In this document: positions 1 to 64,000 of the stretch, one piece after another
How positions within the stretch are numbered: the first letter of the stretch is position 1
How the letters are laid out: the number at the start of each line of letters is the position of its first letter
NCBI GenBank assembly: GCA_030549175.1
Contig: JAUKUA010000003.1
Coordinates: 5,270,001 to 5,334,000 of the forward strand
Direction of reading: 5' to 3'
Source: Lasiosphaeris hirsuta
Taxonomy: Eukaryota > Ascomycota > Sordariomycetes > Sordariales > Lasiosphaeriaceae
DNA: 64,000 bases
Program-made: the position numbers and the translations under genes
Notes under the pieces: model-generated
The model's input: only the letters and a program-made list of their open reading frames with translations
Told to the model about the DNA's origin: nothing
Databases searched by the model: none

Positions 1-415
1 CCTGGTGGCATATCTCCCGCAAGTCCGAATTGAGCAAACAAGCCCTAACAACGGCAACGTCCATTCGGCTGGTTTGTACGGCACGCAAATCTGAGAATCT
101 GGCAGAGAGAATTTTTGTACAATTGCCCTAGTAAAGCATGCTGGACGGCAATGGAAGTAACACCAGGCACCGGCCCCCGCCTTGCACCTGCATGGGATAT
201 CTTCGTCCACCTCGCCCGCCACGATGCTGCTGAGTCTCCGTGTCCATGCTTTCAACTCAACTGCCGTGGCCCCGTTTTGGTTTTGTACTGGCTGCAAACC
301 TCAAGCATCCGTCCGCCAGAAGGCGGCCCTTGTACTCGCTGATTCCGCAACCACCCTCCACCCTGCTAGTGATGCTGCTCTTGATGCTGCTACACGGCCC
401 CCGAACCTGACCGCC
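1..415. other. Gene-free left edge
   Basis: I see no supported coding region between the window edge and the stop codon of the SSS1-type gene. Short open frames here have no recognisable domain. The stretch probably holds the 3' untranslated region of that gene, which is read leftwards. Confidence 0.5.
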
Positions 416-763
416 CTATGCGCCACCGACAAGCACGTTGTTCAACGGGATATGGATGAGCTTTACGACATAGCCAACGGCGCCCATGACTAGCAAAAGG
501 GTTAGTCAATTGCCTCTGGAAAGCTGATGCGCGTTGCACGGAGAGGAAACATACTTAAGAAGCCAACACCCACGGCCTGCGAGATCTTGATGAATTCTCG
601 ACGATCGGCTACAAAGACCATCATGTCAATACACGTGATACCCAGTCGAGGTTTCTGCTCAGTGAAAGGGGTGCATACGCTTCTGCGACTTGTTGATGAA
701 CTGAATACCGTCCCTGAGGAACTCGCGCGGCACGTCGAGGATCTCTTGCACTTGATCGGCCAT
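416..763 (-). CDS. SSS1: Protein transport protein Sec61 subunit gamma (Sss1)
   Basis: Three exons, complement(416..489, 555..608, 679..763), give 70 residues, the usual length for fungal Sss1. Sss1/Sec61 gamma is the small tail-anchored subunit that clamps the Sec61 translocon in the ER membrane. The cytosolic N terminus reads MADQVQEILDVPREFLRDG, followed by PDRREFIKISQAVGVGFLIMG, which leads into the single membrane helix; the protein ends in a VLVGGA-type tail. Both introns (65 nt each) are GT-AG: GTATGT at 554, GTATGC at 678, with acceptors TAG at 609-611 and 490-492. The frame closes only with these joins, and the recovered PDR(K/R)EF and GGA ends match the family. The exons are too short to stand out as single open frames. 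I saw the splice signals and motifs directly; the role is family knowledge. Confidence 0.93.
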
Positions 764-3288
764 TGTGATGTGTGTGGATGTGGGCGACGAATAAATCGGC
801 TGTGGTGAATGGATGAGTAGAGAGAGTCTAGATTCGCGGTAGAGAACGATGCCGTGGCAGTTGTGGTGATGGTCGGGTTTGGTCGCGCGATGTGGTAAAT
901 TAGGTAGAGAAATAGTTGTCACAACGGAAGCTGGGACCTCTTACCAAATGCCACCTCGCCTCAAAATTCAGCGCTGCGGCGCGCCTGGGCCCGTGCCCCA
1001 GCTTTAGGGGGCTATTCCAGCTGTGGGCGGAATGGGAGCCAGGCGGCGAATCTTCGGTTACCTGTCTTGGCAAGACTCCGCCTGGTCTTGCCAGCTGGTA
1101 AAGGACTTTCAAGAGCAAATGAGATCCTATGACCATGCTGAAATATTGTTTTAGGAGAAAACAGCAACGATCGGGATCAATCAGGGCGCTGCTGTTTCTA
1201 CCTAATTCCCTTCACCAAGTACTCGTTGCAAAACCATGCGAGCCTCACACGAAATGATACAAACCCTGGGCAGTGCCACGCATCGCCAATTTTCGTGATC
1301 GTTACCCTCCCTTGTACACCAGGGACGCGAGATGAATAACCGCACTTCGGATCGCACCACAGGTCCCCCTGCAATGTCTCGGTAGCGACATGTCGGGTCT
1401 TCTGTCCGACACCACTACTTCACTACTCGTCTTTCACTTCGCAACAGCTACTCCAGTGACTCCGATTTCGTCGAGCACCTAGAACATGCCTTACACCCAC
1501 AGCTTTCCCTATCTCGGAGTGCCAAATGACCGCCTCCGGTTCGGATGGTTAGCCATTAGGTTGGCAAGATATCACTGTGGTGAGACATGCAGTGACTGAA
1601 GCCATCGCGACTGGATATCAGCACCACAAACATCATGCCGAATTCGATTGCATGTGCGGTCTAGTCTTCCCATGGCGAAGATCGTTGCATCATGATGCAG
1701 CTACGGGCCGGGCTCCATCAACCTTGATGGTGGCTCGGGTCGTTTTGCGCTACACATATCATTGGTTACGTATCAGCTTTACCGCCTTTCATCTTGTGGG
1801 GTTGTCGACAACAACCTTGACCAGTGTCGTTCTGGGAAAGCTCGTTGGCAGGCCGCTCAGGCACGTCATTCATGTGGCTGCCGCCTCATGACTGGTAGAT
1901 CGGGACCTGACCTCGAATTCGCAAACCCGATATTCTGGGGAGTTCCTACCGCAAAGGAATGATGGAACGATGTAGAAAGTTCAAGGGAGGCGACATTATA
2001 TGTGACGGAGACCTTGCCCGGACTTTGGTTTGAGTACAGACGGGGCCAGTCACTTGCTCACCCGTCAGCGGCCTGTCATAGTCGATGGTCGTCTGTGATG
2101 CATGCTGCAAAGCATCTGGATGGCCAATCGCCAGCAGCCTCTGGATGAGATCCCCTCTTCCGAGGCATTCCGCCCAGGCCGACTGGCGCTTCATACGCCG
2201 TGATTTGATCACTAGGCTGCATACGGCAGGGAAATCGAGCTGCGATTCCCGTCGCCCACGGGTTCCTGGTGACTTGTGGTCGCCTGCCTCTTGATGCCGC
2301 TGGTTAATCCCGGGTTTGTTAGCATTCCGGTCATTCCTATACATATACAATAGGGTTTCATTGTGTTGTGAGCATCTTAGTCCACATTTTCCCTCCCTTT
2401 TTTCTCTGGCTCTGCAACTGCGTCATCGCTAAGCCTCAGTTTGACCTCTTGTTACAAATGCCGCCTGGATTACGACAGCTAGGTGCATTGAAGTGGCCAT
2501 TGTTTGGCCAGCAACGAAACTCCAACCGGTTTGACCTCGCAACCTGCCGCGCGCCTGGCTTGCCGACCTAATCCTCTGGAGGGACGCAACTGGCGCGTTG
2601 TGGCTACACTCACTGCGGGGCCCCCCACTCAACGGTTGAATTGACCCGAGGTGAGCAGACGAGGCCTCTTTGTTTTGTCACTTCCATTGGACACCGTGGC
2701 TCGCGAGAGAGAACAATGGTCACGAATCCCCCGAGTAAGAGGCCCGAGAATTGGCCCATACAGGGTTGACTTGAGACTTTGTGCTCGTCGTGGGTGGATG
2801 CAAAGCGATTGTTGAGGACAAAGCTTCGTCTGTCCGTATTTTTGGGGTTAGTGCCAAGTGCAACCTAACATGCGTCCAAGTCATTCAAGCCCGCGGAAAC
2901 CGGCCACATGAACTTTTGTTTCTGCGGCTTCACAAAACCTTCTTGTTCCCCTATTTGCTATTTCCTATGTTCACTCATCGCCCATGGCATGCACTTCCTT
3001 CACATTGGTGTTGATCACCAGCCGTTTTATTTCCTTACCCAACGATCGTCGTCGCTTGAGACTCTGAGCCCCCGCGTGTTTTAATACTGGCATAGCCCAG
3101 GTGCTCTCGCCCTTATATAGTGTGCCGGCTTTACCGAAGCCTTCAAAACAAATCGCTCTGTGCCGAACACCGAGGGCTTGGCCAGGCAGACTTGTCGGCT
3201 TTGCGTTGTTTAAGCACCCCTCTCAGTCCCTGTTGCCCCGAAGAGTAAACGACGAGCTTCGCACTGCAAACACTGAACGCTGCCCACC
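764..3288. other. Gene-free interval upstream of SSS1 and the polyQ gene
   Basis: About 2.5 kb between two divergent genes. Several open frames of 60-134 codons occur on both strands, but none has a domain, sensible composition or splice-compatible partners. The right end carries the core promoter of the polyQ gene (TATATA near 3115) preceded by a pyrimidine-rich stretch around 2940-2960. Confidence 0.5.
3113..3120 (+). promoter_or_regulatory. Putative TATA box of the polyQ-protein gene
   Basis: The sequence cttatatag lies about 170 bp upstream of the ATG at 3289, a plausible spacing for a core promoter with a moderate 5' leader. It is a sequence match only; the transcription start is unknown. 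Confidence 0.35.
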
Positions 3289-3949
3289 ATGCGCAGACCG
3301 AGCCGATTCCGCAAGCACGCCGAGAAGAGTTGGTCGTCAGTTGACACCGACAGCATGAACAATATACCACAGAGCCCAACATCCCAAAGGTCGCTCCGGA
3401 GCCGGGATACGGGGTTCCCAGAGTCGTTTTGTGGACGTATGTGCCCAGCACCCCCCTGCCAGCCTTGGCACCCACATGCAACTAACAACCACTCTAGACC
3501 GCAACACGTCCCTTCCGCATCCCGATGCCAACCTCGCTCCCGATGCCACCCTGACCGAAGCCGATATCGCCCCTACCCTCGCCATCGCCCGCCACCGCAT
3601 GTCCATCCTCGTCAGCCGCGACCCGCGAGCCCGCGCGCTGACCGATTCCGCTCTGCCCATGAGTGCATCAAATGGTCCTTCCGGTACCGAGAACAAACCT
3701 CAACAGCAGCAACAGCAGCAACAGCAGCAACAGCAGCAACAGCAGCAACAGCAAAAACAACAGCGACAACCAGACGGCGTCAGCGCTGGTGCCGGCGGAA
3801 GTGACCGCTCCCGATCGTCATCGGAGCTGTCCGAGGACGGGGGCCACTCGCCGATCAAGGACGTACACGGCGACAGCCATGAGGCGAGGCGGGATGGGGA
3901 GCACAGGCGAAGACGGAGTCTGATCCGGCGGTTGATTCACCACAAATAG
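3289..3949 (+). CDS. Hypothetical protein with polyglutamine tract
   Basis: Two exons, 3289..3436 and 3498..3949, give 199 residues. The 61-nt intron starts GTATGT at 3437, has an ACTAAC branch site and ends CTCTAG at 3497. The ATG sits in a good context (CCACCATG). I do not recognise a domain. The N-terminal third is Ser/Arg rich. Residues around 70-120 (TEADIAPTLAIARHRMSIL...) may form a short helix. Then come about 18 glutamines encoded by a 9-nt repeating unit, a Ser/acidic stretch (RSRSSSELSEDGG), and a strongly basic C terminus (RRRRSLIRRLIHHK) that could act in membrane or nucleic-acid binding; that last point is inference. Both exons stay open and the protein-like segment 3500-3690 favours a real gene, but its expression is unproven. 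Confidence 0.6.
3701..3772 (+). repeat. CAACAGCAG tandem repeat (polyQ coding)
   Basis: A nearly perfect 9-nt unit (CAACAGCAG) is repeated about six times and then degenerates to CAAAAACAACAG. It encodes glutamine only. The mixed CAA/CAG code rather than pure CAG suggests selection on the polyglutamine, or stabilisation of the repeat. Confidence 0.85.
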
Positions 3950-4765
3950 GAGGATGGTGTGGGCCGATCGGTCAGGGCGATTGGGGAGCGAGCGGGACAT
4001 GTGCAGCGCCAACGGGCTGTGACCGCCGGCGAGGGTTTGAGGGCCCAGCAACCACAACAGCAAGGTACTATTGTGAGAAGGATGTCAAGATTTGCATTTC
4101 AATTTTTTGGGCAAGCGAGGAGTACTGGTTTGGGAATATTGCATACGCGGTCGGATGGTGGGGGGACAAAACTTCACGACTGATGAGAGATTGGGAGGGT
4201 AAGGGAGTATGGGGGTTGGAATTCATTATTATTATTATCTAATTTGCATTTGGGGACAACGACGGGAGCATCGTACTTCAAGGTACAAATATGGCTTACA
4301 CAAAATTGGTGGTGGTAGAGCTCCAGCTGGACCGAGAACGTTGTCCTTGTCTTTCTAGGAAGCTATTGAGCTGCTGCTGAACGGCACAGGGTTGCCCCCT
4401 TCAGTGGCAGCTCGTCAGCCTAACGCATACCCACAAATCTCCTATGAATATCTTACCTTTTCAAGATTGACGGGCCTATATTATCTTGCCAAGACGTGGG
4501 AGTCTATACATAACCATGTAAAATAGCACATCACATTCAGCCTTGTTATATCTGGTCCGCATAACCCTCAACGATGATGGACTTCGATGTATCTGAGAAC
4601 ATGCCTGGAGAGAAAAAGGTATTTGGTTCTCAATTTCCAGCGTTCATAATGCTTTCCGGTCCTTGTTGTTCCTTGGATATCACAACTCGCCGCAGCAGCA
4701 ACACCAAAAGCTTCCAAACGCCGCCTAATGATAAACATCGCCCACTTCCCCTTTCTTCACTGCTC
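3950..4765. other. Convergent intergenic region
   Basis: Lies between the 3' ends of the polyQ gene and the hydroxyisourate hydrolase gene. It contains a short ATT run near 4224-4238. I see no gene; it most likely holds both 3' untranslated regions. Confidence 0.5.
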
Positions 4766-5236
4766 CTAACTCCCCCGGTACGTGGTATAGCTGTACGGCG
4801 ACAGCAGCACGGGCACGTGGTAGTGCTGACCCCTCTCTACCCGGAAAACTACCGTCACCTCGGGGAAGAAGGTGTTCTCCTCGCCAAAGTAGGCCGCCGT
4901 GTCGAAGCGCAGCGTCCACCGGCTGCTCCCGTCGCCCTCGCCCTCGGCGCTGTCGGCGCTGTCGGCGTCCAGCCCGCCGAGCACGTCCTCGAGCGTGTAC
5001 ACGGGCACCTCGCCCGAGCTTAGCTCCGACGAGTACGGTAGCCACACCTTGATGCGGCCGTCGTCGTCCGTCTGGCTCTCGAAGACGCGCGTCGCCGCCG
5101 CGCTGAGCGTGTGGTGCTGGTGCCCCGCCTGGTGGCTCGCTGTCAGCTCCAGCTTGACCCGCATCCCCCGGGCGGGCTTGCCCAGACGGGTGTCGAGGAC
5201 GTGGCAGGTGATGCGGTCTTTGGTTTGGGTGGCCAT
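4766..5236 (-). CDS. 5-hydroxyisourate hydrolase (transthyretin-related protein)
   Basis: Single-exon gene of 156 residues. It hydrolyses 5-hydroxyisourate, the product of urate oxidase, to OHCU in purine breakdown. The start is MATQTKDRITCHVLDTRLGK at 5236; longer readings upstream run into a low-complexity Lys/Lys stretch that is clearly untranslated DNA. Family signatures are the N-terminal CHVLDT with its histidine, a central RVKLEL strand, DDDGRIKVWLP, YFGEENTFFPEVTVVF, HYHVPVLLSPYSYTTYRGS, and the diagnostic C-terminal YRGS tetrapeptide. The family is normally about 110-140 residues; the surplus is an acidic/Ser insertion (roughly residues 85-105, DADSADSAEGEGDG) between strands. There is no C-terminal peroxisomal tripeptide, since the protein ends in YRGS. 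Its neighbours are not purine genes. Confidence 0.93.
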   Translation of the reverse strand: MATQTKDRITCHVLDTRLGKPARGMRVKLELTASHQAGHQHHTLSAAATRVFESQTDDDGRIKVWLPYSSELSSGEVPVYTLEDVLGGLDADSADSAEGEGDGSSRWTLRFDTAAYFGEENTFFPEVTVVFRVERGQHYHVPVLLSPYSYTTYRGS

Positions 5237-6622
5237 TTCGGTGGTCTTTTTTTTTCTTTTTTTCTTTTTTTGGTTTTGCCTTGTTTGTTTCTTTGTTGGG
5301 TCCCGAGTTAGGGTAAGATGGATAAATGAGAAACAACAGCTAAGGATTTGGTATCTCTCTAGTGAGACAGGGGAGAGGGGCAAGGTAATGGAGGCGACCT
5401 GAGGCGAGCACTTACAGCTTGTCGTTTGCTACCCTCTGTGGCGGGGCAGGTTCGCATGTACGATAGATAGTATGGCGGGTTCGCGGGATGGTGATGCGGG
5501 GTTTATCAGCGATAAGATGTGATGGGCTGCCCGGCGGGGGGGAGGCCGGTTGCACAGCAAACACTTGAGGGGTAGAATAATGGTGAAACAAAAACACCCG
5601 AAAGTGGTCGACGCGAAATACCAACGCCTTCCACGAAGCTGCTACAGATATCACATCAAAGGGAGACCACGGTAGTACGGAACGTATGGCCTTTATGTAT
5701 CTAAGGACGAGCTGAAGAAATTTGGCAATTGGGGGCCACAGCGCTATGCAGACGACTCCACCATCATGGGCAATTGGCGTCGGGGTCAGCCGTCTGCCGG
5801 TCGCCTGCCGTCGCCTACCGTCGCCTGCCGTCAAGACGCCACCCTGAGGCGGGTGGTGGGCAAACACCGAGTTTTAGGAGCTATGTGCAACTCCTTTGTG
5901 CCAAGTATAGGACCTACCAGGGGATTACGCGGTGCGCTACGATGAACATGGCAGATTCGTAAGTTTCCTGTGTAGGACTTAGTGGTTCAGGTCGTTCAGG
6001 TACCATACAGAAGCTCCAGTCCTTGATGATTAACCTGAGTCCTTGAACTTCGGCTGCCATAGCTGACCTAGGTTAGGACTACCTAGCTTGCCCGCGTGCC
6101 CGCGTCCTCAGGGGCGTGGCCTCACCAGCTTTTTAACACGGGCTTTAGGTTCTCGAAACCGAGACACCCTAACCCTGAAAGGTGGATGCCAAGAAGCCCA
6201 CCTAAGTTGCCCTTACCCCACCAAAGTCCAGTGACGTTGCGCAGGCCCAGCCCCACCAGCCCGCTTGGCCCCCCAATCCTTGCCCAAGTTGACGGTGCGC
6301 TTCGACCTGTTTCCAGCCCATGAACCCAAACTACGCACATTTGACAGCTTGTACTAGACTTGACAGCTACTTCAAGACGAGCCGCTTGGTAACTAGGGAA
6401 CCAGCAAGCCCAATCAACTTCTAAATACAAGCTGCCTGACCGAGAAACCGCCTTCGACTCGTCAACTGCCCAATCGCCATACTCCACATCGGAAGCCCCA
6501 CCGCCAGTTGAGCGATCGTCGAGCCGTCGAGTCGACCCCTCCACCGTCTTGCAGACATCCAGTTGATTCACCTGGCAAGCCCGTCGCTAACACCCATTTT
6601 ATACGACCTTTACATATCAGCT
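5237..6622. other. Divergent promoter region, HIU hydrolase / GET3
   Basis: About 1.4 kb between divergent starts. Directly upstream of the hydrolase there is a T-rich run near 5249-5275. Near 5796-5832 a short imperfect tandem (ccgtcgcctg/ccgtcgccta) occurs. No protein-coding segment is convincing. Confidence 0.5.
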
Positions 6623-7708
6623 ATGCCTGACAACTTCACCGTCGTCCGGAGCGAGGACGGCTTGGAGCACAGCTTGCAGTCCATACTCGATCAAAAGTCG
6701 CTTCGGTGGATCTTCGTCGGTGGCAAGGGCGGCGTAGGCAAGACAACGACATCGTGTAGCTTGGCCATCCAGCTCGCGAAGGTGCGCCGCTCCGTGTTGC
6801 TCATCTCGACCGACCCCGCCCACAATCTCAGCGATGCTTTCAGCCAAAAATTCGGCAAGGAGGCTCGCCTCATCGATGGCTTCACCAACCTTAGCGCCAT
6901 GGAGATTGACCCTAATGGCAGCATCCAAGATCTACTCGCCGGCCAGGGCGAGGGTGCCGACGCCGCTGACATGGGTGGGATAGGCAACATGATGCAGGAC
7001 CTTGCATTTGCCGTGAGTAAACACAACACACCATTTATTGCCTTATTCCTCGGCGACTAACTGCTTTCCCCCTAGATCCCTGGCATTGACGAAGCCATGT
7101 CGTTCGCCGAAGTTCTCAAGCAGGTCAAGTCCCTGTCGTATGAGACTATCATCTTCGACACGGCCCCGACCGGCCACACACTTCGCTTTTTGCAATTTCC
7201 CTCGGTGCTCGAAAAGGCCCTGGCCAAAGTCTCGCAGCTCTCGTCCCAGTATGGGCCCCTGCTCAGTGGCTTCCTCGGGTCTAACGGCTCTCTACCCAAC
7301 GGGCAAAACCTGAACGAGATGATGGAGAAGCTTGAGACACTGCGCGCCACCATTTCAGAAGTGAACACGCAGTTCAAGGATGAGCGCCTCACCACCTTCG
7401 TGTGCGTGTGTATACCCGAGTTCTTGTCCCTCTACGAGACAGAGCGTATGATCCAGGAGCTCGCTACCTACGGTATTGATACACACAGCATCGTCGTCAA
7501 CCAGCTTCTGTTTCCCAAGGAGGGCTCCGATTGTGAGCAGTGTACCGCCCGCCGCCGCATGCAAATCAAGTATCTTGAGCAAATTGACGAGCTTTACGAA
7601 GACTTTAACATTGTTTGGATGCCCTTGCTCACCGAGGAGATCCGCGGAAAGCAGAGGCTGGAGAAATTTAGCGAGATGCTCATCCACCCATATGAGCCGC
7701 CCAAATAG
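6623..7708 (+). CDS. GET3: GET complex ATPase Get3 (tail-anchored protein insertion)
   Basis: Two exons, 6623..7012 and 7076..7708, give 340 residues, the normal fungal length. The intron is GTGAGT...CTAACTGC...CCCTAG in phase 0. Get3 is the cytosolic homodimeric ATPase that carries tail-anchored membrane proteins to the ER Get1/Get2 receptor. Visible motifs are the deviant P-loop [11 protein letters not shown] (about residues 33-43), switch [13 protein letters not shown], switch [17 protein letters not shown] (158-172), the zinc-binding CEQC pair (C283 and C286) that bridges the dimer, and a C-terminal Met/Leu-containing helix. The start was set at MPDNF because that begins the conserved domain; an in-frame upstream ATG at 6563 would add 20 residues unlike the family. 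Confidence 0.96.
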
Positions 7709-8989
7709 AGGATGGACCCGTCGTGTAGCGCAAGGACCATATCAAATCTGCTGTATCAACCGTTCAAGCCCCCACCACTCGGCCAACAATTCCTCCAGCA
7801 CCAATTCTTCGATCAACAGCAAAACAATGGACAATTCTTTGAACTTGATCATACAGTGTTTGGAATCCAATTCTTCGGGCGTCATTTCTTAAAGGATCAA
7901 GTCATTGATCGACGGCAGCTCGAGATCTAGTTCTTTGGAGTCCAATCCTTTGAGCCTCAGTTCTTTGAGTGCTATATTGAGACCTGTAAGAACGATACGA
8001 CGTAAAATGCCCAAACCAGAATTAGAAAGATTAATACTTGTGATGAACTGGGAGAACAGACGAAGAAGAACTGGAGAACGCTTTTAAGGCAGCTGGAACA
8101 TATGTCTCAAACAGGTCATAATCTGAATGTCAAGCATCATCAGTCACATGGACACTGCTGAAAGAAGAGGGGCGTGGCCTATCGATTCCGCATTGTAGAA
8201 TAGGAGACACTGGAAAGTAAAATAAAAAACCTTTGAGCTGTGAAGGCAACGAACACTCTTTGGGTTTCGTGCCAGCTGTCAACTATGTGATGAAGGGAGG
8301 CAAGGCAACTTGAATCACCAGATTGCCTACCTTGGCATAGACAATATCCTTTAACTCCGAACATGTCACAATTGAATGAATCAAGCGAAGGCAATGGTTT
8401 GAAGATGGAGTCAATTCCTCTCCTAGCTCGGGTAGTATATGTATATACATGCACATGAAACAGCCACACAGGCGGCTGACAAGACACCCTCCACCTCCCT
8501 TTCCTCCTCTCAACAGGATGAGAGACCAAAGAAAGCCCGTCCCATCCACCCACAAGTACATTGCCTGTGAGATGCATGCTAACTCCTTGTTAACTACTTG
8601 CCCTCCCGCCAAACGCCTGCAAATGCAAACAAGTAAGCCAAAGTCACCGCTCTGAGTTTCGGTATGTTTTTTTGTGGCTCACTTTCCCCCCTCTTTTTTC
8701 TCCTCTTGCCATCCCATCTATCCCTCGTGCCACATTGCCACCACCCGTCCTATTGCCCGCGAAAGAAAAAGAGAAAGAAAAAGAAACACAGAGCAGAGCT
8801 TTGTGGAACGCCGATTACGCCGAGCCCGATGCAGCCTAGGCCAAAGATTCCCCACCATTCCCAGCCGTGAAGAGATGAATGAGCGGACATCCTGATGGGG
8901 AACCGATGTGCAGCTGAAATGCGATGATATACATGTAGCAGCCTCAGGCTGCAAGACGAAAAGTATAGCAAGAGAAAGAAAGGGTCGCG
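7709..8989. other. Convergent intergenic region with degenerate 3' repeats
   Basis: Lies between the 3' ends of GET3 and MPE1. The first 280 bp hold imperfect repeats (annotated separately). The remainder has no coding signal. Confidence 0.5.
7785..7970 (+). repeat. Degenerate CAATTCTTYGA-like repeats downstream of GET3
   Basis: Short imperfect copies of the word CAATTCTT(C/T)GA or AGTTCTTTGAG recur at about 7785, 7802, 7832, 7868, 7929, 7943 and 7959, irregularly spaced. They begin within 80 bp of the GET3 stop codon, so they fall in its likely 3' untranslated region. Their role, if any, is unknown. Confidence 0.45.
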
Positions 8990-11165
8990 CTAGAGTTCGC
9001 GGTAGTCGCTGGGGCGGACTCGTCGCGTCCGGTTCTGGTGGCGATGCGGGTTGACGGGCTTGCGGAAGTAGGCATCCTCATCGTCGGCTGGCTGATGGGA
9101 AAAGTTCTTGTACGGGGGGTGTTGCTGTTGGTGCTGTTGCTGCTGGTGGTGCTGCGAGTTGCTGATGTTGTACGCCCCGGCCCCATTGTTCATGCCTCCC
9201 GGAATCATGCGGTTCATGTTGGGACCGACGGGGGCGGGATTGCCCATGCTCATGTTCATCCCGGCACCACCGACCGTCATGTCGGGCCCCGCCACTACTC
9301 CCGCGCCCCCGGCGCCACCCCACATATTGTTTGCGCCGTTGAACCCACCGCCGCTCATGCCTGAAAAGCCTGGCATGCCGCCGGCCATCATGGGGCTCAT
9401 CATCGGATTCATCATACCACCCATGGGATTCATACCGGGCATGCCACCCATGCCGCCAAAATTGCCCATCATCGGCATCCCGGGGAACATCATGGGCATA
9501 CCACCTATGCCGCCCATGCCGTTCATGCCACCCATGCCGGGCATGCCCATTCCTGGCATACCGCCCATCATCATCTGGTCCATAAGCGCTTGCTGCATTT
9601 GTTGCTGTTGTTGCGGCGTCGGCGCTTGCTGGACGCCGTTGCCTTGCTGCTTCTGCATGGCTTTAGGGGCCTTAGGAATCTTTGGGTTCTCTAGGCTCTC
9701 CTCGGCCGGCCGCTTTTTGGTTACCAAGGCCGGGTGTTCCCCATTAGCGGGTGTTGATGCGGTGCTGGACGGGGTGAGGGCGCTTCCAGTGGAGGTCTGA
9801 GAAGGCTGTGATGTTTGTTGCTGGGCTGTGGCTGCGGCTGCTGGAGGCGAGGGCGACTTTAGGGTTCTTGTTGCTGGCTCGCCGTTTGAGCCGGTCGCGT
9901 CTCCGTTGACAGCAGCGGCTGGTGACTTTGGCGCCACTGGGCTCTGGGGGCTTTTTGATCCGGCCTTTGCCTTACTGTCCCTTTCGGCAAGGAACGACTT
10001 CATTTTCTTGACGGCCTCCTCGTCCGGCTTCAAATCATCGATAAGAACGCCCTCGGTCTTGCAGCCAGGGCAGACGAAGTCGCTCTCAATGAGAGCATTA
10101 GTGATGCAATCGTTGCAATACGTCTTCTCGCAACACGGAGTCTTCATTGGGTCTATAAACATTTTCTTGTCGATGGGGCATTCCAAACCTCGCTCCTGGA
10201 CTTCCTTGTCCCCCTCGAGCGTGGCCTTTTGAGCCGAAGCATTTGACTTGGCCTTGGCCTGGAACTGTTCCCAAGACGCCTTGTCTGGCTCAGCGATGAC
10301 CCAATCTCCATCAGGGTTGACCATGATGCCAGAAGGCGTCTTTGTATCATCACCGTCCGCGTTTTGGCTCAGCACGGTTGCCTTGTCTACTGTCTTGAGG
10401 AATGACTTTGGGATGCCCGTTGTCCGCTTAACACGTGGCCGGTTGTCATAATCGGGGTTATCATTAGTTGGGCACAACTGAATCCAGTGGCCTTTCTCAC
10501 CACACCGGTAGCAGATGTAGCCCTGGGGGGGTTCATGATTGGGGACGACTACAGCCTTCTTCTGGCCTCCTTTCGCCACGTATTGCTGTCTGTTGATAAA
10601 TTAGTAAACATGCCAAAAGATAGTTGACTGAAGGAGAAAACATACGTAGCCATTTCCTCCTCCCGGGCCGTGAAGTTCTCTGTCTGAGCCTGGAAGACTG
10701 CCGCCATCTTCTCCTCCTCCGTCATAGCGCTGCTGAGCTGCGCCATCGTAGTAGACGGTGGTTTGATGAGCGGTTTCGATGTTTGCTCCTTCCGTGACGA
10801 ATTCTTCGCATGTACAGGCATCTTGCCAGAAACATATCGTGCAGCGCCTCCCCTCCCCTGAATCCTGGGGGGCATACGGCGAGCGATGACGGTTGTTGAC
10901 CGGGGGATGATTTCCGTGTCGTCGTCAAATGCTGTGAAAATGTTAGTTTGTGCTGTGCGCATAGCCTCTGGGGACCGGGGTTACACCTACGTTCTTTCAT
11001 GGCCTCATCGCCGCAGATGACAAGGTCAAAGTCGTTTCCATCGCCGAGGCCGCTTCTCAAAATGATTTCACGCTTCAACTCAAAGACAGAGATGCCAGTG
11101 CCGTCAAATTCGACACGAGTCGGCTCTTTTTGAGACTTGAATTTGAAGAAGACCGAGGAGGCCAT
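8990..11165 (-). CDS. MPE1: Mpe1/RBBP6-type cleavage and polyadenylation factor subunit
   Basis: Three exons, complement(8990..10589, 10646..10931, 10991..11165), give 686 residues. Mpe1 is a subunit of the nuclear pre-mRNA cleavage and polyadenylation factor. Domain order: an N-terminal ubiquitin-like DWNN domain (residues 1-80, starting MASSVFFKFKSQKEPTRVEF), a CCHC zinc knuckle CYRCGEKGHWIQLC (180-193), and a U-box/RING CPIDKKMF...CCEKTYCNDC...CPGC (about 291-330). A long disordered tail follows, with a Ser/Pro/Thr/Gln-rich part and a Met/Gly-rich part (many GMGGM units), ending in an Arg-rich QNRTRRVRPSDYREL. Intron 1 (59 nt) interrupts the DWNN domain, GTAGGT to TTTTCACAG; intron 2 (56 nt) is GTATGT to ATCAACAG. 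Joining is forced by frame. The domain trio is diagnostic. Confidence 0.94.
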
Positions 11166-12862
11166 GTTGACTGTTGCTGAGAGCCTTACCGGCTGCGAAA
11201 ACGGGAGTACGGTAGTGGTTCCACAAGCCCGAGAAAATGCTGTAGATTAGAAAAGCTTAATGCGAGGTCGGTTTGACTGCGACGCCCGTTTCGCACAAGG
11301 AGGATGGGAGTGATGGGTTGATTTTGCTCTTTAGAGTTCTGCCCAGGCAGAGTGGATTTTTTTCTCTCTTTTCTTCCACTTGCAGAAAGGTTGGATGGGA
11401 GTCAATTCTGATTGTACTCAAGGGAGACAAAAAGCGCTTTATGAACGGAGGTTAAGTGATGAATAGAAAAGGAAAAGTACAAAGAACCCAAGCGCGAAAG
11501 TTGGGCTGCCAATTCAATTGAATGAACAGCGTGAATTGCACTAATCCCTCCTGAATAGTACCATAAACCACTTCCAGCGATTCAGAACACCTCCGTTAGC
11601 CAGAAGCCGTAAGAAAGGAAAAATTCTGAGTCCCGAGTCGGCGGAAGACCTCGAATCCTACGTGGAATGGGTTGCGACTGTGAGATGTGGTTGTATGTGG
11701 TGATGATTGACGTTGGTCGCCTGATTTGTCGTCCTTGTCCCAGTCGTCGGTCGCACTGCTTTGTCCTTTGCCTCGCGCGACAGCAAAATAAAATAGAAGG
11801 CGAGGTTGCAAGACTTGGCGTTGAGGATATCAACTCGAAAAAGAAATGAGGGACAGCAATGCAAAAGGCACTGACTGGTGCAGGCTTTTTTTTTTTTTTC
11901 GCGGTTCGTCGATGTTTAGGTGGTCGTGGAGAGAGCGAGGGAGAAAGGAATGGTCACAGGAGGAGGCGAGTCGAAGGTCAATCGAGGTTGACACTGTGGC
12001 TTGGGGTGACTAATCGGTTACCTCCAACTTTGCGGCCTGATTGCCCCGCTTGCTGCTGAGAAAGTGTTGCCCCATGTACAAGGCAGTTCCAGCTCGCTGG
12101 ACCCATCCCGGTCCAAGGGGAAACGGCAACGGCCAAAACATGGAAGACCTGAGACACTATCGACCTGGTACCTTGTTCAATCAGCATCACTAGTAACCTA
12201 CGGCATTGTATAGGCTTTGGCTTCGCTATGGGGGGCCATGGACATGTAAGTTTTATATCTAGTATTTTGTCCCCATTTTGGAACCATGTATAATTTTCAG
12301 ACATGTGTAAAATGCATTGCTATGTTATACGGCGTAGTCACCACTGAAGTCGCGTGATAGTGATTGTGCTCGTCGAATGCGCTTCCAGAGATCCCGTGCG
12401 CCACGCAATATGAGCCGATGATCGTCAGAGTTGAACACTTTCCCCTCCTCGCCGTCCAACTTTCTTCCCGAAGACATGCCACCTCTCAATTAAACCCAAC
12501 TGCGTTCTCCTTCCCAATCGCTAGCAGAGGGATCGTCGTAACGCTTTTTTCCCGGGCCTCCGCGCTCCTTGAGAGAGCAAAACTTTCTCGACGAGATCGA
12601 CACCGAGCAAGACTTTGGACGGCTTGCTCTGGAGGATTATCAATGTCAAGCTCCTCGCCCCGTCGACCGTGAACTGCGCGTTCCCACGCCCTAGCGATAT
12701 TCGATCATACTATCTCGCCCACTCAAACTTAATCCATTAACTACAGCGGCCCTATTCGCCACCCCCGACACAAGCTCCGTGCATGCGTACCTGAGCCTCA
12801 CCTCCAGCCCGATTCGATCCCGTTCCAGTCCACAACACACAACAGCAACAACAGCAGCCACC
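11166..12862. other. Divergent promoter region, MPE1 / UPS1-like
   Basis: About 1.7 kb separating divergent starts. It includes a run of 14 T at about 11886 and a CA-rich leader immediately upstream of the UPS gene. Open frames up to 108 codons lack any recognisable features. Confidence 0.5.
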
Positions 12863-13555
12863 ATGGTCCTCACGCACACGACAAACCACACCTACAGTCA
12901 CCCCTTCCCGACCGTGACACTCGCCTTCTTCCTCAGGTACTGCTCGCCGCAGCTCAACCCCTTCGCCAACCATGTGCTGAGCACCGACACCATTTCGTCG
13001 CAGGTCGACCCGGCCACGGGTCGCCTGCACACGACGCGCATCCACCTCAAGAAGTCGCGGATGCCGCCCTCCATCATGAAGCTGCTGCCCACGAGCATCA
13101 CAGGCGGGGCCGCCGACAAGGCCTCGTACATTCTCGAGACGAGCGTGGTCGACATGCGCGAGGGGTGGATGTCGACCGAGAGCCGCAATCTCAACTTTGT
13201 CGGCGTGCTGTCGGTAGTTGAGCGCCAGCTGTACACGGCGCCGCGCGTGGCGGAGCCCGCGGGCAAGACGGACGTCGAGACCAAGGTCGTCTTCCGGTCC
13301 CGGCTCGGCGAGCGCATCCGCGACAAGCTTGGCCAGCCCCACGCCGCGCACCAGGAGGGCGGCTGGTTCGCTAGGCTCGGGGCCCGCGGCATCCAGCGCA
13401 GCATCGAGTCGCTAGCATCGACCAAGACGCAGGACCAACTGGGCAAAAGCCGCGAGGGCATGAAGATCATTCTTGAGAGGCTCAGGCAGACGGGCATCAT
13501 GGGCGTGCTTGAGCTTAGGAAAAGAGCTCGAGAACGCGGCATGGAGGCTATGTAA
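12863..13555 (+). CDS. UPS1: PRELI/MSF1-domain protein, Ups1-like mitochondrial lipid transfer
   Basis: Single exon, 230 residues, starting in an ideal context (CCACCATGG). Ups-family proteins sit in the mitochondrial intermembrane space with Mdm35; Ups1 moves phosphatidic acid from the outer to the inner membrane for cardiolipin synthesis. The PRELI domain fills residues 1-180: the N-terminal pattern HPFPTVTLAFFLRY, NPFANHVLSTDTIS, then GRLHTTRIHLKKSRMPPSIMK and the STESRNLNFVGVLSVVE segment. A basic helical tail (KSREGMKIILERLRQ...RKRARERG) follows. The MVLTHTT start and HVLS.DTIS signature favour Ups1 over Ups2/Ups3, by family memory. I saw no classical presequence, as expected for Mdm35-dependent import. 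Confidence 0.85.
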   Translation: MVLTHTTNHTYSHPFPTVTLAFFLRYCSPQLNPFANHVLSTDTISSQVDPATGRLHTTRIHLKKSRMPPSIMKLLPTSITGGAADKASYILETSVVDMREGWMSTESRNLNFVGVLSVVERQLYTAPRVAEPAGKTDVETKVVFRSRLGERIRDKLGQPHAAHQEGGWFARLGARGIQRSIESLASTKTQDQLGKSREGMKIILERLRQTGIMGVLELRKRARERGMEAM

Positions 13556-14279
13556 GCCGAAAGAACAATCAGCATTGTTCTTGACAGGTGAGAAGTGGAA
13601 AGACCAGGCAGTACATCTGCAAGTGCTTTGCGTTGCTCTACATTGCCTGAGCTAGACGTGGGTATAATCCACCGCGTCGACCACTCATAGCGTTACCGTC
13701 CCCTAAGTTTAGGTCTTGGACTTACGGCCGTTTCCGACCTCGGTATAAAGCTTCGGCTCGGCCCTCACAATGATTAAAGAGGACAGAAGGCGAGGATACA
13801 GGTGCCGAACCTGCAACATGTTGTACATTACCTGTCCTTATACACATGTTTATTTGACAGCATGGAGTTTGGAACACAAGGCGAAAAGTTGCTTCATGAC
13901 GAGAGTCTTCGTTCGGACTCTGATGATTTCCATGGCAACATTGAAGGCAGATTAGCGGGGGATGATATCCAGGTGGATGTTTGGAGGGGCTTTGTACCAA
14001 TTCCACTCATTGTACGATAGGAAAATACGCAAGGTAGCATAATCGTTTTGAATTTGCTCGAATTGAATGCAGTGACTAAACCCATTTGAATGAATACGGC
14101 GGCTCCTTGTTGTCCATTACTCCCCTCCTCAAATTTCGTAAGTTTTATGCGTAGCTCCTGTAAATACCTGAACTAAACCATAAATATACGATATCTGCCC
14201 CAAGCCGTAAAAACAAGGATAATGGATGGGACCGTAGAGTCGTTGACAAATGACAACCGAGGCTTTGCGTCTCGTCACC
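13556..14279. other. Convergent intergenic region
   Basis: Separates the 3' ends of the UPS1-like gene and the serine carboxypeptidase gene. Open frames on both strands are short and unlike protein. I see nothing else in it. Confidence 0.5.
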
Positions 14280-16112
14280 TTACGGAACACTCGACGTCCC
14301 AAACCCCAAGTCCCGAATCTGGGGCGGCGCTATTCCCTTTTCCGTCGTGAACGGCACGGTGCAGTTCAAACAGTTGACCCTTCCCAGGAGAAACTCCACG
14401 TGTCGGTATGCCACAGACGGTGCGTACTGTGGCACCATATGGCCAGCTAGATTGATCCCCATAAAAGTTAGCCCCCGCTCAGTAATCGTCGTACCGAAGA
14501 CCCCGGCACCGGCATCCGTTCCGGGTGTGCCGATATTGCTGTACGGAACGTAGAATGGATCCGTCGGCCGGCGCTGGAATCCGAGCTTGCCGCCCCACGT
14601 CATGTTCTGCAGCGCGAGCAGAGTCCCGTTTCCCATGAGCACCATGTCGAGGTTGCCGTGGCCGATGATGACGTTCTTGGTGCGGTCAACGACGCTCGGA
14701 AGAACCGAGATGATCGAGGGGGCGGAGCTATCGTGGCGGCCGACGAAGACGGGGTCGCTACTACAAAGCTCCCACTTGATATTAGGCGCGTGGATCGCCG
14801 CCTTAACATCAGCCCGGTCAAAGTAGACCGACGCGCCCGCCGGCGAGTACTCGAAGCTGCCCGGAAAACCAAGTACGTCCCAAAGCAACGGGCAAGTTGT
14901 CGCTACCTGATAGTAGTCAAAGCAGGGATTAATCTCAGCCGCGGCTTGGTAAACAGTGAAGAAGATTTGGTCGCACTCTTGGAGCATCCGCCCGCTGGCG
15001 TCTGTTCCTGGCAGACGGGACGGGAGGTTCCCCTTAGGTGGGAAGACGAGGTATTGGTTGACGTAGTCGCTAAAGCCGCACTTCTTATCGAGGGCGTGGA
15101 GTTGACTGCGGAAGCGGTCGTTGAATGGGAAAAGGCCCTTCCAGTACTCTACGAAGGGGACGATAGGTATTGAGCCTTGCAGCGGCTCCACAGCGATGAC
15201 GGGGCTATACATGAGCACCCCAGACATGTTGTAGTAATTTGAGTCCTTGGCGTCGAGCATGGCGTTGGCGATATACGGGCAGTACAGGCCCCTACACGAG
15301 GTGTCAAGACTGCTGACATCAGAAAGGAAAGAAGGTACTCACGCGTAGGATTCGCCAGCAATATAGACTTTGTAGCCCTGCATGCTGAAAGTGTCGATGA
15401 AGTTCTTCCAGAACCCCAAAAACTGCTTTGCAACGTCTTGCTCGCTTGTTGCCGTGACCTTGCCAGTTGAGAACCCAGTGCCAACGGGTTGCTCAATCCA
15501 AACCATGTTGGTCAACGTATGCCAGCTCCAAGGGTTAGAGACTGGCTTGTAAGTGCCGTACTGCCATGATATGGGCCCATTTTCCTGAATGAAGCCCTCA
15601 AGGGAAGAGCAGCCAGGCTGTTTGGCAGTTAGAACCATGCCCTCTGCGGACGCATTGATCGATGAGAGCCACTTACACCACCATTCAGCCAAATGACGAT
15701 CTCCTTCTTTGCGGCCGGGTTGGTAGAAGGGAAGAACCAGAAGAACAAATTACTCATCTCACTGGGCGAGTTGCTGATTGGCAGTGATCCGGCGTACGAT
15801 TCGCCAACATCAAAATCAACCTCGGGGATAGCGGTTCCGTTGACAGCGAATTCTTGTTCCGAAGTTAGCTGAGTTCAGTCTTGACAGCTTGAGGGGGATT
15901 TACTGACTGGTAGTGTTTGCGTTGAGGAACAGAGGGGCATTATTAGCCTTGCGTTCCAAGAGGTTGCTGTCGCCTTGCTCTCTGACGCCTCTGAACCTCT
16001 TCGCTCTCAGCTCTTCGACACGCTCACGAGCCGTCTTTCCGCCTAGTTTACCCGCAGTTGCGGCCGTAGTGGCAGACAGCAACACTGCCGAAAGAAGTGT
16101 TGCGAAACGCAT
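14280..16112 (-). CDS. Secreted serine carboxypeptidase (peptidase family S10)
   Basis: Four exons, complement(14280..15291, 15343..15617, 15677..15852, 15908..16112), give 555 residues. It removes C-terminal amino acids at acidic pH. A signal peptide is evident ([20 protein letters not shown]). The catalytic domain starts around [22 protein letters not shown]. Landmarks are [28 protein letters not shown], the nucleophile Ser217 in GESYAG, a GNLDMV segment holding the likely catalytic Asp near residue 440, and His503 in AGHMVPQ. N-glycosylation sequons occur (NMSG, NGTLL, NMTW, NCTV), in keeping with secretion. Introns 2 and 3 are clear-cut GT-AG. Intron 1 (15853-15907) uses GTCAGT and an AAG acceptor; that join is the only one giving the family-like KFAVNGT and is less certain. 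The next gene upstream lies over 1.3 kb away. Confidence 0.92.
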
Positions 16113-17488
16113 TGTAGGCCGTCTGATCGTAGAATCTGCCTCAGCGACGAATGAGCAAATGTTCACGACAACCGCAAAACAGGACGACCCGCCTAATTTC
16201 GGAATCGTAACGGGTGGTACTTGAAAGTCATGTGTGATATGGACTCGCACTCCTTCATAGAAGTGGCCTTGGCGCGAACCAATCGACCAAGAGTAAAGAG
16301 AGCACGACAGAAAGCGCCCAATGAGATTCGTATTCTCGAATAAATAGCAAGGCTGAGGGAGCACCTGGGTCGTGTAAGCGACCTAGCGTCTAGATCACCA
16401 TTTTCCTTGCTTGCTCATCACTTTTTGGGCGTGGTAGAAGCAGCTCTTTCCCAATTAAGTCACTTCCATCCCAATGTCAACGAAACACCTGTCTCGCTAT
16501 ACAAACACGGAAGGAAGGAACCCTCAGGTACCCTCACAGGCACGCGGTACTCCTGCTATGTAATCACCGCCTTCATGTTCCCACTGTTGGGAAATCCCGG
16601 CGGTTGGTTCACTTCGAACCGCTAACATTCCAGCCTTTGGAAAGTACAACCAAGCAGATTTGGTTGCAAGGCGTGCATGGTTATGTATACGAACTGAGCT
16701 CTCGGACAAAGTTATTTGCTGTTGTATGGAAGGTGTTAGCGGGCAGATTGTGCACCGAGTTTACCCCAGATTGCGGCAGGCATGGAGATCATCCGCCTGA
16801 CCACCTACTATCCGATATTTGTAGGCTGTCTACATCGCCCCTGCCCGTTCAAAGTCGGCGGGTGTTAGATCGAGGCACGAGTGTCACGGTGTGTTTGGGC
16901 AGAACGGAGGAGCCGGAAATGACGCGCAGACAATAGGCACGGTTGGCCTCGAGAATTGCTTCGATTGTCGTTATGTGGTCCGGATCGGGAAGGTCGAGGT
17001 ATAGCGAACCTGGTTGGCTGCTGAGCGCCGTTGAAACGCCACACCGGGCGCTCCAAGTACTCGTTTTTACGGCCTGGGTGTTCATCACAACTAGGCCCGG
17101 GTTTCGTCCGGAGCTACTCGCGTGCTCGCTAGGGCTCCAAAAGCGCCTCTGACCCAACATAGGCATACGGACTCATATGGGGCAGGAGTTTTTGACGGCC
17201 TGATTAGTCCTCTAATTTCAAAGCAGGTCCGTCTTATGCTCACAGCTCGAAGCTCAGAGCAGCAAATCTGTTGCAAAGAGTCCCGTCATGATGGTATCAG
17301 AGGTCCGTCCCCAACAACGGTGTACGCGGCATTTATTGCTCTCCACAATTGGAAGGTATTAAACGTAAACTTTGATGCCATCTGGACTTCAAACGTCGGG
17401 GCGCGCTGATATGCAAGTCGTAATAAGATACACAGGCAAGTTTGCGCTTCAATTGCTGATGCGCCGACTTGTGAAATTAAGATAAGGC
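16113..17488. other. Gene-free interval upstream of the carboxypeptidase
   Basis: About 1.4 kb between the carboxypeptidase start and the 3' end of the release-factor gene. It should hold the carboxypeptidase promoter. The open frames here carry no recognisable domain. Confidence 0.5.
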
Positions 17489-18825
17489 TCACTTGCCCTT
17501 TTTACCTTTCGGAGCAGCGTCTGCTTGCTCCTCGGCAAGAATCATCTGAATGTCTCTCTCTGTCAACCAGCCCTGGACACTCTCGAGAATCTCGCCTAGT
17601 TTCTCACCGCCGTCCAAGACGTTCGGGAGGTTGTGCACATCGAGACCACTGCGGTGCTCCGTACACCGGTCCTGCTGGTAGTTGTACGTCCTAATCTTGT
17701 CGCCGCGCGTGATCTGCGATGATGCCAGTACGCTGCTCTTCAGCTTTTGCGCCAGCTCTTCGCGAGCCTCACGTTTCTGCTGCGCCATCCTGGACCGGAG
17801 CAGCCGCCACGCCTCCCTGCGGTTTGTGTGTTGTGACCGCGAATCTTGCATGCTGACCATGGTCCCGGTGGGCATGTGCGTCAGCCGGATGGCAGATTCT
17901 GTCTTGTTGACATGCTGACCACCGGCGCCACGAGCGCGCATGGTTTCGACGCGCACCTCAGCCACGTCAATGTAAAAATCACTTTCGGGGTTATCCCACT
18001 CGCTCTCCGCATCGGTGCTGGGGGATTCGGGGAAGGATGGAAGCACCCACACGGCTACGGCGCTCGTATGTGTCCGCCCACTCTTCTCCGTCGCCGGCAC
18101 GCGTTGTACGCGATGCATACCCGACTCGCCGCGGAACTCGCCATAGGCGCCTATTTGTTGCACCTCGAGGACAGCTTCCTGTAGGGCAACCTCGCCCTCG
18201 GATCCCTTCTGGCCATCGCTTTCTGACACTTCGTACTTGACAATCCGCGTAGGGTAGCCTTTGTTTTCGCAATAGGATCTGTACATGCGAAAGAGCGAGT
18301 CGGCAAAGAAGCGGCCTTCAGTGCCACCGGGGCCGGGCCGTATTTCGAGGAGACATGGCATGTCTGCGAACGGGTGTTTGGGAGTCAAGGCGACAGATAG
18401 CTTGCGCCCAAGGTCGGCCAACTGTGCTTGTGTAGATTCGAGATCATCTCGGGCAAGTTCCCGCAGCTCAGTGTCGTTCGATTCCAACAGACTCCTGAGC
18501 TCAGCGAGAGAGGCACTGGCTTTTTCAAATTCCCTGAGGGCAGTGGCGACACGTGAGATTTCGCCCGCGCGTACAGCCGTTTTTTGGTCGAAATCGGTCT
18601 CCAGTGCCGTTGTCAGTTTGTCGTGCTCGGCAGCGATCTTTCGCGCTCTCTCGACAAGCGCTGGCGGGAGGGCAGCAACTGTAAGGGGGTTTGGTCAGCT
18701 CCGGTCTAGGCATTTGGGCAACAATTGGAGGACAAACTTGTACTAGCTCTGCGCAAAAGTCGTGGGGAGCCGACGGACCTCAGTGATCGCGCGCAGCTTC
18801 GACATACCCATGGTGCTGCTAGCAT
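17489..18825 (-). CDS. MRF1: Mitochondrial peptide chain release factor 1
   Basis: Two exons, complement(17489..18678, 18738..18825), give 425 residues. It recognises UAA/UAG on mitochondrial ribosomes and triggers release of the finished chain. The first exon encodes MLAAPWVCRSCARSLRSVGS..., an Arg/Ser-rich, acid-free presequence suited to mitochondrial import. Then follow a coiled-coil domain 1, the class-1 codon-recognition tripeptide PAT (residues 224-226, RVPATEKSGR; RF1 type rather than the RF2 SPF), and the catalytic GGQ (282-284) in RGAGGQHVNKTESAIRLTH. A Lys-rich tail (KGKKGK) ends the protein. The intron donor is ambiguous: GTTTGT at 18737 or GTACAA at 18743, six bases apart and both in frame. 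It shares a 383-bp divergent promoter region with WRS1. Confidence 0.93.
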
Positions 18826-19208
18826 AATTGCAAAACACCAAAACAGGCATTCAGAAGACAAAATCTTGGAGACACTTGGATGAATTGTCCATCTCCAAAA
18901 ATCGTCTCGTCTCCAATGCGAGGAAGAATCCACTAAATTTTATTAGCCTGCCGGGACCCTGGACGTCCCGCCTCTCTTTCTGTCCGGTCTGACCGCCTTC
19001 TCAATGCGGCGTAATGGCGCAGAGGAAGCAGGGGCATCTCTTGGCGTTCCCTGCCCCTCCCCCACCATTCACCGTTAGGTCCCGCTGCTGTGTCTTGACT
19101 CACCCACCCACCTTTAGGACTCGAGTCTCGAATTCCTAGGAAATCGGCAGCCCAACGCAAAGTGACTTGGCGCTCATCTTCTCGGCCTCGAAGCACCACT
19201 CTTTCAGC
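18826..19208. promoter_or_regulatory. Divergent promoter region MRF1 / WRS1
   Basis: 383 bp between the start codons of the mitochondrial release factor and the cytosolic tryptophanyl-tRNA synthetase, transcribed in opposite directions. No TATA box is evident on either side. A shared control region is inferred from layout only. Confidence 0.5.
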
Positions 19209-21480
19209 ATGGCGACCACAATAAATGCAGTGGCTCTCGATGAGTCCCCAATCCCTGAACATATCTCCAAGGCTAAGCAGACGGTCGACCCCTACAATGT
19301 TGGTTGCGCCCTGCCTTTGCCATATCAATGGTTCCTTGTGAATTTGGCTAACACCACTTCGTAGGTCACGGGAGAAGTTGGCGATGACGGCGTAATGAAG
19401 GCGATTGACTACACCAAGCTCGTCGAGGAGTTCGGCACCAAGTTGATCAGCACCGAACTACTCGAGCGCTTTGAGAAAGTGACGGGCAAGAAGCCCCATC
19501 GGTTCCTTCGCAGAGGCATTGTCTTCTCCCACCGAGACTTCGAGCTCATCCTTGACCGATACGAGCGCGGCGAGCCCTTCTTCCTCTATACTGGCCGCGG
19601 GCCATCGTCCGACAGTGTGCATGTGGGCCACACAATTCCCTTTGAGTTCACAAAGTGTAAGTTGCAGTTGTCCTACCCTTGCTCTTCAATTCCCAAAATA
19701 GACATACCCATGTGTTGCTGGGAATAATGCTCTTGCTCGTTCTTGTTGTTAGGTTGGACATTGGCTAATGTCTACAACAGGGCTCCAAGATACCTTTGAT
19801 GTACCTGTAAGCAAAAAACTGGGAGGATAGGCCCCTCTGAAATCAATACAGCCACATTGGAAGCTATAGAGGGGCCTTACAAACTCCTTTCTCAGAGCTT
19901 CTCGTTCTTGACTGACAATTCTAGCTCGTCATTATGTTGACAGACGATGAGAAGTGAGTCTTGATCTGTTTCTTCAGTCAGTGGCTATGCTAAATCATTG
20001 GTTTTCTAGGTTCCTCTTCTCAGAAAAGAGAACGATCGAGGAAGTCCAAGGCTACTGCAGCAGTAACGCAAAGGACATTATTGCCATTGGCTTCGATCCT
20101 GCCAAGACTTTTATTTTCTCAGATGTATATTTCTAAACAGCCCCCTTCAACCCCTGAAACTAACAGCTTCCTCAGTTTGAGTTTATGGGAGGCGCCTTTT
20201 ACCGCAACGTCGTACGCTTGAGCAAGTGTATCACCTTGAACCAAGCGAGGGCAATCTTTGGGTTCAATGACAGCACCAATATTGGCCGTATTCACTTCGG
20301 AAGTAAGATTTTCCATGCGATCTGAAGCTAGACGGCCAGCTGACCATAGCACAGGTATCCAGGGCGCAACCAGCTGGGCTTCTTCGTTCCCTCACATCTT
20401 TGGTACTGACGAGAAGACGACGACGCAAATCCCCGCTTTGATGTAAGGATACTCTCTAAATATTTAGTCAGTGCTGGTAACTAACGACGATTCCAGTCCA
20501 TGCGCAATCGATCAAGATCCGTACGTTTCCCCTTGTTGGCATCTTGGCAAACAACCCCACAAAATCTATCTCGCCTCGCCACCCTTGAGTCTATATATCT
20601 GATGTGCTAACCAATCGCAGATGTAAGCCGATCAAATCACTAGCCAAGAGGCGATAACTAGTGAGCTATACTGACTGTGTTCTCAAGACTTCCGTATGAC
20701 ACGAGATGTTTCCGCAAGAATTCACCACGCCAAGCCATCGCTAATTCATGCGAAATTCCTCGACGCCCTTCAAGGGCCTGGTACCAAGGCAACTATTGTC
20801 AGGTGTAATACTGCCGGAGAATAGTACTGACGCCTGTTTCTATAGATGTCGGCATCGGTTGACGAATCCGCAAGTGAGTCTCGGCGACCGCCCGCCCTTT
20901 TGTTACCTCTCACCGGGCTACTGTTCATTGGCACCTGCTGACAGCAGTAACTTCAATAGTCTTCATGAAGGACACACCCAATCAGATCAAGAACAAGATC
21001 AACAGATATGCGTTCTCTGGTGGCAAGGTTACAGTGGAGGAGCACCGTGAAAAGGGAGGTGACTCAACCGCTGATGTGTCATTCCAATATCTGCGGTTCT
21101 TCCTTGAGGATGACGGCGAGCTTGAGAGGATTCGCGTATCGTACGAGTCTGGAGAGATGTTGACGGGTGAGCTCAAGGCCATCTGCATCAAGGAGCTTCA
21201 ATCCTATGTCGCCGCCTTCCAGGAGCGGAGGGCAAAGGTGGACGACGCTGCGGTTGGGCTCTTCATGGAGAGACGTCCTCTGCAGTGGGTGGGTAACGCT
21301 CACGCTCCTCGGGTGGTGCCTGTGGTTGAGAAGAGCGGCGATGGTGCCGATACAGCCGAGGGAGGAGATGGAAAATTGACCAAGAACCAGCTGAAGAAGT
21401 TGGAAAAGCTGAAGCAAATAGAGGTTAAGAAGGCACTAAAGGCTAAGGAGAAAGAGGAGCAAACAGTTACAGCGGAATAG
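19209..21480 (+). CDS. WRS1: Cytosolic tryptophanyl-tRNA synthetase, 12 exons including a 2-nt exon
   Basis: Exons 19209..19298, 19365..19656, 19781..19806, 19925..19953, 20010..20124, 20176..20302, 20355..20442, 20497..20520, 20621..20622, 20688..20788, 20846..20873 and 20960..21480 give exactly 481 codons (480 residues). The enzyme charges tRNA-Trp in the cytosol. The class-I signatures are HVGH (116-119) and KMSAS (298-302). Other landmarks are [65 protein letters not shown] and [14 protein letters not shown]; the C terminus is Lys-rich. Two joins are unusual. DPY is only restored by the two bases AT at 20621-20622, flanked by CGCAG and GTAAGC. The KMSAS join uses a GC donor at 20789. All other introns are GT-AG. 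Five exons are under 30 nt. Confidence 0.92.
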
Positions 21481-22000
21481 ATAGGAATGCACTGCCTGCT
21501 TGGTGAGGGAAGCGATGGCGTAAACCCGCATATCATCTTGCGCATAGGGCTTGTAAAATGGACCAGATCATGATAGATCATATCATGAACAGCTTTACAG
21601 TATTCTAGCTCATGTCGGCTGCAGCCAATGTCTAGGCCTAGGAGGTGAGGTTTATTGATGAGTCACTGCGATAACAGCTACACCATTGAGACTGCAGTCT
21701 GCATGCTCGGGTTCAGTTTCTGCAGCTAGTCAATCACACCTTGAAGGCGGCACAACCCTACTTCCTATATAAGGAAGGACTGCGAGAATTTGGAGTTGTG
21801 TCTTTCCCTCCTCCCTTCAAGGTTCCTCCGTGATTACCCTCGGGGCAAAGCCGTATGGGATGAAGTGAATTGGTCAGCTGGGTATATTTTTTTATTTTGT
21901 TCGTTTTACCTTTGCGATTTCGCAAGACGTCTATTTCTCTGACTCGGTCTTTCCTCCCCAACCTCACTCTCCAAAAGCAGAAGCAAAGCAGACCGCCAAA
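21481..22000. other. Intergenic region WRS1 / glutathione transferase
   Basis: Tandem-gene spacer of 520 bp. No coding signal is seen. A tatata word with a T-rich stretch (21881-21905) lies about 110 bp upstream of the next start. Confidence 0.5.
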
Positions 22001-22816
22001 ATGGTGTACCACCTCCACATCACGAGCAAAAACTACTCGTCCTGGTCCATGCGGCCCTGGCTGCTCATGCGCGAGCTCGGCATCCCCTTCGACGAGCACT
22101 CGGCCGAGCTCATCTCAGGCTCCTACCGCCAGCCGCACTGGAAAGCATTCTCACCCCTCGCCCACGTGCCCTGCCTGCACGATATCGGCTCCGATGCGGC
22201 CTCGCCGGACCCGCCTCTCGTCCTCTGGGAATCCATCGCCATCGTCGAGCACCTCGCCGAGGCCCACCCCGACAAGCACGTCTACCCGGCCGCTCGGGCG
22301 GCGCGCGCCTGGGCGCGCTCGGCGACCGCCGAGATGCATGCCGGATTCGCCGCCATGCGGGAGGAGATGGGCATGAACATCGGGCTACGGGTCGACTTGG
22401 AGAGGGAGGGCATCAGCGAGGCGCTGGCGAAGGATTTGAGGAGGGTGGATGAGCTGTGGGAGGAGGGGCTGGCGCGGTTCGGCGGTCCCTGGCTGGCGGG
22501 CACCGAGCTTACGGCTGTTGATGCCTTCTTCGCGCCCGTCGTCTTGAGGACGCAGACGTATGTCGGCGCCGAGGAGTGGCTTGGGGAGAGGGCCAGGGGG
22601 TATGTGCGGAGGATGCTGGAGGTGGAGGGGGTGAAGGAATGGTGAGTTTTACTGATTTTATTCCCCCTCTTAATGACAATGTGTGACTGGAGAGGCGCTA
22701 ACTATATTGATAGGGTCAAGCAGGCGCTGGCTGAGGTTGGCAGAGAGACGTTGCACGATGAGGATAGCATTAGGGGGAGGAAGCTGCTGGCTGATTTGAG
22801 GGCGACTGAGAAGTGA
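22001..22816 (+). CDS. Glutathione S-transferase family protein
   Basis: Two exons, 22001..22641 and 22714..22816, give 247 residues. The intron is GTGAGT to TTGATAG and the join restores KEWVKQAL. The N-terminal thioredoxin-like GST domain is clear: YHLHITSKNYSSWSMRPWLLMRELGIPFDEH, with Ser in the SSWSMRPW motif as the probable glutathione-activating residue, then HVPCLHD (cis-Pro loop) and LWESIAIVEHLAE. The C-terminal all-helical domain contains the GPWLAGTELTAVDAFFAPVVLR signature. This layout resembles the broad zeta/beta-like GSTs shared by bacteria and fungi; the substrate cannot be read from sequence. No targeting signal is visible, so the cytosol is likely. Confidence 0.9.
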
Positions 22817-23447
22817 AATTTACAGACTGAGCTTTATCGAACTCAGGACTTGCAATATCCCCGGTTGCTATTCGGCTTGTTGTTCATTTGTTTTCTTTCC
22901 CTCTCACCCCCTTTACTCACCTGCAATGCGCTGTTCGGGACCGGTTGCGCCGCTGATAAGCCCGGCTCTTGCCCTTCATCGCTTCTAGATATTCGCAAAT
23001 AAGCCTAGGGTTAAAAAAAAAAGCTAACGAACTCAGAAAACGTAGTTCCGTTTTCCAAATATAATCCCCCTCTCGGACAAACCCCTCCCTCCTTCATTCA
23101 ATGTTTCGGTTGCCTAGTTATGAGAGTGAGAGCGATGGAAGTCGACGTTGCGATCGTTCATTCTTGCCGGCTGCTGCCAGCTGGCCCCAGCTAGTTATAG
23201 TGACCCTGCCCCCCACGTAATCTGTGGCTCCTGGGCCAATTTTAGCTTTGATGCTGACTGACAGCGCTGTATCGCCTGTGCCTGCGTTGGATTGGACCCG
23301 AGATAACCTGCTGAGAGCCAATACGCACACACGCCGACACGAAAACACCCGATCCAATTCAGGCTTCCTCTTAAGCCTTTGTCCCAACTGTCCTACCATG
23401 GTAGGGCGATTTGCTCCGCGATTCCCTCGCTCGAAATCACCACCGCC
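22817..23447. other. Intergenic region
   Basis: Spacer of 631 bp between tandem genes, with the RCY1-type promoter in its right half. It includes an A10 run at about 23012. No gene is seen. Confidence 0.5.
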
Positions 23448-26374
23448 ATGTCGAACCTAAAGAGGGCCATGTCGACGACGGCCCCGCCGCGGGCCGGCAA
23501 CAGCATCCTCAAGACGCTACAAGCGACCGAGATGATTGATAGCAAGCCCGTGCTACCCGCTGGTACGTCACTTTTCGCCGCTCCTCATGAATCGCGTTGA
23601 CGTAGCTTGAATTGCCTGCAGAGATCATTGTCGCCATCCTCGACTACCTCCCCGTGTCCGACCTGATGCGCTTCGCGCGCACCTCGCGCCGCATGCGCGA
23701 GATGGTCTATGATGACACCCACTGGGTCGCTCGGCTGCGGAGCATGGGATGTTGGGACGAGACCGAGGCTCGGAGACGCTTCGAGGATGCCATGAAACGC
23801 CGCCGTGAGCTGGCGAACCGGGGCTCGGTTGGGGCCAGTGGCGGCGTCGTGGCGGCTGTTGGGCAGAAGCCGCCGACGATGAGCACCACATTATTCGACG
23901 CGTCGGTCGAGGAGGAGAGGAGGAGGCAGGTCTTCCTACAGCGGCAACAGCAACATATGGCCGAGGTTCGAGATGGCTTCGAGACCCTCACGGTTACCGG
24001 GCCACAGCCGCCACGACCACCATTTCAGGACCCGTCAAAGGACCCCGAGGCACTGCTCAACGTCATCAAGAGCGCACAGAGTGTGAGGGGCCATGCGAGA
24101 CACGAATATGGCAGGATCTACGGCGCCCTAGCCCCCTTTTACTTTGACCTGGCCTCGGCCAAGACGCACACGGACCCCATCGTCTTTCAGGTGTTTAGGG
24201 ACCCCGAGCGACAAGCCCAGATGCTGGCCAACCTACGCCTGTTCGCTGAGAGTGACTGGGCGCAGGGTTGGCGGCAGCGGGAAGAGAAGCTGGCCAGCAT
24301 GACGGCTATTTTTGAGAGTGCCGTCTTGCGCGAATTTGAGCAGGGCTACGAATTCTGGGACGTCGACGGCCGCATGAAGAAGTACGCGGGAGTACTGAAC
24401 GTTCTCAACGGCGGCAGTGCCAGTATCGATCTCTTTATTCACAAACACCCTATCTTTGCGGATCGCGAGGTGTTGGCGAACGCTATGGACTGCGTCAACC
24501 AGGCGCCCGCAGACCACGTCACGCTTGAGCCGTCGAGACGGTTTTTTGACGTTCTGTTGAGAAAGGTCAACGAACAGGCTGCTATTATTGAGCGGATATT
24601 CCCTGATCCGGGACCTGTGTTCTGGGCATTCGTAGACAAAGTGCGAGAGGATGTCATCATGGAGTACGCCACGCCGCTGTTTGATGAGACGCACGAGCGG
24701 AGTATTCCGTCATATCTGAAATCTGTTTCGGGCCTCTTCGAGCAAACATTGAACTTCTTTCGAACACTCACGCCGCCAAAGGGAGCTGCTGGTGAGCAAG
24801 AGGCCAAGGCCAAGGAGTTTGCATTGAAAGTCTTTGAGCCGCACTTAGACTTATATCTACAAGATGAGCAGGACAACTTCACCAAGAATGCCGAGCAGGA
24901 AGTCGGCGAGTGGGAGAAGAAACTATCAGACCAGGACGCCACCTTTGAATCATTTTACTTGTCGAGCTTCAATAATCGCCAGGCCGACAAGAAGGACTTT
25001 CTGACGTCATTCAAAAAGGTCGTAATGATGCCGGTGTCGGTGTTACCAACGAGCTTGAGCTTGCCGGGCTTACCTATAGGTTCGCCGTTTGGAAGCTCAA
25101 AGCCAGCTGCGCCGAGCGCAAACGGCAACACTTTACAACCTGCGGCAAGTCCTCAGCCATCACGCCCCCACTCCCCTAGTCTACCTTCTTCTGCCTCCCT
25201 GGACCGAACCGGCAGCCCTATGCCTGGCAAGGCGGCCCCATCAGACGAACTGGCGGCCAAGGCAGCGCTGATGACATCTCGCCTTGAGGGCATCAAGTCA
25301 CTGTTTAGCATCGAGGTGGCGCTGAGTCTGGTGCACAGCGCCAAGGCGAGCCTGGGTCGTGTCGCTGTCTTCATCCAACTCGGTGGACAGGCGGGCGGCG
25401 AGGCACGCGAGCAGTGTGAGTCCATCTTTGTTGCGCTGCTGCGCATCCTGGGCGGGCGACACATCAAGCCTGGATTCGACCGGGCCGTGGCGCACCTGTC
25501 ACAGTACAACCCGCGCGAGGTCAGCCAGCACGACAAGGGCGGCGTGGCGCCGCTCGTCACTTTTATCGAGCTCGTCAATGTCGGCGACCTCATATCACAG
25601 ATGATTGACGTCTTCTACGAACAACAGCTTGCGGGGCCTAAGATCGCCGACCGTAACGACTTTTTGGATCCTTCTGTTTTGGCCAAGAAGAAATTCGAGC
25701 AAATGCTGGACGAGAGCGTTGCCGCTGGCCTTAACAAGGGTATCGACGTGCTTATGGACGAGGTCGAGTACATCTGCGCGACAACGCAGCTGCCGACCGA
25801 CTACAACCCGGCCGCCGTAGCGCTGGAGTCCGAATCTGCCTTTGCCTCGACGGAAAAGCCTGCAGCGGGCGCCGGAGGTCTGCCCCATACCATGTCGGCG
25901 GGTCTTGACATCGGGCCAACGCCGACGGCGCAGCGCATCCGCGACCTCGTGGCGTCGCACACGGACATGCTCGTCGGCAGCACCGACAAGTCGATGCTCG
26001 ACGTCTTCAACGGCGAGGTCGGCCTCCGCCTGTTCGCGGCCGTGTGCAAGCACCTCAAGCGGCAGCGCATCAGCACTGAGGGCGCCATCAAGCTGATTGC
26101 CGACATGAACCTGTACTTTGAGTGGATCCGCACGCTCAAGAACCAGGACCTGCTAGCCTACTTCAAGGCGCTGCGCGAGCTGAGCCAGATCTACCTGATT
26201 GACGGGAAGCACCACGCCAAGGAGATGGCGACCATCATCGCCGACGGGGACCGGTTCGGGGGCATCTTCAGGGCCGAGGAGGTCTACGAGTACGCCGAGA
26301 GGAGGGCGGATTGGTACCAGGTCCGGAGGGATGTCGAGCGGGCCATGTATGGGCTGGAGTGTGCCGTTATATGA
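23448..26374 (+). CDS. RCY1: F-box protein with Sec10-like domain, Rcy1 (endosomal recycling)
   Basis: Two exons, 23448..23562 and 23622..26374, give 955 residues; the 59-nt intron starts GTACGT and ends CTGCAG. Rcy1 in budding yeast and its fission-yeast counterpart Pof6 bind Skp1 and act in recycling from endosomes to the plasma membrane. The F-box starts at residue 39 (EIIVAILDYLPVSDLMRFAR...WVARLRSMGCWDE). The remainder is the long helical exocyst-Sec10-like region, carrying a Ser/Pro-rich insert near residues 515-570 (SPQPSRPHSPSLPSSASLD). The C terminus reads LECAVI, a CAAX prenylation box (CAVI), which fits a membrane-recycling factor. The start is MSNLKRAM, preceded by CACCGCC. Confidence 0.92.
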
Positions 26375-27012
26375 GGTGGCAATGCTAGGACGGGGAAAGT
26401 GTTAGTTTTGGGAGCGGGAGTTGCGTAAATAAATCTTGACGAGAATATGAGAAGGATGAAGATATGACGGGGCGCTTTCTATGATTTGCCAGCCGCTGAA
26501 CCCCTGCGGCGGTAGTAGAACTAATTCGCTGTCGGGTATCAGAATTTGCTGGAAAGGATGAGCGAGGGAGGGACAGAAATCTGAAATAAAAAGGAGACCG
26601 GACAAGCTTACACACGTTGCTCGCCTTGGCGCCCAAGAGGGCCGGCTCGCCGCTTGTTATATAGATTAAATCAACTTTGAATCAGTAGAATGTTCGGTGT
26701 TTCGGTCGAACTAACATATAACTGATGTGCTATCCCTAGTGAGGGCTACTCTTGTTCTTGTGTCTTGAAAACACCATCTAATTCGTTTTCTCCGTTCCTG
26801 ATCCTAGTTCAGCCCGCAGTGCATTTTATGCGTATGTCCAAGAACTTCCCCAAGTCTTGGAGCCAACTGTGACGCCCCCTTTTTGTTGCCATATCCGTAA
26901 CGCCGCCAACACGATACCATGATGCCATGCCCTTCCCTGAAAACAAATCGAGTAAAAATTAAGACAGGCTCTATTTTACTTCGCCCAAGGCCTTTTCGGG
27001 GGCTCGTGATGC
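26375..27012. other. Convergent intergenic region
   Basis: 638 bp between the 3' ends of the RCY1-type and KIN28-type genes. No coding sequence is recognised. Confidence 0.5.
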
Positions 27013-28324
27013 CTATTTGGCCGCACCAAAGTCCAACTTCCGCGCCACCTTTGAGCCTCGTGGGTTATTCTCGTCGTCGAGCATGCCCGGCCGCCGCTTG
27101 AGGTCCGAGACCATCTTCTCGTCGGCGCCTGACGACTTGCGGGGCAGTTCCTCCTTGCGCGTGGGCTTAGGGTCGGTGCGCCACCACTTGTGCTCGAGCA
27201 TCTCGCGGGCCGTGATGCGCTTCTTGGGGTCGAGCACGAGCGTCTTGATGAGCAGGTCGACGCCCTCGGCACCGACGGCGCCAAAGCGGCCCATGTAGGC
27301 CTCCTTACCCCAGACGGCGACCGTGTCGCTCGGGACCGTGTACTCCTTGAGCTGGGTGACGCCGGGCCAGTTCTCCTCGGTCGGGGTGCCAATCTGCCGG
27401 CATATCAGCGCGATTTGCTCGACCTCACTGTTACCCGGCAGGAAGGGGGCTCGAATGATGAGCTCGGCGAAGACGAGACCGACGGACCAGACGTCGACGG
27501 CACCCGAGTAGTGGCGCGCGCCGAAGAGCAACTCGGGCGGGCGGTACCAGCGCGTGATGACGTTGGCCGTCATCTTGCGGCCTGGGTCAGCAAAGCTGCG
27601 GGCAAGACCGAAATCGGCGAGCTTGACCTCGCCGTCGGCGGCGATCAGCAAGTTGTTGGGCTTAATATCGCGGTGCAGGACGTAGTTGTCGTGGCAGAAC
27701 CACACGGCGCGCGTCAGCATGCCCATCCAGGCCTTGATGTCGGCGGCACCGTAGCGGACGCGATCGACGTCGCGAATCAGCATCTCAAGGTCGCCGAGCG
27801 GGAGGTACTCAAGCACCAGGTTGAGGTTCTGGTCCTTAGAGCTGAAGACAGATAGCAGGCTGATGATGTTGGGGTGGTGCAGCTCCTGCAGGTGCTTCAG
27901 TTCGCGCACGGCATCAGGTGCTAACCCGTCCTTGTACTCTTTCTGCACCTTGATCTTCTTGATGGCGACGAGCACGGCCGGGTCCTGCCGTGAGTGGCCG
28001 AGGTACACGTTGGCGTAGGTACCCTCTCCGAGCTTCTTGCCTATCGGTTTCAGCTGGTTAGCTATACCTATACCTAGCAGAGAGAGGCTAAGGGTCTGGG
28101 TAGAGGAGTTGCATACCTTTGACATATTTGCGCTTCTCTTCCTCGTTCATCTGCTCAACTAGATCCAGCGACATCAAGCCCTGTATTTCGTGGCCCGCAG
28201 GCCGAGCCAGCAGCGGGGTGCCATTTGAAGAGGCATTTGCGGAGGGCTGTAGTTTGAGGGGCGAAGTGCCTGGCCGCGAAGGGAGAGCCCCGGAGGGATA
28301 TGTGACGAGGGGAGACACGGCCAT
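27013..28324 (-). CDS. KIN28: Cyclin-dependent kinase Kin28/CDK7 (TFIIH, RNA polymerase II CTD kinase)
   Basis: Two exons, complement(27013..28040, 28117..28324), give 411 residues. Kin28 is the TFIIH kinase that phosphorylates the polymerase II C-terminal domain. A disordered N-terminal extension (about 55 residues) precedes LVEQMNEEEKRKYVKGKKLGEGTYANVYLG. Further motifs: VAIKKIK, the helix DAVRELKHLQELHHPNI, catalytic loop HRDIKPNNLL, DFGLAR, and the activation segment RKMTANVITRWYRPPELLFGARHYSG with Thr at the expected T-loop site. The intron (GTATGC to CCGATAG) splits the codon before the glycine loop; this acceptor, not the nearer AACCAG, keeps frame. The start is taken as the first ATG (28324, ACAACCATGG). 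The frame stays open a little further 5' but without an ATG. Confidence 0.94.
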
Positions 28325-29131
28325 GGTTGTGTCGAAGCCGAATCTGTAAGGACCTGGTGGCCGCGTCGACGGGAGGGTTTGGTCCAACGCCTGTGGAGGG
28401 CCGGAAAATGCCACACCTGCAGGGAATCACGGATCAGCGGCAGGGGTCCGGATCTGTCCAACCAGCCCCGCGCGGGTCTGGGCCACAAAGACAAGTCCCT
28501 CGCCTAATCCAATCTTATCTCCGGCCATTAGCATAACCAAGCTTGCCAAGTAGCTTCGCCTGGTCGCCGCGTCAGAACACTTGACGTCACTCGCAATGAC
28601 CAAGCAATTCTCCCCACACCCAACCTACTTTGCAAGCGCGTCTAAGCGCATCCGGAGTTCTAGAGGTGCCCGAGTTGGTCTTTTCGTCCTTTCTTGAACA
28701 CCGTCCATATCTGTCATCTGTCACGTTCTCACTGTCGACACGCAACGATGGTGGCACGCTGCAGATAGTTCTGTCAGACACTGCCACTCGTTGACTGCAA
28801 CCATCAATCAGACTGACCATTGATTGAGTGACACGACCTTCCCGCTTTTTTTATAATACCTCACACAACCCCACCTGTCCGACCAGTGCCTCAACTTGTC
28901 CCTGTCTGGTCTGGTGTATCGTCTCATCTCGTCTAAACCGTCCCTTGTGCTGGTTCCTGCATTGCCGCTTAGTTGACACGCCACAACACCATAATAACAC
29001 ATACACAAACACCCATTAGCCCTCTCCTTACGCTCGTTTTAGGCCCCCCGACCGCCGATTACCTGCGTGGATGTTGCGTAAATTCCAAGACAAAACATAC
29101 ACCGTAATCTTGGCAGGATATTGACCCGAAA
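28325..29131. other. Divergent promoter region KIN28 / SFK1-like
   Basis: 807 bp between divergent starts. CA-rich and CT-rich leader segments lie near 28980-29130. No gene is recognised. Confidence 0.5.
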
Positions 29132-30061
29132 ATGTTTCGCCTCTCCTACTGGGTATGTCACCACCTCACCCCCAAAACAAGCTCTAACCATAGTGCCCAG
29201 GTCTTCCCCATCGTCGCTGGCGTAGTCTGGCTGGCCACACTCCTAGGCCTCCTCTTGTACTGGAACATTGATGCGCACCAAGAACACTATGCCTCCATGG
29301 GCGTCTCGCAGCGCATCGCCTACATTAGCGACATTGGCGCATCACGATTGAAACCCCTATTCGTCGCCGGGTGCGTCATAACCACCGTATTCTTCGATAT
29401 CAGTTTTGGCGCCGACCGCTGGCTCCGACACAAAGGACGACTCGTGCCAAACACAACACGGGGTGAGAAGGTCCTGTCCGGGTTGACCATAGTCTTTGCC
29501 GTCATTGGCACCGCCGGCCTGGTTCTGCTCTCCATCTTCGACACAGCCCACTACCCGAAGCTGCACAACATTTTCCTCCTCCTCTTCATCGCCGGCTACG
29601 TCTTTTCCGCCATCTTCATCTGCTGGGAATACCAACGCCTCGGCATCCGCTATCGCGAGCATCGCGTGCTGAGAATCTCGTTCTGGATCAAGCTAACCTT
29701 CGTCGTGGTCGAGATCCTGCTCGCCATCGCCTTCGTAGCCTGCACCTTCACCAAACACTACGACGCAGGCGCCATCTTCGAGTGGATCATTGCCTTCATC
29801 TTCTCCTTCTACGTATTCTCGTTCTACGTCGACCTCTACCCTGCCGTGCACACCAAGAACCTAGCGCAAAACAACCTCACCGGAAAGGGGCACGTCAGGA
29901 GCACAAAGTACCCAGCCAATGGGAGTAGCGCTACCACCAACGGCGGTTTGACATTGAGGGAGATGGAGGAGGGCGGGAGGACGGGCGACTCGAGTGATCA
30001 CGTTCTAACAGCGACACCGCAACAGTACCAACAGCCCGCAGCTGTCTCGAGTAATTTTTAG
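29132..30061 (+). CDS. SFK1: Frag1/DRAM/Sfk1-family membrane protein
   Basis: Two exons, 29132..29152 and 29201..30061, give 293 residues. Exon 1 encodes only MFRLSYW; the 48-nt intron is GTATGT...CTAACC...GCCCAG. Yeast Sfk1 is a plasma-membrane protein that helps keep the PI4-kinase Stt4 there and affects phospholipid asymmetry. Hydrophobic segments fit a multi-span protein: VFPIVAGVVWLATLLGLLLY (about 8-27), a loop HYASMGVSQRIAYISDIGAS, then segments near 66-80, 105-125, 138-158, 175-195 and 208-228. The acidic DIG in the first loop and the WEYQRLGIRYREH motif fit the family. The C terminus is a hydrophilic cytosolic tail with a Gln-rich end. Family assignment is good; which paralogue it is remains less certain. 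Confidence 0.87.
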   Translation: MFRLSYWVCHHLTPKTSSNHSAQVFPIVAGVVWLATLLGLLLYWNIDAHQEHYASMGVSQRIAYISDIGASRLKPLFVAGCVITTVFFDISFGADRWLRHKGRLVPNTTRGEKVLSGLTIVFAVIGTAGLVLLSIFDTAHYPKLHNIFLLLFIAGYVFSAIFICWEYQRLGIRYREHRVLRISFWIKLTFVVVEILLAIAFVACTFTKHYDAGAIFEWIIAFIFSFYVFSFYVDLYPAVHTKNLAQNNLTGKGHVRSTKYPANGSSATTNGGLTLREMEEGGRTGDSSDHVLTATPQQYQQPAAVSSNF

Positions 30062-30530
30062 GGGATTACAGGATAGATGCATCTTTGCGGGGCTTGGATA
30101 AGTGGCCGAAAAAGACGCCGACGATAAAAAAGAGTTGGATGTTTCAAAACTGGGTATTTGGCTTGGAACTACTCAGGATGATGAGGATAGATCCGACCAA
30201 CGACAGAAATGAAGGGGTAATGATCATGTTGTATTGCATAGCATTGTTTTTGCGAGGCGCCCGGATGGTATACCGTATAGTTTTATGTTTGGAATACAAA
30301 ATACGTCACAAGATCGTAACCCTCTCAAGTTATGTAGGTATCAATAAGTATTGCCACTAAAGAAAGGTATTGACATCAAGGGGTATATCGATGTGCTACT
30401 CCTATCCTGCCCTGAACTCCCCATATCATGCAGCTATGCGAAACCAACGCCTGCCATGATGCTATCAGACCCATCCCATTGCCAAAAAATAACAACAGGA
30501 GAAAACCACTAACGCTATTCATGGCCATAC
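30062..30530. other. Convergent intergenic region
   Basis: 469 bp between the SFK1-like and EIS1-like stop codons; probable 3' untranslated regions. Nothing else is seen. Confidence 0.5.
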
Positions 30531-33054
30531 TCACTCCAAAATCTCCGAAAACCTCGACTCCCTAAACGGACTCACCCGTCCCGTACTAGACACGGGGCTT
30601 CCAGTCACCGCTAACCTGGCCGTCATCGGCGGCGGCGACACGGGCGCCTCGAAAGTGCTCCGTGCCTCTACGAACCTATCATGGCTGCTCACGCTGCTCC
30701 TCATGCTGCTGACTGACCGCAATTCGACACCCTCCTCCCAGGCCGCGGGGGTCGACTGCTCGCTGGTCCCGACAATGACGGGGACTGTGACCGTTATGGA
30801 GCTCATACTGCCCTCGCCGTTCTTGTTGCCGACATTGCCTCGCCCGGCCATGGCGACCTCACGCATGCTGGCGTCGCGGTCTCCGATCGAGGGCCTGCTG
30901 CCGTTTTCGCCCCTGATCTTACCTAGGGCTGCGCCGCCGACGAATTTTTTCTGGCCTCCGGATGCGTTTGGCGAAGACTGGGCGCGAGGACGGCTCAAAT
31001 GTATTTTGAACCATGTCTTAACTCTGTTGCCTGGGGATGTAGTTTCGCCTTCTGAGCTGGACGAAGTTGAGTCTTTGGACTTTTGTTTCCTATGGCGCTT
31101 GGCGAACGGGATGGATAACGCGCGGGAACGGCCATCGGTTTCGGTCTCTGCCATATTTGGGGAGGTGTTTTCGTCACTGGGCTCCGCGGGGTTGGCGACT
31201 GGGAGGACTTCCTTTTCTTTTTGTTTGCCGTCCCGCGCCAATCGCTTTTGCTCAGCCTTGGCAATTTTTTCTTCTTCCTTCTTCTCTCTCTCTTCTCGCT
31301 TGATCTCGGCTTTCCTAGCCTTGTCTAGATCCTTTTGCTGTCCTGCGAAACGGTTAGCATCTAGAAGCCTCTGCTATGCATCAGCCAGACTTACCCTTGA
31401 GCTTCTTATGGATCTCTTGGATCTCCCTCTCCCGCATCTTATTCCTTTCAACTTCCTCCCTCTGCTTCTCCTCCTCTAATTTCTGCAACGCCTTCCTCTC
31501 CCGCTCCTTTTCGGCCTTCTCATTAATCTCATCTAAAATCGGCTGAACCCTCCTAGCAGCAATCTCCTCAACAGCATCCCTGTCCATGAGCTTTCCACCG
31601 CCAATGTCAATCTTACGCTGACTATCCACCCTCGAGGCATCAAACCTAGCTTGAGCCGCCACCTTTGCCTTGAACTCCCAGTCGTTCATTGTGCCTGGTG
31701 CTACGCGGCCTGTCTCTGACTGCAATCTCTCGTCCATTCCCCGCAGGCGCTCCTTGACGTTTCGCTGTGCGGCCGCAAGAAGTGCTTCGCGATCTCGGGT
31801 GCGCTTCTGTTCGTCCACCTCAGTAACTTTGGTGTCAAACATTGACATTTGCTTGCGAATCTGCTGCGAGCGTTTTTGATCCTCAATCAAGGCTCCATCA
31901 CTGGCTGAGCGTCTCCTAGTAAGCCTGTTGCGGATGGTCCCAAGTGTATTGCGCTGTGGCTGGCCGGGTGAGCCGTAGTAATCTTGGAGATCTCGATTCT
32001 GTTGATGCTCTTCATGGAGTTTTGTGAGGCGCTGTTGGGCAAGATGATAGGCGGCTTCGTGAAGATTATTGAATCTCACAGGCTGCTCATCGTGGTTTCC
32101 GCTAGTGATACTGCCATTGTCGTGCCGGGTGAAAGAGGACGAGCGGACATGTGCTTTGGTGGTGCTAATAATCTTTTGTTGCTGGGTGTACATCTGCTTG
32201 GCCATAGCCACGGCGGATGCATGCAATACATCATTGCGATTCTTCTCTTCGACTTCTAACCTGACAGGCGGCCTGAAGGTGAACATTTGCCTGTCCATAG
32301 TGGTATATGAAACGGCGCCGCCCTCCTCTGCCGTGACAACCGGTGCCCGCATCGATGGTTGGTGTGCTATGGTTGCAGCGCTCAGAGCGTTAGATGCGGC
32401 ATTATGCTGGTCGGGATAAGAGTCTTTCGTCATAGGAGAGGACTTCGCTCTTGGCCTGGGACCTGCCATAGCGCCCTGTGCTGCACGTACCGAGCCCTGG
32501 CGAGCAAGACTTGGGGTCTCGGCGGCCGGGGCTGGCGCCATGCTGGCCTTGAAGGCGAAGTTGGCCGCCGAACCACCCCATCCGGACGGAGGTGAAGACT
32601 GCTGTTGCCTCTGCTGTTGCTGCTGGCGCTGGGCAGAACCGGCGGCGGCGATGATAGCAGCTTGTGATCCAACCGTGTTGCGCCTGTTTTGTCGAGGCGA
32701 AGCCATGCCGTCGTTAGCCGACAAGGCGGCTGATGCAGAAGCGGAAGCGGAAGCGGAAGAGGAAGCGGAAATATCGGATCTCAAGCGCTTATGCGATATG
32801 CTGTTGGCCCATCCCAGAGATGCAGCGGCACCAGCAGCTGCGTCGTCCTTTTTCAGACCACTTGACGGATAGCTCGGCAGATCTTGAGCGCTGGCATACT
32901 TGAGTCTCCCGGAATGGTCTAGAAGTATTGTGTGAGCTGGGAGCCGTAATAAACAAGACGGGCGTGAGGTTTTACTTAAGGGATTGACATGATAAGTAGT
33001 CGGGTTAGAAGAGGCTGGTGTAGGCGTGATCTGCGTAAGCGCAGTCGATGCCAT
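30531..33054 (-). CDS. EIS1: Eisosome protein 1-like (Eis1)
   Basis: Two exons, complement(30531..31342, 31395..33054), give 823 residues. Eis1 belongs to eisosomes, the plasma-membrane furrows formed by Pil1/Lsp1 in fungi. The family core starts HVNPLSKTSR and continues through repeated helical segments: SLGWANS, AANFAFKAS, SNALSAATIAH, ASAVAMAKQMYTQQQKI and HEAAYHLAQQRLTKLHEEH. A long charged coiled coil follows (INEKAEKERERKALQKLEEEKQREE...). The intron (GTAAGT to TTCGCAG) falls inside this coiled coil and the join gives HKKLKGQQKDLDK. The C-terminal third is Ser-rich and disordered with many likely phosphosites. A run of alternating Ser/Ala (about residues 96-108) comes from a simple repeat. 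Confidence 0.88.
32727..32768 (-). repeat. Simple repeat (GGAAGC type) coding Ser-Ala alternation in EIS1
   Basis: On the plus strand the hexamer gcggaa recurs about six times with small changes. On the coding strand it yields alternating Ser and Ala in a disordered part of the Eis1-like protein. Confidence 0.7.
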
Positions 33055-34417
33055 CGTCTTCTGATCGAGGGGGCGGGGGCGCGATTGGATCTGTCGCCAG
33101 TTGAGGAGTGCCTTAGCTGCAGAAGGCTGCAGGCGGCGACAGCTAGCGAGTAAATAAAAGAAATGCTATAGGTAGAGATGTAGAGCCAAGACTCAGTGGC
33201 ACTGAACCCAGACTTCAGACTTGGTGAGGTTATATAACACCCGCAGGGAATAGAGTCAGACCAAGGCCTCAGAAGTCAGAAGACAGGAGGAAAGGGAGCT
33301 TGGACGGTGGGCTGCGCTGATCGCGTTGTTGGAAGTGAAATGGAAGCGACCAGACCATTTGAGGCGCCGCAAACGAGGACTAGGTAAGTATAGGGAGAGA
33401 GAGTGAGCCAATTTCTTTGTGCTCGATTGTGTTCGAGGGGTTCGAGGAGGATGCACAATGAGGCGGGCACTTAGAGCGGGCGCGTCGACGTCATTGTCCT
33501 TCGTCGTAAGGAACTCCGCCGTGCAACTTGCGCATTGAAACCCTCTTCGAGATTGCCCCGCCCTAGCAGCGCCACTAGATGCCCACACAGTAGGGTAGCG
33601 TCGCTAGGGCTGCGCGCCATCGTTGATGGCTGCGTGGCACAGGGCTCAGCGTGATCATGATCACCTGTGCAGCTACTTTCGTCGTTCCTTCATCCTTCAC
33701 CAGCTGAAACCTTCTCCTCAACCCAATGCACCTGAATCTCCGCACGTTAGAGTGGTTAAGCTGCGATGTTCTCGACACAATCCCCGAGCCGGGCGACCGA
33801 AGAACGAATCTAGGTAGCAACCATACTCAATTTGGAGGCCCTGTTTAACCCTTGACATTCGAGATTCAGTGATCCAGGTCCCCGGAACCTATCCTGTGGT
33901 CCTGAGGTTATCTAGCTCTAAAACAAGTTTCCATTTCTGCTAACAGTATTGCAATGCAACATGAATGATCACACCAGCTGATATATCCTGCATCGCGGAC
34001 GATGCTATTCTTCTTACTACTGTCAAAATCTAAGCCGGGGGAGAGAGTACTAAGAACAGACTCCTGAAGCCCATGCAACCGACCCTAACCCCTCCCTCCA
34101 GAGAACCAAACTCGGTCAAAATACCGAATTGAACGACTGAGTGACGCCCTTGCCGGGACATCTGTCAATTGTTTGGTAAGCGATTGATCTTCCCAAATTG
34201 TTATATTTTAGTTTGGTTGATTATTTTCTCGTGTCAACAAACTTGAATCAGGACATGCAGGCTGCGGTTCGAGAACGAGATTAATGGTCCTAGTGCTTCG
34301 CAAACGCCAGTTGTGAGTCCCCTAGTCAACTTCCCCAATTGATAACCCATCTCTGTCCGACAACCACCAACCGAAAGAAGTTTTAGCAACTCCTAGTGAT
34401 TCGCTATTGAATGTATA
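33055..34417. other. Divergent promoter region EIS1 / phosphatase gene
   Basis: About 1.36 kb between divergent starts. No conserved coding segment is seen; frames up to 110 codons on the minus strand look random. Confidence 0.5.
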
Positions 34418-35537
34418 ATGACGACGGCCGGAGATACAACAACCTCGCGCGCCAGCCCCGATGACTTTGAGAACATCCTAAACTTTCGGGACGTCGGGAA
34501 AACTGTGAATGACTTTCTTGGCCGAAAGTAAACAAACCACTCCTGCCCGTGGGTGTGCAATTCCAAAGCCAAACGCTTACGAAATGAACTTAGGCTTGTC
34601 AGAGAAGGCCTCCTCTATCGTTCCGCCCGGCCAGACGACGCGACATTGCATGATAGACGCCTTCTCGTAGATGAATTTGGCATCAAGACAATCATCGATC
34701 TTCGCACCAAGTAAACAAACCCATCCCATCTCAATTCCCAGCTACTGACGCGGTAAACAGAACAGAGCACATCAACGCTGCCAAGAAGCGCCAGGCCGAT
34801 GTCACGACGCTAGCCGAAAGCAATGCAGCTCTTCTCGAGCCGATGCACATCGCGGGGATCCGGTACCTCGAGATCAAGCTCACCGGACGGCGCTTCGAAA
34901 AGTTCCTACTGAGCCAGCTCTCCTGGTGGAGCTTCATGTACGTCCCCAAGCCACCCACACACACCCCTCTGCCAATGTATGCTGATCAAAACTAGCAAGT
35001 TCCTCTTCCTCTTCCTCACCGGCTTCCGAATGCGCGCGATCGCCATTCTCGGGAGGGAAGTTATGCTCCCCCGGGGATTAGTCGGCCTTGGACTCGACAC
35101 ACTCGATAACTCCGGCCCCGAGATCGCCGAGGTTTGGTACCCCCACTTACCTGCCATGAGTGCGTAACTGACAATTCCAGACTCTCAATGCCTTCCTATC
35201 TCCCGGCGGCCTGCCTGCACTCATCCACTGCACGCAGGGCAAGGACCGCACCGGCATCATCGCCATCCTCGTCCTCCTGATCCTCGGTGTCCCTATCGAC
35301 GCGATTGAGCACGACTACCGGCTCTCGGACGAGGCGCTGCTGCCCGAAAAGGAGGCTCGCCTAGTTGAGATCCGCCAGATCGGTCTGACGGACGAGTGGG
35401 GCGAGACGTCCAAAACACTAGTCAGCCGGGCGGCAGAGCATCTTGTATTTAGGTACGGCGGCATTGACAGCTATCTAGATGGTATTGGGTTTGGTGGGTG
35501 GGAGAGGGACATGTTGAGGGAGGTTTTGGCAGCTTGA
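34418..35537 (+). CDS. Tyrosine-phosphatase-like protein (Y_phosphatase3 type)
   Basis: Five exons, 34418..34527, 34594..34710, 34761..34937, 34996..35131 and 35181..35537, give 298 residues. The introns are 49-66 nt and GT-AG. The fold is that of Cys-based phosphatases related to bacterial and fungal LipA-type enzymes; the substrate may be phosphotyrosine or phosphoinositides and cannot be told from sequence. Motifs in order: NILNFRDVGKTV, LLYRSARPDD, TIIDLRTKTEH, WWSFIKFLFLFLTGFRMRAI, GREVMLPRGLVGLGLDTLD, then the P-loop HCTQGKDRTG (nucleophile Cys197, Arg203) and DYRLSDEAL. Each exon join falls inside a conserved segment and preserves frame. It converges with LTV1, their stops lying 189 bp apart. 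Confidence 0.9.
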
Positions 35538-35726
35538 GTTCTTGGCGTAATATCATTGATTCACTTGGGCGGAATGGGGGATAATTATGGACAAAAGGGT
35601 TCGAGAGAAGCAAACAAAGGGCCCAATATATCACTCGATACCAATAGCGAGGCCTCAGTTAGTGCGGTGCTTGCTCTTTGAGCCCGGTCTATAGAGCCGG
35701 CAAAACATCACCCTGGCCACTCCGCT

Positions 35727-37050
35727 CTACAAAAACTCCGGCCTGATCCTCGCCGGACCTAATTCCCTCCGGACATCGTCCAGTTGCTCCAGACCATTTT
35801 TCCACTTGCCCTTCTTCACCCGCTTCTTTCCGTGCAGCGAGTACCCACCAAGGAACTCGTCAAGCATACCATCCAAATCCTGTCGCACTGCGCCCTGAAC
35901 ACTAGACGCTGTCGAAACCCCGGAAACCGACTCCATATCGCCGTCAAAATCGGGTTGGTACTCCTCTGAAATCTTCTCGAACCGGCCATCAAGGATGCCC
36001 AGCTGTTCTGTCCGAACGAGCGATGAAGAAGTCATGGAGTAGTTTGACGGGTTCGTCATGGCACCGTTCCTCTTTTTCCGTCTACCGCCATTCGTTGTCG
36101 TCGTCCATATTGATGATTGGATTTCCGACTGTGCTACACCGGCTCCCGGCACCCGCGGCTTCTTCTCGGTCTTTTGGTCTCTCTGGAACTTCTTGAAGTC
36201 GTCGAGCCATGCCTCCGGTGGGCCCTCGTGGTTCGATAATTCGTTGACCAGATCCGGCACCTCTTCACCGCCGTTCTTGCACTCTTTGCTCGGCTTCGCC
36301 GTGTGGTCCGACTCCCAACCTTCGTCATCCTCATCATCATAGTCTGGATACTCCTCCTCAAACTGGCGGACGTTGAGTTCCTGCGCGTCCTTGGCTAACT
36401 CCTGGAAGATATCATCGTCCTCATCCACATACGCCTCATCCTCGAGCGCCTCAAGCACCTCGCGGAGGCGCGGGTCCATGTCGGGTTGGAAGCCGGCAAT
36501 GGCATCAGGCACATCCTGCTGCGCCTGGTACGTCAACCGCTGCAGGTTCTTGGACGGCAGAATCTCCTCATCGAGAAGTTCCGCCGAGTAGTTCTGCAGG
36601 TCGAGCTTGCGCAGAGCGTCGTCGAGTGACGGCTGCTTGCTCTTGTTCTTGCTTGCGCCCACCGGCGCCTTGGCCTCAACGAAGACGGCCTCGCCACCCC
36701 CCGATCCAATGTCCCGCAGATGCTGCATGTAATCGTACTCGGTGTCGTCGTAGAAGACGCCGTGGTTGGCGGCCTCGCCCTCATTATCGCGGATGTTCTG
36801 GGCATCTGAGCCGAGCTCGGAGGCTAGGTCGCTTAGGGCCTTGGTTTTGCTGGATGAGGCATTAGGCCGCTGGGTCGGGTTGAGCACCATGGCGGGTGCC
36901 GACTCGTCGTGGATGAGGGGGTCATTTTGAGGGCGGTACACTAAGTTGAAGTGCGTCGCCGTCTTCTTATCGCTGCAAGAGTGTGTCAGAGAAGGGTTTC
37001 CGGAGTTGCAGTGATCGGGGCATTCCTTACATCCACTTTCCTCGAGGCAT
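35727..37050 (-). CDS. LTV1: 40S ribosome biogenesis factor Ltv1
   Basis: Two exons, complement(35727..36972, 37031..37050), give 421 residues. Ltv1 accompanies the pre-40S subunit through nuclear export and cytoplasmic maturation around Rps3/Rps20. A 20-nt first exon encodes MPRGKW and part of the next codon; the join (GTAAGG to CTTGCAG) restores [20 protein letters not shown], the diagnostic Ltv1 start, continuing [16 protein letters not shown]. Further family features are the [11 protein letters not shown] motif, very acidic central stretches ([35 protein letters not shown]) and a basic end ([24 protein letters not shown]). The very short first exon is the only unusual part. Confidence 0.92.
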
Positions 37051-37241
37051 ATTGACTGTGGTTTGGGGCGTTGTTGGCTTAGCACGCCAGTCGCAGGTGT
37101 TGAGGGGGGGTTTGCGGCACGGATATAGGTGTGACTCTTGGGGGATGGCAGCAATCGCTAATGGAATTTCTGTGTCGCTGTTGGGCCTGCGGTTTTTGAC
37201 CATGTGTTGGGGTCATCAATACTAATTTCTGATTGGCTAGT

Positions 37242-38236
37242 CTAATCCCCGCACCTCAACCCAGACGTTCGCTGCATACCGCTGCAGGTCCTGAATGGTA
37301 AGTACAAAATCTCCTCCTCTTGCGGGCCTGGATCGCGAAGAAAAAGAAATCGAAATCCTAGTACTAATGCCCCCCTAGTGACATTGTACGATACTGGATT
37401 TGTCGTCTCATCGCGGGTAATGGTGATTGACTGCCGTTTCACCGGCTCGAGAACCCCATTCTGCTGCAATATAGCAGCAGCCCCTCTCCGCGTGATCGCT
37501 CCTTGTGGACGCGAGATTTCTTCCTCCCATTTCTCTAGTAAAATATGGTATTGCTGGTGGTCAAATGTCGCCAGAATGACAATCTTGACATTATGGTTTG
37601 GTGCCTGAAACCACCACCGCATGTCATTGTGAAGTCCGCCTAATGATTCGGAATCTCCACCCTCAATGACTAGTGTTGGCCATTTGCCTGCTCCTTCACA
37701 TCCCGGCCTTGGACCGCCTGTGGAATCGCCTTCTACGCCGTCTCCTCCAGGATGGCCTTGTCGCCGAAATGTTGCAGTACCTATTGATTTCCAACTTTCC
37801 TCCATATCATTCCGGGCGAGCTTGCTATGAAACCGCATATAAAGTCCCAGATGAAGGGACTCGTGTAGATCGGTTGGGATCGTAATGAGTAAGATCCGGG
37901 GATCGCTCTCGTAGCGGCGAAAACGGAACTTGCGACATCGCTTCTCTCGCTCACGCTGGATTTCGGTGCAATGATTAGGAGACACGTCTAAATAATTAGT
38001 ATACTATAAAGAAACAAAAGGGTAATACCATACTTGTGACGGTGAGGAAATCCCCAGTAGTACCATTAATTACGTCGAAGAGATCTTGTACATTAGTGTG
38101 AATCGTACGGTCAGGGGATCGTTATCTGGCTTCGATTCTACCGAAGTAGGCATAGTAGACGCCGATGAAGCGATACCGACGTAGATGCAGCCGATGGAGA
38201 TACCGCTGCCGCCAGCCTCGATGCGATTGATGCCAT
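37242..38236 (-). pseudogene. Frameshifted member of a fungal hypothetical-protein family
   Basis: The long open part (37242-37985) reads SPNHCTEIQREREKRCRKFRF, then PTLVIEGGDSESLGGLHNDMRWWF and VKIVILATF, which I recall as an expanded accessory family in filamentous fungi; that is memory, not a search. Upstream, protein-like sequence continues to an ATG at 38236 (MASIASRLAAAVSPSAAS) but in three different frames: one ends at a TAG, the next holds MPTSVESKPDNDPLTVRF, the third NVQDLFDVINGTTGDFL. A probable intron (GTATGG to TTTAG) sits near 37986-38031. Near the 3' end another frame change is implied, since frame +1 reads DFVLTIQDLQRYAANVWVEV while the open frame turns to low-quality sequence. 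At least three single-base lesions make it a likely pseudogene. No function is assigned. Confidence 0.6.
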
Positions 38237-38783
38237 GGCGAAGTGTAGTTGGGAGCTGGGATCTGTGAGGCGGGATGCGTGGGGGTGCTTAAGTTGTTGA
38301 AAATGGGCGGGTCCGCACTAGCCCATAAACGGCAGTCCAGACAGTGACATAGACAGCCTTGTTGCAGTTGCCGAGGAAGGATATCGCAAATGTCGCGAGC
38401 TTCTATAATCAGTATATGACTATTTGAGAGTGATACCTATGATGATAGAATCCCAATAATTACCGATATTGCTAGGTCTGTCGACGGACTTTGTGTAGTA
38501 TTTGGCCGTTGGTACCTTGGCCGCACACCCCTGTCGTAATGTCGTTATGACGGTACTGGACTGCCCTAGATTTCGAGAGGCGCAAATTTGCCCCTCCATC
38601 CATCATTTATTAGTAACACTAGAACTTCTAGGAACTGCGGGACCCCGCCTTCCTTTCTGCGCTCCTTTCTACGACGATCACTTCTCGACCTGAGACCAAA
38701 TCCTCTCACTGAGCGCCCAAGTTTGCGCCCTACACCACCCCGAAATAAAAAGGCACCGGCGATAACCCGTCAAGTCATTCACG
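38237..38783. other. Intergenic region upstream of LSG1
   Basis: 547 bp that should include the LSG1 promoter in the right half. Its left half may hold further decayed sequence of the neighbouring relic, but nothing is translatable. Confidence 0.45.
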
Positions 38784-40779
38784 ATGCCGCAACCAAAGTC
38801 GAAAAAGTCTGTTGGACTCGGCAATACGCTGATGAACGACCGCTTCGGCAAAGGCAAGGGCTCAGACAGGAAGAAGGCCCAGGGAGTCATCCGTACCAAC
38901 AAGGAGACGGGTGAGGAATACATCACCAGCGACAAGCAAGAAGCGTCATGGGTCAAGATGAGATCCGTCACCGAGCAGGGCTCCCTCGACGAGTTCCTAG
39001 CGACGGCCGAGATAGCCGACACCGATTTCACAGCCGAGAAGGCGAACAATGTCAAGATCATCCAAATCGACCAAAAGAACCCCTACCTGCTATCCGCAGC
39101 CGAAGAGAGGATCGTGATGGGAAAGCAGTTGGAGAACAGGGCAAAGTTGACGGTACCCCGGAGACCGAAATGGGATTCCAAGACCACACCCAAGGAACTG
39201 GACCGTCTGGAGAAGGAGAGCTTCCTCGACTGGCGGAGAGGCCTCGCCGAGCTGCAGGAGACCCAAGATTTGTTGATGACACCCTTTGAGCGAAATCTCG
39301 AAGTCTGGAGGCAGTTGTGGAGAGTTATCGAGCGTTCCGATGTCGTGGTGCAAATCGTCGACGCTAGGAACCCTCTCATGTTCCGGTCCGAGGATTTGGA
39401 ACAATATGTCAAGGACGTTGACCAGAGGAAGCAGAATTTGCTTCTCATCAATAAGGCCGACATGATGACATATACACAGAGGAAAGCGTGGGCCGATTAC
39501 CTCAAGGGCGCAAACATTGCATACAAGTTCTTCTCCGCCGCTCTAGCGAAGGAGGAGATTGATGCCCGGGCGGAACTAAAGGAACAAAATGGCGCCGAAG
39601 CCTCTGGCGAGAGCTCTTTGGTTCAAAAAGAGGAGGCAAGGCCTTCTAAGGATGAGTCCGAACCCTCAGATGGGGATGAGGAGGAGGAGGAGGAGGAGGA
39701 TGAAACTACGCATATCCTCAATATTGAGGAGCTAGAGCAGCTCTTTTTGCAATACGCGCCGAAGGACGCAGGTACGCTACGGCATCTCACCCAACCGTTT
39801 ACCAACCACTAACATAATTCCAGGGCCGGATCGCAAACTCCAGGTAGGATTGGTCGGTTACCCTAATGTCGGAAAGTCTTCCACCATCAACGCTCTCATC
39901 GGAGCCACGAAGGTGTCTGTTTCTTCCACCCCCGGAAAGACCAAGCACTTCCAGACTATCCACCTAAGCGACAAGATCATTCTATGCGATTGCCCCGGTC
40001 TCGTCTTCCCCAACTTTGCCAGCACCAAGGCCGAGCTCGTCTGCAACGGCGTCCTCCCTATCGATCAGCTGCGCGAGTACAGCGGGCCCGCCACCGTTGT
40101 CGCCCGTAGAATCCCACAGCGCTTCCTTGAGGCCCTCTACAGCATCCAAATACGCCTCCGGCCAATCGAGGAAGGCGGTACCGGAATCCCTTCTTCGGAG
40201 GAGTTGCTCAGCTCGTATGCCCGCCATAGAGGTTTTATCACGCAGGGTTTTGGTCAGCCAGATCAGGCACGTGCTGCGCGGTACATCCTCAAGGATTATG
40301 TTGCCGGTAAGCTGCTGTACGTCATGCCGCCACCAGGTGACTTCGACCCCAAGGAGTTCAACGCCGAGCTCTACGACATGGCGCATATGCCCGAGAAGAG
40401 GCAGCAGGCCTTTGCCGCAGCTATGGATGCCCTTGCGATCGAGGAGGACCTCGAAGAGGAGGCGCTGCTATCGGCCGACGTCGTCCCGCTGCCCCAGGGT
40501 GCAAAGTCGAAGCGCATCGACAAGGCTTTCTTCAAGCCTGGAGACCGAAACGCCGGCCACATGGCGCTGCCGTTCAACTCAAAGTACAACGACCAAAACG
40601 TTGCGGCCATACTTTCGGGAAAGCAGCCGACGGGCCGTAAGCTGAGGCTGGCACTCGCCGCAGAACATGGAATCGATCCCAAGGAGGTACAGATGATGGC
40701 GGGGAAGAAGCACTTTAAGGGGGGGAGGCTGCCGAAGGGAAAGCTTAGGGCACAGAACAAGACTGTGGATGATGATTGA
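38784..40779 (+). CDS. LSG1: Large-subunit GTPase Lsg1 (60S maturation)
   Basis: Two exons, 38784..39771 and 39824..40779, give 647 residues; the intron is GTACGC...CTAACA...TTCCAG. Lsg1 is the cytoplasmic GTPase that releases the export adaptor Nmd3 from pre-60S subunits. The GTPase domain is circularly permuted, as in all YlqF/YawG-type GTPases: VVVQIVDARNPL then G4 NKAD (223-226), followed by G1 GYPNVGKSS (341-349), G2 TPGKTKHFQT and G3 CDCPGLVFP. The N terminus starts MPQPKSKKSVGLGNTLMNDR, a typical family beginning. Between G4 and G1 is an acidic insert (SDGDEEEEEEEDETT). The C terminus carries the basic HFKGGRLPKGKLRAQNK segment. All family parts are present. Confidence 0.95.
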
Positions 40780-41022
40780 ACACGTCGCTTTGCGCATGGC
40801 TTTGTGCTTCGGGTTATAGAAATAGACTCGTAAATGAAAAAGGCAAGAGCCAAATGATGTTATGCTTGTCATAGCAGGGTTTCCGAGTTGCGAATTGCCG
40901 GTGAGTTCGCTTGTCAGTCCCAATTCGGTTGCACACGACAGCAGAGCGGTTCCCTTCGCCAATTGCTATCAGCATCAAAACCAGCCGCTTCAAGACACTT
41001 CCCAACAACCACATGAACATTC

Positions 41023-41598
41023 CTAGGCTTCCTCCCCCTTCACCTCATCTCCAACCGCCTCCGACGCAAAAGTCGCTGGGGTCCCGCCCACAGCCCACAC
41101 CAGTTGGATAAGCTTCTCCTCGAGCTTGCGCGCCGCGGGAATCAGCTGCTGCCACTCGTCGTGCCACACGAGGATGTATCCTTGGGCCCTGACCAAGCAC
41201 GCGTTCTGGAATTTGTGGATCCTGTCTGGCCGTCGCCGTGGCTAGCGACTCGCTAATCTAGAGCTGCGAGCCGTTAATAAAGCGAACTACGGTTTACTCT
41301 GGGCGGAGGGTTGATAGCAGCTTGTCGTGGAGCCAAGGGGGTATGATGGCCAGGGCTGCGTGGAGGTTGAGGGCGCCGACGCAGGTGGTTAGGGAGGGAT
41401 CGAGGTCGGCTGGGGCGGTGGTGTAGTGGCCCCGGGAGACGCGGAGGAAGGCGCCGAGGGCGCGGTGGGGGGCAGATGTTTTGGGTTGCTTGGCTGGGGA
41501 GGTGGGTGACTGCCTGGAGGGGTGAGTTGGGGTGGGTGAGTGGTGGGTGTACTATTTTTTAAATGGGCGTCTTCGAGGTCGTTGGTGTTGTCGCCCAT
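41023..41598 (-). CDS. Hypothetical protein, 146 residues
   Basis: Three exons, complement(41023..41221, 41298..41493, 41553..41598), total exactly 147 codons. Introns are GTACAC to TCCCCAG (59 nt) and GTAAAC to CAGACAG (76 nt). The second join gives LLSTLRPEIHKFQNACLVRAQGYILVWHDEW, a convincing globular or helical segment, and the third exon continues QQLIPAARKLEEKLIQLVWAVGG. The middle exon includes RALGAFLRVSRGHYTTAPADLD. I do not recognise the family. The protein-like composition of exons 2 and 3 (amphipathic helices, no stops, codons ending in G/C) argues for a real gene; the first exon (MGDNTNDLEDAHLK) and its join are less certain. It converges on LSG1. Confidence 0.6.
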
Positions 41599-41907
41599 AT
41601 TTTAGGGGGGAGGAGGAAGCGTTGCGGTGCTGGATGTTGGAGCCCCTATATTCTTTCGGGGTTGTGTTGAGTGTTGAGTGACACACCAGAGACAAAGTCT
41701 TCAATGAGGCGAGTTCGTCAACCTCTGATAAGTCTTCAATCGATTTGAACCCTGAAACGTACCAACACAAGCTGAACGCTAAGCACCTCCTAGGTCAATA
41801 CATGCATGCTGTTGTCTCTCAATTCAGCAACAGTTCCCCTGTCTACTATGTATTGGTTCGCTGACGCTCTATTGGAACGCCACGCGGACGGACTGTCTGA
41901 ATTTGGA
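41599..41907. other. Spacer between two minus-strand genes
   Basis: 309 bp; it probably contains the 3' untranslated region of the isochorismatase-like gene and the promoter of the small unknown gene. No coding sequence is recognised. Confidence 0.45.
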
Positions 41908-42825
41908 CTAGCAATGGTTTCCCGCCATCCACGCCATAGATTTGACTCCCTCCGCCAGGGCTTTACAGCTCGAAACAAACCCCCAGGCCCTTTCACAGTT
42001 ATACAAGACCATCTGCGTTGCATAGGAGGGGCTGCGGGTACCGCAGCCATCACTCAGCAACACCGTGTCAAAGCCCAAGTTGCAAGAATCCTGGAGGGAA
42101 GAAAACACACATTGATCGGTGTTCACACCCGTGAAGAGCAATGTCGTGATCCCCTTCTTCCTTAGAAACTCCACCACCGGCGTCGACCCACCCCAGAACC
42201 CGGAGAGTCTGTTCTTCCAGAAGCTGTGGTCAGGCAGGGCAGTGCTCTGCGACTCGTCGAAACTCTTCTGCAAGGGCCCATGAAGCGCCGTGTTCCACTG
42301 GTCCCGCATGAGAAGCCGGCCACCCGGCACGGACTCGCCGTCGCCCAGCTCCACTGGACCAACGTCCTCCCCCAAGTCATAACTTCTCACCTCTCCTTTC
42401 CCCTGGGCAATCTCAGCACTCCCCGCAGTCCTGTAAGACCCAAAAGCCCGGAACAGCGTCGGCGGCAACGCTCCCAGCTCGGCATCCTCAATGCCCCAGA
42501 TAACGTGGACGATCTGGATACCGGCGGCGCGGGCGGCGGGGAAGGCAGTCGACAGCAGCGTGGTCTCGGCTTCGTGGCCCTCGCCGCGGACGCGGCCGAG
42601 GGCCTCCGAGAGGAAGAAGTTCTGCATATCGATGACGATAAGGGCCGTCTTGGCGGGCGCGATGGCCACGGCCACATCGTTGGTTGTCGCCAGCCGCAGG
42701 CGCGGGACTACCGGCGGGCTGGTTGGCGTTGAGGGGTGCGTGAGGTCGTAGCCCGTGCTGGCGTTGAAGAGCCAGAAGCTAGTGTCGGCGTTGCCGACCA
42801 CCTGGGAGGGGGGTTGGGGGGTCAT
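41908..42825 (-). CDS. Isochorismatase-like cysteine hydrolase
   Basis: Single exon, 305 residues, starting MTPQPPSQVVGNADTSFWL. The frame is open upstream, but without a convincing ATG near conserved sequence. The isochorismatase-like fold is shown by TALIVIDMQNFFLS (Asp66), HVIWGIEDAELG, a Lys204 in SFWKNRLSGFWGG, and the nucleophile segment TGVNTDQCVFSSLQDSCNLGF (Cys239), giving a D-K-C triad. DTVLLSDGCGTRSPSYA closes the domain. This family includes nicotinamidases and N-carbamoyl-type amidohydrolases; the fungal subgroup with the N-terminal WLFNASTGYDLTHP block has no substrate I can name. Cytosolic location is inferred, as no signal is visible. Confidence 0.85.
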   Translation of the reverse strand: MTPQPPSQVVGNADTSFWLFNASTGYDLTHPSTPTSPPVVPRLRLATTNDVAVAIAPAKTALIVIDMQNFFLSEALGRVRGEGHEAETTLLSTAFPAARAAGIQIVHVIWGIEDAELGALPPTLFRAFGSYRTAGSAEIAQGKGEVRSYDLGEDVGPVELGDGESVPGGRLLMRDQWNTALHGPLQKSFDESQSTALPDHSFWKNRLSGFWGGSTPVVEFLRKKGITTLLFTGVNTDQCVFSSLQDSCNLGFDTVLLSDGCGTRSPSYATQMVLYNCERAWGFVSSCKALAEGVKSMAWMAGNHC

Positions 42826-43458
42826 GGCTGGTGAGTTTTGGGGCTGTGAGGACTGGAGATGTTGTTGGCGCGATGGATTGGGAAGTGGTCTTGAAATGCG
42901 GGGTGGGAATTCCGTTTGAATGTTGCCTTGTATGCACCAGATCTTTCTGCGAGTCAAAAACCCACTGATGAAATTGAACTCCGGAGTCTCTCCTAACCCT
43001 TTTATCTCGGGTATCCCAGGCAATCTATCGCCCCATGGTGCTCTTCATTGTACTCCAATGCTAATATGGCGAGGGAGATTGACAATCGTGTGGCTAGAGG
43101 ATGATTTTCAACACTTGACTTGGGAGTCTTCGTCCATGGTTTATTCATGGTATTTGACATTGACCTGAGGCTCAGATAGGTTTCACTTTTTTAATCCTTT
43201 AAGTTTCTGCAACTGGACTTCTGACGTATTATTGCCCAGGCCTAAGTCAAATCACTCGACCTCCGGCATACGACTTTTGGGTCATCCTCAGTGAACCAAT
43301 GAGAGGGCAAGAAGCCTAAACGAATATATGCCATCATAAAGGTGGGCTTCCGCTTTGAACTTTCATGGCAGCGAAACACCAAAAATTATCTGAGCCTCAA
43401 CTTTGATAGAGACCAAGAGAGCAGAACATAAGAAAGTTAAGCAGGACCGCAAAAAGGT
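42826..43458. other. Intergenic region between isochorismatase-like gene and tRNA
   Basis: 633 bp with no recognised gene. It includes the promoter of the hydrolase gene. A T-rich patch near 43187 could not be assigned. Confidence 0.45.
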
Positions 43459-43549
43459 TGGACACGCGGGGAATTGAACCCCGGACCTTTCACATCAGAT
43501 GTTGTAATGAACATGCGAAGCGAACGTTATACCCCTAAACCACGCGCCC
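43459..43549 (-). tRNA. tRNA-Ala (anticodon CGC) with intron
   Basis: Read on the minus strand the cloverleaf is complete: acceptor GGGCGCG paired with CGTGTCC (two G-U pairs) and discriminator A; a D arm containing AGGGGTAT; anticodon stem TTCGC/GTGAA with loop TTCGCA+T, anticodon CGC; variable AGGTC; T arm CGGGG-TTCAATT-CCCCG. A 19-nt intron (43495-43513) interrupts the loop after position 37, the standard site for nuclear tRNA introns. The mature length is 72 nt before CCA addition. The A-box and B-box promoters (GGTTCAATTCC) lie inside. The sequence after the gene on the minus strand carries a short A run rather than a long T run. Confidence 0.9.
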
Positions 43550-44298
43550 AGTGTTGTGTGTTTGATGGTGTGGAACATCGAAAGATGGCTCGTAACTGGG
43601 AAATGCCCGCCGAGGGAGTGGATTGGGGGTGGGGGCTTTGAGTCAAGAATTGGCATTGCGTTTTGAGCCAGAGGAGACTAGCAAGATTGTTGAGCTGTAA
43701 GTTGGTCTCAGTGGTAAGAAAATAACGTTTATTGAGATACCTAGGTAAGGCAGCTTTCTTGTCCATCTGCTTTACGTTAGGGGCGTGAGGGTCAATCCGT
43801 TTCCTCCAAAAGCCAAACTTCGAGGTTCACGCTAACCACCCCTACGACCTAGGTGGAGCCTCTGGCTCAAAGCCAGGCATGACTCATGGAGTGCATCTGA
43901 AAACCTTATCAGCCTTCCCAACATCGAAACACGTCCGGTCGCACGGTGTAGTTGGTTATCACGCCAGCTTAACAAATCTCGTATTCTCCATCAGGTTGAT
44001 CAGTCCCGCTGAAGGTCCTCAGTTCAATCTTGAGTGCGGTCACTTTTTGACCATTGACTGATACATATCACGCATGTCTTGAAATTCATTTTTGTTGTTT
44101 ATGCTTCTCCCTCTGCAGGGGGGCGAGAAGGGAAGGAGCGGTTTTGTCACCTGCCAAAAATGCCCTCAATCTATCCTAGGCGGGCAACTGACTCTCGAAG
44201 CACAGCGCGTATTTAAGGCCTTTTCAGTTATTTTTTCAGTCAAATTACTAATGTAATTAATACACCATTTTCAAACCAACAACCCGTCTGTTTTGTCC
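43550..44298. other. Intergenic region tRNA / xylanase
   Basis: 749 bp with the xylanase 3' untranslated region at its right side. No supported gene. Open frames under 80 codons look random. Confidence 0.45.
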
Positions 44299-45393
44299 CT
44301 AAGCCCTGAACCTCCTCGTCGTCACTGCCCTCGTTCCATTGGCCGCCAGTCGCTTGAATGTGTCGACGATTCCGTCGTACGCCGGGTGCTTGGTAAAGTC
44401 CTCGAACCACAAAAGCGCCGACCCGTTGTCGGGAAAGACATCCGGAATCCAGCTGAACGGGTCGTAAAAGTCCCACAGCGTGATGCCCACGCAGGCCTTG
44501 ACGCGCACACAGGCCTCGGCCACAAATTGGTAGCTCTCCTTCTGCCACGCCAGCTTGGTCTCGTTCTTGGGTGTCACAGGCACCTTGATGCGCACATCGA
44601 GCTCGGTGAAGGCGATCTCCTCAACCCCGAGCGCGGCATACGCCTCCATGGTGTCGACGTGGTCTTGCATGGTCGGGTGGTTGTCAGCGTGCAGATGCGC
44701 CTGCATGCCCACGCCATCAATGCGGATCCCGGCGTCCTTGAGTAGCTTGACGATGCGCTTCGCGCCCGCCGTCTTGACCGACGCGGGCCGCTCGATGCCG
44801 TAATCATTGTAGTACAGTTTGGCGCCCGGATCCGCTTCAGCCGCCGCCTGGAACGCCAGCTTGATGTACTCGTCGCCCAGTACGTTGTAAAACACCGACT
44901 TGCGATACGTCCCGTCCTCGTCCAGCGCCTCGTTGACCACGTCCCACGCGTAGCACCGCCCTTTCCAGTGGCCCGCGACCCCCGCCACGTGCCGCTTGAT
45001 GGCCGCGCGTAGCGCGTCGGGCGTCCACTCGGTCGTCTCGACCCAGGGAGCGAGCTGCGAATGCCAGACGAGCGCGTGGCACCGCAGGATCTTGCCCGTC
45101 GCCGCCGCCAGCCCCGCCACTACTTCGCCCTCGGTAAAGTTGAACACGCCCGGCTCCGGCTCCGTGAACAGCCACTTCTGGCCATTGGTCGGTGTGGTTT
45201 GGCCGAATTCTTTCGGGTCGGCAAAGATGGCGTCGTACTTGCTGTAGGACTGCGGGAAAGGCGCGCGCTCGCGGAAGCCCGGCGTGTCGGTGGCTGCGCC
45301 AAAGTATTTCAGCCCGGCTTTCTTGGCCCAGTAGTCGAGCTGGCAGGACGCCAGCGGGAGGAGGGCCAGGAGGGTGCTGGTTGGTAACCGCAT
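44299..45393 (-). CDS. Secreted endo-1,4-beta-xylanase, glycoside hydrolase family 10
   Basis: Single exon, 364 residues. It cleaves internal beta-1,4-xylosidic bonds of plant xylan by a retaining mechanism. A signal peptide (MRLPTSTLLALLPLASC) precedes the (beta/alpha)8 barrel, which starts DYWAKKAGLKYFGAATD. GH10 landmarks are HALVWHSQLAPWV, the acid/base Glu155 in WDVVNEAL, LYYNDYGIE, GMQAHLHADNHP, the nucleophile Glu264 in FTELDVRI, and ITLWDFYDPFSWIP. There is no cellulose-binding module or linker, so this is a catalytic-domain-only enzyme of the usual length. A TATAAA box lies about 80 bp upstream. One GGC(A/T)4 word of the type bound by Xyr1/XlnR-family activators occurs on the same strand at 45941-45947, which is weak evidence for induction by xylan. 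Confidence 0.95.
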   Translation of the reverse strand: MRLPTSTLLALLPLASCQLDYWAKKAGLKYFGAATDTPGFRERAPFPQSYSKYDAIFADPKEFGQTTPTNGQKWLFTEPEPGVFNFTEGEVVAGLAAATGKILRCHALVWHSQLAPWVETTEWTPDALRAAIKRHVAGVAGHWKGRCYAWDVVNEALDEDGTYRKSVFYNVLGDEYIKLAFQAAAEADPGAKLYYNDYGIERPASVKTAGAKRIVKLLKDAGIRIDGVGMQAHLHADNHPTMQDHVDTMEAYAALGVEEIAFTELDVRIKVPVTPKNETKLAWQKESYQFVAEACVRVKACVGITLWDFYDPFSWIPDVFPDNGSALLWFEDFTKHPAYDGIVDTFKRLAANGTRAVTTRRFRA

Positions 45394-46290
45394 CGTGGGT
45401 GGTGGTAAGAGGCTTGACAGCGGTGGTTGGAGTCAGGAGGGGGTTGTCACGAAGGGAGGGGGGCGGGTCGTTTATACTCAGGGGTTTGCCACTTTGCGCG
45501 TGAGGTCCCTCTTACCCGGCTCCATGGGGACGGGAGTAGCTCGCAATCATTCCAGATTAAACCACCAAGCGACGACGGCGGGTCCAAGAGGGAGGGAGGC
45601 ATGTCTCTGCTTCCGCGGCCGCAACCCGTTGTGTAAGTGTGTTTCCAGGTCCGCTCTGCCCAAATTTGGGTCCTCCTCTTCAGCCGAACCAGCCACTGGT
45701 ATAGGGCCAAGCGCACACATTGTATGCCTGCCGGGCTCGTCTGTCCGCTCGACATTGCGGCTCGCGTAGGGGAGATCCGGGTAAAGTCGACCTGCCCGCG
45801 TCGTGTCGCTTTTCGCCCCGGCTATATTCGTGGTAGTTGCGCGTCCATTGACGAATAAACAACTTTGGTGGTTGGGGTCTTGAGATTTCTTCTGACTATT
45901 CCGGGTCTTGGAATGGGCGTCCGTTGGGGTCAGGGGCAGGTAAAGCCAAAGATTGCAAGATTTAAACCCCTGCTGACTACGATCCAACACCTGTCTGTTT
46001 GCTAGTGGAAGACTCCGAAGCTGAGTAACGGCTAGCACCTATTAGAAAAGATACATCATTGTGGATATGGAAAGGACATTTTAAAATACCAAGTCTGCCC
46101 CTTGAAATGTCTGAATTGCTGTTTTCAATCCTGGAACCCTTTTTTAAAATTCAATGTCTAGCTCCCTTCCTCTGGGGCCTTTGGAAGAAACCTTGAATGC
46201 GCGCTGAAAAGCAAACCAGTGTTGGGTTGTACCTAGTTAACTTCATCTCGACATTACGATGTGCCAAGGAGGACTAGACAAAAACCGATA
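45394..46290. other. Xylanase promoter and flanking spacer
   Basis: 897 bp between two minus-strand genes. It should contain the promoter of the xylanase and the 3' end of the lipase-like gene. No coding sequence is recognised. Confidence 0.5.
45471..45476 (-). promoter_or_regulatory. TATA box of the GH10 xylanase gene
   Basis: TATAAA on the minus strand, about 78 bp upstream of the ATG at 45393. The spacing fits a core promoter of a strongly inducible fungal hydrolase gene. It is a sequence match only. Confidence 0.5.
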
Positions 46291-47421
46291 TCATCCAAAC
46301 TGTACAGGCCCGCTGATGCTGCCAAGAAATTGTACGCCATTGCCCGTGTTATTGTTCTGAGTGCCCCCAGGAGCATTAAATTGCAATCCTGAACCGAAGT
46401 GGTTATATGAGGAGCCAAATCGTTGGTTGGCCTGCGTCTCTGCACTTGTCAACAACAGTGGTGTTGACGTCGACCGACTGGCAGCTGCGGAGGCTGGAGC
46501 ACTAAGCTGTGCTTTCCATCTGACAAGTTCGCCAAGCAGCCGCTTGTACCCATTGTCCTCAACAGATCGGAACCTAACCATGTCTCCGTGATTGGCGTGG
46601 ATACTGAAAGCGCTATAGCCCTCGAGAGTGGCTGATTCCTTAGACACAACCTTCCCAACCACAGGCAGAGGCAACTCCTCAAAGAAGCAAGTAACCTCGA
46701 GACGCCTACCGTCTTCTCGTAGCTCTCGAATCATTGACCAGAACCGAATCTGGAGTGATTCAAGCAGCTGGTTGTTAGTCTCCAGAATCTGCAGTAGCGA
46801 CTTGTTGGTTGACTTGATGAGACCGAGGGCAGAAGCCGGTATCTTTGCCCAATCGGCCACCCACGATCCCTTGTGGGGAGTGCCCATGAACACAATGCCC
46901 CTGAGGGACTCGAAGATGCCGCGGAGATGATGCTCAGGGTTGTTTCGTGACATCAGAATGGTCTCCTTGCAGACGAGGCCCCCCAGGCTGTGGGCAATGA
47001 AGATCAAGGGACGGTTCGGAGCATCATTGAGAGCCCGGTCGTTTGTCAAATCAGTCAAGAGGTTTGTGGCGTGGTCAATGAGCCGGTTTTCGGAGGCGGT
47101 TGAGGTCGCTTTGGCTATGTAGGCGTCGTAGCCGTAGGAGAGGATGCGAGCTCCGGGAAGTTTGAGTGGGAGGAGCGTCTGGGGCCAGAACTCCCCTTGG
47201 GCGGTCCAGGTGCTGTCGCGGTCGCCAGTCAAACCGTGGACAAAACAAATGTCAACAGCGGCGTCGGCACAGTCGTGCAGCACTTTGACCCCGTCTGGAA
47301 AGGCAGATGGGGGTTTCTCATAGGACGAGCCACTCTCATCGCTTGGGTCCTGTCGATGGGAGTTGCCCGATTGTTTCCTCGATCTGAAGATCCGTAAGAG
47401 AAGTGGTTGGCGTTGCTTCAT
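46291..47421 (-). CDS. Lipase-like alpha/beta hydrolase with C-terminal sigma-type amyloid motif (SesB-like)
   Basis: Single exon, 376 residues, apparently intact. The alpha/beta hydrolase domain holds VDICFVHGLTGDRDSTW, the nucleophile Ser145 in FIAHSLGGLVCKE, GIVFMGTPHKGSWVADWAKI and a His278 in SIHANHGDMVRF, as in the DUF676/SesB-type serine hydrolases. After a short linker, residues 342-376 form a Gly/Asn/Gln-rich pseudo-repeat: GSGLQFNAPGG, then GNGVQF, then GPVQFG. This matches the sigma class of fungal prion-forming motifs, by family memory. In such systems a STAND receptor carrying the same motif templates the amyloid fold onto the effector, which then acts on membranes and kills the cell. 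The head-to-head neighbour starting at 48063 carries a related motif at its N terminus, which strongly supports the reading. Amyloid formation here is inference. Confidence 0.88.
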   Translation of the reverse strand: MKQRQPLLLRIFRSRKQSGNSHRQDPSDESGSSYEKPPSAFPDGVKVLHDCADAAVDICFVHGLTGDRDSTWTAQGEFWPQTLLPLKLPGARILSYGYDAYIAKATSTASENRLIDHATNLLTDLTNDRALNDAPNRPLIFIAHSLGGLVCKETILMSRNNPEHHLRGIFESLRGIVFMGTPHKGSWVADWAKIPASALGLIKSTNKSLLQILETNNQLLESLQIRFWSMIRELREDGRRLEVTCFFEELPLPVVGKVVSKESATLEGYSAFSIHANHGDMVRFRSVEDNGYKRLLGELVRWKAQLSAPASAAASRSTSTPLLLTSAETQANQRFGSSYNHFGSGLQFNAPGGTQNNNTGNGVQFLGSISGPVQFG

Positions 47422-48062
47422 CTTTCAATGTGCGATAGACTAACCAAAAATGTGCCAGTAATCTCAATCCTACAGATTTTCCAGACAAGGCACCTAAGCT
47501 CAGACAAGATAAGAGGGATCTGGTGAATTTTAGAGTTGTTGACCTGGGAGGCGTTGAAGGGACGAAAAGGGAACCTTGAAGGGCAGGGCCGCCGGAAACG
47601 GTGCCCGGGTGCCTCTTTCCAAAATGCTGCCCAACTAATAAGGTAAACGGCTTTCAACCAGTTGCGGGTCAGAGGCTGAAGTGGCCGGAGTGGATAGGTT
47701 GGGCGCAACGCGCGCTTCAAAAACTGAGGCGTGGGGATTCGACGAATAATGGGGCTCTTCTGCCTGCAGTTCGACGCATTTCCTGGGACCTGCCATCGAT
47801 TTGAGCCACTTGACCCCTCACACAATTCACCTGCCCACTGGTGAAAAAGTCATAGAGAGGCATGCAAGCCCAATCCAGGCCCGCGGTGAAGATTCCGTAT
47901 GCACATTTCCGTCTTCTCTTGCGACTCTCCATCGTCCATCGCTCATCTTGTCGGCAGAGCCGAGGAGCTTTGATGGACTCACCCATTGTCGCTTTACCGT
48001 TATCGCTCCCCGACATGCCAAAAACCTGATACAATAGACTCAGCAGATACACCTAACAAACC
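47422..48062. promoter_or_regulatory. Divergent promoter region of the sigma-motif gene pair
   Basis: 641 bp between the start codons of the SesB-like effector and the receptor relic. No coding segment is convincing. Shared regulation is suggested only by the layout. Confidence 0.45.
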
Positions 48063-50406
48063 ATGGCAGAACTAGCGGACGAAGATCCTCTGCAGTTGAG
48101 CGGTGGGTCGGCAGGCTCCCAGTCCTACACCCGGCACGGGTCTGGGTCCCAGTTCAATACCCCCGGAGGCCATCAGTTCAACGCCTCAGGTAACGGCACC
48201 CAGATAGCCGGTGCTACAATCCACGGCAACGTACAAATCGGTGAGCCGTCGCATAATATCTTCATTTCCTGTGACATGTACTGATTCACCAAGATAACGG
48301 ATGGAACCGAGAGGACAGGGTTGATGAAATCTTGGCGTAACTCGACGCTTTGGCATACGAAGCCCGGAAAGACCGAAATCCAACCCGGACGCCAGGCGCA
48401 TGCAACTAGTTCATCTCTTACGGCCACTTCTAACACTGGCAAGAAAGCAAGGCCGAAGCCTTGCTTTAGGTATCTGCTGATCCTGGGTGCGAAAAATCAG
48501 TCCTGGCGAAGCACCTAGATACTCGCTCAGGCCCCAAGAATCTCACAGACTCCTTGTAGAGATTTGCATCTGGCACCTACTCCTGAAGGAGTTTGAGTCA
48601 CACTCCGTCCATCGAGATCACCGGGTCTTTCTTGACTACTCTGCCAAGAATTGGCCCGCCCATTTCCGTCAGCCTCAGACCGAAACCTCTCAAGACAGTT
48701 TGATACAACCAGTCCTCAGGATTTGTGACACAAACTCACCTCGCTTCGAGCTGTGGTTCTGGCTGTACTGGGAAATCACCACGACACAATACCCTACGCA
48801 CTTTACCCGGCTCATGACCGCGTCTTATTTTGGACTCACAAGAGTGGTGGAGCACCTCCTAACATTCAAGCCAGACTTAAGTGGTCTCAATGCCCGAGAT
48901 AATATACTCCGCTGATCAGCACTATCCTGGGCTGCCGGAAACGGGTTCGACGACGTCGTTCGGTCACTACTCGCGGGTGGGGGGGTCAAAAGAATCATCA
49001 AGTTTTAGAGGCGAGCTGAAATCGATTCGGAGGATGTCGACAGCCGAACTCCACTTACATATGCTGTTTGGAGTGGGAGTGCAGCCACTGAAAATTCCCA
49101 TCAGATCTGGCGCTTGAGTCGACTCGAAAGACAATATTGGTGGCACGCCGCTATCTTACGCCGTCTGCAACGGGAATGAAAGTTTGGTGAGGCTCCTGTT
49201 CAAGGCAAGGCAGAAATTCAACTCGGAGGACGAGATCAGAATGTATCTGCTGTTTTCCATCATCGACAAAGAACAGGAGGCTGTGGTCAAACTCCTTCTC
49301 AACACCAACAAGGTTGATGTCAATACGATACGATCAGATTCAACACCGCTATTATCTGCGGTAAATATTGGTCACGAAGGAATTGTGAAACTTCTTCTCA
49401 ACACCGGCAGGGTCGATGTTAATATGGGGATAGGAAAATTCACGCCGTTGCTACTCGCGATAGATGAGAGAAACCCGGTTATAGCACAACATCTTCTCGA
49501 CACAGGTAAGTTAGACGTCAATAAAATCAACGGAAAGGAATTTACACCACTATTGTTTACAATAGCTTACGGAAAAGAAGAAATGGTTGAATTTCTTCTC
49601 TCCACGGCCAAGGTCGATGTCAATATGAGTGTAGGAGACTTTACGCCGCTGTTACATGCGATGCATGGTAAGAATGAGACAATTGTAAGGCTTTTCTCCT
49701 CAGCACAGGCAGCGTCGACGTCAAAATGAGGGTAGGAGACCTCACACCGATCTTGTACGCATTGTAGAACGGCCAAAAGAGTATTGTGAAGCTGCTTCTC
49801 AAGACCGACAAGGTTGACATCACGGCCAAGATGATGGTAAAGAGTTTGATGTCACTGCTATTTGCCGTAGAGAATGGAGATGAGCACCTTACAGCTCTCC
49901 GTCTCAACAAAGGTAAGTTCCATCTTCATTCGATCCCGGGTTCATTGGTATTCCCATGGGTGATAGAGAGAGGATATGAGAGCATTCTAGAGCTACCTCT
50001 CAACAACAACAACAACAACAATAACAACAACAATGTCAACTGTGACATGGGACTCAGGGGTTACGGGGGGTTAACTTTCTCTATAGTACGGAGTAGGAAA
50101 GCGAAGATTGTGAAGCTATTCCTTGATACCGGCAAGGTTGATGTCAATGCAGTGGATAAATGGGGAGAATCGCCGATTTCATACGCGAGGAGGAAAAGTC
50201 TGGATGGCATTGTGAAGCTACTTCATAAGGCAGGCAAGGCTAAAGTGAAAAAAATGAGAACCGCCTACAAAGACCACTTGGAAGCGGCAAGGGGGAGGGG
50301 GGGTGGTAGCCTTGTCAAGATACCAACATCGTATGATATAGTTAGGCATCTCAGTGACAAAGGAATGGCTTTGGTGGCAATAGTTGTTGAAGGTTGCCTA
50401 GCATAG
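48063..50406 (+). pseudogene. Decayed STAND receptor: sigma motif - NACHT remnant - ankyrin repeats
   Basis: Exon 1 (48063-48240) is intact: MAELADEDPLQLSGG... followed by GSGSQFNTPGG, GNGTQI and GNVQIG, a sigma-type amyloid motif like that of the neighbouring lipase. A GTGAGC to CCAAG intron (48241-48293) leads into a NACHT N-terminal region in one frame, broken by stops at 48338, 48407, 48431, 48467 and 48557. Two of these sit where family members have Trp (TC-W and LLW). The Walker A remnant DPGCEKSVLAK (48479-48511) has Glu in place of Gly. Directly after 48556 the frame changes to the post-NACHT segment VEICIWHLLLKEFES...FLDYSAKNWPAHFRQ, so most of the NACHT and winged-helix part is deleted. 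Ankyrin units follow in changing frames to 50406 (for example TPLLSAVNIGHEGIVKLLLNTGRVDVN). The gene cannot make a full receptor. Confidence 0.87.
50006..50038 (+). repeat. AAC trinucleotide tract inside the ankyrin relic
   Basis: About eleven AAC/AAT units in a row, coding polyasparagine in the ankyrin-relic frame. This looks like microsatellite growth in a gene no longer under strong constraint. Confidence 0.75.
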
Positions 50407-51198
50407 CTCCTGTAAGTAAAAACGTCGATCAACTCGTAGATACTAGTACTCTATATACATTATGAAAACCTAAATATACCCTTTGATACGCTAAAAGTGG
50501 TATTTTTAATGCTAAAAAGACTACATTGGAGTTTCTATATCCTCTTATGACATTATTTACGAGTGTGCTTATACACAGGAAGAATGTTAAATTAGTTGTG
50601 GGTATTCCATGAAGCGAGAGCTGTTCTATAAGATCTAATTAAAGCGCTCCCAGCACTCTGGGTCTTGCGTAACAAGCTCCCGAGATTGTTACGTCTCTTA
50701 AATACTACGACTAGGTACTTAGGATTACTACCATCTTCTCATGTGAGCCCACCGTGAAAGTGGAAACATACGTTGATATCGTAGTCTAATGAGCTACCTA
50801 CGGACTAGTTAAACTTGATTATATTCTACGTACGCCATTACCTTTATGTAGTACCAAGTCCCAATCGTAGTAATTGCTAAAACTCCTACTCACTGGTTTT
50901 CCTTACACAGATTGGCACTAAAATTGAAAAGTTTACCACTCTGTTACATATTATTGGTTTTCAGCAACCGTCTAAATTCCTCTTTACTAGACATCGAAGT
51001 TTTATTGACCTGAGTGAGGCATCATGACAAACTACCAATAAATCACTGAGAGGCTTCAAAAGCATATGCTATCCGAGTTTAAGTCATCTTCTAGAAACAT
51101 GTCTAATGCAGCAGGTTTTCTCGCACCATCTCCCCACATCCCATTGATACAGGACAACCCGACCCCCGCCACACCATCTCTCAAACGACCTTCTTCCC
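50407..51198. other. AT-rich gene-free block
   Basis: About 0.8 kb, clearly richer in A+T than its surroundings (many tacta, attat and ttaaa words). No gene, terminal repeat or transposase remnant is recognisable. It may be old repeat sequence altered by C-to-T mutation. Confidence 0.5.
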
Positions 51199-53600
51199 TC
51201 ATACCAATTCTAGGGCTCCAAAAAGTGAAGGCGGGGGAGGGTCATCGTCGTTTTCGATATCTTCGATAGGATCGTCACTGTAGTTGGGGAGGGCTCGGAT
51301 GTCAGCCCTGCCATCACGAGCTCGTCTTCTCAGCCGACTTGTCCTCTTCGTGAGGGTGATAAACGGCGCCACCGTTTCAGCCGGCCGCTTCAAATGCGCC
51401 GGGACGGAGCGATTACCAACAAAAGGTTTCGGTCGGGCGAACCTAAAGTGTGGTTCCCGGGGTCCTGCTTCGGATCGTGCAGCCTCAACGACCATGGAGG
51501 TCGCCACTGAGGCAGTCTTAAAAGCTGGGGAGGTCGGAGCCTCTGGAATAATGCTCTCGATGAACTCTGTCTCTGTGGGGGCCAGGTTGTTATCATCAGG
51601 GTCATTGACAGTGTGATCTTCGATCTCAGGAGTACTGCTACCCGCGTCAGCCCAGATGCTCTGCGGTTGAAGAGCCATGTCTGCGCCGCCAGACGTTGGA
51701 TCTGACGCTTTGCCTGTTGGCCAAGGCTCGGGTGTAGCTTTGCGGCTTGCGGAAGCGCTGGAATCCGACAACAGTTCATCGGAAACTTCTGAAAGTCCAC
51801 CATGATTATCGTGCGAATACATAGTACCAGCCGCTGCGATATTACTCAGGCCGCCTAAATCGGACAGGGGTTTTGGGGTAACACATGTCGAGCAATCGCA
51901 TGGCTGCAGATCTCGAGCCGCGTCGTGTTTTGCTTCACTGAATGCCTCTTCTTCAACCTCGTCCGTGTTTTCGTCTCCGAAAACAAACATCTTCCACGCC
52001 TTGTCCAGATCTGCTTCTGACGGATCACGATCGGCCTGCCGTAAATCCTTAGGACTCTCTGGACAAATTGCATCGGCGTGGATACTGCCTCCCTCTTCAT
52101 CATTACTGCTTTTGTCGGGTGAAGGTTGACATTGTGAGACGTCGAGTTCCGGGTGCTCCTGCGGTTGCCCGATCTTGGATATCAGGTCCTCATATTGGCT
52201 CAGAATCCGAGAGCAATCGCTCGAACTTGAAGGTTTAGAGATGCCCGGTGGCTCACCACTACTCACGCCAATAACATCTTTGGCCAGAGTGACATTACCC
52301 CAGACGGGCAATTCCTGAGATGGCTCTCTTACTGTTCGATATCTCTCTCTAACCCCGGGGCTGACCCTTAGTCCCTCCAAGGGCTCTCGACTCCCGTCAT
52401 CTGCTTCGTCATTGCTGATATCACTGGTGGGATGTTCTAGCCAATCCATCCATGTTGCATTCTCGGCCTTTTGGGAGGCGGGAATAGGAGAGATGATTTG
52501 CCCCACTTGTGCAAGGGTGCTGTTGGTGTTGGCCGACTCGAGTGTGTCGATGGAGTACATATGAGCTGGAATGGCCCGAAGGGGAACTGGTTGGAAAATC
52601 GTCGGAGGTGAACCAAGAAAATGCTGGAGGGCACAATTTGACGGTAAAGAATCCTCGTATTCCCCACCGGCCACCGTATTCCTCATCGGTAGCGTTGACG
52701 GATGAAGTTTATTTCCTTGACGAGGAGCGTCCAGCCTCCAACTGTCTGGAGTCATTGTCAGTATGGGATAAGCTATTGGGTGGTTTGAGGCCTCAACATG
52801 CCGCTCAAATCTCTTGGCAAAGGCACTTGGTCCGTCAACAGATCACGCATCTCGGTGACAGGGTGCGTGGCGCTTGACCTGTTGATGGTAGAGCTCTCCC
52901 CCAATCGTCTTTCCCGACTCCCAATTCGGATTTTCATATCATGGCGATGTAGGGCCCGTGCCTGCACTTCGTGTTTACGGTCCTGGACATATTTAGGAAG
53001 GCGAGCCAGTCTCTTTCTCGCATCACAGGCATCTCCGGCCAGGTTTTCGTTTTGCAGCGATAGACGAGGGCGCTTCAACGATGCAGAGGTTAGTTCTAGA
53101 ACTCGGGCAGTCCCCCAATCCTTCTTCACGAGGAGTCGCTTCCTCATCCGCTCCAATGCTTGCTCGTCATATTGTGCTGGGTTCCCGAGGCTCCCTGAGG
53201 TTACGGCGGCCGCTTGCTCAGCTAAGAACCCCCTGATTGTTGGTAGCAGAGGCTGCTCTTCAGAGGTAGCCGGGGCATTTGGCTGTTTCTTGCTGTGGTC
53301 GGCCCGCGTTGCAGACAAGAAATGGGAAGAATGATGATTGGGCGAAGAGCCAGGGTCATGCGAGGCACGGGAGCGGCGCGATGACGATGAAATAGAGCGG
53401 AGGAAAGATATTGACGACGGCCGTTTGTCAGTGTGTTCCTTTTCCTTTTGGCGTTGCCGAGCGCTGTTCGTTTTCCTGAGCCGACTATGACAACTTCGGT
53501 GAAGTTGACCTGCAGTCCAGTTCATGGTGAAGTATTTGGACAGCTTTTGCGAGACAACCAGCTCTTCCCAGCGGCCTAAGCAAGAGGGAAGTGAATCCAT
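51199..53600 (-). CDS. Large Ser-rich hypothetical protein
   Basis: Two open frames on the same strand abut: 53600 to about 52780 (MDSLPSCLGRWEELVV...) and 52755 to 51199 (...GALELV). Joining complement(51199..52745, 52847..53600) with a 101-nt intron (GTGATC to CTCCAG, CTGAC branch) closes on 767 codons. This join is tentative; the donor is weak and a sequencing or natural frameshift is an alternative. I recognise no domain. The N-terminal part is basic with a Ser-rich SFLRSISSSSRRSR stretch and a helical block (YDEQALERMRKRLLVKKDWG). The C-terminal part is acidic, Ser/Pro-rich and disordered, containing DKAWKMFVFGDE and a conserved-looking HFRFARPKPFVG...LTKRTSRLRRRARD block near the end. 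A regulatory, nuclear type of protein is possible, but that is only a guess. Confidence 0.6.
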
Positions 53601-54047
53601 AGGAACATGCTCAAGTGGAGAAAGACGCGACGCGTCTGGGATGCTGCTGTTGCCTTTCCGTTTCGATTGGCGCCAGGGGAAGTTTCAATTCGGTTAGACT
53701 TTAATGTGATGTATTTGAGATAGCTACCAGTCTTGAGATACCAAGGAGAGAAATTTTTGGAAAACCCCTTGAAATATATTTTAGCATTTCAATTCGAGTC
53801 GAGGCAGGAGTGAGGTTGACAATTTGACTGCCAAGGCAAGGAAGCTGCCGAACATCACTTCTGTGGCATGAACTAACCTTCACTGAGGCTTACGGCAGCC
53901 AATTGCTGCCCTGCCGCTATGTGGTCAATCCACAGCGCCACAAAGACCCCCGCACCCTGACGATCTCCGCCCTAGGAGGGGTTGAGACGAACTTATTGCT
54001 GCTATCGCGACCAAATCCACATCCACAGCTCGATACCCACACCCGCA
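53601..54047. other. Divergent promoter region, Ser-rich gene / nitrilase
   Basis: 447 bp between divergent starts with no gene recognised. It should hold both promoters. Confidence 0.45.
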
Positions 54048-55073
54048 ATGCGAGCATCATCAGCCTGGAGGACACTGCGAGTCCTCACCAATTTCCTCCT
54101 GCCAGCATCCCGTCCCCTCTGCAGGCCACGCCAACACCAACTCCTTCTCCCATCGACGGCCCTCCTATTCCGCAAAATGGCGACCACTTCGCACCCCATC
54201 CTCCTCAAAAAGCCCGTCAAGCTCGCCTGCGTGCAGCTTGCCACGGGGACCGACAAGGCGGCTAATCTAGCGCACGCCGCCGACAAGGTGCGCGAGGCAG
54301 CAACCTCGGGGGCCCGGATCGTCGTGCTGCCCGAGTGCTTCAACTCGCCGTACGGATGCGACTTCTTCCCGTCGTACGCAGAGCCCCTGCTACCATCCCC
54401 ACCACCAGCCGACCTCAGCCCGTCCTTCCACGCCCTCTCAGCCATGGCGCGCGACAACGACATCTACCTGATCGGCGGCTCGATCCCCGAGCTCGCGACC
54501 GACGCCGCCGGCGCCAAGACGTACTACAACACCAGTCTGACCTTCGCGCCGTCGGGTGCGCTGCTCGCAACGCACCGCAAGGTGCACCTCTTCGACATCT
54601 CGATCCCGGGAAAGATCACGTTCCGCGAGTCCGACGTGCTGTCGCCCGGCTCGGCCGTCACCATCGTCGACCTGCCCGAGTACGGCCGCGTGGCCGTGGC
54701 CATCTGCTACGACATCCGCTTCCCGGAGCTGGCCATGATCGCGGCGCGGCGCGGGTGCTTCGCCCTCATTTACCCAGGAGCCTTCAATACCACAACCGGC
54801 CCGCTGCACTGGCGGCTCCAGGGGCAGGCCCGCGCCATGGACAACCAGATCTATGTTGCCCTATGCAGTCCAGCGCGGGATCTCAGTGCGGGCTACCATG
54901 CCTGGGGCCATAGCTTAGTTGTGGACCCAATAGCAAAGGTGCTGGCTGAGGCGGAGGAGGGGGAGACAATTGTGAGTGCCGAGTTGGACGGTGAGAAGAT
55001 TGAGGAGGCGAGGAAGGGGATCCCATTGAGGGACCAAAGGAGGTTTGATGTGTACCCTGATGTTAGCCAGTAA
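54048..55073 (+). CDS. NIT3: Nitrilase-superfamily omega-amidase (Nit2/Nit3 type)
   Basis: Single exon. From ATG 54048 it gives 341 residues; from the internal ATG 54177, 298. Omega-amidases hydrolyse alpha-ketoglutaramate and related compounds to 2-oxoacids and ammonia. Numbered from 54177, the E-K-C triad is Glu53 in VVLPECFNSPYGC, Lys135 in THRKVHLFDI and Cys177 in VAICYDIRFPEL. Omega-amidase hallmarks include IPGKITFRESDVLSPG, YPGAFNTTTGPLHWRLQGQARAMDN and SAGYHAWGHS. The 43 residues before the internal Met are rich in Arg, Leu and Ser without acids (MRASSAWRTLRVLTNFLLPASR...), typical of a mitochondrial presequence, so both mitochondrial and cytosolic forms are likely. The upstream in-frame ATG at 53982 is considered untranslated. 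It converges with spermidine synthase. Confidence 0.92.
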   Translation: MRASSAWRTLRVLTNFLLPASRPLCRPRQHQLLLPSTALLFRKMATTSHPILLKKPVKLACVQLATGTDKAANLAHAADKVREAATSGARIVVLPECFNSPYGCDFFPSYAEPLLPSPPPADLSPSFHALSAMARDNDIYLIGGSIPELATDAAGAKTYYNTSLTFAPSGALLATHRKVHLFDISIPGKITFRESDVLSPGSAVTIVDLPEYGRVAVAICYDIRFPELAMIAARRGCFALIYPGAFNTTTGPLHWRLQGQARAMDNQIYVALCSPARDLSAGYHAWGHSLVVDPIAKVLAEAEEGETIVSAELDGEKIEEARKGIPLRDQRRFDVYPDVSQ

Positions 55074-55499
55074 TTGTGAGTTTAAGACCCTTACGTGTTG
55101 CAAGTAGTGTTGTATGTTAACAGGTCCGCCCCTGTGTTACGTGACCTGTGAGCTTTGTCGTGCCATTGTACGTACTGCCTAGAGAGACACTGACACTAAC
55201 GCATAGGTATAGCTGAGATACGAATATGTCGGTAGGACAAATCAGTAATGAGGGGAATCTGATGCATTAAATATCTGCCTCTATCTTTGCCGAAAAGAGA
55301 TATTGGGTCTTAGTAAAATATGCCCATCTTTTCATATGCACTAGCCATGGTCTATCACCTAATCTAGCATACCTCGAATCATAATTGATCCTCACTGCTC
55401 GCTATTTTGATTCCCAGGGTTTCCCCTTTGGGAAGCAGCCGCCCTAAAGCTGGCCGACTCGCCCTCCTGTCGTAAGGTCATGAAGCCAAAAGGGCAACC
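55074..55499. other. Convergent intergenic region
   Basis: 426 bp between the nitrilase and spermidine synthase stop codons. No gene is recognised. Confidence 0.5.
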
Positions 55500-57245
<1,746 letters not shown>

Positions 57246-60200
57246 TTTGCGTGTGTGGTGGAGGCTCAGTTGTCTGGGCTTCAGGAAGGGGGAACCGGCG
57301 GTTAGATGAGATGCGTAGGTGAGGAGTTGACGCCTGAAGCTGATGGAAGCCAACTTGAGCAAGTGCAGCAGGGTATGAGGTGCTCTTTTGTAAGAGCTGC
57401 AGATGGTAGTCGAGATTTGCGATTTTGTGTGGTTCTGCAGATTTTTCGGTTGAATTTTCGCAGCGGTAACCTGCCGATAAATGCTATGAGCGAATAAAAA
57501 CGTGGTTACACCTGGTTTGGAGCCAATGATGCCCAAAGTGTGGGGAGGTTTGAACGCTGCGGTGGACCGTCGACAGCCGATGAAGCAGCGGAGGCGAGGG
57601 CAATTCACCGGCCGACCTCACATTCACTTCAGACGGAACACGGAACATGGAACACGGCAGACATCGACATATCTGATGCCTCCAGCCGCCGCCAAACCTC
57701 CAATGCATCCACGATGCCCCAATTGACTAGCTGAGTCGACACAGCAATTCTTCTCCTGCGCGCAAAACCACGTGCAAAGTGGACCGACAAGCGGCGGTCC
57801 CGGGGCGAGTGTAACCATCGGGCACATCCCGTCTGATAGAATGCCAATCTGGTTTGCATCGCATGTTTCTGGCTAGTTTTGACTTGAAGCATCCGTGCGA
57901 CCAATTAGGGGCCGGCACCCGATATCTGGTTCCTGACCACCTGGCTCCGAGCCAAGAGACACACGCCCAAGGACCTGGAAGCCGGGGCTCAATCCCGGGG
58001 CAATTACGTTCCATCGGCGTGGTGATTACCGAATCGCCGGGTGAGCCACGGGTCCGAACGGCGGTGATTCACAGGGCGAGCCATGGGGCCAAGGTTCATG
58101 GGCCAAATGCGATTATGCGCACAGCGAACAGACTTCCCCCGTCCCTCGCTTGCGCTTGTGGGTGCGAATATGGCCTGCGCTGCGACAGCTGATTGGAGAG
58201 CGCGCTGCGCCGCGCCTAATCTCTATCGTCTTAGAATTTCTTGCAGGTTTGGCGCACGGGAAGATCGGCCTCTGCCAGTGCTGAGACAAATCGGCCCTCC
58301 TCCATTGGCGCCTCTGGACAGGTGGTCAATGGTGCCGCACTCTCTTATCATGATGGGGGCGAATCGTATACACCTCAGGCAAGGCATAAGAGCTTTGCGC
58401 TGTGGAAGCTGACTTATCCCATCCGAGTTGGCATTCCTTTCCCTTGCCGTTTCAGATTCTCCTTCGTCCCACACAGTACACCAAACAAAACTGTCATCCT
58501 CCCGCAACCGTGGAGCCCGTTGACTCCGTTGCATGAATCAAGGGATCTGGCACGCACTAACATTCTGGCATGGCTTTATATTTCTTCTGTCGGCCACCAT
58601 GAACGCAGTGATTGGCAATTCAGAATCGTGGCGATAACGCTATTCAGTGGCCCGGAGGACTTCGCTAGGACTCCCCTGGGTTGCCTATCGCCCGAGACAG
58701 TGGCTTCTAACTTCCGAGGCATCGTCAAAATGTTGGAGCGTCGGCTGCCGGCTGATCAATGCCTTTCCGGAACACGAACACGCAGAGTGAGGGTGCGCCT
58801 CTGCGCCCTCCTTCTGCAGAACCACGCGTTGGGCACGCTCTGCAGATTGCCATGCTTCGGCCATGACTGTGAGAAGGCAGAGTCAAGCCCTAGGATCGGT
58901 TGGGTCGGTCGTCACAGATGCTGTGCGACGCACATATCGCTAGGCTCAGGTGGGCAGAAACCACATGGCCAGCGGCCAGTCAAGCATCGACGATCATCCA
59001 AGCATGCGCTCAATCATTCCTCGAAGCAGTGCACAGAGCGAATCGTGCAGACGTTTCGGCGGGCGGGCAGCGAGCGGTTCGCATGGCAGGCCGGCACCAC
59101 TCTCGCACCCTCTCGCACCTCAACAGAGGCGCACACTCATCAGCCATCAGCAAGCATCCGCGAGCCCTCCTGGGCCTTCGCTCCCGAGGGGGGTGGGCAA
59201 CGGTGCTGGGGCCAAGACAGGCCTCGTTATTAGCCTTGTGCATCCCCGCTCCACAACCCTGACCATTGGCATGACACTATGTGGCTTTCCAGCCTAGCAC
59301 TCTTTTGACGCATGCCTTTGGAAAACCAGCCAGGGTCATCAGCACGCAAAGGGGGTGGGGAAGGGCGAGGTTATTCAGAAAGGTGGGGTTACTCCAATGA
59401 ACGCCGTTTACTGTCGAGTGGGAGGTGCCCGGAACCTGCGCAGAAGGCCGCGCACGAACACACGGGCATACGACATGATAGCATTTTTGCGCGGGCCTGT
59501 CTCTGGGTCAGGCTGAGGGTCAGTAGTAAGTATGGCTACCGGACATACTGCTACGTAATAATCAGCAAGTAACCTACCTACGCAGCATAGGGCGGATTTG
59601 GAAGAGCAATTCGTCATGGCGGAAAATCAAACCACAGACAGCCAGCCCAGACACATCGAGCTACCAGCGTTGCGGCGCAGGCGGGACAAACGTCGCACTG
59701 TTTCGTTGCATTGAGCAGCAGCATCAAGATCGGCCGCGCTCAGGCAGCCGAGGATAAGGTAGGTGGATGGTAGATTGGAGAGCGATTGAATCGAGCCGGT
59801 TCCTACGCGGCCGAGGCGTACAGAATATATATCTCCCCCTTTTATACAAAACCACGTCAAGTTCTGCTGCTCATGTCGTGGTGATTTCGTTGTGCTAACC
59901 TTAGGTCTCCCAATCTGGTAGCCATGTGGGCGGGAGACGGGGAACATGGAATTGGGGTTCCACCGGCACACCCGGCCTGGGTGGGATCCAGTGGAGGCTC
60001 GTCCCCTGGTCAATCTTGGGCATTGAGCGCCGTAGCGTTGTCGCTTGTCGGTCTCTTGTACCGGGTTCGGGTTCTCAGGCGCAATTTACTTGAAAGTCGA
60101 GAGCGGGAGTACATGCGGGCCCTCAAGCGCACCCTTGCACGGGGGCAGCTTACAGCATGCTGAGCCCGCAGGAGACGCTACTGCCAAAGCCGCCAAGGTA

Positions 60201-60903
60201 GGACCAAGGGTGGGAGGGTAGGCTGGGGGTGCTGCAGAAAATAATAATACCTGAGCTCTATGCTTCTTCTCAAGCATGGTCCTCTGCAGTCTATGCATTC
60301 TTCTTCTCGAACCGTTTTCCATCCTTTTATTACGTTGCTGCTGCCGCTACTGCTCGTGCGGCCCAGTGTCTCCTTCACAGAACCGCTACCGATTGTTTAG
60401 TCATCTGAGCAACTACCTCTGTGCCATTCGCTGTGTTTTCCTCTCTGGCACACTCCAAAACCCATCTCCATCCTCCATCCCCCCGTAGCTCCCCCGCCCC
60501 TCGCTGAGCCCGACACTTGGTATCCATCATCCGATCTTTGCTAGATCCATTTCTAAACCACAGCGAGACCCGGCGGCCCCTCGACCACATGTCAATTACT
60601 TCTACGAAAGCGAGCCCCCATTAACCCGGTGTTGTTCATGGAGTAGCAAAACTATACAAGGTTGCGCCAGCTTCGACTATCGATTTCTCCGTGTCCCGAT
60701 TACTGTTGACCAACACGTCTGGCAAGAAAGAACCCGACGATTTGCGGCTGCAGCTAGCTACGATCACTTTTACTTAGCCTCCGACTTGCTTCGCGTCGGT
60801 TCACTGCCACGTCACTGTCCACTGCGCGAGAAGGTCCCTGCTGAAGGGTCCACTCGCTGCTTTCGATCCCACAAGCGAGCAGCATTCCAGCACAACCACG
60901 ACA
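57246..60903. other. Long gene-poor interval upstream of the Galpha gene
   Basis: 3.66 kb without a supportable gene, the largest gap in the window. The longest open frame (58241-59233) has no ATG for its first half and a random-looking composition. The right-hand 0.9 kb is pyrimidine-rich (for example 60420-60500), as in promoters and leaders of signalling genes. I could not identify a transposon relic or RNA gene. Confidence 0.5.
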
Positions 60904-62250
60904 ATGTGTTTCGGAGGGCGTGACAAGAAAGGTGACGAGGATGGTGCCGCTCGGTCCCGCGAGCTGGATAAGATCATCCGCGCCGATGAAAAGCGCATGA
61001 CCAAAGAGGTGAAGCTGCTGCTTCTCGGTACGGAACCTTGCAACTACATCCCTCTTTTCCCCCGGCGTGCAGGGCTGACAGTATTACTCTAATTGAACAG
61101 GAGCTGGTGAATCCGGAAAGTCGACGGTCTTGAAACAGATGAAGTTGATCTACTCGCAAGGATTCAGCAAAAATGAAAAACTCGAGTGGAAGCCCGTCGT
61201 TTTCACCAACATTGTCCAGTCATTCCGGCTTATTTTCGACGCCATGAACGAGCTCGACATCAAGTTCGAGAATGAAGACAACGAGGCAAGTCACTTTCCA
61301 AGCCTTGACGAACACAGTGCAACGAGACGATTTGATGCATGGACCAGTGTGCTAACCGGATTTGGGTCGGTGCAGAAAAACATGGCACACATCATGGTTG
61401 ACTACGAGATGCGGGCAGACGAGCCTTTGCCAATGGATTATCTCGAGCCAATCAAGAAGCTGTGGGTGGACGGAGGCGTCAAGAAAGCCATCGATAAGGG
61501 CAACGAGTATGCCCTGCACGACAATTTGGACTAGTGAGCAGAATCCTTGCGCTGGAGGGAGTAATGCCGCAGACGCTGACTATCCGAAGCTTTTGCGCAG
61601 ACTTGGACCGGGTATGGGACAAGAACTACGTGCCCACTGATCAGGATCTGTTGAGATCAAGGCTACGGACAACGGGCATTACCGAAACCATCTTTGATCT
61701 GGGCCAGCTCACATATCGTATGTTTGATGTCGGCGGTCAACGGTCAGAGCGGAAGAAGTGGATCCACTGCTTCGAGAACGTAAACTGCTTGTTGTTTTTG
61801 GTAGCCATCTCGGGCTATGACCAATGTCTCGTAGAAGACAAGGATGGCGTACGTTTCCGCCTCTTCTGGCGCTGATGCACGAACATCTCTGCTAACCGAA
61901 TCCAGAACCAAATGAACGAGGCGCTGATGCTGTGGGAGTCCATTGCCAATTCGCATTGGTTCACAAAGTCGGCGTTGATTCTCTTCCTCAACAAGATGGA
62001 CCTGTTCAAGGAGAAGCTGCCGAAGAGCCCCATCACCAACCACGGATTCACGGATTACCACGGACCGGCAGACGACTGGAAACAGGCGAGCAAGTACTTT
62101 ATGGATAAGTTCCGAGCACTGAACCGCAACCCCGACAAGGAAATCTATGGCCACTTTACGAATGCCACCGATACGAATTTGCTAAAGATCACAATGGGCT
62201 CGGTCCAGGACATGATCATCCAGCGGAATTTGAAGCAGCTTATCCTGTAA
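60904..62250 (+). CDS. Heterotrimeric G-protein alpha subunit (GNA-2/MagC-like)
   Basis: Five exons, 60904..61027, 61101..61285, 61376..61533, 61590..61848 and 61906..62250, give 356 residues. It relays receptor signals through GTP binding. G-box motifs: [15 protein letters not shown] (42-56), [12 protein letters not shown] with Arg180 at the catalytic-Arg position, [17 protein letters not shown] (202 on), FLNKMDLF and [11 protein letters not shown]. The N terminus begins MCFGGRDKK, so it lacks the Gly2 used for myristoylation but has Cys2, a possible palmitoylation site. It ends NLKQLIL without the pertussis-toxin Cys. The MCFG start and overall motifs recall the fungal group II alpha subunits (Neurospora GNA-2, Magnaporthe MagC), by memory. 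Intron 2 (61286-61375) is GC-AG, with donor AG|GCAAGT and a GCTAAC branch. Confidence 0.93.
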
Positions 62251-64000
62251 GACTGCCGTCTTGCCGTACCCCGATACCCCGACCTACACAATGGGGGGCC
62301 CTCTATTGGTTGTTGTTATTGAGGATGCCGTTTGTGGGAAACAGCCCCCCTCCGTCATCATGGCTCAACATTCATGGACATACTGGGTCTAACGGTGGTA
62401 ACTGTCGATAGTGTTTGATATGCGCCATCCCGAGTCGCATCGCGCACGACAATCCCTGAGCCCGCGAATCTGGCCCGGTCAAATGCGTCATGTGCGACCT
62501 CGTCGCTAAGGAACAACGCCAATCCTCCTCTCGTCGTATACCCACTACAGCCATGTGTACATCGTTTCGTCACAGTCTGTTTTCACTGTTTATATATTAC
62601 TGAGCGTTTCTCTGCGGACGGATACCACGCCACGACGTCCGACGAAAACTGTACGGCGTCTCGCTCAACGATTTTCTCTTTTGGCATTGGACTGTTTGTT
62701 TCTGGATTTAGGTGCCTAGTGCAGGCATTGTGGCTTTTTTACTTTGTCAAGCTATTTCGAGCTGCATGTTTGGACGTTTGGGAGACAGGCGAGGCCTGTT
62801 CATGTTCTCCTCCCTCCATCAACCTGGCGTGGAGGAAGATTTGGAGGTGACACGAATTTGGTCATTCGTCTTCACAGATGGCGTGAAGAGAAAAACCAGG
62901 ATATACCCAGGCTGTAGTTTTGTCACTGCTGAGGGATAGTATGAAATGACGACAGCTGTTTGCGTCCCGCGCTCGGGCCACGGAGTATATATAGAAGAGA
63001 CATGGAAAGGGGATTACTCTGGCAGCGAGACAGACGGGCGTGAAATGAAGAATAATTGAACACAAGATGATAGGTGTCACTTTGCCTGTATGACGTCTGA
63101 CGGAGCTCTGGTCGAGGAGCCCGGCCAGAACCTGGGTTTCGGCGAGCTCTATCTCGGTCGCGAGCTCCACCCACGTGGAATTTACCCAAGATTCTCTAGT
63201 GTCCCCCACCTCGTTTCACAAAATTTCCCGATATGGGAACACCGACCTTTCACCGAAAGAAGAGCATGCGGGGGGGCATGAACAAGGCTCCTCGGGAAGT
63301 GGGAGGTGGCGGGGAGGTGGCGGGGCTGAAGGCGAACAGGTTGGGATGAACCGCGGGGCTCGAATGCGCGCTTTCACTGCTGCTGCATATGAATCAGTTT
63401 GCAAAGCCGCCAAAGTCTGGGCAACGCATTCAAGGTGGCCTGTGCAGCAAGCTCGCTTGATCATTCGCAATCGGGTTCGGCGGTTGTGTGTGGATTCCCG
63501 GAGGCGACCCACGGGCCTCCCATCCTGTCCCGTCTTGGTCTGCGTGGTCGGTGAACTGCAGTTGGGCGTGTGGTGGTGTGAATGTGGATGTATGTGGCGG
63601 TGTTCGGGTGCTACGGCTCGTCTTCCGAGGTGGCTTGATCATTCTACCCCATGGGCAGGGGTTTGGGCACACGGGCTACTTTAGGGGGGCGAGCGTGGGT
63701 GGAGGCGTGGGCGCCAAGGAGAGGGGCGCGCTTGCCTCTCGCCAGGACAACGGGCCGTTGCGGCTGACAACCAAGTTTCATGCAGGGGCGCCACAACAAG
63801 CCAGGACGAACCACTGAGATATGCCGTCTCGCGTGTTGTGCATCTCACCTGTTTGTCGTCGCGAAACCTGGCACCGTTCATTTTGATGCCCTGCATGGTT
63901 TGATGTTGCATCAATCGGGCATCAACAAGGAAACCAACACATAATTGACAATTGTTTACTATGTAAGTACCACATTTGGAGTTTATCTGGTGTAATGTTT
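62251..64000. other. Gene-free right edge
   Basis: 1.75 kb to the window end. The first few hundred bases probably hold the 3' untranslated region of the Galpha gene. Open frames to 169 codons near 63175-63684 are Trp/Gly/Cys-rich and show no family features. No gene is supported. Confidence 0.45.

Follow-up and report, generated by a model that had tools for sequence, protein, structure and literature searches.

The divergent gene pair at positions 46291–50406 of the window, the 64,000-nucleotide stretch of Lasiosphaeris hirsuta DNA analyzed here, is best explained as a sigma (NACHT_sigma) amyloid-signaling locus of the SesB type, whose effector is intact and whose receptor has become a pseudogene (probability about 0.9). 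The motifs in both genes, the domain architecture, and the damage to the receptor are observed directly. An earlier note on this DNA had proposed that the locus is, or was, a sigma effector/receptor pair of this kind, and the "or was" proved apt.

The hydrolase gene and the receptor relic

The effector gene occupies 46291–47421 on the minus strand and encodes, in an uninterrupted frame, a lipase-like alpha/beta hydrolase of 376 aa with an AHSLGG nucleophile elbow and a C-terminal sigma motif (46294–46413, minus strand; residues 337–376). Its identity is 97% to an L. hirsuta record (P0002), 85% to P0003 of L. hispida, and 60%, over 96%, to the Fusarium SesB P0052. Among 7996 candidates scored, 1017 proteins were related at E 0.001, and the first 17 of the 120 relatives listed (P0002–P0018) all carry PF17106. 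Of 41 aligned sequences, chosen from 121 and including the query, 40 have S145 and every one has H278. The AlphaFold model, with a mean pLDDT of only 62.9, places S145 between a strand (139–144) and a helix (147–159), and the 50 Foldseek matches listed for it are mostly esterases, lipases, and thioesterases; the lipase profile found no sequence relatives in the PDB at E 0.01. The Ses_B profile PF17046 had no match in the L. hirsuta genome, a result that is uninformative because its control likewise matched nowhere. With an alpha/beta hydrolase domain, a conserved nucleophile, and a C-terminal sigma motif all present, the lipase is, judged by its sequence, a SesB-family effector with an intact frame.

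Relaxed constraint on the effector was considered and, at the resolution available, is not seen. The L. hirsuta and L. hispida rates do not differ (11–15 versus 11–19 unique changes with seven outgroups; largest chi2 1.58), and among 162 columns where at least 90% of the 41 sequences agree, P0001 departs at nine and P0003 at four, the highest count being 21.

The start codons of the two genes lie 641 bp apart across a divergent intergenic region (47422–48062), the adjacency of effector and receptor that marks a sigma gene cluster. On the plus strand, the neighbor opens with exon 1 (48063–48240), which encodes a sigma motif without stops or frameshifts. A 53-nt intron (48241–48293; GTGAGC...CTGAT...AG), predicted from sequence and frame agreement, puts this exon in the frame of a NACHT remnant (48284–48517) whose aligned block overlaps the last 10 nt of that intron. 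The remnant runs for ~78 codons up to the P-loop, with four in-frame stops, and its P-loop reads GCEKS versus GCGKS in relatives, one residue being replaced. At 48517, the frame changes and ~342 codons of the NACHT/winged-helix region are absent relative to residues 128–469 of P0122, a sigma-NACHT-ANK protein that matches the relic in two stretches of 49% identity flanking a 342-residue gap. Next come the decayed post-NACHT region and the initial ankyrin repeats (48517–49086, two in-frame stops); then, after a further frame change, ankyrin repeats whose single in-frame stop falls early in the block (49088–49711); and, after another frame change, repeats with one in-frame stop ahead of the terminal stop (49687–50406). 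Ank_2 is recognized in 49118–49729 at E 2.7e-24, and position 50406, where the earlier note ended the locus, is indeed the last stop codon.

The N-terminal sigma motif and the repeat domain of a sigma STAND receptor are thus present, although exon 1 and the ankyrin repeats no longer share one open frame; an intact NACHT/NB-ARC NTPase is missing, given the deletion, the four stops, and the altered P-loop. Of the NACHT/ankyrin region described previously, only the beginning of the NACHT survives, and the ankyrin repeats are split between two frames with further stops. The neighbor is best classed as the remnant of a sigma-NACHT-ankyrin receptor, a pseudogene. With ~342 codons lost, eight in-frame stops in its homologous segments, and frame changes besides, it is predicted to be unable to work as encoded, contrary to the view of it as a functioning partner.

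RIP was rejected as the cause of the decay. RIP is indicated by TpA/ApT of at least 1.1 together with (CpA+TpG)/(ApC+GpT) of at most 0.75. Only one of 254 half-kilobase windows passes, at 50501–51000, downstream of the relic; at 50251–50750, which overlaps the relic's last bases, the first index is raised (1.32) and the second fails (0.89).

Sigma motifs in the two genes

The C-terminal end of the lipase is FGSGLQFNAPGGTQNNNTGNGVQFLGSISGPVQFG, and the divergent exon encodes HGSGSQFNTPGGHQFNASGNGTQIAGATIHGNVQI. The earlier note had claimed paired sigma-type motifs here and named a profile search against known sigma motifs as the check. Both match PF17106 (NACHT_sigma) in a profile scan, the lipase C-terminus at 55.4 bits (E 6.5e-15) and exon 1 at 44.6 bits (E 1.5e-11), each clearing the curated 27.6-bit cut-off. 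These scores are ordinary for the family, the lipase motif lying inside the range of five other sigma lipases scanned (41.8–63.7 bits) and the relic motif inside that of eight sigma receptors (32.8–60.1 bits); the suggestion that the motif sequences might be new is not supported. An exon-by-exon search of the 44.4-Mb genome found PF17106 above the cut-off at two places only, head to head at this locus (the lipase motif reaching 59.7 bits in that search), and exon 1 itself, used as a query, matched only itself and the lipase motif (E 5.7e-5).

PMC3321046 describes the sigma motif as three submotifs of types A (GxGxQFNxx) and B (GGTQNINT). By eye, both motifs follow this plan: GSGLQFNAP, GGTQNNNT, and GNGVQF in the lipase, and GSGSQFNTP, GGHQFNAS, and GNGTQI in the relic, with B degenerate and the last unit ending in I instead of F. 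The alignment over about 35 residues claimed at the outset was recovered as 35 columns with one gap and a score of 95; 5000 shuffles of the lipase motif gave a mean of 29.8 (sd 6.0) and a maximum of 60.

Sigma extensions are reported to group by cluster (PMC3321046). At this locus, the likeness of motifs within the cluster does not exceed that between orthologues, a test that is weak because the receptor motif is decaying. Against 121 listed lipase C-termini, eight others outscore the adjoining lipase in likeness to the relic motif and three tie with it. Decay or reshuffling could account for this, or the pairing may never have been tight.

Known sigma systems and competing explanations

The closest known counterpart is the ses locus of Nectria haematococca (sesA/sesB/het-eN), a sigma infectious element (PMC3321046). 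It shares with the L. hirsuta locus a SesB hydrolase with a C-terminal sigma motif, an adjacent STAND receptor with an N-terminal sigma motif, NACHT, and ankyrin repeats (here, in the ancestral state), and an intron near the receptor 5' end, predicted in the relic. It differs in having a third sigma gene such as sesA, none being found here above the cut-off genome-wide, and in L. hirsuta the adjacent receptor is a pseudogene. The ankyrin sensor had been thought possibly new; it is not, because the founding sigma receptor het-eN bears ankyrin repeats (PMC3321046), NACHT-ANK is named among the architectures bearing such prion-like motifs (PMC4986451), and sigma, NACHT, and ankyrin are combined in nine of the 120 proteins listed among 1648 matches to the relic query. 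The best local matches to P0122, P0145 of Fusarium keratoplasticum, and P0222 of Aspergillus flavus show 50, 44, and 37% identity over 23% of the relic query; unlike the relic, these fungal sigma-NACHT-ANK receptors have complete NACHT-type domains.

When exon 1 and the NACHT remnant together served as a protein query, 28 matches came back, none with PF17106 listed, a point against the favored explanation; the remnant apparently dominated this search. No protein named as L. hispida appears among these 28, and none so named and carrying PF17106 appears among the 120 listed relatives of the relic; since the searches covered annotated proteins of a limited length range, many of them unnamed, rather than genomes, L. 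hispida may still have an intact receptor. The L. hispida protein P0156 has a HET-NACHT-ANK architecture.

The receptor-templates-effector mechanism put forward in the earlier note is the published model for the sigma family. In the ancestral receptor, a ligand would have bound the ankyrin repeats and NACHT would have driven oligomerization, clustering the N-terminal sigma motifs so that they could fold into an amyloid seed; once this seed had converted its C-terminal sigma motif, the SesB hydrolase would be switched on. By analogy, amyloid folding, templating, and cell death may be supposed at this locus. At present, neither oligomerization nor sensing should be possible for the adjacent receptor, which most likely leaves the lipase an orphan that only a sigma conformer, spontaneously formed or imported, or some other receptor could set off.

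One such receptor, acting in trans, would be a NACHT-ankyrin protein on contig C9 with a divergent sigma-like motif in a putative upstream exon (C9:1844475–1844567), an unlikely driver of the lipase. Its motif immediately precedes an open NACHT-ankyrin frame of 735 aa, and 1 of 5000 shuffles of the C9 motif attained its score against the lipase motif (11 of 5000 against the relic motif); signaling between non-adjacent genes is discussed in PMC9815663. The motif stays below the Pfam cut-off, however, with 25.9 bits in the genome-wide scan and 24.9 bits for the ORF, and covers profile positions 3–32 only. No effector with a sigma-like tail was seen beside it, either in the first 60 and last 50 residues of ORFs of at least 130 aa within ~10 kb on each side or in the ORFs of L038, and the exon-by-exon genome search found no effector other than the lipase with a sigma tail above the PF17106 cut-off.

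It is improbable that the relic still yields a free sigma peptide of 73 (unspliced) or 74 (spliced) residues that seeds or dampens the lipase, a receptor-independent switch like prion-only HET-s. Exon 1 is the only undamaged part of the receptor, and its motif scores like those of other sigma receptors; in Podospora het-s strains, the prion still works beside a divergent nwd2 pseudogene (PMC4344463). Yet chance alone would be expected to spare an exon of this length (P 0.36–0.50). In the het-s case, moreover, the effector is no longer toxic, but this lipase retains its conserved active-site residues. That the pair functions as encoded, its lesions being introns or assembly errors, is very hard to sustain. 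In its favor, neither the sigma exon nor its intron is damaged, and there are further open stretches. Against it stand four stops within the first 78 codons of the NACHT remnant, an altered P-loop, the loss of the NACHT core, a contig of 6.3 Mb, and open flanking frames such as GH10 and a carbon-nitrogen hydrolase. Chance likeness between Gly/Asn/Gln-rich, low-complexity tails can be dismissed, for although both stretches are compositionally biased, none of the 5000 shuffles attained the observed score, both match the curated profile at the E-values above, and the domains around them are those expected.

An effector without its adjacent receptor

Mechanism and architecture being established, the SesB-type locus described here adds one more example to a known kind of pairing; the unusual part is the intact effector beside a decayed receptor. 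The Podospora anserina het-s/nwd2 haplotype offers a parallel, with divergent genes ~0.6 kb apart and a receptor pseudogene (PMC4344463). There, the motif is HET-s, not sigma, the effector is a HeLo pore-former rather than a hydrolase, and nwd2 was broken by a transposon scar, unlike the relic; the effector also lost its toxic function, a loss of which the lipase gives no sign. By this analogy, the locus might be the sigma counterpart of the het-s haplotype, receptor loss having freed a receptor-independent transmissible switch, with the hydrolase triggered by conformers from a fusion partner in allorecognition and the exon possibly making free peptide; we regard this as a long shot.

The locus is useful as a natural case of an effector that has outlived its adjacent receptor. 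Should other haplotypes of the species carry an intact receptor, one could ask whether receptor loss converts immune signaling into self/non-self recognition of the prion type, outside Podospora and with a different motif.

A SesB-family lipase with a C-terminal sigma motif

An uninterrupted alpha/beta hydrolase frame of 376 codons lies at 46291-47421 (-). In a Pfam scan, its last 40 residues match the sigma motif NACHT_sigma (PF17106; curated cut-off 27.6 bits) at 55.4 bits (E 6.5e-15), and its core scores 20.8 bits against DUF676, barely over the 20.3-bit cut-off. Of 7996 candidates scored, 1017 proteins were homologous at E 0.001; among the best 120 of these, PF17106 is present in all of the first 17 (P0002-P0018), and Fusarium SesB itself (P0052) shares 60% identity across 96% of the query. 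When the lipase was aligned with 40 homologues selected from those 120, S145 of the AHSLGG elbow was conserved in 40 of the 41 sequences and H278 in all 41. The AlphaFold model has a mean pLDDT of only 62.9, with the sigma region not confidently modelled, and includes well-scored core stretches in which the strand, S145, and helix follow in the expected order. Esterases, lipases, and thioesterases make up most of the 50 Foldseek matches shown, and TM-scores across these 50 are low (0.26-0.36 by query length).

The L. hirsuta lipase record P0002 is identical to the window lipase wherever both read; the differences, a start further upstream and a gap of 10 residues, look like matters of gene modelling. 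Its public model (region 46291-48060) starts in an upstream exon inside the divergent intergenic region and lacks the 10 residues, as though 30 nt had been called as an intron, too short to be plausible. Of the two models, the single-exon frame looks better.

A decayed receptor, probably of sigma-NACHT-ankyrin type

The divergent neighbor starts 641 bp away, between start codons, with a 178-base sigma exon (exon 1, 48063-48240 (+); splice position predicted) that scores 44.6 bits (E 1.5e-11) in Pfam. The alignment of the two motifs covers 35 columns, including one gap, and its score is reached by none of 5000 shuffles, confirming the paired sigma motifs proposed in the earlier note. That note was also right about the kind of pair, effector and receptor, but overlooked that the receptor is dead. 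In tblastn with a sigma-NACHT-ANK relative (P0122), residues 49-127 match 48284-48517 and residues 470-667 match 48517-49086, with ankyrin segments beyond 49086 in two more stretches, each frame-changed. Because the matches jump from residue 127 to 470, ~342 residues, the bulk of the NACHT and winged-helix region, are absent at 48517. The homologous segments hold eight stops (4 + 2 + 1 + 1), and the P-loop reads GCEKS versus GCGKS in relatives. A predicted 53-nt intron would put the sigma exon in frame with the NACHT remnant, resembling het-eN, which has an intron in its 5' region (PMC3321046). The receptor was most likely once a sigma-NACHT-ANK protein and cannot be one now. Counting stops, frame changes, and the deletion gives 8-12 lesions in 2.1 kb, of which 0.7-1.0 would be expected in exon 1; it has none, and since the chance of this is 0.36-0.50, its intactness is no evidence of selection. 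The stretch 3' of the relic (50407-51050) is AT-rich (GC 0.37), with no repeat family identified, and holds the only segment to pass both RIP-type dinucleotide thresholds.

Neither the ankyrin sensor nor the sigma motif is new, contrary to what had been suggested. NACHT-ANK is listed among the architectures bearing prion-like motifs in PMC4986451, and PF17106 occurs in 10 of the 120 receptor relatives listed, nine of them also listed with ankyrin domains. Eight of these 10 were scanned. All exceeded the cut-offs for both sigma and NPHP3_N (NACHT-type), and ankyrin repeats were present in seven.

The motif pair within the genome and beyond

A genome search with the NACHT_sigma profile (E up to 1), run exon by exon so that an intron-split motif could be missed, found four places: the two window motifs and two below the cut-off (25.9 and 19 bits). 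The window pair is the sole above-cut-off pair found by this search in 44.4 Mb; one of 14 control genomes, E. coli, gave a match, under the cut-off. With exon 1 as the query (E up to 10), the search matched nothing beyond exon 1 itself and the lipase motif. Motif extensions group by cluster, according to PMC3321046. When the relic motif was compared with the C-terminal 60 residues of all 121 listed lipases, motif-bearing or not, eight outscored its neighbor and three tied, with a Fusarium protein on top. Against the lipase motif, two N-termini among 147 listed receptor-type proteins outscored the relic (127 and 102 versus 95). The match is thus a good one, though not private. Querying proteins with exon 1 joined to the NACHT remnant brought up 28 matches, and PF17106 is listed for none of them. 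These comparisons speak against a tight pair.

Elsewhere in the genome, the lipase has its nearest relative (67% identity) on contig C9 at 4.967 Mb; together with the frame adjoining it, this relative spans L040:3614-6853 (G000:C9 4966613-4969852). The relative stops ~30 bases short of an open frame that has a NACHT-type match and what look, by eye, like ankyrin repeats; the relative's own frame gave no sigma match. If an intron joins both frames, this locus is probably the fused version already known for this effector. A SesB-like lipase relative with stops lies at L039:3411-4136 (G000:C10 37410-38135); its open tail ends Gly/Asn-rich and sigma-like, with no Pfam match, and downstream open frames resemble NB-ARC/TPR by eye; this may be a second effector/receptor pair that has decayed or diverged. 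A further NACHT-type gene, at L050:7795-9743 (G000:C8 5341795-5343743), ~8 kb past the window end, has a PF24883 match at C8:5342847 and an N-terminus that looks HeLo/SesA-like by eye.

Present role of the effector

A partner acting in trans is possible, the candidate being an open 735-aa NACHT-ankyrin frame at L038:1083-3739 (G000:C9 1842082-1844738 (-)). The exon upstream of it encodes a divergent sigma-like motif, but at 24.9-25.9 bits this falls beneath the 27.6-bit cut-off, and a look at the surroundings turned up no effector whose tail matches. A free sigma peptide from the relic is also possible. The layout is strikingly like that of the Podospora het-s haplotype, where toxic function has been lost (PMC4344463); unlike het-s, the window lipase gives no sign of such loss. 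In sequence, it changes no faster than the lipase of L. hispida. The lipase is most likely an orphaned or receptor-independent effector.
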